Shown piece after piece: positions 1-64,000 of a DNA stretch of 64,000 nt (position 1 is the first letter of the stretch; each line of letters opens with the position of its first letter). Both the position numbers and the translations under genes were made by a program. Location: contig DWXV01000024.1 of NCBI GenBank assembly GCA_019119025.1, positions 1 through 64,000 of the forward strand. Direction: 5' to 3'. This stretch comes from Candidatus Allofournierella excrementigallinarum. Lineage in GTDB: Bacteria; Bacillota; Clostridia; Oscillospirales; Ruminococcaceae. The notes beneath the pieces are model-generated. The model saw only the letters and a program-made list of their open reading frames with translations. It did no database searches and was not told where the DNA came from.

Positions 1-71
1 AAAACGGTAAAGAAGTAACCTCAGAAAGAGCAAAACGTGCTCAAAGAAGAAAAGGTCTTAGAAAAGATTGA
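1..71 (+). CDS. C-terminal tail of an unidentified protein (partial)
   Basis: An open frame runs in from the window edge and ends at a TGA at 69-71, encoding a short, very basic tail (ending in KGLRKD). The stop overlaps the TTG start of the next gene, which suggests translational coupling. The DNA here is strikingly AT-rich compared with the rest of the window. Too little is visible to name the protein; a nucleic-acid-binding tail would fit the charge but is only a guess. Confidence 0.4.
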   Translation, partial: NGKEVTSERAKRAQRRKGLRKD

Positions 72-316
72 TTAGGCCTTTTAAAAAAGTGAAAAATTAT
101 GTAAGATATTATTGGGAAGCGGACGAAAACAAGGTGGTGCTGTTTTACGACACGCCTCTTGCCCGCCGCCGCCTGAGCCCGGGCGCGGCCATCCTCTGCG
201 CGGGGCAGCGATACCCCATTCTCGATGTGGACGACAGCGACGAGGGCTGGCTGATGGTGACGCTGGACACGGCGGACGCCCGCCCGCTGGCAGGAAAGGA
301 CCTGGTGATCCAATAA
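68..316 (+). CDS. Small conserved-looking hypothetical protein
   Basis: This frame encodes 82 residues from a TTG start at 68; a GTG at 89 is an alternative start. The TTG overlaps the stop of the preceding frame, and the stop lies 1 base before the ATG of the RluA gene, so the three frames look like one operon. The N-terminal third is AT-rich and basic. The remainder is strand-forming and ends in DLVIQ, consistent with a small beta-rich fold. I do not recognise a family. Co-transcription with an rRNA/tRNA modification enzyme is the only functional hint. Confidence 0.5.
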   Translation: MIRPFKKVKNYVRYYWEADENKVVLFYDTPLARRRLSPGAAILCAGQRYPILDVDDSDEGWLMVTLDTADARPLAGKDLVIQ

Positions 317-317
317 A

Positions 318-1271
318 ATGGAAGTTTTGCGCGTAAACTGCCTTTTGCCCACCCGTCTGGACAAATACCTGATGCAGCAGTACCCGGTGCTGACACCGGG
401 CCGCCTGAACAAGGCCCTGCGGGAAAACAAGATAAAGCTGAATGGAAAAAAGCAGCCCCTCTCCACCCGCGTACAGGCGGGCGACGAGATAAAGCTGTTC
501 CTCCTGCCCGACCAGCTGAACGCCGCCCCGCCTGCGGAGGGCCCGGCGTTTTTGCAGGCGAAGTACCCCGCCAAGGTGGTGTATGAGAATGACCAGCTGC
601 TCCTTGCCGACAAACCCGCCGGTCTGCCGGTGAACGACGAAAGCGCCCCCGATACCCTCATCCACCGGGTGCAGCTCTATCTTTATAAAAAAGGCGAATA
701 CCGCCCCGGCGAGAGCTTTGCCCCGGCGCTGTGCCACCGGCTTGACACCGGCACCAGCGGCCTTGTGCTGGTAGCCAAGACCGCCCAGGCACTGACCGAT
801 TTGACCGAACTCATCCGGTCACGGCGGCTGAAAAAGGAGTATCTCTGCGTCACCTTCGGGCGGCCGGAGCCTTCGGCGGCCACACTGACGGGCTGGCTGA
901 AGAAGGACGCCGCAAAGGGCCGGGTCACGGTGTTGGACCGCCCGGCGGCGGATGCGGCGCCCATCGAGACCCGCTATGAAACGATGGCCGTCAGCGGACG
1001 GCTGGCCCTTCTGCGGGTGGAACTCATCACCGGGCGCACCCACCAGATACGCGCCCACCTGGCCAGCATCGGCTGCCCCATCTTGGGGGATGGGAAATAC
1101 GGCCAGAACGCCGTGAACCGGCAGCTTCACTTCAAGTATCAGGCGCTGTGCGCCTGGCGGCTCACCTTCCCGGCGGACTGCCCTCCCTCTCTTGCTTGTG
1201 TAAAAGGAAAATGCTTTACGCTTGAAAAGCCCTGGTACTGCCGGCAGCTTCTGAACGGCGAACTGGAATAA
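318..1271 (+). CDS. RluA-family pseudouridine synthase
   Basis: Converts specific uridines in rRNA or tRNA to pseudouridine. The 317-residue protein has an N-terminal S4-type RNA-binding segment (about residues 13-60) followed by the catalytic domain. The family signature HRLDTGTSG places the catalytic Asp at residue 143, and GRTHQIRAHLA is the conserved downstream motif. Length and domain order match the RluC/RluD group with S4 domains; the exact target position cannot be read from sequence. It starts 1 base after the small upstream gene and ends at a hairpin shared with the convergent rnmV gene. Confidence 0.93.
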   Translation: MEVLRVNCLLPTRLDKYLMQQYPVLTPGRLNKALRENKIKLNGKKQPLSTRVQAGDEIKLFLLPDQLNAAPPAEGPAFLQAKYPAKVVYENDQLLLADKPAGLPVNDESAPDTLIHRVQLYLYKKGEYRPGESFAPALCHRLDTGTSGLVLVAKTAQALTDLTELIRSRRLKKEYLCVTFGRPEPSAATLTGWLKKDAAKGRVTVLDRPAADAAPIETRYETMAVSGRLALLRVELITGRTHQIRAHLASIGCPILGDGKYGQNAVNRQLHFKYQALCAWRLTFPADCPPSLACVKGKCFTLEKPWYCRQLLNGELE

Positions 1272-1276
1272 AAGAG

Positions 1277-1313
1277 CGGACCGCAGCGCGGGCATCAGCC
1301 CCGCTGCGGTCCG
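1277..1313. terminator. Bidirectional terminator between rluA-like gene and rnmV
   Basis: Two 12-bp arms (1277-1288 and 1302-1313) form a perfect GC-rich stem, followed on the plus side by TTTT. The last codons and stop of the convergent rnmV gene (ends 1295) lie inside the hairpin. Confidence 0.75.
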
Positions 1314-1894
1314 TTTTGCATCTCATTGATCTCTTCCCAGGTATAAAGGCTGTTCAGCACATCGCGCAGCGCCTTTTTGGAAAGCCGCGGCGGCAGGCCC
1401 AAGCGTTTCAAAAAGGAATAGCGGTCTTCCCTGCTGCCAGCGGTGCCGGAAAGGCCCCAGGCGTAAAGGTCGCCGTAGGTGATGGCGCGGCCTGCACGGC
1501 GGGCGGCCTCCTGCCCTCCGGCGGCCAAAACCGCCTGCCGAAGAGCCTGCACGCCGAAGCCCTCCACGCCCAGCAGGCCCTCTTTGCCAGGGGCGGCTTT
1601 GCGCTTTTCCCTGCCTTCCACCGCGGGCACATAGGCGTGGCACACATGTTCCGCCCCCACAAGGTCCGCGACAAAGCGCCGGATGCGAAATCCCGCCGCG
1701 TCCGGGTCGGTGAGTACGATGACGCCCCGCTGACGGCCCAGTTCCTTCAGAAGGCTCTGGGTCTCCTTGTCCTTGAAGATGCCAAAGCCGTCGGTGCACA
1801 GGATGAGCGCATCCACTGCGTTGGTAAGGGCTGCCGCGTCGTAGCGGCCTTCTACCACCAGCACCTGACGGATGCGCGGCCGTTCGCCCGTCAC
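1295..1894 (-). CDS. rnmV: RNase M5-like Toprim ribonuclease (5S rRNA maturation)
   Basis: Predicted to process 5S rRNA precursor in the cytoplasm. Of 199 residues, the N-terminal half is a Toprim domain: VLVVEGRYDA supplies the metal-binding Glu (E15) and LTDPDAAG the DxD pair (D63, D65). The C-terminal half fits the DUF4093-type extension of RNase M5. I chose the GTG at 1892-1894 because it overlaps the TGA of holA (GTGA), giving tight coupling, and because the frame further upstream is antisense-like low-complexity inside holA. In many Firmicutes rnmV neighbours tatD/ksgA; here it follows holA. Confidence 0.85.
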   Translation of the reverse strand: MTGERPRIRQVLVVEGRYDAAALTNAVDALILCTDGFGIFKDKETQSLLKELGRQRGVIVLTDPDAAGFRIRRFVADLVGAEHVCHAYVPAVEGREKRKAAPGKEGLLGVEGFGVQALRQAVLAAGGQEAARRAGRAITYGDLYAWGLSGTAGSREDRYSFLKRLGLPPRLSKKALRDVLNSLYTWEEINEMQNGPQRG

Positions 1895-2925
1895 CGGCGG
1901 CCTCCCGCCGCCGCAAGGCGGCACAGCGCCGTTTGCAGCAGCACGTCCGGGGCGGCAGGGGAACCGCCTTTCAGGTCGCCATCCAGTTCGGCCAGCACCT
2001 CCAGGCAGGCGGCCAGCTGAGCCAGGGTGTAGCTGGAGGCGTTCCTTCCGCTGATCTGCAGGCGGGCGGGCTTGCCGGTGTAGCCAAAATCCTTGTAGAC
2101 CCGGTTGTAGTCCATCTTTTGGGCCTGGGCCGCCTTGACGCGGTACATATCCACAAAGCTGCTGGCAAGTGCGGCAGTGATGGCAATGGGGTCTGTTTTG
2201 AGGCGCAGCAGCACCTCCAGCATTTCGCAGGCCCGGGCCGCGTTGCGAGAGGTCACACAGCGCACCATGTCGAACACGTCCGCCTCCAGGCTGCGGGTGC
2301 CCATCTCCATCACCAGCGCGGGGGTTATCTCGGTGTAGCCGCTGGCGGCGGCCAGCTTGTCCACCTCGTTTTCCAAAAGGAACATATCCTGGCCGCACCG
2401 CTCCAGCATGGCGGCGGCTGCATTTTCCGACAGTTCGGCGCCCTGCTCCCGGGCGCGCTGGCGCAAAAGCGCCCGCAGCTGCTGGGGCCCTGGATGGACC
2501 ATCTGAGCCGCATAGCCCTCTTTTTCGCAAAGGGCGATGAGTTTTTTGGCCTGTTTGCCGATCTTGAGCTGGCCGCGCTCCTCCGTGAAAACGCTGAACA
2601 TCACAAACGCGGCGTTCTCGGTGCTGGCGATCACGTCGCACACTTCTTCCAGGTCTTTTTCGCCATAGGCGGCAGGCTGAAGGTTCGGCAGCGAAACGAT
2701 GCGCCGGGTGCCAAAAAAGGAGATGGTGCCCGCGGCCGTCACCATTTCCTCCACACCGGGGGCAGGCCCGTCCAGCACGGTGACTTCTCCGTCGGTAGCG
2801 GCGGCAAGTTCTGCCAGGGTCTTTTCGGCAGCGGTGCGGGCCAAAAACGGGTCGGAGGAATAAAAATAATAGACCGGGGCGCTTTTTTCCAGCGCCTCAC
2901 GCCACTGCGTTTTGCTGTAAAGCAT
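1891..2925 (-). CDS. holA: DNA polymerase III subunit delta
   Basis: The delta subunit of the clamp loader opens the sliding clamp during replication. The protein has 344 residues, close to family length. The N-terminal region (YYFYSSDPFL, then EVTVLDG) resembles the AAA+-like domain I of HolA, and the central part carries LENEVDKLAAA, the characteristic helical-lid segment. The gene start lies 29 bp inside the 3' end of comEC. The comEC-holA adjacency is a classic Firmicutes arrangement and supports the call. Its stop overlaps the GTG of rnmV. Confidence 0.9.
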   Translation of the reverse strand: MLYSKTQWREALEKSAPVYYFYSSDPFLARTAAEKTLAELAAATDGEVTVLDGPAPGVEEMVTAAGTISFFGTRRIVSLPNLQPAAYGEKDLEEVCDVIASTENAAFVMFSVFTEERGQLKIGKQAKKLIALCEKEGYAAQMVHPGPQQLRALLRQRAREQGAELSENAAAAMLERCGQDMFLLENEVDKLAAASGYTEITPALVMEMGTRSLEADVFDMVRCVTSRNAARACEMLEVLLRLKTDPIAITAALASSFVDMYRVKAAQAQKMDYNRVYKDFGYTGKPARLQISGRNASSYTLAQLAACLEVLAELDGDLKGGSPAAPDVLLQTALCRLAAAGGRR

Positions 2926-4996
2926 AGTTTCCTCCTTTCAGCACTGCCGCCCGGCCCGGGCGTATCAGCACCCTTGCGCCGCGAGGTGCAAAGTACACGT
3001 CGCTTGCCTGTTCGGCCTGCCAGTCATAGGCAGCGCGCACGATCAGTGTTTCGGCCCGCAGATTCGCCGGTTTTATGCTGCCGGTCACGGCCAGGTCGAC
3101 CCGCACAGGCGAGCCGGTGTTCGCCGCGCCCACAGGCACGGCGGTTTTGTAGCCGTCCACATCCAGCAGCACCAGACCGCCTCTGCGCAGGCGGATGACT
3201 GTTGCCATTATATCACAAACGGGCAGGGTTTTGGCCTCATTCACCGCAAAATCCTTCAACAAAAGGGTATGTGCTGCAGTGGGCGGCGCGGATGAGGCAT
3301 CGGTGCGCAGGTCGATCACCCATTCAGGCATGTCGACGCCTTTGCTTTGCAGGTATTCCTGCACATCTTCAGCATTGGACTCACCGCCGCGGAACACCAC
3401 GAGGGCCTGCCCGTCCTGCACGGCGGCGACAAAGGGGCTGGCCGCAGTGCCAAGGACCGCCAGTTCCACCGTTCCCCGCTCCAGCACCACAGCCCAGACG
3501 ACGCCCAGCATGACCAGCGGAAGTGCGGCCAGCCATGCCAGCCGTTTTGGCCCCAGCCGCCAGACACAGAGCACGGCGCACGCCGAAGCGGCAAGAACGA
3601 TGAGGGAATAGTCCCGGGGCAGCGGCAGCCGGGCCAGAGGCAGACCCGCACAGAGTGCCGCCACGGCGTTGAGCAGTTTTGCCAAAAGCCCGCCCAGCAG
3701 CGAGAAGGACCGCGCGGCGAACTCCAGCCCGGGAGCAAAGCCGCACACGCCGGCAAGCATGCCGAACACCACGCAATACCCTGCAAGGGGGAGGGCCAGC
3801 AGGTTGGAAAGCACTGTCACGCCGCTTACCGACAGGCCGCCCAGCAGCTGCACCGGCAAAGTGAAGAGCGCTGCAAAGACTGTGGGAAGCAAAAGGGACG
3901 CCGCGCTTTCTTTTAAGCGGCAAAGCAGCGACGGCCTGTTGTCGCCTGCCTGCTTTGCGCGCATCGCTTGCAGCCTTTCCCCCGCGAGCACCACGCCGAG
4001 AGCGGCGGCAAAGGAGAGCTGAAACGCCAGGTCGCACACGGCATAAGGCCCCTGAAAACTGATGAGGACCGCGGCGATCCCCATGGATGTGAGCGTGTCG
4101 GCAGAACGCAGAAAAAGGCTGCCCAGATGCAGGATCAGCGCGCCGATACCGGCCCTGAGCACCGAGGGGGAAAAGCCGGTGAGGCCCATCATAAACAAAA
4201 CGAGCAGGATGGCCGCCGCTGATCTTACCCGCCATAAGCGGCCGGTACGGGTCGCGAACACGCCGCACACCAGGCTGAGATGCAGACCGGACACCACCAG
4301 CAGATGGGAAATGCCTGCATCGCGGTAATCGTCGTTGATCTTGCCGGTCAAGCGGCTTTTGTCGCCGCTGGCCATGGCCGAAAGAACTGCGCCCTCGTCG
4401 TTTGGCAGATAGCGGGCCACATTGGCGGCGAACCGCTCCTGGAAACGGCTCAGGACATACCGAAAACTGCCGCTCTCCCCCACAAATTCCGGCGTTTCCT
4501 GATACTCCGCCTGAAGGTATACCCCGTCCGCCAGACTGGAATAAAAGTACTCGTCCTTTTCCAGCGATTCAAAGGCCAGCGACACCCGGAACCGCTGCCC
4601 TTCCTCGCAGGCGGGAAAAACCCTCACAGAAACGAGAGCGTGCGGCAGGCGTTCGCCCGCCTCGCAGCTCGCAAGCAGTTTGAGCCGCACCCGCGCCGTG
4701 TCTTCGGCAAATCCGGGCTCGGCGCTCACCACCTCTGCCAGAACATCCATCTTGCGGCCGGCGAGGGAAAAGGCGGGCCGCACGCAAAGTGCGAAGCCAA
4801 TGCACTGCACAGCAAATCCTGCCAGGATTGCCAGCGGCAGCACGCAGGCAAAACCGCGCCTGCCCCTGGCCCAGGCGATGATGCCGCCGCAAACAAAAAC
4901 TGCCGCAAGCGGCAGAAAAGCCGCCGGCGGCAGAGTGACAGCGGCCAGCTGGGTGAGAACGTATACGCCGCCAAAAGCGGCAGCCGGGCGCCGCAC
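2897..4996 (-). CDS. comEC: ComEC/Rec2-type DNA uptake channel lacking a recognisable MBL domain
   Basis: Membrane protein predicted to conduct single-stranded DNA into the cell during transformation. The 699 residues show N-terminal hydrophobic helices and an OB/DUF4131-like region (about 50-170). The Competence domain begins near residue 205 with GDKSRLTGK and HLLVVSGLHL, followed by many membrane segments to about 500. The soluble C-terminus (about 500-699) lacks the HxHxDH metal motif of the metallo-beta-lactamase domain present in many ComEC proteins. A GTG start 5 nt after the apt-like gene indicates an operon. Confidence 0.88.
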   Translation of the reverse strand: MRRPAAAFGGVYVLTQLAAVTLPPAAFLPLAAVFVCGGIIAWARGRRGFACVLPLAILAGFAVQCIGFALCVRPAFSLAGRKMDVLAEVVSAEPGFAEDTARVRLKLLASCEAGERLPHALVSVRVFPACEEGQRFRVSLAFESLEKDEYFYSSLADGVYLQAEYQETPEFVGESGSFRYVLSRFQERFAANVARYLPNDEGAVLSAMASGDKSRLTGKINDDYRDAGISHLLVVSGLHLSLVCGVFATRTGRLWRVRSAAAILLVLFMMGLTGFSPSVLRAGIGALILHLGSLFLRSADTLTSMGIAAVLISFQGPYAVCDLAFQLSFAAALGVVLAGERLQAMRAKQAGDNRPSLLCRLKESAASLLLPTVFAALFTLPVQLLGGLSVSGVTVLSNLLALPLAGYCVVFGMLAGVCGFAPGLEFAARSFSLLGGLLAKLLNAVAALCAGLPLARLPLPRDYSLIVLAASACAVLCVWRLGPKRLAWLAALPLVMLGVVWAVVLERGTVELAVLGTAASPFVAAVQDGQALVVFRGGESNAEDVQEYLQSKGVDMPEWVIDLRTDASSAPPTAAHTLLLKDFAVNEAKTLPVCDIMATVIRLRRGGLVLLDVDGYKTAVPVGAANTGSPVRVDLAVTGSIKPANLRAETLIVRAAYDWQAEQASDVYFAPRGARVLIRPGRAAVLKGGNYALQQNAVA

Positions 4997-5001
4997 GGCG
5001 G

Positions 5002-5544
5002 TCAGTGCGGGAACAAGGGAAGTTTTTCCAGATACACGATGTCGGTCCTGTCGGCGGCGTCGCCTTCCGCAAGAACTGCGGCGCGGGCCACCACAGTGCC
5101 GGTGCTGCGGGCCACAAGGCCCTCCAGCGCATGCAGGGAACCGCCGGTGCTGATCACATCGTCCACAATGAGCACCCGCTTGCCGTTCATGGCTTCCAGG
5201 TCCTTGCGGTCAATGACCAGCTTCTGCTTGCCGTTGGTGGTGATGGATTCATCCTCCACGATCACCGGCTCGCTCATGTAAAGCTTTTCAGCTTTGCGGG
5301 CCGGGATATACAGTTTGCCGCTCTGACGGCTCATCTCGTAGGCCAGGGGGATGCCCTTTGCTTCGGCGGTGACGATCACGTCAAATTCCGGGCAGCGCTT
5401 GAGCAGTTCCTCGGCGCAGGCCACGGTGAGCTCCACGTCGCTGAACATGATGAACGCCGCGATGTCCAGATGTTCGTTGATGGCGCAGATGGGAAGCTCA
5501 CGGGTAAGCCCGGCCACATGCAGAGTATAGGTTTTTTGAGACAT
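5002..5544 (-). CDS. Type I phosphoribosyltransferase, adenine PRT-like
   Basis: Likely transfers phosphoribose from PRPP to a purine base (salvage). Of 180 residues, VLIVDDVISTGGS (about 124-136) is the PRPP-binding loop; the N-terminal half has the VIVTAEAKGIPLA segment seen in Apt-like enzymes. The ATG at 5544 follows a strong AGGAGGG. It may be adenine phosphoribosyltransferase or a paralogue; substrate preference cannot be decided here. It is the first gene of the apt-comEC-holA-rnmV run. Confidence 0.8.
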   Translation of the reverse strand: MSQKTYTLHVAGLTRELPICAINEHLDIAAFIMFSDVELTVACAEELLKRCPEFDVIVTAEAKGIPLAYEMSRQSGKLYIPARKAEKLYMSEPVIVEDESITTNGKQKLVIDRKDLEAMNGKRVLIVDDVISTGGSLHALEGLVARSTGTVVARAAVLAEGDAADRTDIVYLEKLPLFPH

Positions 5545-5590
5545 TCAAGATCCCTCCTGTATCACGTTTGAAGCGGTGAAGCACATCCCG

Positions 5591-5932
5591 TCAGCCCGGA
5601 GGCCATGCAAGGCTACGCTTTGCCAGCACATGGAAGTGCAGATGGCGCACGCTCTGGCCGCCGTCCTCCCCCACGTTGGTGACCACGCGATAGCCCTTTT
5701 CGCACCCGAGCTCATCGCACAGGCGGGCGATGGTGGCGAACACATGAGCCAGCAGAGCGCCGTCCTCCTCCCCCAGCTTTGCGGCGGAGTCGATGTGGGC
5801 CTTTGGAATCACCAAAAAGTGGACCGGGGCCTGGGGGTCGATGTCGTAAAACGCCAGGATCCTGTCATCCTCAAACAGTTTGTTCGAGGGGATCTGGCCT
5901 GCCGCGATCTTGCAGAACAGACAATCGTCCAT
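5591..5932 (-). CDS. HIT-family nucleotide hydrolase (Hint-like)
   Basis: Small histidine-triad protein, predicted to hydrolyse purine nucleoside phosphoramidates or AMP conjugates in the cytoplasm. The 113-residue protein has the N-terminal CLFC pair and ends with the active-site motif HLHFHVL. I chose the ATG at 5932, which is preceded by GGAGG at the right distance; an upstream TTG lies within that SD sequence. It sits between alaS and the apt-like gene, separated from alaS by a GC-rich hairpin. Confidence 0.92.
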   Translation of the reverse strand: MDDCLFCKIAAGQIPSNKLFEDDRILAFYDIDPQAPVHFLVIPKAHIDSAAKLGEEDGALLAHVFATIARLCDELGCEKGYRVVTNVGEDGGQSVRHLHFHVLAKRSLAWPPG

Positions 5933-5958
5933 CGGTGGGTTCCTCCTTTCCAATGGCC

Positions 5959-5987
5959 GGCGCGCCGGGCAAACGGCCCGGCGCGCC
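5959..5987. other. Perfect GC-rich intercistronic hairpin between alaS and HIT gene
   Basis: Two 12-bp arms (5959-5970, 5976-5987) pair perfectly around a 5-nt loop directly downstream of alaS. No T-run follows on the minus strand, so it may slow decay or partially terminate rather than act as a standard terminator. Confidence 0.6.
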
Positions 5988-6004
5988 GCTTTGCAAAAAC
6001 TTCT

Positions 6005-8674
6005 TTAACCCTGCAGGATGCCCGCAACGATGCCGGGCACGGCGTTCAGGGCTTCGTCGATCTTGGTGGCGTCCTTCAAACCGGCCATGGCCATGTCCGG
6101 CTTGCCGCCGCCGTTGCCGCCGGCAATGGCGGCGATCTGTTTGACCAGAACGCCCGCCTTGAGGCCGGCGTCCTGCGCGCCCTTGCCGCAGCAGACCACC
6201 AGCGACAGTTTGCCGTCGGCGCTGCCCACTAGCGCGCTGACCACGTTGGGAGCCTTGTCGCGGATCTTCTCGCACATGCCGCGCAGCGCCTCGGGGGTGG
6301 TGCCGGAGAGGTAAGCGGTGACGATGCGGATGCCGTTGACCTCGGCGGCGTTCTCAAACAGGCCGTCGATCTTGCCGGCGGCCACTTCGGCCTTCACCTG
6401 CTCCAGTTCTTTGGTCAGGCTCTTGACCTCGGCGGCCATGCCCTCGGCGCGCAGGGGCAGGTCCTTCAGGTTGTTCACCTTCAGGCTGCCGGCCACCTTG
6501 TGCAGCATCTCGGTGCGCTCATCCAGCAGGCGGAGCACGCCGAAGCCGGTGGTGCCCTCGATGCGGCGCACGCCGGCCGCCACGCTGGACTCGCTGAGGA
6601 TCTTGAAGCAGCCCAGCTGGGCGGTGTTGCTCACATGGGTGCCGCCGCAGAACTCGGTGGACCAGCCGTTGATGTCTACCACGCGCACGATCTCGCCGTA
6701 CTTCTCGCCAAACAGGGCCATGGCGCCCATTTTTTTGGCTTCGGCCAGGGGCATGTTCTGCACGGTGACATCCAGCGCTTCAAAAATCTTCTGGTTTACG
6801 ATGTGCTCCACCAGCGCCAGCTCCTCGGGGGTCACCGCGCTGAAATGGGTGAAGTCGAAGCGCACCCGCTCGTCGTCCTCATAGGAACCGGCCTGGTGCA
6901 CGTGGCTGCCCAGCACCTCGCGCAGCGCCTTCTGCAGCAGATGGGCGCTGGTGTGGTTGCGGGCGATGGCGCGCCGGCGGCCCTTGGACACGCTGGCGGT
7001 GGCGGTCTCGCCCACGATGGCGGCGCCCTCGGTCAGGGTGCAGGTGTGCACAAAGTAGCCCTTGGGGGTCTTCTTGACGGCCTTCACCTCAAGGCGCGCG
7101 CCGGAGGCGGTGACGATGGTGCCGGTGTCTGCCACCTGGCCACCGCTTTCGGCATAGAAGGGGGTTTTATCCAGCACCACCAGCACGCCTTCTTTTGCGC
7201 CGTCGTCGGTGGAGACGGCCTCCAGCAGCTGCTCTCCGTCGGAGAGGGCCAGCACGACGGCCTTGTCCTCCAGCACGTCGTAGCCGGTGAACACGGTGGG
7301 CTCGGCGTTCAGTTCGCCGAACAGGTCGGCGCTCCAGCCGGAAATATCGCGGGAAAGGCGGTCCTGGCGGGCCTTCTCCTTCTGCTTTTTCATCTCCGCC
7401 TGGAAGTTCTCCTCGTCCACGGCGATGCCCGCCTCGGCTGCGATCTCACGGGTGAGGTCCAGAGGGAAGCCAAAGGTGTCGTTCAGCTTGAAAGCGTCGA
7501 TGCCGGAGAGGATCTTCTCCTTGCCGGAAAGCGCCGCCTTGGTGATGTTGTCGATCAGGCCGTTGAGGATATTCAGGCCCTGGTCGATGGTCTTGTAGAA
7601 GCGCTCTTCCTCAGTGCCGATGACCTTTTTGATGTAGTCGGCGTGCTCTTCCAGCTCGGGATAGCCGGCCTTGTTCTCATGGATGACGGTGTCCACCAGC
7701 TCGGTGAGGAAGGGGCGGTCGATGCCCAGCATCCGGCCGTGGCGCGCGGCGCGGCGCAGCAGGCGGCGCAGCACATAGCCGCGGCCCTCGTTGGAAGGCA
7801 GGATGCCGTCGCTGACCATGAAGGTGGTGGAGCGGATGTGGTCGGTGATGACGCGGATGGAGATGTCGGTCTTTTCGTCCTGGCCGTAGATGTGGCCGCT
7901 GATGCGCTCCACATGGTTCAGGATGGCGCGCACGGTGTCCACCTCGAAGAGGTTGCCCACGTTCTGCATCACGCAGGCCAGACGCTCCAGGCCCATGCCG
8001 GTGTCGATGTTGGGCTTCTCCAGCCGGGTATAGGTGCCCTTGCCGTCGGAGTCGAACTGGCTGAACACAAGGTTCCAGACCTCCATGTAGCGGTCGCAGT
8101 CGCAGCCCACTTTGCAGCCGGGCTTGCCGCATCCGTGCTCGGGGCCGCGGTCGAAGTAAATTTCACTGCAGGGGCCGCAGGGACCGGAACCGTGCTCCCA
8201 GAAGTTGTCCTCCTTGCCGAAGCGGACCATGTGGTCCTCGGGGATGCCCACCTGCTTGGTCCAGATGTCCCATGCCTCGTCGTCGTCCTCGTAGACGGAG
8301 ATGTACAGCAGGTCGGCGGGGATCTCCAGCACCTTGGTCAGGAATTCCCAGGCCCAGCGGATGGCCTCAGTCTTGAAGTAATCCTGGAAGCTGAAGTTGC
8401 CCAGCATCTCAAAGTAGGTGCCGTGGCGGGCGGTGATGCCCACGCGCTCGATGTCCGGGGTGCGGATGCACTTCTGGCAGGTGGTCACCCGGCGGCGGGG
8501 CGGTTCCTCCTGGCCCAAAAACCACTTTTTCATGGGGGCCATGCCGCTGTTGATGAGCAGCAGGCTGTTGTCGTTCTTGGGCACCAGCGGGAAGCTGCCC
8601 AGCCGCAGGTGGCCCTTGCTCTCGAAGAAGGAGAGATATTTCTCTCGCAGTTCATTCAGACCGGTCCATTGCAT
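6005..8674 (-). CDS. alaS: Alanine--tRNA ligase
   Basis: Charges tRNA-Ala with alanine. The 889-residue protein begins with the class II catalytic core (LRLGSFPLVPKNDNSLL, then TTCQKCIRTPDIE), followed by the tRNA-recognition region. The editing domain contains HTSAHLLQKAL and the zinc-binding CGGTHV motif, and a C-terminal oligomerisation domain follows. Full length and unbroken. Expression is preceded by a T-box leader with its own near-consensus promoter, so transcription should rise when tRNA-Ala is uncharged. Confidence 0.98.
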   Translation of the reverse strand: MQWTGLNELREKYLSFFESKGHLRLGSFPLVPKNDNSLLLINSGMAPMKKWFLGQEEPPRRRVTTCQKCIRTPDIERVGITARHGTYFEMLGNFSFQDYFKTEAIRWAWEFLTKVLEIPADLLYISVYEDDDEAWDIWTKQVGIPEDHMVRFGKEDNFWEHGSGPCGPCSEIYFDRGPEHGCGKPGCKVGCDCDRYMEVWNLVFSQFDSDGKGTYTRLEKPNIDTGMGLERLACVMQNVGNLFEVDTVRAILNHVERISGHIYGQDEKTDISIRVITDHIRSTTFMVSDGILPSNEGRGYVLRRLLRRAARHGRMLGIDRPFLTELVDTVIHENKAGYPELEEHADYIKKVIGTEEERFYKTIDQGLNILNGLIDNITKAALSGKEKILSGIDAFKLNDTFGFPLDLTREIAAEAGIAVDEENFQAEMKKQKEKARQDRLSRDISGWSADLFGELNAEPTVFTGYDVLEDKAVVLALSDGEQLLEAVSTDDGAKEGVLVVLDKTPFYAESGGQVADTGTIVTASGARLEVKAVKKTPKGYFVHTCTLTEGAAIVGETATASVSKGRRRAIARNHTSAHLLQKALREVLGSHVHQAGSYEDDERVRFDFTHFSAVTPEELALVEHIVNQKIFEALDVTVQNMPLAEAKKMGAMALFGEKYGEIVRVVDINGWSTEFCGGTHVSNTAQLGCFKILSESSVAAGVRRIEGTTGFGVLRLLDERTEMLHKVAGSLKVNNLKDLPLRAEGMAAEVKSLTKELEQVKAEVAAGKIDGLFENAAEVNGIRIVTAYLSGTTPEALRGMCEKIRDKAPNVVSALVGSADGKLSLVVCCGKGAQDAGLKAGVLVKQIAAIAGGNGGGKPDMAMAGLKDATKIDEALNAVPGIVAGILQG

Positions 8675-8718
8675 CGTTCAAATCTCCTCTTGTTTGATGG
8701 ATTTAGGCGGCACGGCCC

Positions 8719-8963
8719 AAAAAAACAGCCTTCGCCCCCTTTGCAGGGACGAAGGCTGAAAACGCTCCGTGGTACCACCCAGATTGCGGCCCGAGAGGAC
8801 CGCCGCTTTTGCGCCCGTTAACGCCGTGCCTACGCCCGGTTCATCACCGGGGGCTCAAGGGTGGCTACAACGCGCTTTTGGCGAAGACCTTTCACCAGCC
8901 GGTCCCCTCTCTGCATGCCCCGCACGCTGCTGGCCCCATCACAGCCATTCTATTGTTTTTTAC
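8719..8963 (-). promoter_or_regulatory. T-box riboswitch leader of alaS
   Basis: On the minus strand the roughly 245-nt untranslated leader carries GGGTGGTACCACGG (about 8766-8780), matching the T-box antiterminator consensus, directly followed by an intrinsic terminator. The UGGU bulge would pair with the ACCA end expected of tRNA-Ala. A GCC at 8863-8865 (within GTAGCCACC) is a candidate alanine specifier codon, but Stem I was not folded. The leader fills the 300-bp gap between alaS and the PBP gene. Confidence 0.88.
8726..8758 (-). terminator. T-box-controlled terminator
   Basis: Arms CAGCCTTCG and its complement (8726-8734 / 8750-8758) form a stem with a T-run at 8719-8725 on the minus strand. 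It is the terminator that competes with the T-box antiterminator. Confidence 0.85.
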
Positions 8964-8969
8964 GTTGCA

Positions 8970-8998
8970 ATTATACCGCCCTCAGAGCCCGTTGTCAA
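8970..8998 (-). promoter_or_regulatory. Promoter of the alaS T-box leader
   Basis: Perfect consensus: -35 TTGACA (8993-8998), 17-bp spacer, -10 TATAAT (8970-8975). The -35 lies inside the last codons of the PBP gene, whose stop is at 8982-8984. Confidence 0.92.
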
Positions 8999-10655
8999 CA
9001 CTGTTTTCGGCCTGGAAAGCCGCCTCGTCAGCGGTTTTGAGCCCGGCGTAGCCGCCCGGGTCCAGCCAGTAGAGCGCCTCGCAGACCTGGGCGAAGATCT
9101 CCCCGCAGCTCACAGCGGGTTCGGGGGTGCCGTCCTGCATGACCACGATGGTGTACTTTGGGTCCTCAGCAGGCCAGAAACCGGCAAACCAGTAGTTCAT
9201 CAGCTCCTCCCCCGCCTCGTTGTAGGTTCCGGTCTGGGCGGTGCCCGTTTTGCCCGCCGCGCTGCCATGGAGAGGCTGGGCGTCCCTGCCCAGGCCCCGC
9301 TCCACCACGCTGGCCAGCATCCCCTGCAAAGCGCCGGCATTCTCTTGCGACATCACCCGCCTGCTTTCGGGGGCATAGAGGGGCTGCACGGATCCGCCGC
9401 TGTCCTCGTCGATCACTGCTTCCAGAAAGCTGGGGGTGCGCCAGACGCCCTTTGCTGCAATGGCGTTGAAGGCGCCCGCCACCTGCACCGGCGTGGCCAG
9501 CAGCTCCCCCTGGCCGAAGCTGATACTGGCCAGCTGGCCCAGGTCCTGCAGGCGCTGGGCGTTTGGCAGGTTGCCCGCGGCGCTTTGCAGCCCGCCCGCC
9601 AGGTACACAGCGTCCCCGAAGCCGAAGTCCTCCGCGGTCTGGCTCACCGCTTCGCCGCCCAGCTTGAGGCCCAGCTCGATGAAAAAGCAGTTGCAGCTTT
9701 TTTCCAAGGCGCTGGTCAGGTTCATCTGCCCGTGGGCGCGGCTGAGGGCGCAGCGGTAGACGTGCCCGTTCAGGTCCACCGAGCCCTCACAGTCAAAGGT
9801 GTACCAGTCCCAGGTCTTTTCCAGCGCAGCGGCCGCCAGCACCGGCTTGAACACCGAGCCCACGTTGTACTGGCAGAACACCCGGTTGAGCAGCGACGTG
9901 TCCTGGGCCTCGATGCTCTTCTCCACGGCGCGGGGGTCGAACTCCGGCAGGCTGACGCTGGCCCGCACCCGGGCGGAGCCTACCTCCAGCACCAGCACGC
10001 AGCCCCGGGCCATGTTTTTCTGGGCCACTCCTTCGCAGGCCCGCTGGATGGTCTCGTCCAGCGTGAGCATCACCCCCGTGGACTGGCCCTGCCGGGTGAT
10101 GAGCTGCGGCTCGCTGCCGCCCACAAGACCGCCCTGGGCGGTGGTGACGCACTGGACGCTTTCCAACGTGCGCCGGCTGCCCAGCACCTCTTCAAAGGCC
10201 AGTTCCAATCCGCTGACCCCTTCCCCCTCGCCGTTCACATACCCCACCAGATGAGGCGCCACAGCCACCGGAAAATAGCGGCTGGGCACCGCGTAGGTGT
10301 AGATGCCCCGGGAGGAAAGGTCCTGATCCACCTGCACCAGAAAGGGCTCGTGAGAATTGCGCCGGCTGTACAGCAGCGACTGCTGGGCATAGGACACATG
10401 GTCGAACAGTTGGGCATAGCTGCTCTCGCCGGGAATGGACAGGGCGTAATACTCCACTCCATAGGCCGTGAGGTTTCGCCCCTTGCAGTCGTAGAGGTCG
10501 CCCCGGGAGTAATTCAGCGGCAGGGTGGTGACCGTCTGCGCCTGGGCAGTGTTGGCGTAGTTCCGATTCCGCGCCAACAGAAACAGGCGGCCCATCACCA
10601 CGCCGAACGCCGCGAGAAACGCCCCGAACAGAGCAACGATGCGCCGGGTAGTCAC
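8982..10655 (-). CDS. Class B penicillin-binding protein (transpeptidase)
   Basis: Membrane-anchored D,D-transpeptidase that cross-links peptidoglycan. From the GTG at 10655 it has 557 residues: a short cytoplasmic tail, one TM helix (about 6-27), an N-terminal PBP dimer-like region, and the transpeptidase domain. The active-site motifs are SVFK (nucleophile S267), SCN (about 320) and KTGTA (about 468). The GTG is preferred because the longer frame adds a basic, non-membrane leader; GGAAGGGGGG lies upstream. It resembles PbpA/FtsI/SpoVD-type enzymes but lacks a PASTA tail, so its division, elongation or sporulation role is open. Confidence 0.88.
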   Translation of the reverse strand: MTTRRIVALFGAFLAAFGVVMGRLFLLARNRNYANTAQAQTVTTLPLNYSRGDLYDCKGRNLTAYGVEYYALSIPGESSYAQLFDHVSYAQQSLLYSRRNSHEPFLVQVDQDLSSRGIYTYAVPSRYFPVAVAPHLVGYVNGEGEGVSGLELAFEEVLGSRRTLESVQCVTTAQGGLVGGSEPQLITRQGQSTGVMLTLDETIQRACEGVAQKNMARGCVLVLEVGSARVRASVSLPEFDPRAVEKSIEAQDTSLLNRVFCQYNVGSVFKPVLAAAALEKTWDWYTFDCEGSVDLNGHVYRCALSRAHGQMNLTSALEKSCNCFFIELGLKLGGEAVSQTAEDFGFGDAVYLAGGLQSAAGNLPNAQRLQDLGQLASISFGQGELLATPVQVAGAFNAIAAKGVWRTPSFLEAVIDEDSGGSVQPLYAPESRRVMSQENAGALQGMLASVVERGLGRDAQPLHGSAAGKTGTAQTGTYNEAGEELMNYWFAGFWPAEDPKYTIVVMQDGTPEPAVSCGEIFAQVCEALYWLDPGGYAGLKTADEAAFQAENSVDNGL

Positions 10656-10756
10656 AAGGCGCCGCCCCCCTTCCGCTTTTTTGTGCCGAAGCACACCGGC
10701 AGTATGGGCCCGAAGGCGTCGTCTTAAGCGCGATGGGTCTGCATTTTTGCAGCAAA

Positions 10757-10790
10757 AAGACCTGGCAAGCAAAACAGCTTGTCAGGTCTT
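10757..10790 (-). terminator. Terminator of the sugar/hydantoinase-type cluster
   Basis: Fourteen-bp arms (10757-10770, 10777-10790; one G-U pair) followed on the minus strand by TTTTT, immediately after the fructokinase gene. It closes the long minus-strand cluster. Confidence 0.8.
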
Positions 10791-10798
10791 GGCCTTGG

Positions 10799-11761
10799 CT
10801 ATTCCATGTTGTTCCAGCAGCGCAGCACATCCTCAAGGCCCGGCACGCTGGAGATGCCCCCGGGCCGGGTGGCGGAGAGCCCCGCGCTGGCGCATGCAAA
10901 GCCCACGATGGTTTCCAGCTCCCCGGCGCTGAGCGATCCGGGCGCTTTGCCCATTTCCAGCAGTTTCCACATGGCGCTGCCGCCGAAGATGTCCCCCGCG
11001 CCGGTGGTGTCGGCCACAGTGATGTTTTTCAGTGCGGCAACACGGCCCTTGGCGTTGGCGTTTTTGTACACGCACCCATCGCCGCCGCAGGTGACGAACA
11101 CCAGCTTTGCGCCGAATCGTTCAAAAATGCGATCGGCCCCTTCTTCCGGGGCAAGGCCGAAGAGGAAGTCCACCTCTTCGTCGCTGATCTTCACCACGTC
11201 CGCCTGGGACAGGCCCCAGAGCAGCTGTTCACGGGCCTCTTCGAGATCGGGCCAAAGGGGCTTGCGAAGATTCGGGTCATAGCTGATGAGTTTGCCCTGC
11301 TTTTTTGCGTATTCCACCGCCCGTCGGGTGGCGGTGCGGGCGGGCTCGCCGGTGAGGGACAGGCTGCCAAAATGGAACACCTTTGCTCCGTCGATGAGCG
11401 AGAGATCCAGCTCCTCAAAGGCAAGGCAGGTATCCGCGCCGGGCTTGCGGGCAAAGGAAAACTCCCGGTTGCCCGTTTGGTCCAGGGTGACAAAGGCCAG
11501 GGTGGTGAAAACGTCGTCTGCGCACACGACGCCCTTTGTCTCCACGCCGGCCTTTCGCAGGGTGGAGACCAGCAGGCGGCCGAAGGCGTCGTCCCCCACC
11601 TTGCCCAGCAGCGCGGTGCGGGCGCCGAATTTTGCCAGCGCAGCCAGATAATTGGCCGGCGCACCGCCCGGATGCGCCGCCATGGTGGGGTAACCGTCAT
11701 CGTCGGAACCGATGCAGGTGAAATCGATGAGAAGCTCGCCCAATGCCACAACGTCCATCAT
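10799..11761 (-). CDS. PfkB-family fructokinase
   Basis: ATP-dependent sugar kinase of the ribokinase/PfkB family, most like fructokinases (fructose to fructose-6-phosphate). Of 320 residues, the N-terminal GGAPANYLAALAKFG is the substrate-side signature, and DTTGAGDIFGG near residue 255 is the ATP/anion-hole motif with the catalytic Asp. It lies 9 bp after the lyxose/mannose isomerase gene and is the last gene of the cluster before a terminator. Together the pair could turn mannose into fructose-6-phosphate, or the kinase may act on a related ketose. Confidence 0.87.
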   Translation of the reverse strand: MMDVVALGELLIDFTCIGSDDDGYPTMAAHPGGAPANYLAALAKFGARTALLGKVGDDAFGRLLVSTLRKAGVETKGVVCADDVFTTLAFVTLDQTGNREFSFARKPGADTCLAFEELDLSLIDGAKVFHFGSLSLTGEPARTATRRAVEYAKKQGKLISYDPNLRKPLWPDLEEAREQLLWGLSQADVVKISDEEVDFLFGLAPEEGADRIFERFGAKLVFVTCGGDGCVYKNANAKGRVAALKNITVADTTGAGDIFGGSAMWKLLEMGKAPGSLSAGELETIVGFACASAGLSATRPGGISSVPGLEDVLRCWNNME

Positions 11762-11770
11762 TCCGTCACC

Positions 11771-12457
11771 TCACTTTGCCGCCGGATATTCGTTGCACAG
11801 CAGCCGGTAAGGTGGTTCGTCTTCCTCGATGGCGGGGAAACGGCCCACCGGCGGTTGAAACCGGTTGTCGGTGTTGTCGTCGTTGCACTGGCTGACCTCC
11901 CCCAGCAGCACCGGGCCGCTGCCCTCTTCCACGGTGAAGTCGTGGTAAAGGTATTGCTGGACGTGGATGCTCTCCCCGGGCGTCAGGCGGATCCGGGTGC
12001 CGGCGGGCACCGTGTAGGTGCGGCCGTCGGTATGCACGGTGACCTCCGACTGGTAGTCGATGGATTCGTCCGGCATGCTGTTGTAGACCCGGATCAGCAC
12101 ATTGCCGCCGCCCCGGTTGATGATGTCCTCGGTCTTATACCAGTGGAAGTGGTTGGGGGCATACTGGCCTTCTTTCAGGTAAAGCAGCTTTTCCGCGTAG
12201 ACCTTGGGGTATTTGTCCGCCATGGCGCGGTTGCCGTTGCGCAGGGTGATGAGGGAAAAGCCCACCTTGTCAAAATCGCCCAGGCCGTAGTCGGTGATGT
12301 CCCAGCCCAGCATGCAGTCGCGCACCTCGTCATACTCGTGGCCCAGCGTCTGCCATTCGTCGGGGGTGAAATGGCAAAAAGGCGGCAGATAGCAGCAGTA
12401 TTTTTGGCACATCGCCTCCAGTTCCCGGAGGGCTTTGTTGATCTCAGAGCGTTTCAT
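11771..12457 (-). CDS. D-lyxose (D-mannose) ketol-isomerase, cupin family
   Basis: Interconverts D-lyxose and D-xylulose; family members also isomerise D-mannose and D-fructose. The 228-residue cupin has a clear metal site, NHFHWYKTE (H103, H105, E110), characteristic of D-lyxose isomerases, with a further His in LYHDFTVEEG. Strong GGGAGG before the ATG. Its position beside a fructokinase suggests an aldose-to-ketose-phosphate branch feeding glycolysis. The family call is firm; the physiological sugar is inferred. Confidence 0.88.
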   Translation of the reverse strand: MKRSEINKALRELEAMCQKYCCYLPPFCHFTPDEWQTLGHEYDEVRDCMLGWDITDYGLGDFDKVGFSLITLRNGNRAMADKYPKVYAEKLLYLKEGQYAPNHFHWYKTEDIINRGGGNVLIRVYNSMPDESIDYQSEVTVHTDGRTYTVPAGTRIRLTPGESIHVQQYLYHDFTVEEGSGPVLLGEVSQCNDDNTDNRFQPPVGRFPAIEEDEPPYRLLCNEYPAAK

Positions 12458-12509
12458 GGGGCGTTACCTCCCTCTTGCTTTTGTATGGGGCCTGCGGGGC
12501 CGCAAATCG

Positions 12510-13106
12510 TTACAGCGTCTGCAAAAAGTTTTGGAACAGCCGCGCCAGCAGCGCGTGGCCCTCGTCGTTCGGGTGAAGGCCGTCCGGGGTATAGACGGAG
12601 AGATCTTCCCTCTCGTACAGGTCCAGCACGGGCAGGCCAAAGGCCGCCGCCGTTTGACGGATGGCCCGCACATAGTCGCACAGGTCCGCTTTGCCTTCCT
12701 TGTGTTCCACGGCCCGGCGCATCGGCGTTGCCACAACGATCTTCACGCCCGGGAACCTTTCCTCCAGGCGGGTGAACAGGGTGTGCAGCGCGCCCCAGAA
12801 GGTGGCCGGCGTGCGGTCGCCAAACGCCCCCAATGGCGCGTCGCCATGGCCGAAATCGTTGGTGCCGCCAAACACCACAACCGCGTCCGCCTCCGGGTCC
12901 ATCTGCAGCGCCCGGGTGCAAAAATCGTCGCCGGCGGGCTCGCAGTGCTGGGGCGCGATGCGGGTGCCCGCGACGCCGTAGTTGCGGCAAAGGGCGCCGC
13001 TCCTGTTTTCAAGCAGCCGCACAAAGCCATGTTCCGGCCCGCTGGCGCCCACGCCTTCGGTGATGCTGTCGCCCAGGATGTTCAGCTTTTTTCCTTTCAG
13101 TTCCAT
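12510..13106 (-). CDS. SGNH/GDSL-family hydrolase (cytoplasmic)
   Basis: Predicted esterase/deacylase. The 198 residues contain the four SGNH blocks: LGDSITEG (nucleophile S14), the block II Gly in GVAGTR, GGTND, and DGLHPNDEGH (catalytic Asp/His). No signal peptide is visible, so it should act on an imported substrate. Its start overlaps the end of the next upstream SGNH gene by 10 bp. It could remove acetyl or other acyl groups from a sugar; the substrate is unknown. Confidence 0.85.
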   Translation of the reverse strand: MELKGKKLNILGDSITEGVGASGPEHGFVRLLENRSGALCRNYGVAGTRIAPQHCEPAGDDFCTRALQMDPEADAVVVFGGTNDFGHGDAPLGAFGDRTPATFWGALHTLFTRLEERFPGVKIVVATPMRRAVEHKEGKADLCDYVRAIRQTAAAFGLPVLDLYEREDLSVYTPDGLHPNDEGHALLARLFQNFLQTL

Positions 13107-13744
13107 GCTCCCTGCTCCTTCAGCGCGGCGCGGATCACATCCGCCACATGAAGGCCAAGCCGTTCAAAGCCGCTCTCGGTAAGATGGACATAGTCCGCGT
13201 AATCCTCGGCGCCCCAGTCCCGCAAAAAGGCCCAGACGTCGTCGATCTGCACCCCCAGGGGTTCCAGCGCGGCTCTGGCAGCCTCGTTGTAGCGGGCGAT
13301 CTCGGCCCGGGTGCGGGGATTGGGGCCCATCGTGCCGTTGGGGTTGGGGGGCGAGGTGGTGGCGAACAGGATCTTTGCGCCGGGGAAATACCGGCGCAGC
13401 CGCTGGTGGATGCGCACCAGCATGGCCGCGTATTCCGCCTCGGAATTCAGCGGCCGGGGGTCTTTGTCCCAGTGGGCGGCGTCCCAGTGGCCGTTGTTCC
13501 AATGGACCAGCTTTACCGCCGCCGGGTCCGGGAACAGTTCTTTCCAGGCGGCAAGGCTGGTGTAGGTGTATTGGGTGTAGCGGCAGTTCTCCTCGGGGGA
13601 AACGAGCGTTGCACGCCCTTCCAGCGCCCTTTGCGCCCAGGGCTGGAACCCCATCCGAATGGAGTCGCCAATGAGAAAGACCTGGTTCGCTCCGTGCGCA
13701 GCGGCGCGGCGGCCGCCGCCCTCCTCGTCGTAGATCTGTGGCAT
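13097..13744 (-). CDS. Second SGNH/GDSL-family hydrolase
   Basis: 215 residues. LIGDSIRMGF carries the nucleophile (S28), VHWNNGHWD the block III Asn and HLTESG the C-terminal His. It is clearly divergent from its neighbour, so the pair is not a recent duplication. No signal peptide. The ATG at 13744 is preceded by AAAGGAGG. The overlap with the following SGNH gene implies coupled translation and suggests two deacylations in the same pathway, or different acyl positions on one substrate. Confidence 0.8.
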   Translation of the reverse strand: MPQIYDEEGGGRRAAAHGANQVFLIGDSIRMGFQPWAQRALEGRATLVSPEENCRYTQYTYTSLAAWKELFPDPAAVKLVHWNNGHWDAAHWDKDPRPLNSEAEYAAMLVRIHQRLRRYFPGAKILFATTSPPNPNGTMGPNPRTRAEIARYNEAARAALEPLGVQIDDVWAFLRDWGAEDYADYVHLTESGFERLGLHVADVIRAALKEQGAWN

Positions 13745-13760
13745 CCCCGCTTCGCCTCCT

Positions 13761-15119
13761 TTATCCGGCGTACTCCTCCAGGAACGCGCCGTTGTTTTTC
13801 AGTGTGTCCCGCAGCTGGTCGGTGTCCAGCTCGTTGGCGGGCTGGCCGGTGCGCACGCTCTGGGCCGCGGCGGTGCCCGCCGCCTGCCCCACCGCCATCA
13901 CGATGGGGGTGACCCGGATGGCCGCGCAGGCCTCGTGGGTGGTGCTGATGCAGCGGCCCGCCACGATCAGATTGTCCACTTCCGGGGCCACAAGGCAGCG
14001 GTAAGGCACCGAATACCAGCTGCCGGGCTTCAAAAATTCGTGCTTCATGCTGGCGCCGTCCGGCGAGTGGATGTCGATGGGATAGCCGCCCATGGCCACC
14101 GCGTCCGGGAACATGCGGTTGGCCAGCAGGTCCTGGGCGGTGAGTTTGTAGCAGCCGTTGATCTTACGGCTCTCCCGGATGCCGATGTTCGGGCCGGTGG
14201 AAACGATGCGGCAGTCCTCAAAGCCGGGAATGTGGTTGCGCATGAAGGCGACGATCTGATGGGCCTGGCGGCGGCCCTCGATCTCCGCTTCGGTGAGCTG
14301 GAAGGGGTCCACCGCGGATTTTTGCACCACGCGGGACATGTTCAGGATGAATTCCCCGGGGTTGTTGGTCTCAAAACAAAGCACCATGTCCCGGTCCACG
14401 TCAAACTCGCCGTTCTCCTTGGCCGCCCGGATCACCGAATAGGCGCCCTGGATGCCGGTGCGGGGGATCTGGTCCAGATGGTCGAAGGGGATGGTCTTCA
14501 GCATGTCGTTCCGGTTGCCGCGCACAAAGTCCATCACCTTTTCCCGATTCACGCCGTTGACCTTGATGTTCATGGTCATGGGTTGGGCAAGGTTGTCCTT
14601 GTCGCGGCCATACACGCTGGGGATGCCCGCGTTGGTGGCAAGGTCCGCGTCGGCGCTGCAGTCCAAAAAGACGTCCGCCTTTGCCTCGAAGAATCCGTTT
14701 TTGGAATAGAGGGTGACGCTGGAAATGTGCCCATTCTTCACGCTGCAGCCGGTGTAGACCGTGTGATAAAGCAACGTGACCCCGGCTTCCAGCGCCATCT
14801 CCTCCAACACCAGCTTGAGGCCCTCGGCGTCAAAGGGGGTGATGCTGCTGGCATAGCCCACAAAGTCTTCCATGTGGCCGGGCGAAAAGCCTTTTGCCTT
14901 CATGCGCTCCACGATCTCGTCCGGGATGCCCCGAACCACCTGGGTCGAGCCGGCGTGGAAGGTCATCTGGGGCCCCACGCCCGCGCAGGTGAGCGAGCCG
15001 CCCAGGTAGCCGTTCTGTTCCACCAGCAGCACGCTGGCCCCCTGCCGGGCCGCGGCAATGGCCGCCGTGACACCCGCGGGGCCGCCGCCGACGACGACCA
15101 CTTCATACTTCAGTTCCAT
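13761..15119 (-). CDS. FAD-dependent oxidoreductase (FAD_oxidored family)
   Basis: Flavoprotein dehydrogenase or oxidase of unknown substrate. From the ATG at 15119 the protein has 452 residues. VVVGGGPAGVTAAIAAARQG and LLVEQNGYLGG form the FAD-binding Rossmann motif at the N-terminus, and VDNLIVAGRCIS plus the VTPIVMAVGQAAG segment near the C-terminus are typical of the PF12831 group. The start lies 17 bp inside the upstream HExxH gene. It is embedded in the cluster after the hydantoinase gene, suggesting an oxidation step in the same pathway. Confidence 0.85.
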   Translation of the reverse strand: MELKYEVVVVGGGPAGVTAAIAAARQGASVLLVEQNGYLGGSLTCAGVGPQMTFHAGSTQVVRGIPDEIVERMKAKGFSPGHMEDFVGYASSITPFDAEGLKLVLEEMALEAGVTLLYHTVYTGCSVKNGHISSVTLYSKNGFFEAKADVFLDCSADADLATNAGIPSVYGRDKDNLAQPMTMNIKVNGVNREKVMDFVRGNRNDMLKTIPFDHLDQIPRTGIQGAYSVIRAAKENGEFDVDRDMVLCFETNNPGEFILNMSRVVQKSAVDPFQLTEAEIEGRRQAHQIVAFMRNHIPGFEDCRIVSTGPNIGIRESRKINGCYKLTAQDLLANRMFPDAVAMGGYPIDIHSPDGASMKHEFLKPGSWYSVPYRCLVAPEVDNLIVAGRCISTTHEACAAIRVTPIVMAVGQAAGTAAAQSVRTGQPANELDTDQLRDTLKNNGAFLEEYAG

Positions 15120-15675
15120 CCTCTTGTGCCTCCTTTTGCCGCAACAGGTCGTGATAGGTCCTTGCGAATGCGTGCGCGCCGATCTCCGAGAGGGCGCGCA
15201 GGCCGGTGCTGCCCAGCTTGACAGGGCCGATCTGCACCATGGCAACGGTGTAGTCCCGGCTGGTGAGGCCCAGCTCGGTCACCTCCAAAAAGTGAAAATA
15301 CTCGTGGCTGAGGATCAGGTCCACCGCCTGTTCATAGTCCAGGCCGTTTTCCCCGGCCCAAAGCGCAATGGACTTTTTATACAGGTTCACACATTTCTGA
15401 CCGGAGATGTAATCGCTGAAATAGCGCTGGCTGCCCGCCACGAAATCGGTGTCCTTTTCGTTCAGCTGCAGCCCGCTGCCTGTTACGATGGCCCGAAAAT
15501 CGCCCGACCCGTTCTCCCGCCGGAACACCTCCCGCGCCGCCGCGCAGCCTTTCTGCCAGGCCTTTTCCACGATGGCGGCCCGGTCCTCTGCGGGCACCTT
15601 GGAATAGCAGGGGTCGTAGGTCAGTTCCCGGTCGGCCAGCTCCCGGCCGGGAAAGGGAAAGCGAAACTCCTCCAT
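15103..15675 (-). CDS. Small HExxH zinc-peptidase-like protein, unknown function
   Basis: 190 residues, no signal peptide or TM helix. Residues 124-128 read HEYFH, a classic HExxH zinc motif, and SEIGAHAFAR places a possible third ligand, E164, about 36 residues downstream on a predicted helix, as in gluzincin-type or ImmA-like folds. The ATG at 15675 follows GGAGG. It starts 14 bp after hyuA and overlaps the FAD oxidoreductase gene, so it belongs to the operon. I do not recognise a named family; it might be a metal hydrolase of the pathway rather than a protease. Confidence 0.65.
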   Translation of the reverse strand: MEEFRFPFPGRELADRELTYDPCYSKVPAEDRAAIVEKAWQKGCAAAREVFRRENGSGDFRAIVTGSGLQLNEKDTDFVAGSQRYFSDYISGQKCVNLYKKSIALWAGENGLDYEQAVDLILSHEYFHFLEVTELGLTSRDYTVAMVQIGPVKLGSTGLRALSEIGAHAFARTYHDLLRQKEAQEDGTEV

Positions 15676-15689
15676 GGCGGCCTCCAACC

Positions 15690-17840
15690 TCACGCGTCCA
15701 CCCGCTTGGTGGCGGCCAGGATCAGGGGTTCCTCCTGGCGGCAGCCCGCCAGCTCCACGTTGCCCAGGCTGACGATCTGCTCGGGGCTCTGCATGCCGGA
15801 CAGGTCGATGATCCGTTTGCCCAGCACCACATAGACGTTGGGCAGGTTGGTGCCGCCGTCGTTGTATTCCGTCAGCTCCTCCAAAATCCACTCCAGGTCC
15901 TTTTCCCACTGGGCCACGGTGGTCTGACGCACCCAGGCGTTGTTCTTTTGCAGACGGATCACGCCCTCCTCGTCGATGAGGCGCAGCTGATGGGCGCTTT
16001 TCTTCACCAGGCCGAACAGCTTTTTCTCCACCTTGGCGTACTGCACCGCGTACATCACGCCGTTCTGGGCGGCCACCTGCAGCCCGCCGCGGTGAGCCTC
16101 CAGGTTTTCGGCCACGATGTCCAGCAGTTTGTCCAGCTCCAGCTTTTGGTTCATGCGGTCCTTGCTGCGCATCTCGGTGGCGCCCACCGCGATGGCCCGC
16201 ACGATGTTGCGCTGGGTGTCCACCTCCACGCTGACCTCCACCGTGCCGGGAGCCGCGCCGTTCTGGATGGCCTTGAGCTCCGCCTCGCGGCGCACGCTGA
16301 TGATGTCCTCGTCGGTGGGGTTGGTCACACTGCGCTCCACCATGTCCCGCACCATGGCCAGCGCCACGCCGATAGTGGAGATGACCGGGGCGTTCTTTGC
16401 GATGTAGGATTTGTGACCCATGGTCTGGGCCAGGTGGGGCACCACGGTGGCCGCGCCGCCGCCGCCGCCCACGAACACGGTGTGCCGCGGGTCCATCTCA
16501 TAGTCTTTGATCAGCTGGGAAGCCACCTTGCTGTTTTTGGCGGCCGCGAAATCCAGCACCTTGCGGGCGGCCTCCTCCACGGTGCAGCCCATGTTGTCCG
16601 CCAGGGGCTTCCAGGCTTTGCGGGCCGCCTCCACGTTGCCGTGGGCGTAGTCCTCCTCGCGTACAAAGCCCGCCAGATTGGCGGCGCCCGCCATGGTCAG
16701 CGCCACCCGCACGCCGTTCGCGCACTCGATGCAGGCGTACTCCGGGTCGCCCTCCATAGGCCGCACCGACACCAGCCGGGGCTCCACGATCTTGTCCTCC
16801 GGGGTGTACACCTCGTATTCCAGGCCGGCGATGTGGGCGCTGCGGGGGCCGGTGTTCACCGCCTTGCCATTGCGGATCTCCACCATGCTGCCGCCGCCGA
16901 TGCCCACGGTGCGCACGTCCAGGCTGTTCAGATAGGTCTTGTGGCCGCCCACCTCGGCGTAGCGGATCATCACCTTGCCGTCCTTCACGCAGGAGATGTC
17001 GGTGGAGGTGCCGCCCACCTCAAAGAAAATGCCGTCGGTGAGCTTTTCATACATCAGCGCGCCCGCCACGCCCGCGGCAGGGCCGGAGAGGATGGTCAGG
17101 ATGGGGCGGTTGCGCACCTCGTCCACCGTCATCACGCCGCCGTCGCACCGCATGACCATCAGCGGGCTCTCGATGCTGGCCGCCTTGATGCTCTCGTCGG
17201 TCATGGTGGCGGCCTCCAGCATTTTGGGCATGATGCTGGCGTTGACCACCGCCGTGCGGGTGCGGATCTTCAGGCCGTAGAGTTTGGAGATATCGTTGGT
17301 GGCGGTGCCGGGCAGCGAGATCTCGCGGCACAGCTCCACCGTGCGGTTCTCGTTGGCGGGGTCGTCCACACTGAAAGCCTCCGCGGCCACAAAACTGGTG
17401 CATCCCCTGCCCTTCAATTCCTCCAGCGCCTGCCGGATAGCCCCGTCCAGGTCCTGGGTGGAGGTGTCCACATAGCTGTTTTCCGAGCGCAGGAACTTGC
17501 CCGGCGCCAGCTCGATGTCGCCGATGGAGGTGTCGCCCTTGCTCTTGGCGCCCTGCAGGCCCTGGCCCAGCGTGACCACGCCGACCTTGGCCACGTCGCC
17601 CTCCAGCAGGGCGTTGGTGGCCTGGGTGGTGCCGTGGGCGATGAAGACCACGTCCTCCGGCGCGATGTTGCACTGCTCCATCACCTTGTGCAGCACCTGG
17701 ATGATGCCGGCGGCGACGCCCTCTTTCGCGTCGTGGGTGGTGGGGGTTTTCACGACGCCGATCACCTCATAGGTGTCGTTGTCGATGGCGACGGCATCGG
17801 TAAAAGTGCCGCCCACGTCAATGCCTATGCGAACTTTCAT
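15690..17840 (-). CDS. Hydantoinase/oxoprolinase-family ATPase (HyuA-like)
   Basis: ATP-dependent ring-opening enzyme family (N-methylhydantoinase, 5-oxoprolinase, acetone carboxylase alpha). The 716-residue protein starts MKVRIGIDVGGTFTDA, the actin-fold phosphate-1 motif, and carries EVGGTSTDIS and VGIGGGSMV in the Hydantoinase_A core. The C-terminal region from about 540 is an extension I cannot name. No HyuB partner is seen nearby, so an amide or lactam hydrolysis without the usual second subunit is inferred. The ATG at 17840 was chosen by GGAGG spacing over an ATG five codons upstream. Confidence 0.87.
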   Translation of the reverse strand: MKVRIGIDVGGTFTDAVAIDNDTYEVIGVVKTPTTHDAKEGVAAGIIQVLHKVMEQCNIAPEDVVFIAHGTTQATNALLEGDVAKVGVVTLGQGLQGAKSKGDTSIGDIELAPGKFLRSENSYVDTSTQDLDGAIRQALEELKGRGCTSFVAAEAFSVDDPANENRTVELCREISLPGTATNDISKLYGLKIRTRTAVVNASIMPKMLEAATMTDESIKAASIESPLMVMRCDGGVMTVDEVRNRPILTILSGPAAGVAGALMYEKLTDGIFFEVGGTSTDISCVKDGKVMIRYAEVGGHKTYLNSLDVRTVGIGGGSMVEIRNGKAVNTGPRSAHIAGLEYEVYTPEDKIVEPRLVSVRPMEGDPEYACIECANGVRVALTMAGAANLAGFVREEDYAHGNVEAARKAWKPLADNMGCTVEEAARKVLDFAAAKNSKVASQLIKDYEMDPRHTVFVGGGGGAATVVPHLAQTMGHKSYIAKNAPVISTIGVALAMVRDMVERSVTNPTDEDIISVRREAELKAIQNGAAPGTVEVSVEVDTQRNIVRAIAVGATEMRSKDRMNQKLELDKLLDIVAENLEAHRGGLQVAAQNGVMYAVQYAKVEKKLFGLVKKSAHQLRLIDEEGVIRLQKNNAWVRQTTVAQWEKDLEWILEELTEYNDGGTNLPNVYVVLGKRIIDLSGMQSPEQIVSLGNVELAGCRQEEPLILAATKRVDA

Positions 17841-17883
17841 AGAACTGGCCTCCACGTTATATCATTTTTTGGTCCTGGGATTC

Positions 17884-17951
17884 AGCCGAAAAGCGCGCTT
17901 TTCGGCTCAAGCCCAAGATCAGGCCGGGATGCCCCCGAAGGGGCACCCCGG
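17884..17951. other. Double hairpin between transporter and hyuA genes
   Basis: A perfect 24-bp palindrome (17884-17907) is followed by a 12-bp stem with a CGAA loop (17924-17935 / 17940-17951, one mismatch). No T-run follows on the minus strand. The position suggests mRNA processing, stabilisation or partial termination within the cluster. Confidence 0.6.
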
Positions 17952-17970
17952 TCCGGGGATCAGGGAGAGA

Positions 17971-19272
17971 TCAGAAGTAGATGAAGGCGCTGACGACAAC
18001 GCCGATCACCGCGACCGCCCACAGATAGGGCAGCAGCTTCTTGGTGATGCCGTTCACGTCCACTTCCGCGAAGTTGGCGGTCCAGACGTTCTGGGTGTTG
18101 GTGGGGTCGCCGCAGCCCTGGATGCGCTCGGCGGCCAGGAAGGCGCCCATGACGGCCAGCGGGGTCAGGGTGCCCAGGCCGATGACCAGCGCCGCGATGC
18201 CGGAGCCCAGGCCGAACAGGTTCATGGGGCCGCGGTAGAGGGACAGCGGGGCCAGCAGGGAGAAGAAGATGATGTATCCGATCTTGTTGGAGGGGACCAC
18301 CGCCAGCAGGAAGGGGTTGAGTACTTCCTTGACCATGGAGTGGGTCACGGCCAGGTACAGGATGCCGATGCCGATCATCAGGATGATGGCGGGGCCGCCG
18401 TCTGTGATGCCGTCGTAGCAGGTCTTGACCAGGGTGTTCATGGCCTTGGAGAAGCTCTTGGCGGTGAACACCAGGATCCAGATGATGCCGGCCATGAAGG
18501 CGGGGCAGACAGGCACCTTGAACACGGCCACCAGAATGATGGGGATCAGCGGGGTGAGCATGGCCAGGCCGCCACGAACACCGGTGAGCTGCTTGGTGGG
18601 GTTGGGCTCGGAAACAGGCGCGGAGAAGGCGAACTTGACGCCGTTGCGCTTGAACTCCACGAACACCAGGATCAAGGTGGCGATCACCGTGGCCACCAGC
18701 ATGTAGATCTCAAAGCCTTTGATCTGCTCGATGTCCAGGTTGAACAGGCTGGAGAAGGTCTTCCAGTTGGCGATGTTGAAGGTGAGGCCGCAGGTGAAAG
18801 CCATCAGGAAGATGCAGGCGGCGCTCATGGAGGGCACGCCCACGGAGATGAGGATGGGCAGCACGATGGAGCCCACCATGATGATGGAGCCCAGGCCGCT
18901 CAGGGTGGTGAACAGCACCGCGCAGGCCACCACCATGATCAGGGTCACGATCAGGGGGCGGTCGCCGCCCAGCTCAGCGCTCTTTTTGATGATGTTCTCG
19001 GTGACGCCGGTCTTGTTCATCAGCTGCCCCAGCCAGGCGCCGAAGACGACCGCCATGATGGCGCTGCCCATGCGGACGGTGCCGTTTTCCACCACGGTCT
19101 GCAGCCAGCCGATGCTGTTGCCGTCCGCGTCCACGCCCACGGCGGGAACGCCGGCGATGATGCAGATGACCACCGCCATCAGCGGAAGGGCCAGCAGTGT
19201 GGGGATCTTCTTTGTCATCATAAGTGCCGCAATGATAACAAAGGCCACAATGATCAGGGAACCTTGCAACAT
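17971..19272 (-). CDS. Ion-transporter-superfamily anion/carboxylate permease
   Basis: 433 residues, almost entirely hydrophobic with about 11-12 predicted membrane helices. The architecture (LLALPLMAVVI near the start, TTLSGLGSIIMVGSIVLPIL, a repeat-like second half with GGPAIILMIGIGILY and YRGPMNLFGLGSG) fits secondary carriers of the ion-transporter (CitMHS/GntP/DcuC-like) superfamily, which import carboxylates or sugar acids. The exact substrate cannot be read. As the only transporter in the cluster, it probably brings in the pathway substrate, which argues for an anionic compound. Confidence 0.78.
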   Translation of the reverse strand: MLQGSLIIVAFVIIAALMMTKKIPTLLALPLMAVVICIIAGVPAVGVDADGNSIGWLQTVVENGTVRMGSAIMAVVFGAWLGQLMNKTGVTENIIKKSAELGGDRPLIVTLIMVVACAVLFTTLSGLGSIIMVGSIVLPILISVGVPSMSAACIFLMAFTCGLTFNIANWKTFSSLFNLDIEQIKGFEIYMLVATVIATLILVFVEFKRNGVKFAFSAPVSEPNPTKQLTGVRGGLAMLTPLIPIILVAVFKVPVCPAFMAGIIWILVFTAKSFSKAMNTLVKTCYDGITDGGPAIILMIGIGILYLAVTHSMVKEVLNPFLLAVVPSNKIGYIIFFSLLAPLSLYRGPMNLFGLGSGIAALVIGLGTLTPLAVMGAFLAAERIQGCGDPTNTQNVWTANFAEVDVNGITKKLLPYLWAVAVIGVVVSAFIYF

Positions 19273-19337
19273 AATGTCTACTCCTTACTTTTAGGCTTGC
19301 GCCCTTTATTCACAACCGTTCACACGGATGCTTCGGC

Positions 19338-20033
19338 TTAAAGGCTCTCCACAGCCTCACGGAAGGCGGCGGTGGCAGCGCGGACCTGGTCGGCGGTGGG
19401 CTCCTTGCCCATGACGATGGCGCCGATCATAACGGCCTTGCAGCCCGCCTCGTAAAGGTGCCGCACCTCGGAGGGCTTGATCTTGCGCTGGGTGGGGATC
19501 AGGCAGGGCTTGCCGGATTTTGCCGCGATGTCGCTGTAGCGCAGGATGTCCGCGTAGCACAGGGGCGTGCCGTAGTTTTCGCCCGGCTGGACGGAACATT
19601 CCAGCACATCCATGGCCGAGCGGCTCACGGCGTCCAGCGTGTTCTGGGTATAAGTGCAGTCAATGGCCACCATTTTGGTGAGCGCCTTGCTCTCCATCAT
19701 GAAGCAGGGCAGATGATGGCTGTAGGCGCTGAAGAACTTGAGGCCCATCGCCTCCAATTCCAGCCGCTCCTCCGGGGTGATGAAGGCCTCTTCGCCGCCG
19801 GGCACCAGGCCCACGGGAACATCGCCCGCCAGCTCGATGAGCTGGCGCAGGAACGCGCGGTTCTCGGCGTAGGTGCCGAAGGTGTGGCCGCTGGCGCGGT
19901 GCCACACGTTGCAGTGGACCTTGACCGCCTGCGCGCCGCCCTCCAGCGCGGCCTTCGCCATGCCCAGATCGTTGGAGGGAAGGCTTACCACCAGGCTGAA
20001 TTTGTTTTTCTCGATCACATTTTTGAACTCCAT
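19338..20033 (-). CDS. TIM-barrel protein of unknown function (NanE-like phosphate-binding end)
   Basis: 231 residues with alternating strand/helix character of a (beta/alpha)8 barrel. The C-terminal GCKAVMIGAIVMGK resembles the phosphate-binding strand 8 of NanE/ThiG-type barrels, and KVHCNVWHRASGHTFG may form an active-site loop. No close named family is recognised; an epimerase or aldolase acting on a sugar phosphate is plausible. It sits 15 bp after the ROK regulator gene and before the transporter, suggesting a pathway-specific role. Confidence 0.7.
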   Translation of the reverse strand: MEFKNVIEKNKFSLVVSLPSNDLGMAKAALEGGAQAVKVHCNVWHRASGHTFGTYAENRAFLRQLIELAGDVPVGLVPGGEEAFITPEERLELEAMGLKFFSAYSHHLPCFMMESKALTKMVAIDCTYTQNTLDAVSRSAMDVLECSVQPGENYGTPLCYADILRYSDIAAKSGKPCLIPTQRKIKPSEVRHLYEAGCKAVMIGAIVMGKEPTADQVRAATAAFREAVESL

Positions 20034-20048
20034 ACTGTCCTCCTTGCT

Positions 20049-21065
20049 TTATTGGGCGGTCAAAATCTCCGCTCGGATCCGTTGGGCGAACACCCCTTCC
20101 AAATGCTGTGCGTGTCTGGCGCGGAGCAGCTGGATGCGGGGCATCCTTTCTTTCGCCAGCATTTCCTCCAGCCGGGCTTTCAGTTGGCGGACAACGTCCT
20201 CCTCCATCCCTTCCGTGCCGGAGAGAAACACGGTGTTCAGCGAAAACATCATGCACAACAGCGCGATGAGGCTGCAGGCCTGGACGGGCAGATCCGCCCA
20301 CCGGCGGCTCTTCTCCCCCTGGCCGGAGGCGTACAGGGGCGCCCCCAGCAGCTTGACCGCGTCCTGATAGAAATCCTCCCGCAGGGGGACCGCCCGCCCC
20401 TCCACCGTGACGTTCACCACCACGCTGGAGCCAAGGCTCACATGGGCGCTGTTGCGCTGGAGCGGGTCCACCCGCTCCTCCAATGCCTGCTTCACGGTGT
20501 ACACCTGGGAAAACTCTTCCACCACCGGCACCCGCAGCTGGGAGGTCAGGGCCTCTTTCAGGGTGATGTTGGCCGAGGCGATGCCGGTGGAGTACATCAC
20601 ATGGAAATCGCTCTCCCGCATGTCCTCCTGAAACAGCAGGCCGATGCCCGCCAGGGGCAGCCCGGCCGGCCGGCCGGCGCACAGGGCGTCTACGATCGCC
20701 TCGTACAGCTCGTTGCCTGCCAGATACGCCCGCGCCAAGACCTTTGTGGCAACGGGATGCAGCGCCATGTCAAACAAAGTCATGCAGCTTTCTTTGCGGC
20801 CGATCTCCACCACCGCGATGGCGCCGAACCCCGCGTTGATGGTCAGCCCCGTGCGGCTGCGCCCGGCGGTGGTGGTGTGGCTGCCGCTCTCCGCCAGGAC
20901 CCCTTCCCCGATCAGCTCGGAAACGAGGGTGGACACCGTGCTGGGCGACAGTTCCGTTTTTTGGGCGATCTCCACCCTGGAAAGGCCGTCGTTTTCCAGA
21001 ATGGACTGGATGATGACCTGGCGGTTGCGCCGTTTAACGTCCTGAAGCCCCCGTTTGCGAATCAT
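20049..21065 (-). CDS. ROK/NagC-type transcriptional regulator of the cluster
   Basis: 338 residues: an N-terminal winged HTH (SRVEIAQKTELSPSTVSTLV) joined to a degenerate ROK sugar-kinase-like domain, the layout of NagC/XylR repressors. It is the first gene of the minus-strand cluster and is preceded by a large inverted repeat, so autoregulation and control of the downstream genes by a sugar-like ligand are likely. The ROK kinase catalytic motif DxGxT is not evident, consistent with a ligand sensor rather than an enzyme. Confidence 0.85.
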   Translation of the reverse strand: MIRKRGLQDVKRRNRQVIIQSILENDGLSRVEIAQKTELSPSTVSTLVSELIGEGVLAESGSHTTTAGRSRTGLTINAGFGAIAVVEIGRKESCMTLFDMALHPVATKVLARAYLAGNELYEAIVDALCAGRPAGLPLAGIGLLFQEDMRESDFHVMYSTGIASANITLKEALTSQLRVPVVEEFSQVYTVKQALEERVDPLQRNSAHVSLGSSVVVNVTVEGRAVPLREDFYQDAVKLLGAPLYASGQGEKSRRWADLPVQACSLIALLCMMFSLNTVFLSGTEGMEEDVVRQLKARLEEMLAKERMPRIQLLRARHAQHLEGVFAQRIRAEILTAQ

Positions 21066-21097
21066 TGCATTATCCTCTCTATCCCCTGTTCAGCAGG

Positions 21098-21141
21098 CTT
21101 AATTCGGATTTCGAATCCGTTATTTCGGATTCCGAATTAAG
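21098..21141. promoter_or_regulatory. Inverted-repeat operator upstream of the ROK gene
   Basis: CTTAATTCGGA (21098-21108) and its exact complement (21131-21141) flank further copies of the same motif (TTTCGAATCCG, TTTCGGAT). The two half-sites overlap the likely transcription start of the ROK gene, as expected for an autoregulating repressor. Confidence 0.7.
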
Positions 21142-21148
21142 TGTCTTT

Positions 21149-21177
21149 ATAGTAAACCTACTTTCAGAAAACCGCAA
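21149..21177 (-). promoter_or_regulatory. Candidate promoter of the ROK-led cluster
   Basis: Minus strand: TTGCGG (21172-21177), 17 bp, TACTAT (21149-21154). An overlapping TATAAA at 21146-21151 is an alternative -10. It sits just upstream of the inverted repeat. Confidence 0.45.
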
Positions 21178-21289
21178 TAGCTTTTGCACAGTTTCTCCCA
21201 TTTTAACATAGAACTCAACGCCCTTCTGTGCAATTTGCTCACAAAGTTGGGGCGCGGTGCCTCCTGTTCAGTCCCAAAAGTTAATTAAT

Positions 21290-21371
21290 ATCCATCGGTT
21301 CAAAGCTGGTGGATATTTACATAACGTGTGGTTTTGGAATGCAAATAAACATCCACCGGCCAAGCCGGTGG
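21290..21371. repeat. Two hairpins downstream of tnpA (element end)
   Basis: A 10-bp stem with G-U pairs (21290-21299 / 21305-21314) and a perfect 8-bp stem CCACCGGC with loop CAA (21353-21360 / 21364-21371). They share the CCACCGG-like core and fit the hairpin ends recognised by TnpA. Confidence 0.55.
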
Positions 21372-21450
21372 TTTTTCATATGCGGGCATAGCCCTATGTT
21401 CTTCGCCACGCGTAGAACGCGTAATACGGTCTGCCAGCTGCGGGGGATTG

Positions 21451-21912
21451 TTACTTGCTGCCCGTGAACGGGCCGACCTGGCTCATCGTAAGCTGTTCGC
21501 CCATCTCATCCTGTTTCAACTGGTTCTTTATGTACTCCGCAATTCGGCTCTCGTTTTTCCCTACCGTATCCACATAGTACCCTTTGCACCAGAATTCCCG
21601 ATTCCTGTATTTGTATTTCAGTTCGCCGAATTGCTCATACAGCATTGTGCTGCTCTTCCCTTTCAGGTGCCCCATGAAGCTCGACACCGAAATCTTCGGC
21701 GGTATCTCTACCAGCATGTGGATGTGATCCGGGCATACTTCTGCCTCCAGTATTTTTACTCCCTTCCACTCGCACAACTGCCGCAGGATTTTCCCAATTG
21801 CTGCTCGTTTCTCTTTGTAAAATACCTTCCGCCGATATTTTGGCGCAAAGACTATATGGTATTTGCAAATCCATTTCGTATGCGATAAACTGTTTATGTC
21901 GTTCAAGCTCAT
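21451..21912 (-). CDS. tnpA: IS200-type Y1 transposase TnpA
   Basis: Single-strand DNA transposase, 153 residues, full length for the family. PDHIHMLVEIPP holds the HUH metal-binding motif, and the nucleophilic Tyr lies in GYYVDTVGKNE. There is no accompanying TnpB, so the element is of the minimal IS200 kind. The SD (AGGAGG) is located in the 3' arm of a long hairpin, predicting low translation. The frame is intact, so the element may be active. Confidence 0.95.
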   Translation of the reverse strand: MSLNDINSLSHTKWICKYHIVFAPKYRRKVFYKEKRAAIGKILRQLCEWKGVKILEAEVCPDHIHMLVEIPPKISVSSFMGHLKGKSSTMLYEQFGELKYKYRNREFWCKGYYVDTVGKNESRIAEYIKNQLKQDEMGEQLTMSQVGPFTGSK

Positions 21913-21922
21913 TTTGAATGAC

Positions 21923-21980
21923 CTCCTTGTGGTTCTTTTGGGGCAGTTGGCAGACCGCTCCTTTATCCTACCACAAGGAG
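21923..21980 (-). promoter_or_regulatory. SD-sequestering hairpin in the tnpA 5' leader
   Basis: Eleven-bp perfect arms (21923-21933 and 21970-21980). In the minus-strand transcript the second arm contains the tnpA AGGAG, so folding would block ribosome access, as known for IS200. Confidence 0.75.
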
Positions 21981-22023
21981 TTTTTTATTCCCCTTTTTCT
22001 GGGCAACTATTTAATTCTTACCG

Positions 22024-22046
22024 AACCACACGTCTAACGTGTGGTT
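22024..22046. repeat. Perfect 9-bp hairpin at the upstream IS200 end
   Basis: AACCACACG, loop TCTAA, CGTGTGGTT. It overlaps the second copy of the 18-bp repeat and is probably the left-end hairpin of the element. Confidence 0.6.
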
Positions 22047-22061
22047 TTGGGATACAAAAAA

Positions 22062-22092
22062 CCAGGTCCGCCTGAAAAACAGGCGGACCTGG
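22062..22092 (-). terminator. groESL terminator
   Basis: Thirteen-bp perfect stem (22062-22074 / 22080-22092) followed on the minus strand by a T-run, 30 bp after the groEL stop. Confidence 0.92.
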
Positions 22093-22121
22093 TCAACGAC
22101 TTCTTTAAAGGCGGGCGCGGC

Positions 22122-23759
<1,638 letters not shown>

Positions 23760-23792
23760 CTATCTCCTTTTTATCTGGTTTCAAAAGAAAGT

Positions 23793-24131
<339 letters not shown>

Positions 24132-24158
24132 TTAGCACTCTTTGCTCCTGAGTGCTAA
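24132..24158. promoter_or_regulatory. CIRCE element (HrcA operator)
   Basis: Perfect TTAGCACTC - 9 bp - GAGTGCTAA. It overlaps the promoter -10 and start region of groES, so HrcA repression with release on heat stress is expected. Confidence 0.97.
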
Positions 24159-24185
24159 TATATATTCTATCCACTTATCTTTCAA
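24157..24185 (-). promoter_or_regulatory. groESL promoter
   Basis: -35 TTGAAA (24180-24185), 17 bp, -10 TATATT (24157-24162), immediately upstream of and overlapping CIRCE. Confidence 0.85.
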
Positions 24186-24335
24186 AAATCAAGAGGGTAA
24201 ATTAAAAAATTTTTGTGAACAGCTTCCCACGGCTCCTCCTTCGCCGCAGCGCGGTGTTTTTGGGCAAAAAACGGGGCCGTCCCCACCGCATTGGGAGCGG
24301 CTCTGTGCGCCCGGCGGCCATCCGGGCGGAACGTG

Positions 24336-25259
24336 TCAGTTTTTGGCAGGCAGAAGGATGCGAGCGTCAAGGGGGCAGACACAGGCCGAAAGCCCCATGC
24401 GTTCTTCGCATTCGCCGTCCTCGGTGACGACGATGGGCCGCCCGTCCAGCACTTCCACCTCTATCCGGCGCACCCGGCGGAATAGCGCGATGTCCCGGTA
24501 GGCCGGAGCGACCTGGCCGTTTTGGATGTGGGCGCCCTTTTTGTAGCCGCCGATGACCCGCGCCACCGCGACACGGCCGATCTTGCGAATGAGGACAAGG
24601 TCCAGCAGGCCGTCCTGCATGTTGGCCTCGGGCGCGGCCACATAACCGCCGCCGTAGGCTTTGCCGTTGCAGATGGCAAGCATCAGGAATTCGCCGGTGA
24701 TGACCTCGCCGTCCGCCTGCACCCGCAGGCGGTGACCCAGCGGGCCGCAGATGGACTGCACGATGGAGAGGTTGTAGGCCATCGCGCCGCCGCAGAAGGG
24801 CAGGCGGCGGAATTTGGGGATGCCGTAGGCCACCTGGGCGTCCAGCCCGGCGGAGCAGATGGTCGTTGCGATGCCCTTGTCGGTCTGTATCAGGTCGATG
24901 TCCACGGCCGGGCCGCGCATCATCCGCTCAAGGTCGAGGAATGGCTCTCTGCCGCCGAAGTTGCGAACGAAGTCGTTGCCGCTGCCGCAGGGGATGCAAC
25001 CCACCGCCGCTTTGGCGCGCCCCCGAACGCCACGCAGCACCTCGTTGAAGGTGCCGTCGCCTCCGCAGGCGTACAGCCGCACCTCCTCCCCTGCCTCGGC
25101 CTGCTCGGCGGCCAGTTCCACGGCATGGCCCGGGTATTCGGTGAGCAGTATCTCGTAGTCCGCGCCAAGCTTCTTTGCCGCGTTGATGATCTGCGGCACC
25201 AGCGTGCCGCTGGCGTCCGCTTTGCCGGAAACGGGGTTGACGATGAACACGTGCCGCAT
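24336..25259 (-). CDS. Diacylglycerol/lipid kinase (DagK/YegS family)
   Basis: ATP-dependent lipid kinase, probably recycling diacylglycerol to phosphatidate at the membrane face. 307 residues. The N-terminal FIVNPVSGK and ACGGDGTFNEVLRG form the DAGK catalytic signature, and GSGNDFVRNFG is the conserved downstream motif. It stands alone on the minus strand; a weak GC hairpin plus T-run lies near 24266-24284. Confidence 0.9.
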   Translation of the reverse strand: MRHVFIVNPVSGKADASGTLVPQIINAAKKLGADYEILLTEYPGHAVELAAEQAEAGEEVRLYACGGDGTFNEVLRGVRGRAKAAVGCIPCGSGNDFVRNFGGREPFLDLERMMRGPAVDIDLIQTDKGIATTICSAGLDAQVAYGIPKFRRLPFCGGAMAYNLSIVQSICGPLGHRLRVQADGEVITGEFLMLAICNGKAYGGGYVAAPEANMQDGLLDLVLIRKIGRVAVARVIGGYKKGAHIQNGQVAPAYRDIALFRRVRRIEVEVLDGRPIVVTEDGECEERMGLSACVCPLDARILLPAKN

Positions 25260-25345
25260 TTTCAGCGCCCCTTATCTCACAGTATTTTCGGCCCATCAGG
25301 GATGACGCAGGCCGGAGTTTTGCCCGCCCGCCTGCACAAAAGCTT

Positions 25346-25516
25346 CTACTTTCTCCGCCGCTTTTGAGGGTGGGGCCCGTCTCCTTTATCCGGCCGCTTG
25401 CTTTCGGCAAAGACAAAGGCGGAAAAAACACCCTCCATCCGTTCGGCATACGGCCTGCGGCGGGATGCGCGGAATTCCTTGCCGGCCATGCGGCTTTCTT
25501 CCCTTGCGGCCTTCAT
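25346..25516 (-). CDS. Tiny basic ORF, doubtful
   Basis: ATG at 25514-25516, 56 codons, very rich in Arg/Lys (ends KRRRK). It lies directly after the receiver-kinase fusion gene. In the alternative frame of that gene the stop overlaps this ATG as ATGA, the only positive sign that it is real. The SD is weak. No family recognised; it could be chance. The remaining 25260-25345 holds nothing I can identify. Confidence 0.28.
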   Translation of the reverse strand: MKAAREESRMAGKEFRASRRRPYAERMEGVFSAFVFAESKRPDKGDGPHPQKRRRK

Positions 25517-25525
25517 GGGCCTATT

Positions 25526-26506
25526 TTACCATAGATGCCCGCGTATTCCAACACAAAAACGGCCCCGCCCCTTTGCTGGAGCGGCGAAGTACAGGCCGAG
25601 CCCCAGGTGGCCGCTTTGAGGGCGGCTGGCGTCGCTGGTGAAAAAGGGCTGGTCGCCTTTGGCCAGCGCCCCGGCGGAAAAGCCGGGGCCGGAATCCTCC
25701 ACCGCGATGGAAAGGCGGCCGCCGGCGGCATGGAGGGGCAGGGATATTTCGCCTCCGCGGGGCGTGTAGCGCACCGCGTTGTCCAGCAGGTTGCCCACCG
25801 CCCGGTCAAGGCTGACGCGGTGCACCGTCACGCTGCCCGCAGGCGCGCCGACGCAGTGAAAGGCGATCTGTTTTGCGGCACAAAGGCCCTGGCCGGCGCT
25901 CTGCCAGCCTTCTGCCAGCAGTCGCAGCTCCACCGTCTCTTTCCGTCCCCCGCCCTCCGGCCCGGAAGCGGTCATCGTTCGCAGCTGCGCCACATAGTCT
26001 TCCAGCCGCAGCGACCCCCGAAGGATTGCCTCGACATTCTGCCGCTGGGCAGCGGTAAGCGCGTCCTCTGCCAGAAGTTCCGCGTTGCCGCTGACGATGC
26101 TGAGGGGCGTTTTCAGGTCATGGGTCAGGGCGGCCAGTTCCAGGCTGCGCTGCTGCCTGCGCAGATGGGCCGCCACCCGCGCCCGAAGTTCCGCGATGCG
26201 GAAGGGCTTTGCCAGGTAATCGTCCCCGCCCACGCCCAGGCCGGTGAGCACATCCGCCTCCTGCGTCCTGGCGGTGAGGAACAGGATGGGGCAGTCTGCC
26301 AGGTCGCGGATGCGTCGGCAGAGGGCAAAACCGTCCTCGCCGGGCATCATCACATCCAGCAGGATGCAGTCTGCCCAGCGGCAGGCCGCCCCGTCCACCC
26401 GCCGCCCGTCCCGGCAGGCCGAGACCTGATGGCCGTCCCGTTCCAGAGCGGCCTTGAGCAGCGCGCACAGGTCCCCGTCGTCGTCCACCACAAGGATGTG
26501 TGCCAT
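25526..26506 (-). CDS. Membrane-free receiver-histidine kinase fusion
   Basis: 326 residues from ATG 26506 (GAGGTGA SD overlapping the traX stop). Residues 1-120 are a CheY-like receiver (acidic DDD 8-10, phospho-acceptor D51, T78, K100) joined without a DNA-binding domain to a histidine-kinase core. ALTHDLKTPLS holds His129, NLLDNAVRYTP is the N box, VEDSGPGF the G1 and GHLGLGLYFA the G2 box. No TM or sensor domain. It looks like an OmpR-type regulator fused to the core of its cognate kinase. The last 20 residues do not match the family, while another frame does, so the 3' end may be frameshifted. Confidence 0.75.
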   Translation of the reverse strand: MAHILVVDDDGDLCALLKAALERDGHQVSACRDGRRVDGAACRWADCILLDVMMPGEDGFALCRRIRDLADCPILFLTARTQEADVLTGLGVGGDDYLAKPFRIAELRARVAAHLRRQQRSLELAALTHDLKTPLSIVSGNAELLAEDALTAAQRQNVEAILRGSLRLEDYVAQLRTMTASGPEGGGRKETVELRLLAEGWQSAGQGLCAAKQIAFHCVGAPAGSVTVHRVSLDRAVGNLLDNAVRYTPRGGEISLPLHAAGGRLSIAVEDSGPGFSAGALAKGDQPFFTSDASRPQSGHLGLGLYFAAPAKGRGRFCVGIRGHLW

Positions 26507-26516
26507 CGCCGTCACC

Positions 26517-26852
26517 TCAGTTCAAAAGAAGATACAGCCCCCAGGAGAGGGCGTAGAAAGCATAGACGTGGGCGGGATAAAAGACGTAGAAAAGCGCCTT
26601 GTGCCCTTTGCCCCGCCGGCCATTATACCACAGCATCAGGGGCGCTGCCAGAACGCCGTAGATCTCGTAGTAAATGGTGAACAGCTGGGTCCAGACGAAT
26701 CCCGGCATTTGGGAGTCCATGAAGCCCATATAGACCACGCCATACAGGAGATAATACACTGTAAAGGCAGCCACCTGCACACCCCTGCGCTTGCGGAAGA
26801 GATAGAGCACCAGCCCCATCACCAGCACCGGCCAGCTGCTGTCGCCTGTCAT
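26517..26852 (-). CDS. TraX-family protein, C-terminal part (split gene)
   Basis: 111 residues from the ATG at 26850-26852, whose ATGA overlaps the stop of the N-terminal part. It contains membrane helices and WTQLFTIYYEIYGVLAAPLML, continuing the TraX fold into GLYLLLN. The join is out of frame with the N-terminal part, so this is either a frameshifted traX pseudogene or a two-ORF version kept together by coupling. The gene ends 11 bp before the receiver-kinase start. Confidence 0.65.
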   Translation of the reverse strand: MTGDSSWPVLVMGLVLYLFRKRRGVQVAAFTVYYLLYGVVYMGFMDSQMPGFVWTQLFTIYYEIYGVLAAPLMLWYNGRRGKGHKALFYVFYPAHVYAFYALSWGLYLLLN

Positions 26853-27370
26853 GCCCAGAGAGGCAGCACGGAATAGCAGACAAAACCCGGCAGGCCGGAA
26901 AGCTCCGGGAACGCCATTGCCAGCCAGGTGGCCGCGAAGGGCCAGGCCAGGGGCAGCGCCACCGCCGCGAGGCCGGGCAGCAGCCACTTTTGCCCCAGCC
27001 AGTCGATGCCCTGCCAGACTGCCATCAGGATAACGAAGGAGGTCATCATGCCGTTGGCGGGGAAAAAGCCGTCCGGCCGCACCGGCAATCCCCCGTAGGC
27101 CATGAGATAATACAGCAGCGACATTGCCACAGAGATGGCATAGACCTTCAAAAAATACTTTTTCCGGCTGCGGGTGTGGGTGAAGCCCTCCACCAGGCAG
27201 AACAGGAACAGCGGCGCGCTCACCCGCCCTGCCATGCTGAACCACTCCGGGATGACGCCGGTGAAGCCGAAAAAGCAGTGGATGTGATCCAGCACCATCG
27301 TCACCAGGGCGATCCACTTCAGCCCGGTCTCGGTGATGCCCCCTTTTGGGGCCGGTTGTGTTGTTTCCAT
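26849..27370 (-). CDS. TraX-family membrane protein, N-terminal part (split gene)
   Basis: 173 residues with several TM helices. KWIALVTMVLDHIHCFF and MAGRVSAPLFLFCLVEGF are the N-terminal TraX signature. TraX acylates F-pilin in plasmids; chromosomal homologues are putative membrane acyltransferases. The reading frame stops at TGA 26849-26851, and the expected remainder is in another frame (26517-26852). AGAGGAG precedes the ATG. Together the parts would make about 285 residues, normal for the family. Confidence 0.75.
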   Translation of the reverse strand: METTQPAPKGGITETGLKWIALVTMVLDHIHCFFGFTGVIPEWFSMAGRVSAPLFLFCLVEGFTHTRSRKKYFLKVYAISVAMSLLYYLMAYGGLPVRPDGFFPANGMMTSFVILMAVWQGIDWLGQKWLLPGLAAVALPLAWPFAATWLAMAFPELSGLPGFVCYSVLPLWA

Positions 27371-27426
27371 TGCAAAACGCTCCTCTCAAGGTTTCTTTTG
27401 CCATGGTAACAGCCGTTTCTAAGGAA

Positions 27427-27454
27427 AGTATAAGGGACGCGCGCATTTTTTCAA
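27427..27454 (-). promoter_or_regulatory. Candidate promoter of the traX group
   Basis: TTGAAA (27449-27454), 16 bp, TATACT (27427-27432). It starts within the T-run of the rubrerythrin terminator. Confidence 0.6.
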
Positions 27455-27460
27455 AAGAAA

Positions 27461-27486
27461 AGCCCCCCGGGCGGACCCGGAGAGCT
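27461..27486 (-). terminator. Rubrerythrin terminator
   Basis: Eleven-bp GC-rich stem (two G-U pairs) with a 4-nt loop, followed on the minus strand by a TTTTCTTTT tract. Confidence 0.8.
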
Positions 27487-27519
27487 TTGTGCTTGCTGTA
27501 TGAGGATGTTTTGAACGGC

Positions 27520-28059
27520 TCAGCCGAAGTAGCGCTCCAGCAGGCCCTGCATGCCGCGGCCATGACGGGCCTCGTCCTTGGCCATCTCGTGAACGGTGTC
27601 GTGGATGGCGTCCAGGCCCAGCTCCTTGGCGCGCTTGGCGATATCCATCTTGCCGCTGCAGGCGCCGCACTCGGCGTCCACACGCATCTGCAGGTTCTTC
27701 TTGGTGCTGTCGGTCAGGACCTCGCCCAGCAGCTCGGCGAACTTGGCGGCGTGCTCGGCCTCCTCAAAGGCATAACGCTTCCAGGCCTCGGCGATCTCGG
27801 GGTAGCCCTCGCGGTCGGCCACGCGGCTCATGGCCAGGTACATGCCCACCTCGCTGCACTCGCCGTTGAAGTTCATGCGCAGGCCCTCGATGATGTCCTC
27901 AGGCACGCCTTCCTTGGCGATGCCCACCACATGCTCGGTGACGTAGGTGTTCTCGGTCTTCTCCACGAACTTGTCCTTGGGAGCCTTGCAGACGGGGCAG
28001 AACTCAGGGGCAGCGCCCTCGGCGATGTAACCACAAACGGTGCAAACGAACTTAGACAT
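27520..28059 (-). CDS. Reverse-type rubrerythrin (NADH peroxidase-like)
   Basis: Non-haem iron peroxidase protecting anaerobes from hydrogen peroxide. 179 residues from ATG 28059 (GGAGG upstream). The rubredoxin-like CxxC pairs (CTVCGY and CPVCKA) are at the N-terminus, followed by a four-helix ferritin-like diiron domain with EEAEHAAKF and KDEARHGRG. This order is that of reverse rubrerythrins. Monocistronic with its own promoter and terminator. Supports an obligate-anaerobe host. Confidence 0.94.
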
Positions 28060-28139
28060 TTTCTCTTCCTCCAAATCGTTTTAAAAGTTTTGCATTGAAG
28101 CGGTCCCTATAAATAGGAATCATTCTCTGTTATGTTCAC

Positions 28140-28168
28140 AGTATAGCACAACAAAAAGGTTTCGTCAA
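28140..28168 (-). promoter_or_regulatory. Rubrerythrin promoter
   Basis: TTGACG (28163-28168), 17 bp, TATACT (28140-28145). The leader just downstream contains GAATGATTCC, loosely like a Fur/PerR half-site; too weak to call an operator. Confidence 0.85.
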
Positions 28169-28187
28169 CAGGAAAATCATGAAAAAC

Positions 28188-28727
28188 CTATGAATTTTTG
28201 CGCCGGTCCCGCGGCTGGGTGGAAAAGCCCATTTTGCCCAGCGCCGGCAGCAGGGCGGCCAGGCTGGAGCTGGTCACAAGCCCCATGCCAAGGCCGCAGA
28301 CGATCATGATGGGGGCGTAGGTGAGAGCCAGCGCGCTGCTGAGCAGAAAGCTGGCGGCGATGAGCTGGCCGATGTTGTGGCCCAGCGCGCCGCACACCGA
28401 CAGGATAAAGTAGGTGGGGCGGCGCGGCAGTTTGTAGAGCAGCCACATCACCAGCACCGAAACAAGGCCCCCGCTGAGGGATAAAAGCCCCGCGGTGGCG
28501 CCCCGGGTCAGCCCCACGAAAAAGGCCTTGAGCACGGTGAGGGTGAGCGCCTGGGGAAAGCCCATGAAAAACAGCGCATACATGACCACGATGTTCGCCA
28601 GGCCGATTTTGACGCCGGGGATGAGCCCCAGCAGCGGCGTGATGGCGCTCTCCATGAAAGACAGCGCCATGGCCAGCGCAAACAGCAGGCCGGACAGCGC
28701 CACCTGGCGGGTTTTGTTGTTTCGCAT
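28188..28727 (-). CDS. Gx transporter family membrane protein (Hpre_diP_synt_I)
   Basis: 179 residues, five to six predicted TM helices. The sequence (LFALAMALSFMES near the start, PGVKIGLANIVVMYAL, RGATAGLLSLSGG) matches the family often annotated as heptaprenyl diphosphate synthase component I or Gx transporter, related to ECF S-components. Divergently transcribed from an FMN-binding lipoprotein. In electron-transfer loci of other Firmicutes such proteins sit beside flavoproteins; a linked role here is inference. Confidence 0.85.
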   Translation of the reverse strand: MRNNKTRQVALSGLLFALAMALSFMESAITPLLGLIPGVKIGLANIVVMYALFFMGFPQALTLTVLKAFFVGLTRGATAGLLSLSGGLVSVLVMWLLYKLPRRPTYFILSVCGALGHNIGQLIAASFLLSSALALTYAPIMIVCGLGMGLVTSSSLAALLPALGKMGFSTQPRDRRKNS

Positions 28728-28766
28728 GGCGTTCTCTCCTTAGTAATAAGGTTTTGGCTGGTTATC

Positions 28767-28795
28767 AGTCTAAGCCGCTTTGCCCCATCTGTCAA
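28767..28795 (-). promoter_or_regulatory. Promoter of the Gx transporter gene
   Basis: TTGACA (28790-28795), 17 bp, TAGACT (28767-28772). Confidence 0.8.
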
Positions 28796-28811
28796 GAAAA
28801 AAGCGCCGGAA

Positions 28812-28840
28812 TTGACCTTCTTCGCAATATCTTTTATAAT
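28812..28840 (+). promoter_or_regulatory. Promoter of the FMN-binding lipoprotein gene
   Basis: TTGACC (28812-28817), 17 bp, TATAAT (28835-28840). Back to back with the Gx promoter. Confidence 0.88.
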
Positions 28841-28890
28841 AGGTGCAAACGCGCTCCCCGCTTGGGTAGCGACGCAACGGAGGTGGTCTC

Positions 28891-29358
28891 ATGCGCCGCG
28901 CGCTTCTGGCAGCGGTTTGCTGCGGCTTTGCCCTTTTGCTGGTCGGCTGCGGCTTCAAGGACGGAACATACACAGCCGAATTCCAAAGCTTTGACAGCCT
29001 GGGCTACAAAGACCGGCTCCTGATCACCGTGGAGGACGGCGTCATCACCGACGCCCGGTTCGACGGGGTGAACGAAGCGGGCGGCCTGAAAAGCGAGGAT
29101 GAAGCCTACGCCGGTCGGATGCGTCCCCTCTGCGGCACCGACCCTGCCGGGATACGCCAATATTACAGCGACGCCCTGACCGGCCTGGATGACCCAAAGG
29201 ACCTGGAGGCCGACGGCGTCAGCGGCGCGACGGTGTCGGCGCAGCACTTTGAAGCGCTGTGGCAGGCGCTGCAATCGCCCATGAAAAAAGGCGAGACCTC
29301 GCCCGTGGTGGTGGCGGACATCCCGGAATTTTCGCCGGAGGAAGGCATCGGTGAATAA
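28891..29358 (+). CDS. FMN-binding-domain lipoprotein
   Basis: 155 residues. Signal peptide with lipobox LLVGC (Cys about residue 20), then one FMN_bind domain. DGTYTAEF opens the domain, and DGVSGATVSA contains the S-G-A-T motif in which Thr is the usual covalent FMN attachment site made by ApbE. Expected to sit on the outer face of the membrane and carry electrons or act as a flavin redox sensor. GGAGGTG precedes the ATG. No apbE is in the window. Comparable domains occur in PplA-type extracellular electron-transfer lipoproteins. Confidence 0.82.
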   Translation: MRRALLAAVCCGFALLLVGCGFKDGTYTAEFQSFDSLGYKDRLLITVEDGVITDARFDGVNEAGGLKSEDEAYAGRMRPLCGTDPAGIRQYYSDALTGLDDPKDLEADGVSGATVSAQHFEALWQALQSPMKKGETSPVVVADIPEFSPEEGIGE

Positions 29359-29392
29359 TGTGTTAAAATTTGGCACACACTTGCACTGAGGC

Positions 29393-29421
29393 TTGCATTC
29401 CACTGGGATATAGTGTAGAAT
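29393..29421 (+). promoter_or_regulatory. Promoter of the DUF4358 gene
   Basis: TTGCAT (29393-29398), 17 bp, TAGAAT (29416-29421). Confidence 0.65.
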
Positions 29422-29455
29422 TCCCATAAGGCTTTCAAAAAGGAGAGTACGACAA

Positions 29456-29938
29456 ATGAAAAAGATCGTTTCGCTGCTCATGGCAGTTTCCCTTTGTGCG
29501 TTTGCCCTGGCCGGCTGCGGCGGCGGGTCCGAGACCGCCTCGTATAACCTGAACGACATCGTCACCACCGTGGAAAAGGCCAATCCGGTGAGCAACTCCC
29601 GCGATGTGGACGACAACTTCATCCAGCTGGATATGCTGCTCACTCCTGAAAACATCGAGGAGTACGCCGGCAAGGTGAGCAGCGACCAGAGCAACAGCGC
29701 GCTGATCGTGGCCATCAAGGCGGTGGAGGGCAAGGCTTCCGCTGTGGAGGAAGAGCTGAACGCCTACAAAACCAGCATCTCCACCGGCGGCCTGTACGCT
29801 GAATTTGCGGACAAGGAGGCCATGGCCGCCGACGCCCGCATCGTTGCGAAGGGCGATTATCTGGTGATGGTTGTCGCCAATACCGAGGGCGCCGACTACA
29901 CTGAAATCGACACCGCGCTGGACGAGGCCCTGAAATAA
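29456..29938 (+). CDS. DUF4358 lipoprotein
   Basis: 160 residues with signal peptide and lipobox LAGC (Cys at about 21). The body matches the DUF4358 pattern: NLNDIVTTVEK, an IQLDMLLTPENIEEYAGKV segment, then paired strands and a C-terminal helix. DUF4358 lipoproteins are often found next to MBOAT and DHHW genes, as here, so a role in surface polymer acylation is suggested; the biochemical function is unknown. Confidence 0.82.
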   Translation: MKKIVSLLMAVSLCAFALAGCGGGSETASYNLNDIVTTVEKANPVSNSRDVDDNFIQLDMLLTPENIEEYAGKVSSDQSNSALIVAIKAVEGKASAVEEELNAYKTSISTGGLYAEFADKEAMAADARIVAKGDYLVMVVANTEGADYTEIDTALDEALK

Positions 29939-29965
29939 GGCACACCGCGCTGAGCTTTGAAAATG

Positions 29966-30001
29966 AGGCCGATACCTGCGTTTTCCAGGTACCGGCCTTT
30001 T
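29966..30001 (+). terminator. Terminator/attenuator between DUF4358 and MBOAT genes
   Basis: AGGCCG-A-TACCTG pairs with CAGGTA-C-CGGCCT, followed by TTTT. The MBOAT SD begins only 9 bp later and no new promoter is evident, so partial read-through is likely. Confidence 0.65.
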
Positions 30002-30023
30002 GTGTGAAAGGGAGGGCCGTTTT

Positions 30024-31448
30024 TTGATCTTCAGCACGATTTTGTTTCTGTTCCGTTTTCTGCCCATCACGCTGGCGCTTTATTATCTTGCCCCGGCAAA
30101 ACTGAAGAATCTGGCGCTGTTTTTGTGCAGCCTGGTGTTCTATTCCTGGGGCGAGGTTAAATTCTTCCCGGTGATGGTGGTGCTTATCCTCATCAACTAT
30201 ACTTGCGGCCTGTTGATGGAAAAGTTTGACCACAGCGTCAAGGCACGGCGGGTGCTGCTGGTGGCGTCCATCGTGGGCAGTCTGTCCATGCTGGTGTTCT
30301 TCAAATACTCGAACTTCCTCATCGGCACTGTAAACAGCCTGTTCGGGCTATCCATCGGGCTCATTGAGGCGGCCACCGTGCTGCCGCTGGGCATCAGCTT
30401 CTACACCTTCCAGACCATGAGCTACTCCATCGACGTTTACCGCCGGGATGTTCCCGCCGAACACAGCATCATTGACTTTGGCGCCTATGTGGTCATGTTC
30501 CCCCAGCTGATCGCCGGCCCCATCGTGAAATACCGGGATGTGGCCGCCCAGCTGCATGTGTATAAAAACCGCTACCGCCTTTCCCAGATCCAGGACGGCA
30601 TCTGCCTGTTCGTGTTCGGCCTGGCAAAAAAAGTCCTGCTGGCGGATATGATCAGCCAGCTGTGGTACGACGTCATCGGCCAGTGGTCCGGCGGAACGCT
30701 GGAGATCGCCGGCGTCGGACTGGAAAACGCCAGCACGCCCCTTGTGTGGCTGGGGCTTCTGGCCTACAGCCTGCAGCTGTATTTCGACTTCTCCGGCTAT
30801 TCCCTGATGGGCATCGGCATGGGCAAGATGCTGGGCTTTGACTTCCCCATGAACTTCAATCTGCCCTACATTGCCGGCAGCATCACCGACTTCTGGCGCC
30901 GGTGGCACATGACCCTTTCCAGCTGGTTCAAGGAGTATGTGTACATCCCCCTTGGCGGCAACCGCCGCGGCATCAAGCGCCAGATCTTCAACATGTTCGT
31001 GGTCTGGTCCCTCACCGGCATCTGGCACGGCGCCGACTGGAACTTCGTGCTCTGGGGCGTCTACTACTTCGTGCTGCTGACCATTGAAAAGGTCTTTTTG
31101 CTGGACAAGCTGAAAAAGGGCAAGGTCTGGCCCCACGTCTACACCCTGTTCCTGGTGGCGGTGGGCTGGGCGCTGTTCGTGGGCAACGAGAGCGGCGTGG
31201 GCCTTTCGCTTTTGTTCCAGAAGCTGTTCATCCCCAGCGGCGGCGTTGGCTGTTTGTATTTCCTGCGCAATTACGGCGTGCTGCTGGCGGTGTGCATCGC
31301 CTGCTGCACTCCCCTTCCGCTGAAGATTTACGACAGGATTAAGGAGAACACCTTCATGCGCATCGCGCTGGTGGGGCTGCTGCTGGTCTTGTGCATCGCG
31401 TATATCGTGGCGTCCACCAACACGCCGTTCCTCTATTTCCGGTTCTAA
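30024..31448 (+). CDS. MBOAT-family O-acyltransferase
   Basis: Multi-TM membrane acyltransferase that passes acyl (usually acetyl) groups across the membrane to surface polysaccharides. 474 residues from a TTG at 30024, 8 nt after GGGAGG. LQLYFDFSGYSLMGIGMG, ITDFWRRWHMTLSSW and the catalytic-His segment SLTGIWHGADWNF are the AlgI/DltB signatures. An earlier in-frame TTG at 30000 would place the SD inside the gene. Followed at 15 bp by its usual partner, a DHHW protein. Confidence 0.93.
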   Translation: MIFSTILFLFRFLPITLALYYLAPAKLKNLALFLCSLVFYSWGEVKFFPVMVVLILINYTCGLLMEKFDHSVKARRVLLVASIVGSLSMLVFFKYSNFLIGTVNSLFGLSIGLIEAATVLPLGISFYTFQTMSYSIDVYRRDVPAEHSIIDFGAYVVMFPQLIAGPIVKYRDVAAQLHVYKNRYRLSQIQDGICLFVFGLAKKVLLADMISQLWYDVIGQWSGGTLEIAGVGLENASTPLVWLGLLAYSLQLYFDFSGYSLMGIGMGKMLGFDFPMNFNLPYIAGSITDFWRRWHMTLSSWFKEYVYIPLGGNRRGIKRQIFNMFVVWSLTGIWHGADWNFVLWGVYYFVLLTIEKVFLLDKLKKGKVWPHVYTLFLVAVGWALFVGNESGVGLSLLFQKLFIPSGGVGCLYFLRNYGVLLAVCIACCTPLPLKIYDRIKENTFMRIALVGLLLVLCIAYIVASTNTPFLYFRF

Positions 31449-31463
31449 GGGGGTGCGAGACTG

Positions 31464-32636
31464 ATGAAGGAAAAATGGAATGAACTGAAAAAGTATCCCC
31501 TGCTGGTGCTGTTTTTCGTGTTCCTGTTCGGGTTCATGCTTCTGGACATGGCCTGGCCCAAGCGGGGATACAGCGACCTGGAGCGCCGGGACCTGGCCCA
31601 GGTGCCAAAGTTCAGCCTGGCAAAACTCTTTGAAAATGTGTGGACCAGCGAGTACGACAACTACACCAAAGACCAGGTGGTAGGCCGCGACATGTGGCTG
31701 CGCCTGCAGAGCCGCAGCGAGAGCCTGCTGTTCCAAAAGCAGGAGATCGGCGGCGCGCTGCTGGGCGATGACGAGATGCTCTTCGCCCAGACGCTGGCCC
31801 TCAAACCCACCGAGGAGCGCATCCTGAAAAGCAACATCCAGCAGAGTTCTTCGTTCGCGCTGCGCTACCCCGGCAAGGTCACCCTGATGATCACGCCTTC
31901 CGCGAGCGTGATCTATCCCGACAAACTGCCCGCCAACGCCCCCCTGCTGGACGAAAACGCGCTGCTGGACACCATTTTCTCTATGCACGAGGGCGCCAAC
32001 TGCATCGATCTGCGAGAAGCTTTCAGTGCTGCCGCGGAGGATACCCAGCTCTACTACAAGACCGACCACCATTGGACCACCGACGGCGGAGCGTATCTGG
32101 CCTATCAGGAATACTGCCGCTCTTTGGGCCTGACCCCCATGGAAGTGAGCGCCGGGGACTTTGGCCAGGTGCCGGACTTCTATGGCACCACCTACTCCAA
32201 GTGCCTGCGGTGGGACCAGACGCCGGACACCATCTCCTACCTGGACATTCCCGATCAGATGACCGTTTGGAAAACCAACGCCCGGGGCGAGGCCACCGAA
32301 CCGCAGTTCACCAGCGGCCTGTATGAGATGGAAAAGGCCGGGACCGCCGACAAGTACTCCATGTTCCTTTACGGCAACCAGGGCTACGTCACCATCGAAG
32401 GCCGCGGCGAGGGCCGTGTGCTGGTGGTGAAAGACAGCTACGCCAACAGCTTTGTTCCCTACCTCATCGAGAACTACGCCGAGATCTGCGTCATCGACCC
32501 CCGCAGCTACCGCAACAGCATCGACGCGCTGATGCAGCGGGAGCAGTTCGATCAGGTCCTGCTGCTGTTCAGTTTCCAGACCTATTCCACCACCAATATC
32601 TCCAGCTACCTGGCCGCCTCGGCCGGCGAGGGCTGA
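31464..32636 (+). CDS. DHHW-family protein (AlgJ/AlgX-like transferase partner)
   Basis: 390 residues, one N-terminal TM anchor (about 12-29), extracytoplasmic body. KTDHHWTTDGGAYLAY is the DHHW signature and VVKDSYANSFVPYL the downstream SGNH-like Ser motif. Such proteins receive the acyl group from MBOAT and attach it to a secreted or wall polymer. It shares the operon with MBOAT and ends at a strong terminator. Confidence 0.9.
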   Translation: MKEKWNELKKYPLLVLFFVFLFGFMLLDMAWPKRGYSDLERRDLAQVPKFSLAKLFENVWTSEYDNYTKDQVVGRDMWLRLQSRSESLLFQKQEIGGALLGDDEMLFAQTLALKPTEERILKSNIQQSSSFALRYPGKVTLMITPSASVIYPDKLPANAPLLDENALLDTIFSMHEGANCIDLREAFSAAAEDTQLYYKTDHHWTTDGGAYLAYQEYCRSLGLTPMEVSAGDFGQVPDFYGTTYSKCLRWDQTPDTISYLDIPDQMTVWKTNARGEATEPQFTSGLYEMEKAGTADKYSMFLYGNQGYVTIEGRGEGRVLVVKDSYANSFVPYLIENYAEICVIDPRSYRNSIDALMQREQFDQVLLLFSFQTYSTTNISSYLAASAGEG

Positions 32637-32645
32637 AGCCTTTCC

Positions 32646-32683
32646 AACGCCCCTGCACGGTTTGTGCAGGGGCGTTGATTTTT
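32646..32683 (+). terminator. Terminator of the MBOAT-DHHW operon
   Basis: Perfect 13-bp stem (32646-32658 / 32664-32676) and T-run. Confidence 0.92.
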
Positions 32684-32700
32684 CCCCTGACAAGCCCACT

Positions 32701-32755
32701 TTTTACGGACATTTTACATTTCGGGGTGGGAAAACCGGCGCAAATGCTTTATACT
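32701..32755 (+). promoter_or_regulatory. phoB-type promoter with possible Pho box
   Basis: -10 TATACT at 32750-32755 with a poor -35. Upstream, TTTTACGGACA and TTTTACATTTC (32701-32722) form a direct repeat with an 11-bp period, like PhoP/PhoB binding sites. Suggests autoactivation. Confidence 0.5.
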
Positions 32756-32852
32756 TGAATCGAATGAGATCCGCGCGGCCCCCGCTGCGGCCCCGCCTTT
32801 TCGAGGCAGGGCCGGCAGCCCGGGCGCGGACCGATTTGAAGGGAGAGCATCC

Positions 32853-33536
32853 ATGTCCGTGATCTATGTTTTGGAAGATGACAACAGCATCCGCGAGCTG
32901 GTGGTGTACACGCTGAACCACTCCGGCCACGATGCCCAGGGATTCGGGCTGCCCAGCCAGTTCTGGGCGCAGATGGCAAAAGCCGCGCCCGACCTGCTTT
33001 TGCTGGATATCATGCTGCCCGAGCAGGACGGCATCGAAATTTTGAAACAGCTGCGGGCAGAGCCCGCCACCCGCAAGCTGCCGGTCATCATGCTCACCGC
33101 CAAGGGCAGCGAATACGACCGTGTGCTGGGGTTGGACAGCGGCGCCGACGATTACATCCCCAAGCCCTTCGGTATGATGGAGCTTGTGGCCCGCGTCAAC
33201 GCGCTGCTGCGCCGCACCGCTCCCGGCGAGCAGGTCATGGAGTACAAGGCGGGCGGTCTTTCCGTCTGCCCCGCCCGGCATCAGGTGCTGGCGAACGGCC
33301 GCCCCGTCACCCTGACTCACAAGGAATTCGAGCTGCTGAGCCTGCTCATCCAGTCGCCCGGCATCGTGTTCACCCGGGAGCAACTTCTCCGGGAGGTCTG
33401 GGGCTATACCTTTGACGCCGAGAGCCGCACTCTGGACGTGCATGTGCGCACCCTGCGCCAGAAGCTGGGCGAGTGCGGAAGCTGCATTGAAACGGTGCGG
33501 GGCTCCGGCTACCGCATCCGGGAGAACGAACAATGA
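32853..33536 (+). CDS. OmpR/PhoB-family response regulator
   Basis: 227 residues: receiver domain (acidic EDD near 7-9, phospho-acceptor in LLLDIMLPEQDG, K in YIPKPF) and a C-terminal winged helix (LTHKEFELLSLL, DVHVRTLRQKLG). Its stop overlaps the start of the kinase gene (ATGA), so the two form a two-component system. Phosphate response is inferred from similarity to PhoB/PhoP and the putative Pho box; other stimuli are possible. Confidence 0.88.
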   Translation: MSVIYVLEDDNSIRELVVYTLNHSGHDAQGFGLPSQFWAQMAKAAPDLLLLDIMLPEQDGIEILKQLRAEPATRKLPVIMLTAKGSEYDRVLGLDSGADDYIPKPFGMMELVARVNALLRRTAPGEQVMEYKAGGLSVCPARHQVLANGRPVTLTHKEFELLSLLIQSPGIVFTREQLLREVWGYTFDAESRTLDVHVRTLRQKLGECGSCIETVRGSGYRIRENEQ

Positions 33537-35203
33537 GCAAACGTATTTTCAAAGCGATGATGGCGGTGACTCTCACCACCCTGCTCGTGTGCATGGCTTT
33601 GTTCATCGCCATCCTGTTTCCCTATTTTGAAACGCAGCTTTCCGACGAGTTGAGGAACGAGCTGGAATACCTTGCCCCCAATGTGGAACGGGACGGCCTT
33701 GGCTATCTGGAGCGCCTGGGCGACGGGCAGAACCGGCTGACCCTCATCGACGCCGACGGCACCGTGCTTTTTGACAGCGACGCCGACCCCGCGCAGATGG
33801 AAAACCACGCCGACCGGCCGGAGGTTATCCAGGCCATTGCCGAGGGCGCCGGCGAAAGCAGCCGTTATTCCGAAACGCTGACCGAAAAAACCATCAACTG
33901 CGCCATACTGCTGGAAAACGGCCAGGTGCTTCGCATCTCCAGCACCCAGTATTCCAGCATGGCGCTGCTGGCAAGCCTCACGCCTTCCCTGCTGCTGGTG
34001 CTGATCTTTGCGGCTCTGGTGGCGGTGACCATCGCCTACAAATTGAGCCAGCGGCTCACAAAGCCCCTCAACGAAATCGACCTGGAGCATCCCCAGGTGA
34101 ATCAGGCGCCCTACGATGAGCTCAAGCCCCTTCTGCGCCGCCTGCACCACCAGAACCGGCAGATACGCGAGCAGATCCAGCAGCTGCAGGCCCAAAAACG
34201 CCAGTTCACCGCCATCACCGACAACATGCGGGAGGGGTTTCTGGTGCTGGACGCCGACGGACTGGTGCTCTCCTACAATTCCAGCGCCACCCGCCTTTTG
34301 CAGCCGGAAAAGCCGCTGGACGGCCGCAACATCCGAGAGCTGACCGATGAACCCGATTTTCTGGAGAGCCTGCACGGCGCCCAGGGAGGCGAGCATGTGG
34401 AGAGCCTCGTTCCCCTGCACGGGCGCATCTGCCAGCTGTTTGCAAATCCCGTCTATCAGGAGAGCACCCTCACCGGCATCGTGCTGGTGCTGCTGGACGT
34501 GACCGAACAGCAGGAACGGGAGGGCCTGCGGCGGGAGTTCAGCGCCAATGTGTCCCACGAGCTCAAGACTCCCCTCACCTCCATCGCCGGCATCGCCGAG
34601 ATCATGAAAAGCGGCATGATCGCCCCCTCGGACGTGCCTCACTTCGCCGGCAAAATTTACGATGAATCCCAGCGCCTCATCCAGCTTGTACGGGACATCA
34701 TCCGCATCTCCCAGCTGGACGAGAACAACATCCACGACACCCCGGTGCCGGTGGAACTGAAAGAGTGCGCCGCCCGCAACCTCAGCCTGCTGGAAAGCGC
34801 CGCCGACGCCGCCCACGTCACCCTGCATCTGGAGGGCGGCGAGGCGGTCATCCAGGCGGTGCCCGCCATTTTGGACGAGATGGTGTACAACCTCTGCGAG
34901 AACGCGGTGAAGTACAACAAACCCGGCGGAAGTGTCACCGTGTCTGTGCGGTCAGACGCCGCCCACGTCACCCTGGAAGTGGCGGACACCGGTATCGGCA
35001 TCGCCCCGGAGCATCACAGCCGGGTGTTCGAGCGATTCTACCGGGTGGACAAAAGCCACTCCAAAGAGATCGGCGGCACCGGGCTGGGCCTTTCCATCGT
35101 CAAGCACGGCGCGGCCTTCCACCATGCCCAGGTGGAGCTGGAAAGCGCGCCGGACAAAGGCACTGCCGTGCGCATCATCTTCCCCCGGAACGCCTCTTCT
35201 TGA
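33533..35203 (+). CDS. PhoR-like sensor histidine kinase
   Basis: 556 residues: TM1 (about 7-30), an extracytoplasmic sensor of about 125 residues, TM2 (about 145-165), a linker, a PAS-like domain (about 220-330), then HisKA with FSANVSHELKTPLTS (phospho-His) and HATPase (CENAVKYNKPGG, DTGIGIAPEH, GTGLGLSIV). Architecture and partner match PhoR. Ends before a bidirectional terminator. Confidence 0.9.
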   Translation: MSKRIFKAMMAVTLTTLLVCMALFIAILFPYFETQLSDELRNELEYLAPNVERDGLGYLERLGDGQNRLTLIDADGTVLFDSDADPAQMENHADRPEVIQAIAEGAGESSRYSETLTEKTINCAILLENGQVLRISSTQYSSMALLASLTPSLLLVLIFAALVAVTIAYKLSQRLTKPLNEIDLEHPQVNQAPYDELKPLLRRLHHQNRQIREQIQQLQAQKRQFTAITDNMREGFLVLDADGLVLSYNSSATRLLQPEKPLDGRNIRELTDEPDFLESLHGAQGGEHVESLVPLHGRICQLFANPVYQESTLTGIVLVLLDVTEQQEREGLRREFSANVSHELKTPLTSIAGIAEIMKSGMIAPSDVPHFAGKIYDESQRLIQLVRDIIRISQLDENNIHDTPVPVELKECAARNLSLLESAADAAHVTLHLEGGEAVIQAVPAILDEMVYNLCENAVKYNKPGGSVTVSVRSDAAHVTLEVADTGIGIAPEHHSRVFERFYRVDKSHSKEIGGTGLGLSIVKHGAAFHHAQVELESAPDKGTAVRIIFPRNASS

Positions 35204-35223
35204 GTGAATACTTTCGTTCATGC

Positions 35224-35263
35224 AAAAGCCTCTGACAAGCAATTTGGCTTGCCAGAGGCTTTT
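35224..35263. terminator. Bidirectional terminator between phoR-like and ABC-F genes
   Basis: Seventeen-bp stem with one mismatch (35224-35240 / 35247-35263); A-run on one flank and T-run on the other serve both convergent genes. Confidence 0.85.
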
Positions 35264-35269
35264 GCTGTT

Positions 35270-37162
35270 TTATTCTTCTTCCTGCTCGTACTGCTCCTGT
35301 TCTTCCAGCAGCTTTTCCCACTCGTCAAAAAGCTCCTGTTGGTGGAAGCGGGTGTCCTCCAGCTCGTCGCAGGTGTCCCGCAGGAGGATGTGGTCCCGCA
35401 GCACCTCGGGGTCGTTGATGGAATTTTCCAGCTCCACCACCCGGGCGCCGATGGCCTCTATCTCATCCTCCACCACCTTGATGCGGGCGCGAAGTTCCGC
35501 GCGGCGGCGGCGCTGTTCCTTGCCGTAGGAGGCTTTGCCGCCGGTGGCGGTTTGCGCTGCGGGGGGCGGTTCGGGCGCTGCCTGGCCGCGGCCCATCATC
35601 TTTTCGTAGCTTTCATAGAGGGTGGCCCTGCCGTTCTCGATATAAAGGATGGGGCAGGCCAGGCTGTTCATCAGATAGCGGTCGTGGGTGATGAGCAGCA
35701 GGGTTCCCTCATAGGCTGTGAGCGCCTCGGTGAGGCTGTCCCGGGTGTAGATGTCCAGGTGGTTGGTGGGCTCGTCCATGAACAGCAGGTTGGGCCGTTC
35801 CAGCACGATCTCAGAAAGGCGCAGGCGTGCGAGTTCGCCGCCGGACAGCGCGCTGCAGGGCTTGAACACATCCTCGCCCCTAAAGCCGAAGCGGGCCAGA
35901 TGGCTGCGCACTTCCAGCTCGGTCATACGCGGCCATTTGTCCCAGATCGCGTCGATGACGCGGCCGCCGCGGCGAAACTGCTGCTGCTCGAAAACGCTGG
36001 CCTTTGCCCCGGCGCCCAGCCGCACCATTCCCCCGCTGGGCTTACGGCGCCCGGCCAGCACCTGCAGCAGGGTGGATTTGCCCGCGCCGTTGGGGCCGGC
36101 GATGACCAGCCGCTCGCCCCGCAGCACCTGCAGGTCAAAGGGTTCCAGCAGCGTGCGGCCTTCGATCTTGACGCAGAGGTTTTTGAGGGTCAGCAGTTCG
36201 TTGTAGGGCGTGACGTCGAACTCAAAGCGGAATTTCAGCTGCCGGGGCTCGCTGGCGGGCTTTTCGGTGATCTCCAGCTTTTCCAGCTGCTTGCGGCGGC
36301 TCTGGGCCATTTTGGTGGTGGAAGCCCGCACCAGATTGCGGGCGATGTAGTCCTCCAGCTTCTGCGCCTTGGCCACGTCGGCGTCGTGCTGCTTTTGCTG
36401 CAGGGCCACCGCCGCCTCTTTCTGGGGCAAAAAGGCGGAGTAATTGCCTTTGTAGCTGGTCAGGCCGTGGCCTTCCACTTCCCAGATGCGCGTGCAGATC
36501 TCGTCCAGAAAATAGCGGTCGTGGCTGACCACCAGCACCGCGCCGGAATAGCTCTTCAGGTAGCCTTCCAGCCATTCCATGGTGATGAAATCCAGATGGT
36601 TGGTGGGCTCGTCCAAAATCAGCACATCCGGGCGCTGGAGCAGCAGCCGCGCCAGGCACAGCCGGGTGTGCTCGCCGCCGGAGAGCACCGCCACGCTTTT
36701 CTGATAGGTCTCCGGCCCAAAGCCCATGCCGCTGAGCACCTTTTTGATATTCACGTCCATGTTGTAGCCGTCAGCCGCGTCAATGACCGCCGAAAGCCTG
36801 GCATGCTCTGCCAGGACCTCCTGGTCGTGGGGGTCCTTTTCCAGTTTTTTCTCCAGCAGGCGCATGCGGTTCATGGCGTCCAGCACCGACGCAAAGGCAT
36901 TGCGCATCTCGCCGTAAACGTCCTGCCGGGGGTCCAGCTTGCTGTTCTGTTCCAGATACCCCAGGCTCACGCCCCGGGTCAGCTGCATTTCCCCCTCGTC
37001 GGGCTGATACTCACCGCAGAGGATCTTGAGCAGAGTGGTCTTGCCGGCGCCGTTTTCGCCCACGATGCCGATGCGTTCCCCCTGCTCCACCGTGGCGCTG
37101 ATGCCCTCAAGGACCACCATCTCGCCAAAGCTCTTTCCGATGTTTTGTAAGGATAGTACCAT
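35270..37162 (-). CDS. ABC-F family ribosome-associated ATPase
   Basis: 630 residues, two ABC modules without TM domains: GENGAGKTTLL with LSGGEHTRL and LDEPTNHLD, then GPNGAGKSTLL with LSGGELARL and MDEPTNHLD. An interdomain arm rich in charged residues (about 235-300) and a coiled-coil C-terminus follow the Uup/YfmR pattern. Likely assists stalled or unusual translation; antibiotic protection cannot be excluded but there is no specific sign. The SD is weak. Lies 29 bp after the YjjG-like gene. Confidence 0.92.
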   Translation of the reverse strand: MVLSLQNIGKSFGEMVVLEGISATVEQGERIGIVGENGAGKTTLLKILCGEYQPDEGEMQLTRGVSLGYLEQNSKLDPRQDVYGEMRNAFASVLDAMNRMRLLEKKLEKDPHDQEVLAEHARLSAVIDAADGYNMDVNIKKVLSGMGFGPETYQKSVAVLSGGEHTRLCLARLLLQRPDVLILDEPTNHLDFITMEWLEGYLKSYSGAVLVVSHDRYFLDEICTRIWEVEGHGLTSYKGNYSAFLPQKEAAVALQQKQHDADVAKAQKLEDYIARNLVRASTTKMAQSRRKQLEKLEITEKPASEPRQLKFRFEFDVTPYNELLTLKNLCVKIEGRTLLEPFDLQVLRGERLVIAGPNGAGKSTLLQVLAGRRKPSGGMVRLGAGAKASVFEQQQFRRGGRVIDAIWDKWPRMTELEVRSHLARFGFRGEDVFKPCSALSGGELARLRLSEIVLERPNLLFMDEPTNHLDIYTRDSLTEALTAYEGTLLLITHDRYLMNSLACPILYIENGRATLYESYEKMMGRGQAAPEPPPAAQTATGGKASYGKEQRRRRAELRARIKVVEDEIEAIGARVVELENSINDPEVLRDHILLRDTCDELEDTRFHQQELFDEWEKLLEEQEQYEQEEE

Positions 37163-37191
37163 GTTCGTTCCGTTTCTCTGGCAGAGCCGGC

Positions 37192-37941
37192 TCAGCCGCC
37201 CTGCTCAAACTGATGTTTGCGCCGGGTCTGGCCCACGTTTTCCAGTTCGTCCGGCTCCATGACGATGGCGTACAGTTCCTCCCAGGCGCGCACGGTGTGG
37301 GTGGGCCCGTTCTCCGCGGGAGCTTCCTTGCCTTCCCAATTGAACCAGCAGGTATCCAGCCCTGCGTTCTGGCCGCCCTTCACATCGGCGGTGAGGCTGT
37401 CGCCCACCACCAGCACCTTGCCCCGGTTCTCGATGCCCAGGCTGCGCAGGGCCGTCTCGAAAAAGCGGCGGTTTGGTTTTTCCACGCCGAGGCGCTCGGA
37501 GATGAACACAGCGTCCATATACGCGCCCAGGCCGGACTCTTTCAGCCGCTTTTCCTGCACGTGCTCCACACCGTTGGTGACCACCGCAAGGGTGGCTACC
37601 TCCGACAACTCCTTCACAGCCTCCAGCGCGCCGGGCATCAGGTCGGGATGCTCGCTGAGGCGGTCCAGATAGAAGGCGTTCATCCGCGCTGCGTCGCCGG
37701 TGGCTCCCAGCGCCGCCAGCAGTTCCTCAAAGCGGCGGACCACCAGCTTGTCCCGCTTGATCTGGCCTTTTTCCAATGCGGCCCAGAGGCCCTTGTTGAT
37801 GGTGTGGTAGGTGTGCTCCACTTCATCGGTGGCAGGCAGGCCGAACTCGCTCATCGTTTCGTGAAAAGCCTTGTGCTCGGCAGCAGCAAAATCCATCAAG
37901 GTGCCGTCCACATCCAGCAAAAGGCAATGATAATATGCCAT
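37192..37941 (-). CDS. YjjG-family HAD nucleotidase
   Basis: 249 residues. HAD motifs LLLDVDGTLMDF (nucleophile Asp), VVTNGVEHVQ, and VVGDSLTADVKGG. The long cap region and GVEKPNRRFFETAL fit YjjG-type (noncanonical pyrimidine) 5'-nucleotidases that cleanse nucleotide pools. GGGAG before the ATG. Probably co-transcribed with the ABC-F gene. Confidence 0.88.
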   Translation of the reverse strand: MAYYHCLLLDVDGTLMDFAAAEHKAFHETMSEFGLPATDEVEHTYHTINKGLWAALEKGQIKRDKLVVRRFEELLAALGATGDAARMNAFYLDRLSEHPDLMPGALEAVKELSEVATLAVVTNGVEHVQEKRLKESGLGAYMDAVFISERLGVEKPNRRFFETALRSLGIENRGKVLVVGDSLTADVKGGQNAGLDTCWFNWEGKEAPAENGPTHTVRAWEELYAIVMEPDELENVGQTRRKHQFEQGG

Positions 37942-38051
37942 GGGTCGATCTCTCCCTTTTCATATCCTTTGCCGCCCTTTCCGGCGGCGCTTACCTTGTC
38001 TATTATCGCTTATTCCGCCCCATTCGTCAAGGGAAGCGGCGCACAGATGCA

Positions 38052-38091
38052 GCGGCACCCGGACATGCCGAAGCCATTGTCCGGGTGCCGC
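38052..38091. other. Perfect 14-bp inverted repeat downstream of the Cys-rich gene
   Basis: Arms 38052-38065 and 38078-38091 with a 12-nt loop, 5 bp after the stop. No T-run on either side. Possibly a Rho-independent-like pause or an mRNA-stabilising hairpin. Confidence 0.6.
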
Positions 38092-38096
38092 CGCGC

Positions 38097-38375
38097 TCAC
38101 AGGTCGATGATGGGATAAGCGCCTTCCTCCGACGCCGTGCAGCCGCAGCGGCCGCCGGTGCATTCCACAGGGTCAGGATCAGGTTCAGGCTCGGGCGTGC
38201 AGGTGCAGCTGTCCTCGCAGCTGCAGCAGTTCTGGCAGCCGCAACATTCGCCGCATCTGCAGTCCGGCGTGGCCACCGGTTCGCCCCAGTTCAGATCATA
38301 GTTCTCCACACTGCCGTTGGTCACGTCTTCGTCGCCCGGGGCATACGCCCGCAGGCATTGGCACAAATCAGTCAT
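38097..38375 (-). CDS. Cysteine-rich small protein, unknown function
   Basis: 92 residues from ATG 38375 (GGGAGG upstream), 15 of them Cys: C5, C7, ten between 39 and 59 in CxC, CC and CxxC pairs, then C72, C77, C79, separated by an acidic Pro-rich linker of E-P/D-P repeats. No signal peptide. Pattern suggests metal binding (metallothionein-like) or a heavily cross-linked peptide. No maturase gene is adjacent. It stands between gpsA and the YjjG-like gene, without clear operon logic. No family recognised. Confidence 0.6.
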   Translation of the reverse strand: MTDLCQCLRAYAPGDEDVTNGSVENYDLNWGEPVATPDCRCGECCGCQNCCSCEDSCTCTPEPEPDPDPVECTGGRCGCTASEEGAYPIIDL

Positions 38376-38446
38376 GGTCAAACGCCTCCCTTGCCCCAAT
38401 GTATGCAGCCCTGCGAGGGGGTGTGCGCGGGGGGCAGGCAGTACGC

Positions 38447-39409
38447 TCAGTAGTCGAATTCACCCTTGACCGAACGGCTGAACAGGCGCGGGATGACTTC
38501 AACCGCGGAAAGGCCGTTGTACAGCAGGTCGTTCACTGTCTGGCAGATGGGCAGGTCCACCTTGTATTCCTCGCCCAGCCGCACCAGCGCCTGCACGGTG
38601 GAAGCGCCTTCGGCAAGGCGGTCGAAGGGCTCGCCCTTGATGAAGCTCTCGCCGAACTGGCGGTTGTGGCTGTGGGAAGAAAACAGGGTGGCCTGGTAAT
38701 CGCCCAGGTGGCACAGGCCATAGGCCGAAAGCTCGTTGCCGCCCATGGCGCGGATGAGCCGGGCTATTTCCCGGGCGCCCCGGGCCATCAGCGCGCCCTT
38801 GAGGCTGGTGTAGCCCGCCCCATCCAGCATGCCGGCGGCAATGCCAATGACGTTTTTGGCGGCGGCGCCCACCTCGGTGCCGATGAGGTCGCGCCCTTTG
38901 TACAGGCGGATGAGGTCGCTGCTGAGGTTATCCACGATGAAGTCGGTGGTGGCGGGGTCGTCCGAATCCACCACCATACAGTTGGGCACCCCGGCAGAGA
39001 AATCCTGCACATGGCCGGGCCCCACCCACACCGCAACCTTCACCGGCTGGGTGACCTCTTCGCGGAACACCTGGGTCAGGCGCTTGCCGGTGGCTACTTC
39101 GATGCCCTTCATGCAAAGGATAAAGGTCTTTCCCTTCACATCAAACTGCTGAATCTGCGCCGCCAGCTGCCGCAGCTGCTGGGCGCTGATGGAAATGACC
39201 ACCACCGGCCCAAAGGCCAGCGCGGCGGCCAGATCATCCCCTAAAAGAAGAGAATCCGGCAGGGTCTGATATTCGTTTCTGCGCTCGGCCCGCAGCCGGG
39301 CAAGCCCGCGGGAACCGGGGCGGCCCCACAGCAGGACCTCGTTCTTTGCGCAATGATAGGAAGCCAGAAAAGTGCCCCAACGGCCGCAGCCCAGGACGGA
39401 AAGTTTCAT
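38447..39409 (-). CDS. gpsA: Glycerol-3-phosphate dehydrogenase [NAD(P)+]
   Basis: Reduces dihydroxyacetone phosphate to sn-glycerol-3-phosphate for phospholipid synthesis. 320 residues, Rossmann motif VLGCGRWGTFLA at the N-terminus, and the C-terminal domain with VGAAAKNVIGIAAGM, where the Lys is the catalytic residue of the family. AAGGAG before the ATG. Slightly short but complete. Confidence 0.92.
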   Translation of the reverse strand: MKLSVLGCGRWGTFLASYHCAKNEVLLWGRPGSRGLARLRAERRNEYQTLPDSLLLGDDLAAALAFGPVVVISISAQQLRQLAAQIQQFDVKGKTFILCMKGIEVATGKRLTQVFREEVTQPVKVAVWVGPGHVQDFSAGVPNCMVVDSDDPATTDFIVDNLSSDLIRLYKGRDLIGTEVGAAAKNVIGIAAGMLDGAGYTSLKGALMARGAREIARLIRAMGGNELSAYGLCHLGDYQATLFSSHSHNRQFGESFIKGEPFDRLAEGASTVQALVRLGEEYKVDLPICQTVNDLLYNGLSAVEVIPRLFSRSVKGEFDY

Positions 39410-39440
39410 GGTGCGTTCTCCTTGCTGTTTTGATTCGTGA

Positions 39441-39473
39441 AAAGGCCGCCCTGCCGGGCAGGGCGGCCTTTTT
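39441..39473 (-). terminator. Terminator of the anchored SGNH gene
   Basis: GC-rich stem of about 13 bp just after the SGNH stop, followed on the minus strand by TTTT. On the plus strand TTTTT also follows. Confidence 0.75.
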
Positions 39474-39478
39474 GCATC

Positions 39479-41476
39479 TCAGGACTGACCGTCCGCCTGT
39501 GTCGGCGCGGCTGCTGTCACAACGACCTGCATGCTCTTTTCAAACTTATTGTATCCGTCTGCTGTCACCGTTACAGAGACCGTATAAGTGTTTGCTTCCT
39601 GCGGCGTGAAGGAAGCGCTGTTGCTGCTTCCACCGACTGCGCCTCCCCAGGTGATGGTGTAATTGGCAGGCAGATTACCGATCAGTGTAAAGTTGCATTC
39701 CTGCCCGATCGTTGCAGTCTGCGGGCCAGAGAGGGAAAGATCCATGTTCTGGAGAGCTTTTCCGCTTACAGTGATGGTCGTAGTGCCGCTCACGTTGCCG
39801 ATTTTCGCGGTGACCGTGTAGGTCACGGGCGAAGTGCTTTCATTTTTGGGGAAGGTCACCGCGGTGCTGGAGCCGGTGGAAGCGCTCAGGGTGGCGGCGG
39901 GAGACACGGTCCAGTTAATGGTGCCCTGCGCGTTGCTGGGCGTAACGCTTGCCGTAAGGTTGATCAGTCCTCCGTCGCTGGAAAGCGACACACCGCCGCC
40001 ACTGATGCTGATGCCGGTGGGGCTCGCCGCCGCAGCTTTCGCAGTCAGCGTATAGGTGGCGCTGTAGGTCTTGCCGTTCAGGGTCACGTTCGCCTTGATC
40101 TCGTAGGTGCCCTCTTTGTCCGGGGTATAGCCGGCGCTGATGCCGCGGCGGAACTCGGTGCCGTTGACGGTCCAGTAGATGTCGTTGTCCACATTGATGC
40201 TGGAGCGGTCGCTCACATTGGCGTGCAGGGTAACGCCCTGGCCCACTGTGGTGGTGCCGGAACTGCCCTCCTTGATGCTCACCACAAGCTTCGCGCCGAA
40301 CATGGCGGTCACGTTGACGTTCTGCTTGAAGTCCTTGTCGGTGCGGGTGGCGCTGGTGTTGCCGTCGCTCCACTTGAGGAACTCATAGCCGTCGGCAGGC
40401 ACGGCGGTCACCGAAACGCTGCTCTTGCTGGTCAGGTCCTTGAAGTTCAGGCTGGTGACGCCCTTCTTGTCGCCGCTGGTCAGGGTGCCGCCCACGTTCT
40501 TGTCCACATTGTACTGGGCGGTATAGGTCTTTTCATCCGGCGAGGGAGTCGGAGTGGCAGTCACCGTGCCGGTGGAGCCGGTCTTGCGGCGCTCGGGGAT
40601 GTTGTCGGTGTCAGGGCGGCGGTCCTCAGTGCCCAGGTAGGCATGGGTGCGGGCATATTCCATAATGGCGGTCAGCGCGTCCTTTTTCAGATGGATGTCG
40701 CCGGACAGGAAGTACTGAGACTTGCCGTAGCCGTCGTCCCCCACCAGGACTTCGCTGACATTCAGGAATTTGTAGCCATTGTCGGCACACACCTGAGCCA
40801 GCGCATCGTTGAACTCGTTGATCGTCTCCATGCTCATGCTGGCATAGCTGGAGTGGTCCTCGGGGATGGGAGGCACGGCGGAAACGATGATATCGGTGTA
40901 GGGATAGGCCGTCTTGACGGCCTCCAGAGCGGTGCGGTAGTTGGAGGCGAAATCAGAGGCGCTCATGGTGCCGTCGGCGTTGTTGGTTCCCATCATCACG
41001 ATGATGCGGCGGGGCTTCATCTTGGCCAGCGCATCGGGGATGGAATAGCCGTTGTCATCGCCTTTGAAATAGATGGACTTGTCGGTGGTGAACTCCTGGA
41101 TACCCAGGCCTTCCACCGCCACCACCTGATCCAGGTCCAGCAGATTGTACTGATAGTAGCGGTAGGTGTTGGAGTCGCCCACGAAGATGGTCTCGTTGAT
41201 ATACTCCGCGCCGGCGTCTTCGGTCCCGCCCAGCACAGCGTCGCCGTACTTGCTGGCGTCAAAGCCGCCCGTCACGATCTGGCTGGTGCCGGAGGAAGCC
41301 TGGCTGGTGCTGCCCGAATCGGGCTCGCCGCCGCCGGCTTTGGAAACGATGACGCTTACCACCGCAATGGTGACGATCAGCACAAGGGCGCAGATACCCA
41401 GCACGATGGCTGCCTGCTTCTGCTTGGGGGTGAGCGGCGCCGGGCCGCCACGGGACTTGCGTCTGTTCTGAGGCAT
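39479..41476 (-). CDS. Membrane-anchored SGNH hydrolase with InlB-like and Ig-like repeats
   Basis: 665 residues. Basic N-terminus, one TM helix (about 23-45), a Ser/Gly linker, then an SGNH domain (about 94-285) with FVGDSNTY (S102), MMGTNNAD and SGDIHLKKDA (D260, H262). After a Thr/Pro linker comes an InlB B-repeat-like module (about 317-400, ending NVTAMFG) and two to three bacterial Ig-like (Big) domains to the end. Outer-surface enzyme, probably deacylating wall or glycan esters while the repeats bind or space. AAGGAGGG SD. Confidence 0.82.
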   Translation of the reverse strand: MPQNRRKSRGGPAPLTPKQKQAAIVLGICALVLIVTIAVVSVIVSKAGGGEPDSGSTSQASSGTSQIVTGGFDASKYGDAVLGGTEDAGAEYINETIFVGDSNTYRYYQYNLLDLDQVVAVEGLGIQEFTTDKSIYFKGDDNGYSIPDALAKMKPRRIIVMMGTNNADGTMSASDFASNYRTALEAVKTAYPYTDIIVSAVPPIPEDHSSYASMSMETINEFNDALAQVCADNGYKFLNVSEVLVGDDGYGKSQYFLSGDIHLKKDALTAIMEYARTHAYLGTEDRRPDTDNIPERRKTGSTGTVTATPTPSPDEKTYTAQYNVDKNVGGTLTSGDKKGVTSLNFKDLTSKSSVSVTAVPADGYEFLKWSDGNTSATRTDKDFKQNVNVTAMFGAKLVVSIKEGSSGTTTVGQGVTLHANVSDRSSINVDNDIYWTVNGTEFRRGISAGYTPDKEGTYEIKANVTLNGKTYSATYTLTAKAAAASPTGISISGGGVSLSSDGGLINLTASVTPSNAQGTINWTVSPAATLSASTGSSTAVTFPKNESTSPVTYTVTAKIGNVSGTTTITVSGKALQNMDLSLSGPQTATIGQECNFTLIGNLPANYTITWGGAVGGSSNSASFTPQEANTYTVSVTVTADGYNKFEKSMQVVVTAAAPTQADGQS

Positions 41477-41490
41477 GCAATTGCCCTCCT

Positions 41491-42150
41491 TTAATCATTT
41501 GCTCCCTGGCCGAGGATGAAATCAGCCAGCTGTTCACAGGTCTGAGCCGCGAAGCACGGTTCGAAGGGAAGCAGCTCTTCCCTGCTTCCATACCCGTACA
41601 GCACCGCCGCTGCCGGCACGGCGCAGTCTGCCGCGCCGCGCATGTCGTCGGCCCGGTCGCCCACCATGAGCACCCGCGCGCCTTTCAGTTCCGGGCGCAC
41701 CAGCACCGTGCGCATCACAGCCGTTTTCGTGTCTACGCTCTTGTCTTCACTGGCGCCGCCGATGAAGGTGAAATGATCCGCCAGGCCCAGTTCCCGCAGG
41801 ATGGGGGTCACCACCGAGGTGGGTTTGGACGTGGCGGTGTAGAGTTTTACACCTGCACGTTGCAGCCGCTGCAGCATTTCCGGCACGCCGGGAAACACCT
41901 GACACTGATGCTGGCCCACCTCGTGATAGCGGTCGCGGTAGATGCGCACCATGCGCTCCACATCCTCTTCCCTGCGCATGTGCTCGGCAAAGCTGCGCCG
42001 AAGCGGAGGTCCAAGGTATCGGTTGAGGTCGATCCCCGCAGGGTCGATGCCCACCGCGCGGAAGGTGTACTCCATGGTCGCGAGGATACCTGGACTGGAA
42101 TGGATCAATGTGCCGTCCACATCAAACAGCACTGCGTCAAAACAAGCCAA
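41491..42150 (-). CDS. HAD-superfamily phosphatase (phosphoglycolate phosphatase-like)
   Basis: 219 residues from a TTG at 42148-42150, preceded by AGGAAAGGCGG. Motifs: AVLFDVDGTLIHSS, TATSKPTSVV, and MVGDRADDMRGA, with a helical cap between about 20 and 85. Fits Gph/PGP-like HADs. The TTG start is chosen because no ATG or GTG aligns with motif I and the SD is well placed. It lies 14 bp before the SGNH gene, so the two may be co-transcribed. Confidence 0.85.
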   Translation of the reverse strand: MACFDAVLFDVDGTLIHSSPGILATMEYTFRAVGIDPAGIDLNRYLGPPLRRSFAEHMRREEDVERMVRIYRDRYHEVGQHQCQVFPGVPEMLQRLQRAGVKLYTATSKPTSVVTPILRELGLADHFTFIGGASEDKSVDTKTAVMRTVLVRPELKGARVLMVGDRADDMRGAADCAVPAAAVLYGYGSREELLPFEPCFAAQTCEQLADFILGQGAND

Positions 42151-42259
42151 ACTGGCACCGCCTTTCCTGTGTTGGACGCGGCTTTTGGGCCGTGCCGCAG
42201 GCGCCGCCTGCCGTTCGAAAGAGCGGGCCGGGTGGACCCGGGGCAGCGCCGGCAAAGTT

Positions 42260-42288
42260 ATTATACCATTTTTCCTGTTCCGACACAA
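42260..42288 (-). promoter_or_regulatory. Promoter of the HAD-SGNH unit
   Basis: TTGTGT (42283-42288), 17 bp, TATAAT (42260-42265). Confidence 0.75.
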
Positions 42289-42357
42289 CGCAAAGGCGTG
42301 GAATTTCACCAGGCCGACGTTTATAATACGATACGCTTCCTTTAAATATTGCAAAAA

Positions 42358-42381
42358 GCCCGGCGCGTCGCCGCGCCGGGC
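42358..42381 (-). terminator. Terminator of the TrpXYZ-type operon
   Basis: Perfect 10-bp GC stem (GCCCGGCGCG) with T-run on the minus strand, 16 bp after the ATPase stop. Confidence 0.9.
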
Positions 42382-42396
42382 CAAAAATCGCATGAT

Positions 42397-43191
42397 TCAG
42401 GAAAGGAGCATCCGGTCGTTGTCCAGTTCGCTTCCGCTGGCCTGCTCGAATTTCAGCAAGAGATCCGCCACTTTCAGATTCTTCTTTTCTTCGCCGCTCA
42501 CGTCATAGATGACGCGGCCCTCATGCATCATGATGAGCCGGTTACCGTACTGGATGGCGTCCTTCATGTTGTGGGTGATCATCAGCGTAGTGAGGTTGTG
42601 CTCCGCCACGATCTTTGCGGAAAGCTCCAGCACCTTGGCCGCCGTTTTTGGGTCCAGGGCAGCGGTGTGCTCGTCCAGAAGGAGCAGTTTGGGCTTTTTC
42701 AGGGAAGCCATCAGCAGGGTGAGCGCCTGACGCTGGCCGCCGCTGAGCAGGCCCACCTTGGTGGTGAGCCGGCTTTCCAGGCCCAGGCCCAGCATCTTGA
42801 GCTGCTCTTTGTACTCTTCCTGTTCCTCCCGGGTAATGCCGGGGCCAAGGCCGCGGCGCTGGCCGCGCCGGGCCGCCAGGGCCAGATTCTCCTCGATCTG
42901 CATGGTGGCGGCTGTGCCGATCATGGGGTCCTGAAAGACGCGGCCGATGTACTTTGCCCGCTTGTGCTCCGGCAGGCGGGTGATGTCCACGCCGTCGATC
43001 ATGATGGCGCCGGAATCCACCGGCCACACGCCCGCCACCGCGTTCAGCAGCGTGCTTTTGCCCGCCCCGTTGCCGCCGATCACGGTGACGAAGTCGCCCT
43101 CGTCCAGATGCAGCGACAGGCCGTTCAGCGCCGCCTTTTCGTTGACGGTCCCTGCGTTGAAGGTCTTGGAGATGTTTTTGACGTCAAGCAT
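42397..43191 (-). CDS. ABC importer ATPase (TrpZ-type)
   Basis: 264 residues. Walker A GGNGAGKSTLL, signature LSGGQRQAL, Walker B followed by DEHTAALD, a variant characteristic of the PF04392-linked (TrpXYZ) importers. Powers uptake with the permease whose gene it overlaps by 8 bp. Substrate likely an aromatic amino acid or similar, by family. Confidence 0.88.
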   Translation of the reverse strand: MLDVKNISKTFNAGTVNEKAALNGLSLHLDEGDFVTVIGGNGAGKSTLLNAVAGVWPVDSGAIMIDGVDITRLPEHKRAKYIGRVFQDPMIGTAATMQIEENLALAARRGQRRGLGPGITREEQEEYKEQLKMLGLGLESRLTTKVGLLSGGQRQALTLLMASLKKPKLLLLDEHTAALDPKTAAKVLELSAKIVAEHNLTTLMITHNMKDAIQYGNRLIMMHEGRVIYDVSGEEKKNLKVADLLLKFEQASGSELDNDRMLLS

Positions 43192-44131
43192 TGCGGGCGC
43201 CTCCCTTCTTCACCGATTTGGAGAAATACCGGTCCTTCCAGTAGGGCACCGACAGGAACAGCGCCACCACCAGCGCCGCCAGTAGCTTCAGGTAGTTGGC
43301 GTTGAGGCCAAGGGCCAGCACCGCCTGCAGCACAATGTAGTAGATGATGGAGCCCAGCACCACCGCGAACAGCTTGAGGGCGAAATTGACGAACACCTTG
43401 CCGAAAATGACCTCGCCGATGATGACGGCGGCCAGGCCGATGACGATGGCGCCGCGGCCCATGTTGATCTCGCTGGCGCTGTTGTACTGGGCCAGCAGCG
43501 CGCCGGAGAGGGCCACCAGACCGTTGGAGACCACCAGCCCCAGCACCTTGGCAAAGTTGGTGTTGATGCCCTGGGCGCGGGCCATGTTGGCGTTGGCGCC
43601 GGTGGCGCGCAGAGAGCAGCCCAGCTCGGTGCCGAAAAACCAGTAGAGCACAGCGATGATGGCCAGGGTGAACAGGCCGCCCACAAAGATGGGATGCCGC
43701 CAGAACGGGCGGGCGCCCTTGGCCACGTCGGTGACGAAGCGCAGGGAGACCAGCAGCTTGTCCAGCATTTCGTTGGTGGTCACGTTGATGGCCACGGTGG
43801 CCTTCATGCCCATGATGGCCATATTGATGGAATACAGCCCCAGCTGGGTCAGGATGCCCGCCAGAATGGCCGGGATGCCGCAGGCTGTCTGCAAGAGGCC
43901 GGTGACAAGGCCCGCCGCCATGCCCGCCAGCGTGGCCGCCAGCATGGCCAGCCACAGGTTGGCCCCGCCGGTGAACATCACCGCAAACACCGCCGCACCG
44001 GTGCACAGAGAGCCGTCCACCGTGAGGTCCGCGATGTCCAGGATGCGGAACGTGATGTACACGCCGATGGCCATGATGCCCCAGATCAGCCCCTGGGACA
44101 CAGCGCCCGGCAGCGCGTTGAGAAAATCCAT
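43184..44131 (-). CDS. ABC importer permease (TrpY-type)
   Basis: 315 residues, about 8-9 TM helices. GVYITFRILDIADLTVDG and the C-terminal ALGLNANYLKLLAALVVALF fit the LivH-like permeases that partner PF04392 binding proteins. Forms the channel of the importer. Preceded by a strong terminator that separates it from the binding-protein gene. Confidence 0.88.
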   Translation of the reverse strand: MDFLNALPGAVSQGLIWGIMAIGVYITFRILDIADLTVDGSLCTGAAVFAVMFTGGANLWLAMLAATLAGMAAGLVTGLLQTACGIPAILAGILTQLGLYSINMAIMGMKATVAINVTTNEMLDKLLVSLRFVTDVAKGARPFWRHPIFVGGLFTLAIIAVLYWFFGTELGCSLRATGANANMARAQGINTNFAKVLGLVVSNGLVALSGALLAQYNSASEINMGRGAIVIGLAAVIIGEVIFGKVFVNFALKLFAVVLGSIIYYIVLQAVLALGLNANYLKLLAALVVALFLSVPYWKDRYFSKSVKKGGARNA

Positions 44132-44192
44132 GAGTCTTCCCTCCTGCGGGGCGGCACATCGCCCCGTTGATGCTTTTCCTTACTACTATAGC

Positions 44193-44232
44193 AAAAAGCA
44201 GAGGAAAAGGAAAGCCTTTTCCTCTGCTTTTT
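44193..44232 (-). terminator. Strong terminator between binding-protein and permease genes
   Basis: Perfect 18-bp stem (44193-44210 / 44215-44232), loop AAAG, with T-run. Lies inside the operon and should make the binding protein more abundant than the membrane parts. Confidence 0.93.
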
Positions 44233-44249
44233 TCGCGCGATCCATCAAA

Positions 44250-45257
44250 TCATTCGGCAGCGATCGGCTCGTAGCCCTCCGGAGCGGTCAGGCCCAGGTC
44301 GGCCGCGATGGCTTCGTTGTATTTCTTGGTGAACTGGGGCGCGTATTCGATGGCCATTTCAGCGACGTTTGCCTCGCCGGTGAGGATCTTCACCGCCATC
44401 TCGCCGGTGGCGACGCCCAGATCATAGTAGCTGATGGACAGGGTGGCAACGCCACAGCCGGAGCAGATGCCCTCTTCGCCCGCGATGACGGGCACGCCCG
44501 CGGGGCGGCAGATGTTGTCCACCACGCCGGTGTTGTTGGCTACCGTGTTGTCGGTGGGCACATAGATCACATCGCTGTTGTCAGCGGCGTTCTGGGTGAC
44601 GGAGGCCATGTCGTTGGTGTCAGAGAAGGCGTACTGGGTGCAGGTGTAGCCCAGCTTCTCCAGTTCCGCCTGTACGACGTCCACCTGATACTGGCTGTTA
44701 GGCTCGGCAGAGCAATAGAGCAGGCCCACGTTCTGGGCGTCGGGGAACCACTCCTGCAGCATCGCGGCCTGCTGGTCCAGCGGGGCCAGGTCGGAGGTGC
44801 CGGACACATTGGTGCCCACAGTGCCGGAAAAGCCCTCAATGCCCAGGGCCACGCCGTACTCGGTGACCGAGGTGCCCAGGATGGGGATGTCGGAGGTGGC
44901 GGCCACAGCCGCCTGCAGGCTGGCGGTGGCGTTTGCCATAATGAGGTCAACGTCCGCAGAAACAAAACCGTTGACGATGGTGGCGCAGGTGGGAGAGTCG
45001 CCCGCGGCATTCTTCACTTCGATGGTCACCTGGTCGCCCAGGGCCTCTTTCAGGGCGTCCTGAAAGCCCTGGGTGGCGGCATCCAGCGCGTCGTGGGGCG
45101 CCAGCTGGCACACACCCACCACATAGGCGCTGCCGGCGCCTTGGGATGCGGGCGCGGAACCGCTTTCGGAAGCGGGGGTGGACGTCTGGCCGCCGCAGCC
45201 CGCCAGCATGGAGACAGCCAGCATCGCCGCCGTACATGCACAAATCAGCTTTTTCAT
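44250..45257 (-). CDS. ABC substrate-binding lipoprotein (PF04392, TrpX-type)
   Basis: 335 residues from ATG 45257 (AGGAGGG upstream). Signal peptide with lipobox LAGC, a Ser/Pro-rich linker, then VGVCQLAPHDALDAATQGF, the opening of the ABC_sub_bind fold, and VPVIAGEEGICSGCGVATLS in the C-lobe. Captures the ligand outside the membrane. Homologues bind tryptophan or tyrosine; the ligand here is inferred only by family. Confidence 0.88.
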   Translation of the reverse strand: MKKLICACTAAMLAVSMLAGCGGQTSTPASESGSAPASQGAGSAYVVGVCQLAPHDALDAATQGFQDALKEALGDQVTIEVKNAAGDSPTCATIVNGFVSADVDLIMANATASLQAAVAATSDIPILGTSVTEYGVALGIEGFSGTVGTNVSGTSDLAPLDQQAAMLQEWFPDAQNVGLLYCSAEPNSQYQVDVVQAELEKLGYTCTQYAFSDTNDMASVTQNAADNSDVIYVPTDNTVANNTGVVDNICRPAGVPVIAGEEGICSGCGVATLSISYYDLGVATGEMAVKILTGEANVAEMAIEYAPQFTKKYNEAIAADLGLTAPEGYEPIAAE

Positions 45258-45336
45258 GGTCAATTCCCTCCTGTTCGGGCCAGGCGGCCCTTCACATCCG
45301 CGGCTGATTTATTGCCGCAATGTGTTACTGCACTAA

Positions 45337-45365
45337 AGTATACCACCGAATCCTTCTCCATGCAA
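45337..45365 (-). promoter_or_regulatory. Promoter of the TrpXYZ-type operon
   Basis: TTGCAT (45360-45365), 17 bp, TATACT (45337-45342). Confidence 0.75.
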
Positions 45366-45378
45366 GGGTTTTCTCCCA

Positions 45379-46797
45379 TTATGCCGCTGTTTGTTTGAAA
45401 CGCGCCCTCTTTCGAGAGGGCAGGCCGCGGCGGCTCTCCCGGATGACCCGCGGGCTGAGCCAGAGCAGCGCCGCCAGGTTGGGCAGGGCCATGAATCCGT
45501 TGAAGGTGTCGGAGATCTCCCACACCAGCTCGAGCCGGGTCACACAGCCCAGGACGATGACCGCCACGAACACCGCCTTGTAGGTCCCGGCCGCCCGGGC
45601 GCCCCACAGATATTCCGCCGCCTGCGCGCCGTAGCAGCTCCAGCCCAGCAGAGTCGAAAAGGCGAACAGAGACAGGCTGACCGCCAGGAACACGCCGCCC
45701 CAGGGGCCGAAGGCGGCGCGAAACGCATCGGCGGTGAGCGCCGCGCCGTTGGGCAGCGTTTCCAGAAGACCATGGGCCTTTGCCTCGGTATAGGCGTCGA
45801 GGTCATAGGCCCCGCTGCACAAAATGGCAAGGGCGGTGAGGGTGCACATGAAGAGGGTGTCCACCGCCACTTCCATGATGCCCCACATCCCCTGCTCCAC
45901 CGGCGAGCATCCGGCGGCGGAGTTCGCCATCACCGAGGAGCCAAGCCCTGCCTCGTTGGAACTGACCCCACGGGCCACACCCACCGACAGCGCTCTGGCA
46001 AGGCCGTAGCCCGCCGCCCCGCCAAGGCCGGCCCGGAGGGAAAAGGCCTCCCGGAAGATCATGGCCACAACGCTGGGCAGATGTTGGATGTTGAGCAGCA
46101 CGATGAGCACCGCCCCGCCGGTGTAGGCCACGGCCATGAAGGGCACGATCTTTTCGGCGACCCGCCCCACCCGGGCGACGCCGCCGGCGATGGTGACGCC
46201 TATGACCCCCGCGACCGCAAGGCCGGTGGCCAGCGGCGGAATGTGAAAGGCGTCCCGCAGGCCCTCGGCGATGGAGTTTGCCTGCGCCATGTTGCCCATG
46301 CCCAGCGAGCCCAGCAGGCAGAAAAAGCTGAACGCCGCCGCGAGACGGCGGCTGTGCAGGCCCTTCTCGATGTAGAACATCGCCCCGCCCACCGGGTCGC
46401 CTCTGCGGCTGGTGCCGCGGTAGAGGGCGGCGAGAACGTTCTCTGCATAGGCGGTCATGGCGCCCAGCAGTGCCGAGAGCCACATCCAGAACACCGCCCC
46501 TGGCCCGCCCGCCACCAGCGCGGTGGCCACGCCGGCGATGTTTCCCGTGCCCAAAGTTGCCGCCAGCGCCGTGCAGGCAGACTGGAAAGCGGTGGTCGCG
46601 CCCCGCTTGTCTCCACCCTTGAACGCCGCGCCCAGGGTCCGCCCCAGCCAGAAGCGCACGCCGCGCAGCTGAAAAAAGCCGGTGGATGCGCTGAACACAA
46701 CACCGCATAAGGCCAGCAGACAGATGGTGCCCGGCCCCCAGGCCAGCTGATGAAGCGCCTCCATCACAAATTCCAGCGCCCGTTCCGCAGTTTCCAT
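45379..46797 (-). CDS. AGCS-family sodium:alanine/glycine symporter
   Basis: 472 residues from ATG 46797 (GGAG). About 11 TM helices; ATLGTGNIAGVATALVAGGP is the AGCS family signature, and SSNEAGLGSSVMANSAAG a second conserved block. Imports alanine or glycine with Na+. No local operon partner or T-box is visible; the next gene downstream has its own promoter. Confidence 0.92.
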   Translation of the reverse strand: METAERALEFVMEALHQLAWGPGTICLLALCGVVFSASTGFFQLRGVRFWLGRTLGAAFKGGDKRGATTAFQSACTALAATLGTGNIAGVATALVAGGPGAVFWMWLSALLGAMTAYAENVLAALYRGTSRRGDPVGGAMFYIEKGLHSRRLAAAFSFFCLLGSLGMGNMAQANSIAEGLRDAFHIPPLATGLAVAGVIGVTIAGGVARVGRVAEKIVPFMAVAYTGGAVLIVLLNIQHLPSVVAMIFREAFSLRAGLGGAAGYGLARALSVGVARGVSSNEAGLGSSVMANSAAGCSPVEQGMWGIMEVAVDTLFMCTLTALAILCSGAYDLDAYTEAKAHGLLETLPNGAALTADAFRAAFGPWGGVFLAVSLSLFAFSTLLGWSCYGAQAAEYLWGARAAGTYKAVFVAVIVLGCVTRLELVWEISDTFNGFMALPNLAALLWLSPRVIRESRRGLPSRKRARFKQTAA

Positions 46798-46879
46798 GTC
46801 CCTTCTCCTTTTTTCATAAGTTTCAGGACATGTATATGCGGCGGCCCGGCCCGGGGATGTGCTCGCCCAAAAACAAAAA

Positions 46880-46907
46880 GCGAGGCTTCCGTTCAAGGGA
46901 GCCTCGC
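46880..46907 (-). terminator. Terminator of the MacB-type ABC operon
   Basis: Stem GCGAGGCTCCC / GGAAGCCTCGC with T-run, 12 bp after the permease stop. Confidence 0.9.
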
Positions 46908-46918
46908 AGAAGGATTTT

Positions 46919-48379
46919 TTATTCGTGCCGGATGGCTTCCAGCGCGCTGATACGGGTGGCTTTCACCGCCGGCCACAGGCCGGACAGGATGCCAACCAGG
47001 GTGGAGAACCCAAGCCCCAGCAGCACCAGCCACGGGGGAATGATGGAGATCTGGCCGCCCATGCCGCCGTACATGCCGCCGATGCCGTTCAAAAGGCCGC
47101 TCAGGTCGATGCCTCCGCCGCCGAACAGCGCGGCAATGGTGTTGATGTTGTTGAGGATGGCCGACGCGGCGTAGCTCAGGGCCACGCCGATGATGCCGCC
47201 CAGCAGGCCGATGGCGCCCGCTTCCATCAGGAACATGTTGCGGATCTTGCCCACCTCACAGCCCAGCACCTTCATCACACCGATCTCTTTGGTGCGCTCG
47301 TAGATGGACATCATCATGGTGTTGGCGATGTTCAGCGCCGCCACCAGCAGAGCCACGGCGGCAGTGCCGCCCAGAATCATCTGGCTCTTCACCACGCTGG
47401 CCTGCATCTCCTCGCGGATCTGGGTCATGGAGTTGGTCTGTTCATAGCCGATGTCGTGGATCCACTCTTCCACATCGCCCACGTTCTCCACGTCGTCCAC
47501 CTTGACGTAGACTTCCTGGTAGCCGTTGTCCTGCTCGCGCATGACCGTGCCGTTGGAGATCATCACGCTGCCGGAGGAATTGTTTTTCTTGCCGCTGAGG
47601 CGCTGATACTCTTTCTCCAGCATTTTCATATCAGACACGCGCATGGCAATGCCGGATTCGGTGAAATAGTGCTTGGAGGTGTCCGACACAAAGGTGCCCA
47701 TCACCACCAGCTGATATTCGCTGGACTTCTCGTTGCCGTTGGTGTCATAAGCGGTGAGTTTCAGGGTGAGTTTGTCCTTGTTGACGTCTACAAAGGGCGG
47801 GATAGGGTTGCCCAGCGAGTCGGTCTGCCCCGCCCAGCGCTGGCGCTTGCCGCTGTTGTAGCTCTTTCGGGTATCCTGGAACTGATAGGCAAAATTGGCG
47901 CCTACCAGCACGGGAATCTTCTTTTTGCCCAGGTTCACGTCATCGGCGATCCAGCTGCCGCTTTGCAGCTGAAACTCCATGGCCTCCAACGCGTTCATGT
48001 CCACGCCGTAACAATCCCACAGATACGCTTCATACCGGTCGCCCTTGCCGGCGTAGACATTGCCGTTCATGGAGTTGGAGGAATAGAACGGCGTGGCCGC
48101 CACCACATGCTCGTGGCTGCGGAATGTTTCCAGCATTTCGTCGTCCAGCTTGGGAACGTCGCCTGCGGCGCCGTAGGAATAGTTATAGATCTGGATCTGG
48201 GTCAGATCGCCCCAGCTTTGCAGCATGGCTTCGTTCTGGGCATTGCTGGCGATGCCAAGGCTGATCATAACGATGATGGCGAAGGTGCCCACCACCACGC
48301 CGATAACGGTCAGGGCTGTGCGGCCTTTGCGCCGCCGAAGATTATCCGTGCTGAGGCGCAGCAGATCAGATATCTTCAT
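46919..48379 (-). CDS. MacB/FtsX-type ABC permease
   Basis: 486 residues. TM1 at about 20-42, a long extracytoplasmic MacB-PCD-like domain (about 45-330), then three C-terminal TM helices with MMMSIYERTKEIGVMKVLG, the FtsX signature. Mechanotransmission-type transporter for peptides, lipids or drugs. Its start overlaps the 3' end of the adaptor-like gene by 14 bp, with GGAGG placed inside that gene. Confidence 0.92.
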   Translation of the reverse strand: MKISDLLRLSTDNLRRRKGRTALTVIGVVVGTFAIIVMISLGIASNAQNEAMLQSWGDLTQIQIYNYSYGAAGDVPKLDDEMLETFRSHEHVVAATPFYSSNSMNGNVYAGKGDRYEAYLWDCYGVDMNALEAMEFQLQSGSWIADDVNLGKKKIPVLVGANFAYQFQDTRKSYNSGKRQRWAGQTDSLGNPIPPFVDVNKDKLTLKLTAYDTNGNEKSSEYQLVVMGTFVSDTSKHYFTESGIAMRVSDMKMLEKEYQRLSGKKNNSSGSVMISNGTVMREQDNGYQEVYVKVDDVENVGDVEEWIHDIGYEQTNSMTQIREEMQASVVKSQMILGGTAAVALLVAALNIANTMMMSIYERTKEIGVMKVLGCEVGKIRNMFLMEAGAIGLLGGIIGVALSYAASAILNNINTIAALFGGGGIDLSGLLNGIGGMYGGMGGQISIIPPWLVLLGLGFSTLVGILSGLWPAVKATRISALEAIRHE

Positions 48380-49778
48380 CTTCGTCCTCCAGCGCCGCCA
48401 GTTTCTTCGCAGCCTTCTTCTTGCGGATCACCACCACGACGACCGCAACAACAGCGCCCACGCCCACAACGATGAGGGCCCAGCCCCAGATGGGCATGCC
48501 GGTGCTCACATCATCGCCCATGGCGGGGTCCATCATGCCGGGATCCATCATGCCGGGGTCTTCGTAAACGGGCATGGCTTCCACGGTGCAGGAGAATTCC
48601 TTCTCCAGCGTGGCCACTTCGCCCTTGGAGTTCTCATAGCTCAGGATGACCTTGCCGTTGATGACGCCCTCGGCGGAAGCCATCACGCTGAAGTCCACCG
48701 AGTTCTCGGTGCCGGCGGCCACGTTGCCCAAAAACTGGCTCTGACCGGGGTTGGCCAGGTTCTCGCCCTGGATCTCGGCGGTGAGGTTGTTGATGGCGCT
48801 CTTGCCCTTGTTGACGAAGGTGACGGAGAGGTAGCCCTCCTCGCCCATCATCATGGTCTCGGGAGCTTCCACATTGGTGATTTCAAAGCGCTCGGGCTGG
48901 GTCACGGGGATGGAAATGGGAGAGGTCGCGGCTTCGCCGTTCTTGCTGGTCAGCTGCACGGTGATGTTCACAGAGCCGGGCTCCATGGTGGCGTCGGTGA
49001 CCATCTTGTAGCTGATGGTGCGGGTCTCGTTGGGAGCCATCGCGCCCACATAGGTGTTCATGCTGCCGCTGGCGAGGCTGACGTTCTTGGAATCCGTGGG
49101 GAAGGTCAGGCCCACCATCACGTCCTCCAGGTTGGTGTTGCCGCTGGTGGTGAACAGGGTCAGCTCCAGGGTGAACTCCTTGCCGGCCTCCACGCTGTTG
49201 CCGCCGAAGGTGAAGTCCTTCACCATGATCTTGGGCACTTCCTGCGGCGCAGGAGTGGGCGCGGGAGTGGGTTCAATGGCCTCGGCGCACTGGATGATGG
49301 TAAGGCTCATGGGGATGAGCTCACGGGGCTCGTCACCACCCTCGGTGATCACGTCAAAGCTGAATTCGTTGCTGCCGCCGTTGTAGGTCACATCCGTAAA
49401 CACAAATTTGTATGTACCGTCGCCGCGTTTTTCCGCAATGGCGTCTTTACCAGAGAAACTGCTGGTGTTGATACGGCCGCGAAGACCGGCATTTTTGCCT
49501 TGGGCCCATTCATCGGACACGGTGATGCTGATGCTGGCTTTTTCGCCGGGGCGCAGATGGGCGCCGAAGCTGCCGCCGATGTCATAGTTCGTGATATAGG
49601 GGGCAGCAGGAGCCGGGGCCGAGCTGGGGTCTTCCCCGCTGCCTGACGGCGAGGAAGATGTGCTGTTCACTGCGATTGCAGCGGGGTCCTCCGCATACAC
49701 CGGCGCGCCGGCAAACACGCCCAGCGCCAAAGACAGCGCCAGGGAAAGGCTGATGATCTTGTTTTTCCTCTGTTTCAT
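48366..49778 (-). CDS. CARDB-like surface protein of the ABC operon
   Basis: 470 residues from ATG 49778, where a clear signal peptide begins (LSLALGVFAGAPVYA). Extracytoplasmic beta-sandwich modules: VKDFTFGGNSVEAGKEFTL and FVNKGKSAINNLT are CARDB/COG1361-like. A Met-Pro-Asp-rich stretch then a C-terminal TM helix (about 430-452) and Lys-rich cytoplasmic tail anchor it. Sits between ATPase and permease genes in one operon, so it may act as a stalk or adaptor. An ATGA-coupled upstream ATG is possible. Confidence 0.8.
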   Translation of the reverse strand: MKQRKNKIISLSLALSLALGVFAGAPVYAEDPAAIAVNSTSSSPSGSGEDPSSAPAPAAPYITNYDIGGSFGAHLRPGEKASISITVSDEWAQGKNAGLRGRINTSSFSGKDAIAEKRGDGTYKFVFTDVTYNGGSNEFSFDVITEGGDEPRELIPMSLTIIQCAEAIEPTPAPTPAPQEVPKIMVKDFTFGGNSVEAGKEFTLELTLFTTSGNTNLEDVMVGLTFPTDSKNVSLASGSMNTYVGAMAPNETRTISYKMVTDATMEPGSVNITVQLTSKNGEAATSPISIPVTQPERFEITNVEAPETMMMGEEGYLSVTFVNKGKSAINNLTAEIQGENLANPGQSQFLGNVAAGTENSVDFSVMASAEGVINGKVILSYENSKGEVATLEKEFSCTVEAMPVYEDPGMMDPGMMDPAMGDDVSTGMPIWGWALIVVGVGAVVAVVVVVIRKKKAAKKLAALEDEDEDI

Positions 49779-49792
49779 GGATGTGATTCCTC

Positions 49793-50596
49793 TCATTCGT
49801 CGGTGATACTGTCTGCCGGTACGGTGGTCTGAGGCTCCGGCGGCGCCTCCTGCTTCGATTCCAGAATATCCTTGAACAGTTCGGCCTGCTTTTTCGCCTT
49901 TTCCTGTTCGTCCAGAAGGATGTTGCTCTCCACCATGCCGTCCCGGATGGTGATGACCCGGTCCGCCACGTCGGCCAGGTCACGCTCGTGGGTGACCATC
50001 ACGAAGGTGATGTTGTTCTCCTTCGCCATGGTGAGCATGCGGTAAAGCACCTGCCGGGTGGTGGAGGAGTCCAGGTTTCCGGTGGGCTCGTCGGCAAAGA
50101 TGACCTTGGGCTTTGCCACGAACGCACGGGCAATGCCCACGCGCTGCTGCTGGCCGCCGCTCATCTCGGTGGGCTTGTGGTTCGCACGCTTGCCCAGGCC
50201 CATGCGCTTGAGCTCCGCTTTGGCCATTTCCAGCCGCTTTTTGCGGGGCACGCCCTTGAACATCAGCGGAAGCGCCACGTTCTCGGCGGCGGTGAGGTTG
50301 GGCAGCAGGTTGTAGCTTTGGAAGATGAACCCCAGATGCGCCTGGCGGAACTTTGCCAGCTGGTTTTCGCTCATCGCGCTGATCTCGTGCTTGCCTATGT
50401 GCACGCTGCCCTTTGTTGGCTTTTCCAGCCCTGCAAGCTGGTTGAGCAGGGTGGATTTGCCGCTGCCCGAAGGGCCCACGATGCAGCAGATCTCACCGGG
50501 TTCGATGGCAAGGTTCACATCGTTCAGGGCGATGACCTTTTCCTTGCCCACCCGGTACACCTTGCGCAGATGTTCCACGCAGATGATTGGCGCCAT
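49793..50596 (-). CDS. MacB/LolD-type ABC ATPase
   Basis: 267 residues. GPSGSGKSTLL, MSGGQQQRVGIARAF and FADEPTGNLD are the canonical motifs of this subfamily. The C-terminal about 35 residues are an unusual Gln/Glu/Pro-rich tail. Drives the FtsX-type permease; first gene of the three-gene operon. Confidence 0.92.
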   Translation of the reverse strand: MAPIICVEHLRKVYRVGKEKVIALNDVNLAIEPGEICCIVGPSGSGKSTLLNQLAGLEKPTKGSVHIGKHEISAMSENQLAKFRQAHLGFIFQSYNLLPNLTAAENVALPLMFKGVPRKKRLEMAKAELKRMGLGKRANHKPTEMSGGQQQRVGIARAFVAKPKVIFADEPTGNLDSSTTRQVLYRMLTMAKENNITFVMVTHERDLADVADRVITIRDGMVESNILLDEQEKAKKQAELFKDILESKQEAPPEPQTTVPADSITDE

Positions 50597-50635
50597 TCTT
50601 TCACCTCTTCGCTGCGGCCTTTCGGGCCGCCGTTC

Positions 50636-51430
50636 TCATAAAATACCCACAAGCGGGCTGATCCAGCCGCTCTGGCTCGTTTTGAACACCCAATAGTAAA
50701 GCACGGCGAAGACCTCCCGCATGTAACAGGGCATCACCGAGTTGAGGCTGATGCCCGCGGGGACGGAACTTACCTGTTCAAAGCCCACCAGCCGGGCGTA
50801 GCAGCGGGCGCGGTAGCAGTGGAAGGCATTGGTCACCACCGCCATGGGCTCGTCCGCGCCGATGCCCCGCTCTTCCAGAAGTTCTTTTGCAAACAGCAGA
50901 TTCTCTTCGGTGGAGGTGCTCTTCTGCTCCACCACGATCTGCTCCTCCGGCACGCCCTTTTCCACAAGATAACGGGCCATCGCCACCCCTTCCGGGATGG
51001 TCTCGCCGCTGCCCTGCCCGCCGGTGACCGCGATCACCACCTCGGGATTTTCCAGGTAATAGGCATAGGCGGCGTCCAGGCGGCGGCGCAGCAAATCGGA
51101 AGGCACGTCCTTCCGCAGGCCCGCGCCCAGCACCACGATGGCCTTTTCCTGCCCGCTGGCCGCGCCGGCGTAGCCGCTGACGGCCACAAAGCCCAGCAGC
51201 AGGCAGAAAACGCCCACGCCAAAGAAGAACAGCATTTTCAGCCAGCGGCCCACGCCCTCGGCGCAAAAGGCGTCGATGGGGCGGTGGAACACGGCATAGG
51301 CCCAAAGCGCCGCCGTGAGGAGATACATCAAAAGAAGGCCGAAGTTGAAGTTGGAGCGAAAGCTGCGCAGCACGCTGTCGGCCAGAAGGACGGCTGCCAG
51401 CGCCCACACGATGATGATCCTGATCTGCAT
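50636..51430 (-). CDS. DUF218 (YdcF/SanA/ElyC-like) membrane protein
   Basis: 264 residues from ATG 51430 (AAGGG at good spacing; an in-frame TTG five codons upstream is less likely). Three N-terminal TM helices, then the DUF218 fold: KAIVVLGAGLRKDVPSDLLRRR, VTGGQGSGETIPEG, and EQKSTSTEENLLFAK. Family members influence envelope synthesis. It is followed at 39 bp by the MacB-type operon with no T-run terminator between. Confidence 0.87.
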   Translation of the reverse strand: MQIRIIIVWALAAVLLADSVLRSFRSNFNFGLLLMYLLTAALWAYAVFHRPIDAFCAEGVGRWLKMLFFFGVGVFCLLLGFVAVSGYAGAASGQEKAIVVLGAGLRKDVPSDLLRRRLDAAYAYYLENPEVVIAVTGGQGSGETIPEGVAMARYLVEKGVPEEQIVVEQKSTSTEENLLFAKELLEERGIGADEPMAVVTNAFHCYRARCYARLVGFEQVSSVPAGISLNSVMPCYMREVFAVLYYWVFKTSQSGWISPLVGIL

Positions 51431-51547
51431 TTTGTCCCTTTTCAATGGAGTTTCTCACTTCCCGCTGCGGGCCGGCGGTCCCGATTCAAAAGAGCCTCAC
51501 AGGGTAAACGAATGGAGCGCGGATTTTATTTCACCCGCCGTGAGGGT

Positions 51548-52723
51548 TCAGTCGAAAATTTTCGCGGCGAGGTCCTGGCCGTCCAGCTTCGCCTTGACGC
51601 CCAGCGCCGTGCAGATGGTCCTGCCAATGGCCCCAAAGCCCAGCACGGTGCCAAGGTTATTGTCCTTTTTCACCTCGGGACCGGCCACCAGCAGCGGCAC
51701 ATACTCGCGGGTGTGGTCGGTGGTCTTGGTGAAGCCGGGGTCGCAGCCGTGGTCGCCGGTGATCATCACCACGTCGCCCGGGCGCAGTTTTTTCAGCAGC
51801 GCGCCGAGGCCCCGGTCAAACTCGGACGCCGCCGCCGCATAACCGGGAATGTTGCGCCGGTGGCCGTAGATCATGTCAAAGTCCACCAGGTTGATGAAGG
51901 CAAGGCCCTCGAAGTCCCGGTCCGCCAGCTCCAGCATCACCCGGATGCCGTCGGTGTTGCCGCTGGTGCGGATCTTTTCGGTCAGGCCCTCGCCGTCGAA
52001 AATATCATAAATTTTGCCCACGCCGATCACGTCCTTGCCGGCGGCTTTCAGATAATCCAGCATGGTCTTTGCAGGGGGCTTGAGGGAATAGTCGTGGCGG
52101 TTGGAGGTGCGCTTGAAATCCGCAGCGCAGCTGCCCACGAAGGGGCGCGCGATCACGCGGCCCACGCCATGCTCGCCTTTGAGCATATCCCGGGCCATCT
52201 GGCAGTATTCATACAGCTGCTCCAGCGGCACCACCTCTTCGTGGGCGGCCACCTGGAACACGCTGTCCGCCGAGGTGTAGACGATGAGCGCGCCGGTGCG
52301 CATGTGCTCCTCGCCGTAGTCCTTCAGCACCTCGGTGCCGGAATAGGGCTTGTTGCACAGCACCTTGCGCCCGGTGAGCTTTTCGTACTGCTCGATCACC
52401 TCGGGGGGGAAGCCGTCGGGATAGGTGGGCAGCGCCCGCTCGCTTTCCACGCCGGCGATCTCCCAGTGGCCGATGGTGGTGTCCTTGCCGTTGCTGGCCT
52501 CCTGCAGGCGCACGCAGCTGCCCGCAATGGGCCGCACCGGCGCGCCGCACTGCACGCCGTCCAGATTGAACAGGCCCAGAGAGGCCATGTTGGGCGCCGC
52601 AAAACCAGGGTCCTTTGCGATGGAGGCAAGGGTGTTGGCCCCCACGTCGCCGAATTTATCCGCATCCGGCTCGTAGCCGATGCCGAAGCTGTCCAGCACG
52701 ATCAGAAAAACGCGCTTTGTCAT
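51548..52723 (-). CDS. deoB: Phosphopentomutase
   Basis: Converts (deoxy)ribose-1-phosphate to the 5-phosphate in nucleoside salvage. 391 residues from ATG 52723 (GGAGG). Alkaline-phosphatase-fold motifs: FLIVLDSFGIGYEPDA, DVGANTL, and MITGDHGCDPGF. Divergent from pyk with separate promoters. Confidence 0.97.
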   Translation of the reverse strand: MTKRVFLIVLDSFGIGYEPDADKFGDVGANTLASIAKDPGFAAPNMASLGLFNLDGVQCGAPVRPIAGSCVRLQEASNGKDTTIGHWEIAGVESERALPTYPDGFPPEVIEQYEKLTGRKVLCNKPYSGTEVLKDYGEEHMRTGALIVYTSADSVFQVAAHEEVVPLEQLYEYCQMARDMLKGEHGVGRVIARPFVGSCAADFKRTSNRHDYSLKPPAKTMLDYLKAAGKDVIGVGKIYDIFDGEGLTEKIRTSGNTDGIRVMLELADRDFEGLAFINLVDFDMIYGHRRNIPGYAAAASEFDRGLGALLKKLRPGDVVMITGDHGCDPGFTKTTDHTREYVPLLVAGPEVKKDNNLGTVLGFGAIGRTICTALGVKAKLDGQDLAAKIFD

Positions 52724-52769
52724 GGTGATATTTCCTCCTTGGAATGGTCTTATGTATAAGGGCGATTCC

Positions 52770-52798
52770 ATTATACAATATTCCCCACAGGAAGTTAA
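52770..52798 (-). promoter_or_regulatory. deoB promoter
   Basis: TTAACT (52793-52798), 17 bp, TATAAT (52770-52775). Confidence 0.7.
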
Positions 52799-52869
52799 GC
52801 CGGAGAGAGAAGTTTTCTCCCCTCGTTTGCACAGGGATGTTAAAACTTTTTAAAATTGCTTTTGGGCCT

Positions 52870-52897
52870 TTGACGCGCTTGCATTCAGGTGTATAAT
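52870..52897 (+). promoter_or_regulatory. pyk promoter
   Basis: TTGACG (52870-52875), 16 bp, TATAAT (52892-52897). Confidence 0.82.
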
Positions 52898-52943
52898 ATA
52901 TGCTGGTGAAAATTCGAGGTTCTATCATTTCAGGAGGTTCCTT

Positions 52944-54695
52944 ATGAACAGAATGCGTAAAACCAAGATCGTGTGCACCCTGGGCCCTTCCACGGACCGG
53001 GAGGATGTGCTTCGGGATATGATCCTGAGCGGCATGAACGTCGCCCGCTTCAATTTTTCTCACGGCACTCATGAAGAGCACAAGCGCCGGCTGGACACCC
53101 TCAAGCGCCTGCGCGAAGAGCTGAATCAGCCTGTGGCCGCCCTGCTGGACACCAAGGGTCCTGAAATTCGTTTGAAGCAATTCGCCGGCGGCAAGACCGA
53201 GCTGAAGGCCGGCCAAACCTTCACCCTCACCACCCGGGATGTGGAGGGCACCAGCGAGATCTGCTCCATCACCTACAAGGACCTGCCCGGCGACCTTTCT
53301 GTGGGCGGCACCGTGCTGCTGGCGGACGGCCTCATCAGCCTGACCGTCACCAAGCTCACCGACACAGACATCACCTGCAAGGTTGAGAACGGCGGCCCCA
53401 TCAGCAACAACAAGGGCGTGAACGTGCCCGGTGTTTCCCTGTCCATGCCCTACATGAGCCAGCGGGACAAGGACGACATCCTCTTTGGCATCGAGCAGGG
53501 CTTTGACTTCATCGCCGCCAGCTTCACCCGCAGCGCCCAGGACATCCAGGAAGTGCGCCGCCTGCTGAACAGCCACAACTCCCACATCCGCATCATCGCC
53601 AAGATCGAGAACCGCGAGGGCGTGGACAACATCGACGAGATCCTCACCGCCGCCGACGCGGTGATGGTGGCCCGCGGCGACATGGGCGTGGAGATCGACT
53701 TCACCGAGATCCCGGTCATTCAGAAGGAGATCATCTACCACAGCTTCTCCAGCGGCAAGCCGGTCATCACCGCCACCCAGATGCTGGAGAGCATGATCGA
53801 AAATCCCCGCCCCACCCGTGCCGAGATCACCGACGTGGCCAACGCCATCTACGACGGCACCAGCGCCATCATGCTCAGCGGCGAGACCGCCGCCGGCAAA
53901 TACCCGGTGGAGGCCGTGCGGACCATGGCCGCCATCGCCGAGCGCACCGAGAACGACGCCAGCTACTTCAGCCGCATGCGCAAAGCCCCTGTGGACTCCC
54001 GCATGAGCATCGTGGGCGCTACTGCCCATGCGGCGGGCACCACCGCCGCCGACGTGAAGGCCGCCGCCATCATCACCGTGAGCAAGAGCGGCGAGACCGC
54101 CCGCCTGGTGAGCAAGGGCCGCCCCTCCACCCCGGTCATCGCCTGCGTGGTGGACGACTGGGTGCAGCGTCACCTGGCCCTTTCCTGGGGCGTCACTCCC
54201 CTGCTGATGCCCTACGCCCACAACACCGATGAACTCATCGACCTTTCGGTCAAGACCGCCGAGGAGGCCGGCCTTGTGCACACCGGCGACCTGGTTGTGG
54301 TGACCGCCGGCGTGCCGGTGGGCATCTCCGGCACCACCAACATGCTCAAGGTGCACATGGTGGGTGACTCCCTGCTGAACGGTGTGGGCATCGGCGACCA
54401 CAACGCCAAAGGCCCTGTGTGCATCTGCCGCAGCAACCACGACGTAACAACCAAGTTCCGCAAGGGCGACGTGCTGGTGGTCCCCTACACCAACAATGAG
54501 ATGCTGGACGCCATGCGTGACGCCAGCGCCATCGTGGTGGAGGAGGCCGGCCTGAACAGCCACGCCGCCATCGTGGGCCTGACGCTGGGCAAGGCGGTCC
54601 TGGTGGGCGCTTCCGGCGCCACCCGCGTTTTGAAAGACGGCGCGATGGTCTCGGTGGACTGCGGCCGCGGCATCGTGCAGAGCATGGCGGACTGA
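52944..54695 (+). CDS. pyk: Pyruvate kinase with C-terminal PEP-utilizer domain
   Basis: Final step of glycolysis, ADP + PEP to ATP + pyruvate. 583 residues, the extended Bacillus-type form. IIAKIENREGVDNIDEIL holds the catalytic Lys signature. The extra C-terminal swivelling-type domain (about 480-583) carries GLNSHAAIVGLTLG, with the His typical of PEP-utilizers. AGGAGG before the ATG, with promoter and terminator of its own. Confidence 0.98.
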   Translation: MNRMRKTKIVCTLGPSTDREDVLRDMILSGMNVARFNFSHGTHEEHKRRLDTLKRLREELNQPVAALLDTKGPEIRLKQFAGGKTELKAGQTFTLTTRDVEGTSEICSITYKDLPGDLSVGGTVLLADGLISLTVTKLTDTDITCKVENGGPISNNKGVNVPGVSLSMPYMSQRDKDDILFGIEQGFDFIAASFTRSAQDIQEVRRLLNSHNSHIRIIAKIENREGVDNIDEILTAADAVMVARGDMGVEIDFTEIPVIQKEIIYHSFSSGKPVITATQMLESMIENPRPTRAEITDVANAIYDGTSAIMLSGETAAGKYPVEAVRTMAAIAERTENDASYFSRMRKAPVDSRMSIVGATAHAAGTTAADVKAAAIITVSKSGETARLVSKGRPSTPVIACVVDDWVQRHLALSWGVTPLLMPYAHNTDELIDLSVKTAEEAGLVHTGDLVVVTAGVPVGISGTTNMLKVHMVGDSLLNGVGIGDHNAKGPVCICRSNHDVTTKFRKGDVLVVPYTNNEMLDAMRDASAIVVEEAGLNSHAAIVGLTLGKAVLVGASGATRVLKDGAMVSVDCGRGIVQSMAD

Positions 54696-54705
54696 ACGCT
54701 CGGAT

Positions 54706-54740
54706 AAAGCAAGCCCCGGGGTTTTCCCGGGGCTTGCTTT
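54706..54740. terminator. pyk terminator
   Basis: Fifteen-bp stem (54706-54720 / 54726-54740) with a short loop, then T-rich sequence on the plus strand; it may also serve the convergent lysozyme gene. Confidence 0.8.
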
Positions 54741-54747
54741 ATCTCGT

Positions 54748-55524
54748 TTAGTTTTCAGGATAGGCCGCGAATTCTTCTTCTGTGCCGTTGAACACGTTCA
54801 GGTCGATATAAGGCTCTTCGCCGGCGTATCCGTCCAGCTGGCCGCGGTCGGTGTACTGCCAGAAGGTCCAGTCCCGGCCGTCTTTGAGGCGAGGGGTGAA
54901 ATAGACGTTCCGTATCCAGATATCGTATTCTTCGTAGTCCCCCGCCAGATACCGGCCATAGGCGCTGCCGGTGGCGTAGAGCACCGGGCGCATGTCATAA
55001 TGCTCCTCCAGCCGCTTTAAAAGCAGCGTGAGCTGCCCAGTCACTTCCTCTCGGGCGGGCGGATGCAGCTTCTTGCTGCCATAGAGCTCCACATCCACCA
55101 CGGGCGGCAGCATCCCGTCGAACGGTTCCACTGCCCGGATGAAATTTTCCGCCTGGGTGTCTCCCCCGCTTTCAAAACTGAAAAAGTGATAGGCCCCGGC
55201 TCGCAGACCACTCTGGCGCGCCTGCTGCCAGTTGCGCCGGAAGTTCGGGTCCTGTGAGCCGCTGCCCTCCGTTGCCTTGATGAACGCAAAAGAAATTCCT
55301 TGTTCCGTCAGCGCCTGCCAGTCGATGTTCTCTTGATAAACAGACACATCCACGCCGCGCACTGGATACCGGTTTCGGGAAGGCGCGTTCAGACGAGGCG
55401 GTCCGTCATTTAAGAGCACGACCGCCGCGGCGGCCGCCAGGACGATGCCCGCAAAAAGGCAGGCTCCGGCAATGCGCCCTGCCGCGCCGTGTGGCTGGCG
55501 CCTGAACGCAGGAAACAGCTTCAT
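54748..55524 (-). CDS. GH25 family lysozyme, membrane-anchored
   Basis: 258 residues from ATG 55524 (GAGGTGAG). N-terminal TM/signal anchor (about 20-42), then the GH25 barrel: RGVDVSVYQENIDW, ISFAFIKATEG, PPVVDVELYG (catalytic acids) and DWTFWQYTDRGQLDGY. Cleaves muramic acid-GlcNAc bonds in peptidoglycan. No phage genes nearby, so it is probably a housekeeping autolysin. Confidence 0.93.
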   Translation of the reverse strand: MKLFPAFRRQPHGAAGRIAGACLFAGIVLAAAAAVVLLNDGPPRLNAPSRNRYPVRGVDVSVYQENIDWQALTEQGISFAFIKATEGSGSQDPNFRRNWQQARQSGLRAGAYHFFSFESGGDTQAENFIRAVEPFDGMLPPVVDVELYGSKKLHPPAREEVTGQLTLLLKRLEEHYDMRPVLYATGSAYGRYLAGDYEEYDIWIRNVYFTPRLKDGRDWTFWQYTDRGQLDGYAGEEPYIDLNVFNGTEEEFAAYPEN

Positions 55525-55576
55525 CGGGCTCACCTCACAAACAAAACCGGGCAGACGCACGGCGTCTGCCCGGTTA

Positions 55577-55668
55577 TGGCGGAAAGAGAGGGATTCGAAC
55601 CCTCGGTGGGTTTATAGCCCACACACGATTTCCAGTCGTGCGCCTTAGACCAGCTCAGCCATCTTTCC
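55577..55668 (-). tRNA. tRNA-Ser (anticodon GGA), CCA encoded
   Basis: Acceptor GGAAAGA pairs with TCTTTCC, followed by discriminator G and encoded CCA. The anticodon stem CACGA/TCGTG has loop CTGGAAA, giving GGA. The long variable arm and the TTCGAATCC T-loop are typical of tRNA-Ser. Its own promoter lies upstream. Confidence 0.97.
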
Positions 55669-55700
55669 ATTCACTCTGCGGCCCTCAAAGCCGCTTATAT

Positions 55701-55729
55701 ATAATACCGAAAAGAGGGCTTCCTGTCAA
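55701..55729 (-). promoter_or_regulatory. tRNA-Ser promoter
   Basis: TTGACA (55724-55729), 17 bp, TATTAT (55701-55706). Confidence 0.85.
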
Positions 55730-55741
55730 GCCCCAAAATGC

Positions 55742-55770
55742 AAAAATGCCTGCTTTCAGCAGGCATTTTT
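55742..55770 (-). terminator. Terminator of the small conserved gene
   Basis: Thirteen-bp stem including AAAAATGCCTGCT and its complement, 3-nt loop, T-run on both sides. Confidence 0.88.
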
Positions 55771-55775
55771 TTGTT

Positions 55776-56069
55776 TCACTCCACGCGGGCGGGATAATAC
55801 AGGTTGTTGCTGATGAACTCCAGCTTATCCTTCAGCGCCTGCTCCATGGTGGCCACGACGTTGACCATGTTGGCCACGGACTCGTTGACCTCCATCAGCT
55901 GGCAGAAGTTCACGTCCTCCATACCGATAACGCACTGCAGCTTCTCGCCCTCGGCGTTGAGGATATGGCTGAGAGCCGTCTCCTCCAGCGCGATGCTCTC
56001 CAGCAGGTCGGTGACCGCCTGGCACATGGTGATGGGATTGGGATGCATGGAAATAACGGGCATGGACAT
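55776..56069 (-). CDS. Small conserved Clostridia protein, function unknown
   Basis: 97 residues from ATG 56069 (AGGAGG). A single helical module, AVTDLLESIALEETALSHI and LNAEGEKLQ, followed by paired helices. This helix pattern occurs in several short Clostridia proteins and at the ends of some collagen-like spore-surface proteins, from memory; no function can be assigned. Monocistronic with its own terminator; GTGTTGCAACAC (56094-56105) upstream is a perfect 12-bp palindrome that may be an operator. Confidence 0.75.
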   Translation of the reverse strand: MSMPVISMHPNPITMCQAVTDLLESIALEETALSHILNAEGEKLQCVIGMEDVNFCQLMEVNESVANMVNVVATMEQALKDKLEFISNNLYYPARVE

Positions 56070-56170
56070 AAGGCATACCTCCTGAAAAATGGTGTGTTGC
56101 AACACGTTCGTGCTGACTATCCCACTATATGCCGCCGTCCGTGTTTTGTTCCGCCCATCCGGAAAAGAGA

Positions 56171-56236
56171 AAAGAGCAGGGGCATGTGAACAGGCCCGGT
56201 AAAAATGGACCGTGACACAGTTCTCCCCTGCTCTTT
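56171..56236 (-). terminator. liv operon terminator
   Basis: Perfect 12-bp stem (56171-56182 / 56225-56236) with a 42-nt structured loop and pyrimidine-rich tail, 6 bp after livF. Confidence 0.75.
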
Positions 56237-56242
56237 GTTTTT

Positions 56243-56959
<717 letters not shown>

Positions 56960-56962
56960 GGC

Positions 56963-57724
56963 TCAATCACCTCCCAGATACGCCGCAATGACCTTGGGGT
57001 TGTTACGGATGGATTCGCCCGTGCCCTGGGCGATGACACGGCCATAGTCCAGCACATAGATGTACTCGCAGATGCCCATGACGAAGTTCATGTCGTGCTC
57101 GATGAGCAGGATGGCCAGATCGAAGCGGTCGCGCACCGCCTTGATGGTGTTCATCAGCTCCTCGGTCTCGTTGGGGTTCATGCCGGCGGCGGGCTCATCC
57201 AGCAGCAGCAGCTTCGGATTGGTGGCCAGCGCACGGGCGATCTCCAGCTTGCGCTGCTTGCCGTAGGGCAGGCTGGAAGCGGGCAGGCCGGCCTCTTTGT
57301 CCAGATCGAAAATTTTGAGCAGCAGCATCGCCTGCTTGTTCATCTGGCGTTCCTTCTCACGGAAGCCGGGCAGACGGAAGATACCGGTCCACATGGAATA
57401 CTTCACCTGGTTATGCAGGCCGATCTTCACGTTGTCCAGAACGCTCATCTGGTCGAACAGACGGATGTTCTGGAAGGTGCGGGCGATGCCCTCCTGGTTG
57501 ATCTTGGCCGGCTGCTGGCCGGTGATGTTCTTACCGTCCAGGATAATGTCGCCCTCGGTGGGGCGGTAAACGCCGGTGAGCATGTTGAACACCGTGGTTT
57601 TGCCCGCACCGTTGGGGCCAATGAGGCCGTAGAGCTGGCCTTTTTCCATCTTCATGTCCAGCTGGGCCACAGCCTGCAGGCCGCCGAAGGCGATGCCCAG
57701 GTTGGTTACTTCAAGCAGTGCCAT
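56963..57724 (-). CDS. livG: Branched-chain amino-acid ABC transporter ATPase LivG
   Basis: 253 residues. GPNGAGKTTVFNMLTG, the modified signature LPYGKQRKLEIARAL and LLLDEPAAGMNPNE, with the long C-terminal helix typical of LivG. Pairs with LivF. Confidence 0.95.
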   Translation of the reverse strand: MALLEVTNLGIAFGGLQAVAQLDMKMEKGQLYGLIGPNGAGKTTVFNMLTGVYRPTEGDIILDGKNITGQQPAKINQEGIARTFQNIRLFDQMSVLDNVKIGLHNQVKYSMWTGIFRLPGFREKERQMNKQAMLLLKIFDLDKEAGLPASSLPYGKQRKLEIARALATNPKLLLLDEPAAGMNPNETEELMNTIKAVRDRFDLAILLIEHDMNFVMGICEYIYVLDYGRVIAQGTGESIRNNPKVIAAYLGGD

Positions 57725-57727
57725 GCC

Positions 57728-58837
57728 TCACGCCTCCTCTTTCTTGCCCTGCGGGCCGTTCTTTTGGAAGCGGGCCGCCAGCTTGCGGAATTTCGGGTTT
57801 GCAGCGACCCTGTCGGCCATCTGCGCGCGCCAGGCCACGATCTGGGGGCTCTGGTTGAAGATCATCATCGCGATCAGCACGATGGCGTACACCAGCATGC
57901 GGTAGTCCGCCACGCCGCGCAGCAGCTCCGGCAGAACGTAGAGCACGGTGGCCGCGATCATGGAGCCGCGGATGTTGCCGATGCCGCCCAGCACCACGAA
58001 CACCAGCACCAGGATGGAGGTGTTGTAGTCGAACTTCTTGGCCGCAAGCGCGGAAAAGTTCAGCGCATACAGAACGCCGGCCATGCCCGCGAACACCGCG
58101 GAGGTGATGAAGGCCATCAGTTTGTACTTGGTCACATTGATGCCGGTGGCCTCGGCGGCGATGCGGTTGTCGCGGATGGACATGATGGCCCGGCCCGCGC
58201 GGGAGTTGACGAGGTTTAAAATCACGAACAGGGTGATGAGGATGAGGATGACGCCCGCCAGGAAGGTGGACGCCTTCTTCATGCCGCTGATGCCGATAGC
58301 GCCGTTGATGATGACGTCGCCGTCCGGCGCAAGGCCCATGGAGGCGGAGTCTTTGATCGAGAAGTGGAAACCGTTTGAGTCAAGGCCCAGATACACGGTG
58401 TTCAGCACATTCTTGATGATCTCGCCGAAGGCCAGCGTCACGATGGCAAGATAGTCGCCCCGCAGCCGCAGCACCGGGATGCCGATGAGGAAGCCGAACA
58501 CGCCGGCCACCACGCCGCCGATGAGCATGGAGAGCGCAAAACCCAGCGCAGAAGGCATTTCGGAGCCGGTGACGACCCAGAACACCGCGCCGGAAAAAGC
58601 GCCCACGCTCATAAAGCCCGCATGGCCCAGGCTCAGCTCGCCCAGAATGCCCACGGTGAGGTTCAGCGAGATCGCAAGCACCACATAGGTGCAGATGGGC
58701 ACAAGCATGCCCTTCATGGAGTTGTTCAGCACGCCGCCCACGGTCATCGCCTGCACGACGATGTAGAATGCCACGACGAGCCCGTAGGTGATCAGGTTGC
58801 TGCGTGTGGTTTTCTTCATATTTTTCAATGCGTTCAT
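57728..58837 (-). CDS. livM: Branched-chain amino-acid ABC transporter permease LivM
   Basis: 369 residues from ATG 58837 (GAGGTGG upstream). About 9-10 TM helices; LGHAGFMSVGAFSGA and VLGGIGNIRGSMIAATVL are family motifs. 3 bp before livG. The C-terminal cytoplasmic tail is longer than usual and basic. Confidence 0.94.
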   Translation of the reverse strand: MNALKNMKKTTRSNLITYGLVVAFYIVVQAMTVGGVLNNSMKGMLVPICTYVVLAISLNLTVGILGELSLGHAGFMSVGAFSGAVFWVVTGSEMPSALGFALSMLIGGVVAGVFGFLIGIPVLRLRGDYLAIVTLAFGEIIKNVLNTVYLGLDSNGFHFSIKDSASMGLAPDGDVIINGAIGISGMKKASTFLAGVILILITLFVILNLVNSRAGRAIMSIRDNRIAAEATGINVTKYKLMAFITSAVFAGMAGVLYALNFSALAAKKFDYNTSILVLVFVVLGGIGNIRGSMIAATVLYVLPELLRGVADYRMLVYAIVLIAMMIFNQSPQIVAWRAQMADRVAANPKFRKLAARFQKNGPQGKKEEA

Positions 58838-58847
58838 CACAGCCACC

Positions 58848-59735
58848 TCACACCTTCTCATTCATGGGCTTGCCCAAAAGGCCCGTAGGCCGCACCAGCA
58901 GCACAATGATCAGGACGGCAAACACGATGGCGTCCGCCAGCTGGGTGGACACGTAAGCCTTGCTCATGATCTCGATGATGCCCAGCAGCACGCCGCCCAG
59001 CATCGCGCCGGGGATGGAGCCGATGCCGCCGAACACCGCCGCCGTGAAGGCCTTGATGCCGGGCATCGCACCGGTGGTGGGCGTCAGCGAGGGATATGCC
59101 GAACACAGCAGCACGCCGGCCACCGCCGCCAGCGCAGAACCGATGGCAAAGGTAAGGGCGATGGTGGAGTTTACGTTCACGCCCATCAGCTGGGCGGCGC
59201 CCTTGTCTTCCGAGACCGCCAGCATCGCGTGGCCCAGCTTGGTATGGTTGACGAAAAGGCTCAGGCCCACCATGATGACCGCGGCCGAGACGATGGTGAT
59301 CACTGTCTCGGAGGAAACGACGATCTTGCCGCCCGCCAGATGCAGGTCCAGCGCGGGGATGGCCACCACGGAGGTGAAGTTCTTCGGGTCGGAACCCCAG
59401 ATCAGCAGCGCCAGGTTCTGCAGAAGGTAGCTCACGCCGATGGCGGTGATCAGCACCGCCAGCGAAGATGCGCCGCGCAGCGGCTTGTATGCGAACCGCT
59501 CAATGGCCAGGCCCAGCACCGTGCACAGCGCCATGGAGATCAGGATCGCCGCCAGCGGCGGGATCCCCATCTGGTTGACCGCGATGAACACGATGTAGCT
59601 GCCCACCATGATAACGTCGCCGTGAGCAAAGTTCAGCATCTTGGCGATGCCGTAGACCATGGTGTAGCCCAGGGCGATAATGGCATACACGCTGCCGAGG
59701 CTGATGCCATTAATCAGATAGGATATAAACTCCAT
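58848..59735 (-). CDS. livH: Branched-chain amino-acid ABC transporter permease LivH
   Basis: 295 residues from ATG 59735. About 8 TM helices; GSVYAIIALGYTMVYGIAKM at the N-terminus and AAVFGGIGSIPGAMLGGVL in the middle define LivH. A TTG two codons upstream is an unlikely start. First of the membrane-complex genes after the internal terminator. Confidence 0.94.
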   Translation of the reverse strand: MEFISYLINGISLGSVYAIIALGYTMVYGIAKMLNFAHGDVIMVGSYIVFIAVNQMGIPPLAAILISMALCTVLGLAIERFAYKPLRGASSLAVLITAIGVSYLLQNLALLIWGSDPKNFTSVVAIPALDLHLAGGKIVVSSETVITIVSAAVIMVGLSLFVNHTKLGHAMLAVSEDKGAAQLMGVNVNSTIALTFAIGSALAAVAGVLLCSAYPSLTPTTGAMPGIKAFTAAVFGGIGSIPGAMLGGVLLGIIEIMSKAYVSTQLADAIVFAVLIIVLLVRPTGLLGKPMNEKV

Positions 59736-59875
59736 GCCCAATTCCCCTTTTCCTTAAGCCGGCCTCTCCCCCGCCCTTCGGCGGCGGCGAGCCCGGCCCG
59801 CAAATATCCTACTCATTATAGCACTGTTCTAAAGTGCGCACAAGAAAAACTTGGCGGGAAAACCGCCTTTTGTCA

Positions 59876-59908
59876 AAAAGAGGGTGCCGGCACATCTGGC
59901 CGGCACCC
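59876..59908 (-). terminator. Terminator between livJ and livH
   Basis: Perfect 10-bp stem (59882-59891 / 59899-59908) and TTTTT on the minus strand. It parallels the one in the TrpXYZ-type operon. Confidence 0.9.
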
Positions 59909-59935
59909 CCTTTGGTGCATTGGGAAACGCCGCAG

Positions 59936-61120
59936 TTACATCGCGGTGTAAGCGCCGTTCTCGATCTTCATGGCGCGGGGAGCCTTGTTCACCTCACCGG
60001 TGGCCTCCCACTGCATGCCTTCGCCGGTCAGGCCGTCCACGGTGATCTCGGTCATGGCAACCTTCAGTGCGTCGCACAGGGTGGAAGCGTCCATGTCGGG
60101 GGTGGCGCCGGACTGCTCGATGGCAGCCAGGATGGTGTAGATACCGTCGTAGGCGTCAGCGGCGAACTGGTTGGGGATCTCGCCGTATTTCTCCTGATAC
60201 TTGGAAACGAACGCCTGGGTGGCCTCGTCGTCCGCGTCTGCCACGAAGGGAGTCAGCAGCATAACGCCCTCAAACAGGGACAGGTCGGCGCCTTCGATGG
60301 TCAGCAGGCCGTCCAGGCCGTCGCAGCCGAAGATCAGAGCGTCGAAGCCCTGCTTATCCATCTCCTGGATGATCAGGTTGGCCTCGGCGTAGTAGATGGG
60401 CAGGAACACCAGTTCGGCGCCGGCATCCTTGGCTTTCTGCACCTGCACGGAGAAGTCGGTCTTGTTGTCGGCGGTGAAAGCCTCGTTGGTCACGATCTCC
60501 AGGCCCTTGTTGGCGGCCTCTTCCACGAACTTGTCACGAATGCCGGTGGAGTAGGCGTCGGAGCTGTCGTAGATGATGGCGATCTTGGTGGCAAGGCCGT
60601 TGTCGGCGATGTAGTCGGCGGAGGCGATGCCCTGGTTGGGGTCGGTGAAGCAGACCTGGAAGGCATTGTCCTCAGCGATGACATCCGGGTTGGAAGCGGA
60701 CGGGGTCAGCAGGAACAGGTTGTCCGCCGCAGCCTCGGGGGCAACGGTCAGACAGGGCTGGGTGGTAACGGTGCCCAGCAGGACCTGCATGCCCCAGTCC
60801 TTCAGGGTGTTGTAGGCGTTCATCGCCTTCTCAACGTCGTTTTCGTCGTCCTGGAAGTTCAGTTCGAACTGAACGCCGCCCAGGGCATTGATCTCGTCCA
60901 CGGCGATCTGGGCGCCGTTCTTCACGGCGTTGCCGTAGGTAGCTGCGCTGCCGGTGGTGGGGCCGATGCCGCCGATCTTGAACACGCCGGCAGTGGAGCC
61001 CGCGGTGGAAGTGCCCGCAGAAGCGGGATCAGAACCGGCGTTGGACGAAGGAGTGGAGCCGCAGGCGGCCAGGCTGAACGCCATGGCGGCCGCAAGAGCG
61101 GCACTCAAAAACTTTTTCAT
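59936..61120 (-). CDS. livJ: Branched-chain amino-acid binding lipoprotein LivJ-like
   Basis: 394 residues from ATG 61120 (AGGAGGG). Signal peptide with lipobox LAAC, then the type I periplasmic-binding fold: FKIGGIGPTTGSAATYGNAV, PDVIAEDNAFQVCFTDPNQG, FAADAYDGIYTILAAI. Extracellular receptor of the Liv importer. Confidence 0.93.
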   Translation of the reverse strand: MKKFLSAALAAAMAFSLAACGSTPSSNAGSDPASAGTSTAGSTAGVFKIGGIGPTTGSAATYGNAVKNGAQIAVDEINALGGVQFELNFQDDENDVEKAMNAYNTLKDWGMQVLLGTVTTQPCLTVAPEAAADNLFLLTPSASNPDVIAEDNAFQVCFTDPNQGIASADYIADNGLATKIAIIYDSSDAYSTGIRDKFVEEAANKGLEIVTNEAFTADNKTDFSVQVQKAKDAGAELVFLPIYYAEANLIIQEMDKQGFDALIFGCDGLDGLLTIEGADLSLFEGVMLLTPFVADADDEATQAFVSKYQEKYGEIPNQFAADAYDGIYTILAAIEQSGATPDMDASTLCDALKVAMTEITVDGLTGEGMQWEATGEVNKAPRAMKIENGAYTAM

Positions 61121-61196
61121 ACGATGTTCCCTCCTGTTGTGCGACCCGGACGGCCGGCTCTCCTCCGCCGCCCTTCCGGGCCTGGTGTTTCCTAAA

Positions 61197-61225
61197 ATTA
61201 TAAACACATTCGCCGCAAGATACAA
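61197..61225 (-). promoter_or_regulatory. livJ promoter
   Basis: TTGTAT (61220-61225), 17 bp, TATAAT (61197-61202). Leader of about 70 nt. Confidence 0.82.
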
Positions 61226-61234
61226 TTCGCTATT

Positions 61235-61357
61235 TTTACATACTTTTTAACGTTGTAAAGCGTCATAGTGGATATTTTGCATAAATCCACAGTGCATTTT
61301 CACTCAGTATTGATCATCACGGCCAAAGCGGGGCCTTCAAATCACATTTTTGGCCGT
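61235..61357. promoter_or_regulatory. Inverted repeats in the livJ-xpt intergenic region
   Basis: Three symmetric sites: TTTACA-13 bp-TGTAAA (61235-61259), GTGGAT-11 bp-ATCCAC (61268-61290) and ACGGCCAAA-21 bp-TTTGGCCGT (61319-61357). The first lies just upstream of the livJ -35 and could be an operator. Identity of the regulator unknown. Confidence 0.45.
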
Positions 61358-61405
61358 ATCAGTCCGGCATGTTTTTGAAAAAGACGTTTTTCTTGTCAAA
61401 GGGCA

Positions 61406-61434
61406 TTGAAAAAGAGAGCGTTTTTTGTCATAAT
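61406..61434 (+). promoter_or_regulatory. xpt promoter
   Basis: TTGAAA (61406-61411), 17 bp, CATAAT (61429-61434). The leader is only about 40 nt, too short for a purine riboswitch. Confidence 0.72.
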
Positions 61435-61481
61435 AGGGATATTATTTCAATGGCACAACACAGAAGTAGGAGATGGATAAC

Positions 61482-62063
61482 ATGCAGCTGCTGGAAGAGC
61501 GGATCCTTCAGGATGGTCAGGTGCGCCCCGGTAATGTTTTAAAGGTAGACTGTTTTCTGAATCATCAGCTGGACATCGCCCTGCTGGACGAGATCGGCAA
61601 AGCCTTTTTTGAGGCCTACAGGAACGACGGCATCAACAAGATCCTTACCATCGAGGCGTCCGGCATCGCCATCGCCTGCATGACCGCGCGGCACTTCGGC
61701 GTGCCCGTGGTGTTTGCCAAGAAGGCGAAGAGCAGAAACATCGACGGAGATGTGTACACTTCCACCGTTCACTCCTTCACCTATGGCAAGGACTACGATA
61801 TCACCCTCTCCAAGAAATTCCTCGGGCCCGAGGACAAGGTGCTCATTGTGGACGATTTCCTGGCGGTGGGCAAAGCCATGCACGGCCTGCTGGATGTTTG
61901 CAAACAGGCGGGCGCCACGGTGGGCGGCATCGGCATCGCCATCGAAAAGGGCTTCCAGCCCGGCGGCGAGACCCTGCGCGGCCAGGGCTACAAGCTGACC
62001 AGCCTGGCCATCGTGGACTACATGGACGACGAGGGCAACCTGCGCTTCCGTTCTCAGGAATAA
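61482..62063 (+). CDS. xpt: Xanthine phosphoribosyltransferase
   Basis: Salvages xanthine to XMP using PRPP. 193 residues from ATG 61482, chosen because the ATG at 61473 would abut its own [23 protein letters not shown] is the PRPP loop, and the [17 protein letters not shown] and [15 protein letters not shown] blocks are typical of Xpt. Monocistronic with a bidirectional terminator. Confidence 0.95.
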
Positions 62064-62079
62064 ACGGCACAGACAAAAA

Positions 62080-62112
62080 ATGCGGCCAGCCGCTTTCGGG
62101 CGGCTGGCCGCA
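62080..62112. terminator. Bidirectional terminator between xpt and yerC
   Basis: Fourteen-bp stem ATGCGGCCAGCCGC with complement, loop TTTCG, A-run before and T-run after. Confidence 0.93.
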
Positions 62113-62120
62113 TTTTTTTC

Positions 62121-62432
62121 TCAGGCCTGCTCTTTTTCCTTTTCCTTGAGCCGGTTGATGATCAGCGCGTATCCCCCGTTGCCGTACTGGATGCATCGGT
62201 TGATGCGGCTGATGGTGGCTGTGCTGATCTCCACCTCACGGACGATCTGTTCGTAGGTCTTGCCATCCAGCAGCATTTTGGCGGCCTCCAGCCGCTGTGC
62301 CATGTCGGCGAGTTCCTTCATCGTGCACAGGTCTTCGAAGAAGGTATCGCACTCTTCCATATTCTCCAGCGAAAGGATCGCTTCAAACAGGGCTTTGGTG
62401 GTTTGATTTTTCAGACGAGCTTTCTCGACCAT
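62121..62432 (-). CDS. YerC/YecD-type TrpR-related DNA-binding protein
   Basis: 103 residues from ATG 62432 (GAGGTG). DMAQRLEAAKMLLDGKTYEQI and VEISTATISRINRCIQYGNG form the TrpR-like helix-turn-helix. Regulator of unknown target in Firmicutes; commonly monocistronic, as here. Confidence 0.92.
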   Translation of the reverse strand: MVEKARLKNQTTKALFEAILSLENMEECDTFFEDLCTMKELADMAQRLEAAKMLLDGKTYEQIVREVEISTATISRINRCIQYGNGGYALIINRLKEKEKEQA

Positions 62433-62472
62433 GATACACCTCGCACATCCTTCAGACTTTTTACTCAACTAA

Positions 62473-62501
62473 AGTCTATCACAATCTCTTGCAGATTGCA
62501 A
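62473..62501 (-). promoter_or_regulatory. yerC promoter
   Basis: TTGCAA (62496-62501), 17 bp, TAGACT (62473-62478). Confidence 0.65.
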
Positions 62502-62586
62502 GGCATCGAACGAAAAAACAAACCGTCCCCTTTTGTGGCAGATGCACGAAAACAAGGGCGTCTCCCCTTCTTTTTCAAACGCCGGG

Positions 62587-64000
62587 TCACTCCCGCATAA
62601 GGTCGCTGCGGATATCGCTGTGCAGAGCCGCCTTCAGCGCCGCCCTCTCTGCCGCAAGGCAGAGCAGCAGCGTTCCCAGCGCGATGGCCCCGGCACAGCC
62701 CAGCACGGACAGCAAAAGCGTGGTGCGCGTCTGGCTGAACATATAGCGGCCCAGCAGCCACCGGGCGGTGCCAAGCCAGAGGGCAGCCCCTGCCGGCAGC
62801 CCGAGGCCCAGGCCCCAGGCGCAGCGCAGCAGCGTTTCCCGCCGCAGCATGGCCGCCACATCGCGCCTGGTCATGCCGGCACTGCGCAGCAGTGAAAACT
62901 CCCGGCGGCGCAGCTGGGTCTCCGCCCCGATGGAGCCGAGCAGGGCCGCGCCGCAGCCCAGCGCCGTCAGCACTTCAAACCCGCCCGCAAAGACGTTCAG
63001 CAGCACCCGCACCGCCTTTTGATAGATCCGGGTGGGCGATGTGGGAGTGAGGTCCTCGATCTGCCAGCCGGTGTTCGTCTGGCCGCCGGCGTAGCGCTCG
63101 CTGGCCCCCAGCTCCGTCAGTGTTTGTATCAGCGCAGGGGTAAGCTGCGAGGAATCCTCCGCGTCCACGAAAAACTCGAATTCCCGCTTGTCCTCGCCGG
63201 TGACCTCGGTGCCCCGCAGCGCATCGAAGGCGCTCTGGCTGGTGATGAGCACGCCATTGGGGTACATGGCTAAATAAGTGTCCTGCCAGAGCACCCCGTC
63301 GGGCAGCGGCGTGGTGCAGATATCCGCCACCGCAAGCGCCTGTTCCGTCCCTTCGTTCAGCAGCTCGCCGGCGGCAAATGCCATCACGCCTTCCTCCGGC
63401 GGCGCGTATACGCAGGCAAGGCCGCCCTGCGCTTCGGGCAGCGGCCCGCCATACCACCGGGCAAAGCTTTCGTCGTCCAGAGTGATGAGGACCGAGCTGC
63501 GGGCCGGGCCCTCCCACACACGCCAGCCGGTGCGCTCGGTGGCCCAGACGTCGGCGCCGGTGGTCTGTTGGGCTGTGTCTTTCAGCCGGCCGAGCAGCTG
63601 CCGCGTGTCGGTGTTCACCGCCCAGAGATAGACCCGGTAGGTGTAGGTGGCGGACTGGCTGGAGTATCCCGCCAGAAGGCCGCGGGAAAAGCCGTTCACC
63701 ATGCAGACGAGCAGCGCACACACCACGATCACGCTGACCTGGGTGCGAAAACGCCCGCCGGCCCGCCGCACACTGCGGCTGGCCAGCAGCGCGGGGGCCT
63801 GCCGCGGCTCCCGCCGGAGAACACGGCGGGGCGGTGTTTCCGCCATGCCCCGTACCGCCTCGATGGGTGTAAGGCGCGCCGCCCGCCGTGCCGTTCCGCT
63901 GGCGGCCAGCAGCAGGGTGGCCACCGGGCAGGCCAGCGCCAGCAGCACCGCGCCGGGCGTTATGACCAGATGAATCTCCCGCACCCCCCGCTCCGCCAGC
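62587..64000 (-). CDS. FtsX-type ABC transporter permease, 5' part outside window
   Basis: The frame is open to the window edge; about 471 C-terminal residues are visible. It shows TM segments near the cut end, ARLTPIEAVRGM (the FtsX connector), another TM (about 85-105), a long extracytoplasmic domain, and the C-terminal FtsX unit with RRREFSLLRSAGMTRRDVAAML and three TM helices. A BceB/MacB-like eight- to ten-TM exporter or resistance permease is likely. The partner ATPase is presumably beyond the edge. Confidence 0.85.
   Translation of the reverse strand, partial: LAERGVREIHLVITPGAVLLALACPVATLLLAASGTARRAARLTPIEAVRGMAETPPRRVLRREPRQAPALLASRSVRRAGGRFRTQVSVIVVCALLVCMVNGFSRGLLAGYSSQSATYTYRVYLWAVNTDTRQLLGRLKDTAQQTTGADVWATERTGWRVWEGPARSSVLITLDDESFARWYGGPLPEAQGGLACVYAPPEEGVMAFAAGELLNEGTEQALAVADICTTPLPDGVLWQDTYLAMYPNGVLITSQSAFDALRGTEVTGEDKREFEFFVDAEDSSQLTPALIQTLTELGASERYAGGQTNTGWQIEDLTPTSPTRIYQKAVRVLLNVFAGGFEVLTALGCGAALLGSIGAETQLRRREFSLLRSAGMTRRDVAAMLRRETLLRCAWGLGLGLPAGAALWLGTARWLLGRYMFSQTRTTLLLSVLGCAGAIALGTLLLCLAAERAALKAALHSDIRSDLMRE

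Follow-up and report, generated by a model that had tools for sequence, protein, structure and literature searches.

Hybrid histidine kinases are known to arise through the fusion of histidine kinase (HK) and response regulator (RR) genes; PMC8175716, which cites a Xanthomonas case, describes an origin by stop-codon read-through and the fused genes as evolving. A REC-HisKA-HATPase_c-REC protein is mentioned once in PMC5108060. In the literature found on REC-HisKA-HATPase proteins and on HK-RR fusion, nothing concerned the locus studied here, a minus-strand frame in the window (the whole 64,000-nucleotide stretch of DNA that was analyzed) in which a receiver runs into a kinase core. Like the HK-RR fusion hybrids in PMC8175716, it joins a cognate receiver and kinase in one frame; unlike them, it has the receiver first, both proteins are missing parts, and the locus is decaying. 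The other system of comparison is the pair of an OmpR-family RR and a HisKA HK in the TraX-RR-HK locus of Fournierella, Faecalibacterium, and relatives (L009, L010, and L012-L018), with which the window shares the gene order and the locus within the genus. Compared with that pair, the window has neither a winged helix nor an N-terminal membrane/sensor part, its ATPase domain is missing the C terminus, and only a single frame remains. We consider it highly probable that this frame is the scar of a recent ~1-kb microhomology deletion in an RR-HK pair, which left a nonfunctional remnant.

Read from a GTG, the open frame extends from 26515 to 25526 on the minus strand and encodes 329 amino acids. 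A Shine-Dalgarno-like GAGGTGA lies directly 5' of an ATG at 26506, from which the product begins MAHILVVDDD, and this ATG is likely the start codon, in agreement with the extent of 25526 to 26506 (minus) given by the sequence-only reading; the open frame, the Pfam matches, and the genes of relatives together define this feature as a fused OmpR-type receiver, HisKA, and truncated HATPase. Pfam placed Response_reg at residues 7 to 114 (1.5e-24), HisKA at 123 to 181 (2.6e-12), and HATPase_c at 234 to 310 (2.4e-13). The receiver is complete, its profile being covered from 1 to 110 of 111 positions, whereas HATPase_c is covered only from 4 to 79 of 111, compared with 4 to 109 of 111 in a relative's kinase. 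The sequence-only reading, made before these searches, was thus right that the three domains stand in one frame but overlooked that the third is incomplete, its profile match ending at 79 of 111. Its statement that the winged helix and the membrane sensor are missing is borne out by the domain layout: Pfam found no winged helix in the fused frame, and there is no space left for a sensor. In sequence, the receiver keeps its Asp, and the kinase its H, N, G1, and G2 motifs.

Scanning species genomes brought up close relatives in which each half of the fused frame matches a gene of its own. In Candidatus Fournierella merdigallinarum (L009), the gene order is TraX-like, response regulator, histidine kinase. 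The regulator has about 225 amino acids with receiver and Trans_reg_C domains, and the kinase has 458, with HisKA, HATPase_c, and a hydrophobic N-terminal stretch, a putative membrane sensor; the two genes overlap by 16 bp in different frames. The receiver of the window (26141 to 26512, minus) is 94% identical across residues 2 to 125 to this regulator, that of the closest same-genus genome, and evidently derives from an RR gene. The HisKA and HATPase part (25571 to 26146, minus) derives from an HK gene, with 74 to 76% identity to residues 229 to 433 of the relative's 458-residue kinase (76% for that of L009). When the relative's kinase core was searched against solved structures, the matches were ordinary kinases (SrrB, KdpD, CpxA, and EnvZ), aligned beyond the point at which the kinase of the window is cut. 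The pair is intact at the syntenic site in two of the four other genomes of the genus (G002 and G003), which apparently correspond to the contigs of L009 and L010 and so are not independent of these loci; there the TraX-RR-HK genes are flanked by rubrerythrin on one side and by aminopeptidase P or DAGK on the other. In the other two (G001 and G004) the pair is missing, and rubrerythrin is followed directly by aminopeptidase P. More widely, a TraX-like gene (PF05857) with an OmpR-type regulator and then a histidine kinase behind it appears to form a conserved trio in Fournierella, Faecalibacterium, Flavonifractor, and Oscillibacter-type genomes (3820 to 6711 in L009, 3802 to 6708 in L010, and also in L011 to L018).

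The junction of the two parts falls on CAGCAGCGC (QQR; 26147 to 26155, minus), a 9-bp direct repeat of which each parental gene of L009 carries a copy. The copies in L009 lie at 5036 and 6049, 1013 bp apart, exactly at the junction of the window, which reads CATCTGCGCAGGCAGCAGCGC followed by AGCCTGGAACTGG; the corresponding sequence is CATCTGCGCCGGCAGCAGCGCGCGCCG in the relative's regulator and ATGGAACAGCAGCGCAGCCTGGAG in its kinase. Such a pattern is the hallmark of deletion across short direct repeats. In L009 the repeat is exact, in L010 not, so the deletion inference leans on the closest relative. Since 1013 bp is not a multiple of three and the RR and HK frames differ, a loss of this length puts the kinase frame in register. 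Most probably, ~1 kb was lost between the 9-bp repeats of an OmpR-family RR gene and its overlapping downstream HK gene, which took away the winged helix, the RR stop codon, and the N-terminal membrane/sensor and linker regions of the kinase; replication slippage or microhomology recombination would have been the route. The sequence-only reading had offered an in-frame deletion joining a neighboring regulator and kinase as one of two possibilities, and the intact syntenic pairs, the junction repeat, and the lack of any fused homologue at 80 related loci and in 198 genomes of the family strongly support it. Counting against a deletion remnant, the fusion is in frame, which is expected once in three times by chance, and key receiver and kinase motifs are kept.

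The deletion could alternatively have been created during assembly, with the genome truly holding an intact pair, and the assembly is indeed a draft of 86 contigs. The k-mers that assemblers usually use are longer than the 9 bp shared at the junction, a length too short to mislead an assembler. Moreover, no further copy of the deleted RR and HK segments occurs anywhere in the window's genome, whose assembly is 98% complete, and independent lesions flank the fused frame on both sides. We therefore regard an assembly artifact as very improbable.

These lesions begin at the end of the kinase. After GLGLYFAA, its last ~27 residues, its stop codon, and part of the intergenic region have been lost, and the fused frame consequently runs on into the promoter region of aminopeptidase P, the gene that follows (TTGGAAT...TATGGTAAAAT), where a TAA ends it. 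The tail (25526 to 25579, minus) lies outside the kinase family: the ~17 terminal residues, whose origin the sequence-only reading missed, are read from intergenic/promoter DNA, and the present stop codon is accidental. A second deletion would account for the loss of the end of the ATPase domain. Upstream, the TraX-like gene (26520 to 27370, minus) is frameshifted, with GGG near 26850 in place of GGGG in the closest relative, and reaches a premature TGA; on its own this single-base loss might reflect a sequencing error, which is less likely for the large deletions. On the other side, aminopeptidase P is reduced to a remnant (25275 to 25490, minus) that keeps the first ~43 and last ~15 codons, the middle (~1.1 kb) being deleted, whereas the gene is whole (~425 amino acids) in G001, G003, and G004. 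The nearby rubrerythrin, DAGK, GroES, and GroEL genes are intact in the window. The lesions in the kinase end, TraX, and aminopeptidase P mean that the operon (TraX-like, RR, and HK) and the adjoining aminopeptidase P gene are decaying in the lineage of the window. A complete IS200-type Y1 transposase gene (153 amino acids, PF01797) lies at 21451 to 21912 (minus), ~4 kb from the decayed locus. Between 22120 and 28200, the identity of the window to L009/G002 is ~90% upstream of the junction, 76 to 78% downstream (kinase and DAGK), and then 92% at GroES/GroEL, a drop suggesting that recombination or replacement may have occurred in one lineage.

Within the loci and genomes surveyed, the fused arrangement is confined to the window. 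Among 80 related loci, none has a fused receiver-kinase, and of 198 genomes of the family none but that of the window joins both parts in one frame, so the search for proteins of identical architecture that the sequence-only reading had proposed returned none. A separate downstream kinase is present in 74 of the 80 loci, at a distance from the receiver of at least 658 bp and mostly ~1000 bp, compared with the 12 bp that the fused form would give. No downstream kinase match was found in the other six, three of which lie close to the end of a contig, where little sequence remains. The shortest spacing, 658 bp against the usual ~1000 bp, is that of the regulator and kinase of Candidatus Gemmiger excrementavium (L021, 6001 to 7572), whose kinase may therefore have a shortened sensor.

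The second possibility offered by the sequence-only reading is a genuine soluble phosphorelay switch; a functional soluble receiver-kinase might also act as a phosphate sink for other regulators. The frame is indeed continuous, with receiver and kinase motifs intact through the G2 box, and the ribosome-binding-like sequence precedes its start. However, the same architecture occurs in no homologue at any of the 80 loci or in the 198 genomes, the C-terminal part of the ATPase domain beyond position 79 of 111 has been swapped for intergenic sequence, and the flanking genes are broken as well. A functional switch is unsupported and very improbable. Still less probable, in our estimate, is that the remnant is expressed as a cytosolic receiver-DHp protein that would drain phosphate from, or cross-talk with, other two-component systems. 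Returning to the deletion remnant, the product most likely would be inactive, because the operon and its neighbor are decaying and the product is without a DNA-binding output, a sensor, and a complete ATP-binding domain.

In comparisons with the two same-genus kinases, the dN/dS of the kinase part is low (0.17 to 0.18), which by itself would count against a remnant; the frameshifted TraX gene, however, gives a likewise low value (0.13 against the closest relative). Since TraX is clearly broken and gives similar values, dN/dS and relative-rate counts do not discriminate on selection, and a recent break suffices to explain the low value of the kinase. Low dN/dS despite the lesions suggests that the events are recent.

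Because the neighboring genes are also broken, the locus represents ordinary gene decay, not a new kind of signaling protein. Two other genomes of the genus are without the system entirely. The locus illustrates cleanly how an adjacent regulator/kinase pair can become one in-frame "hybrid" through a short repeat, a product that annotation could mistake for a novel architecture of domains.
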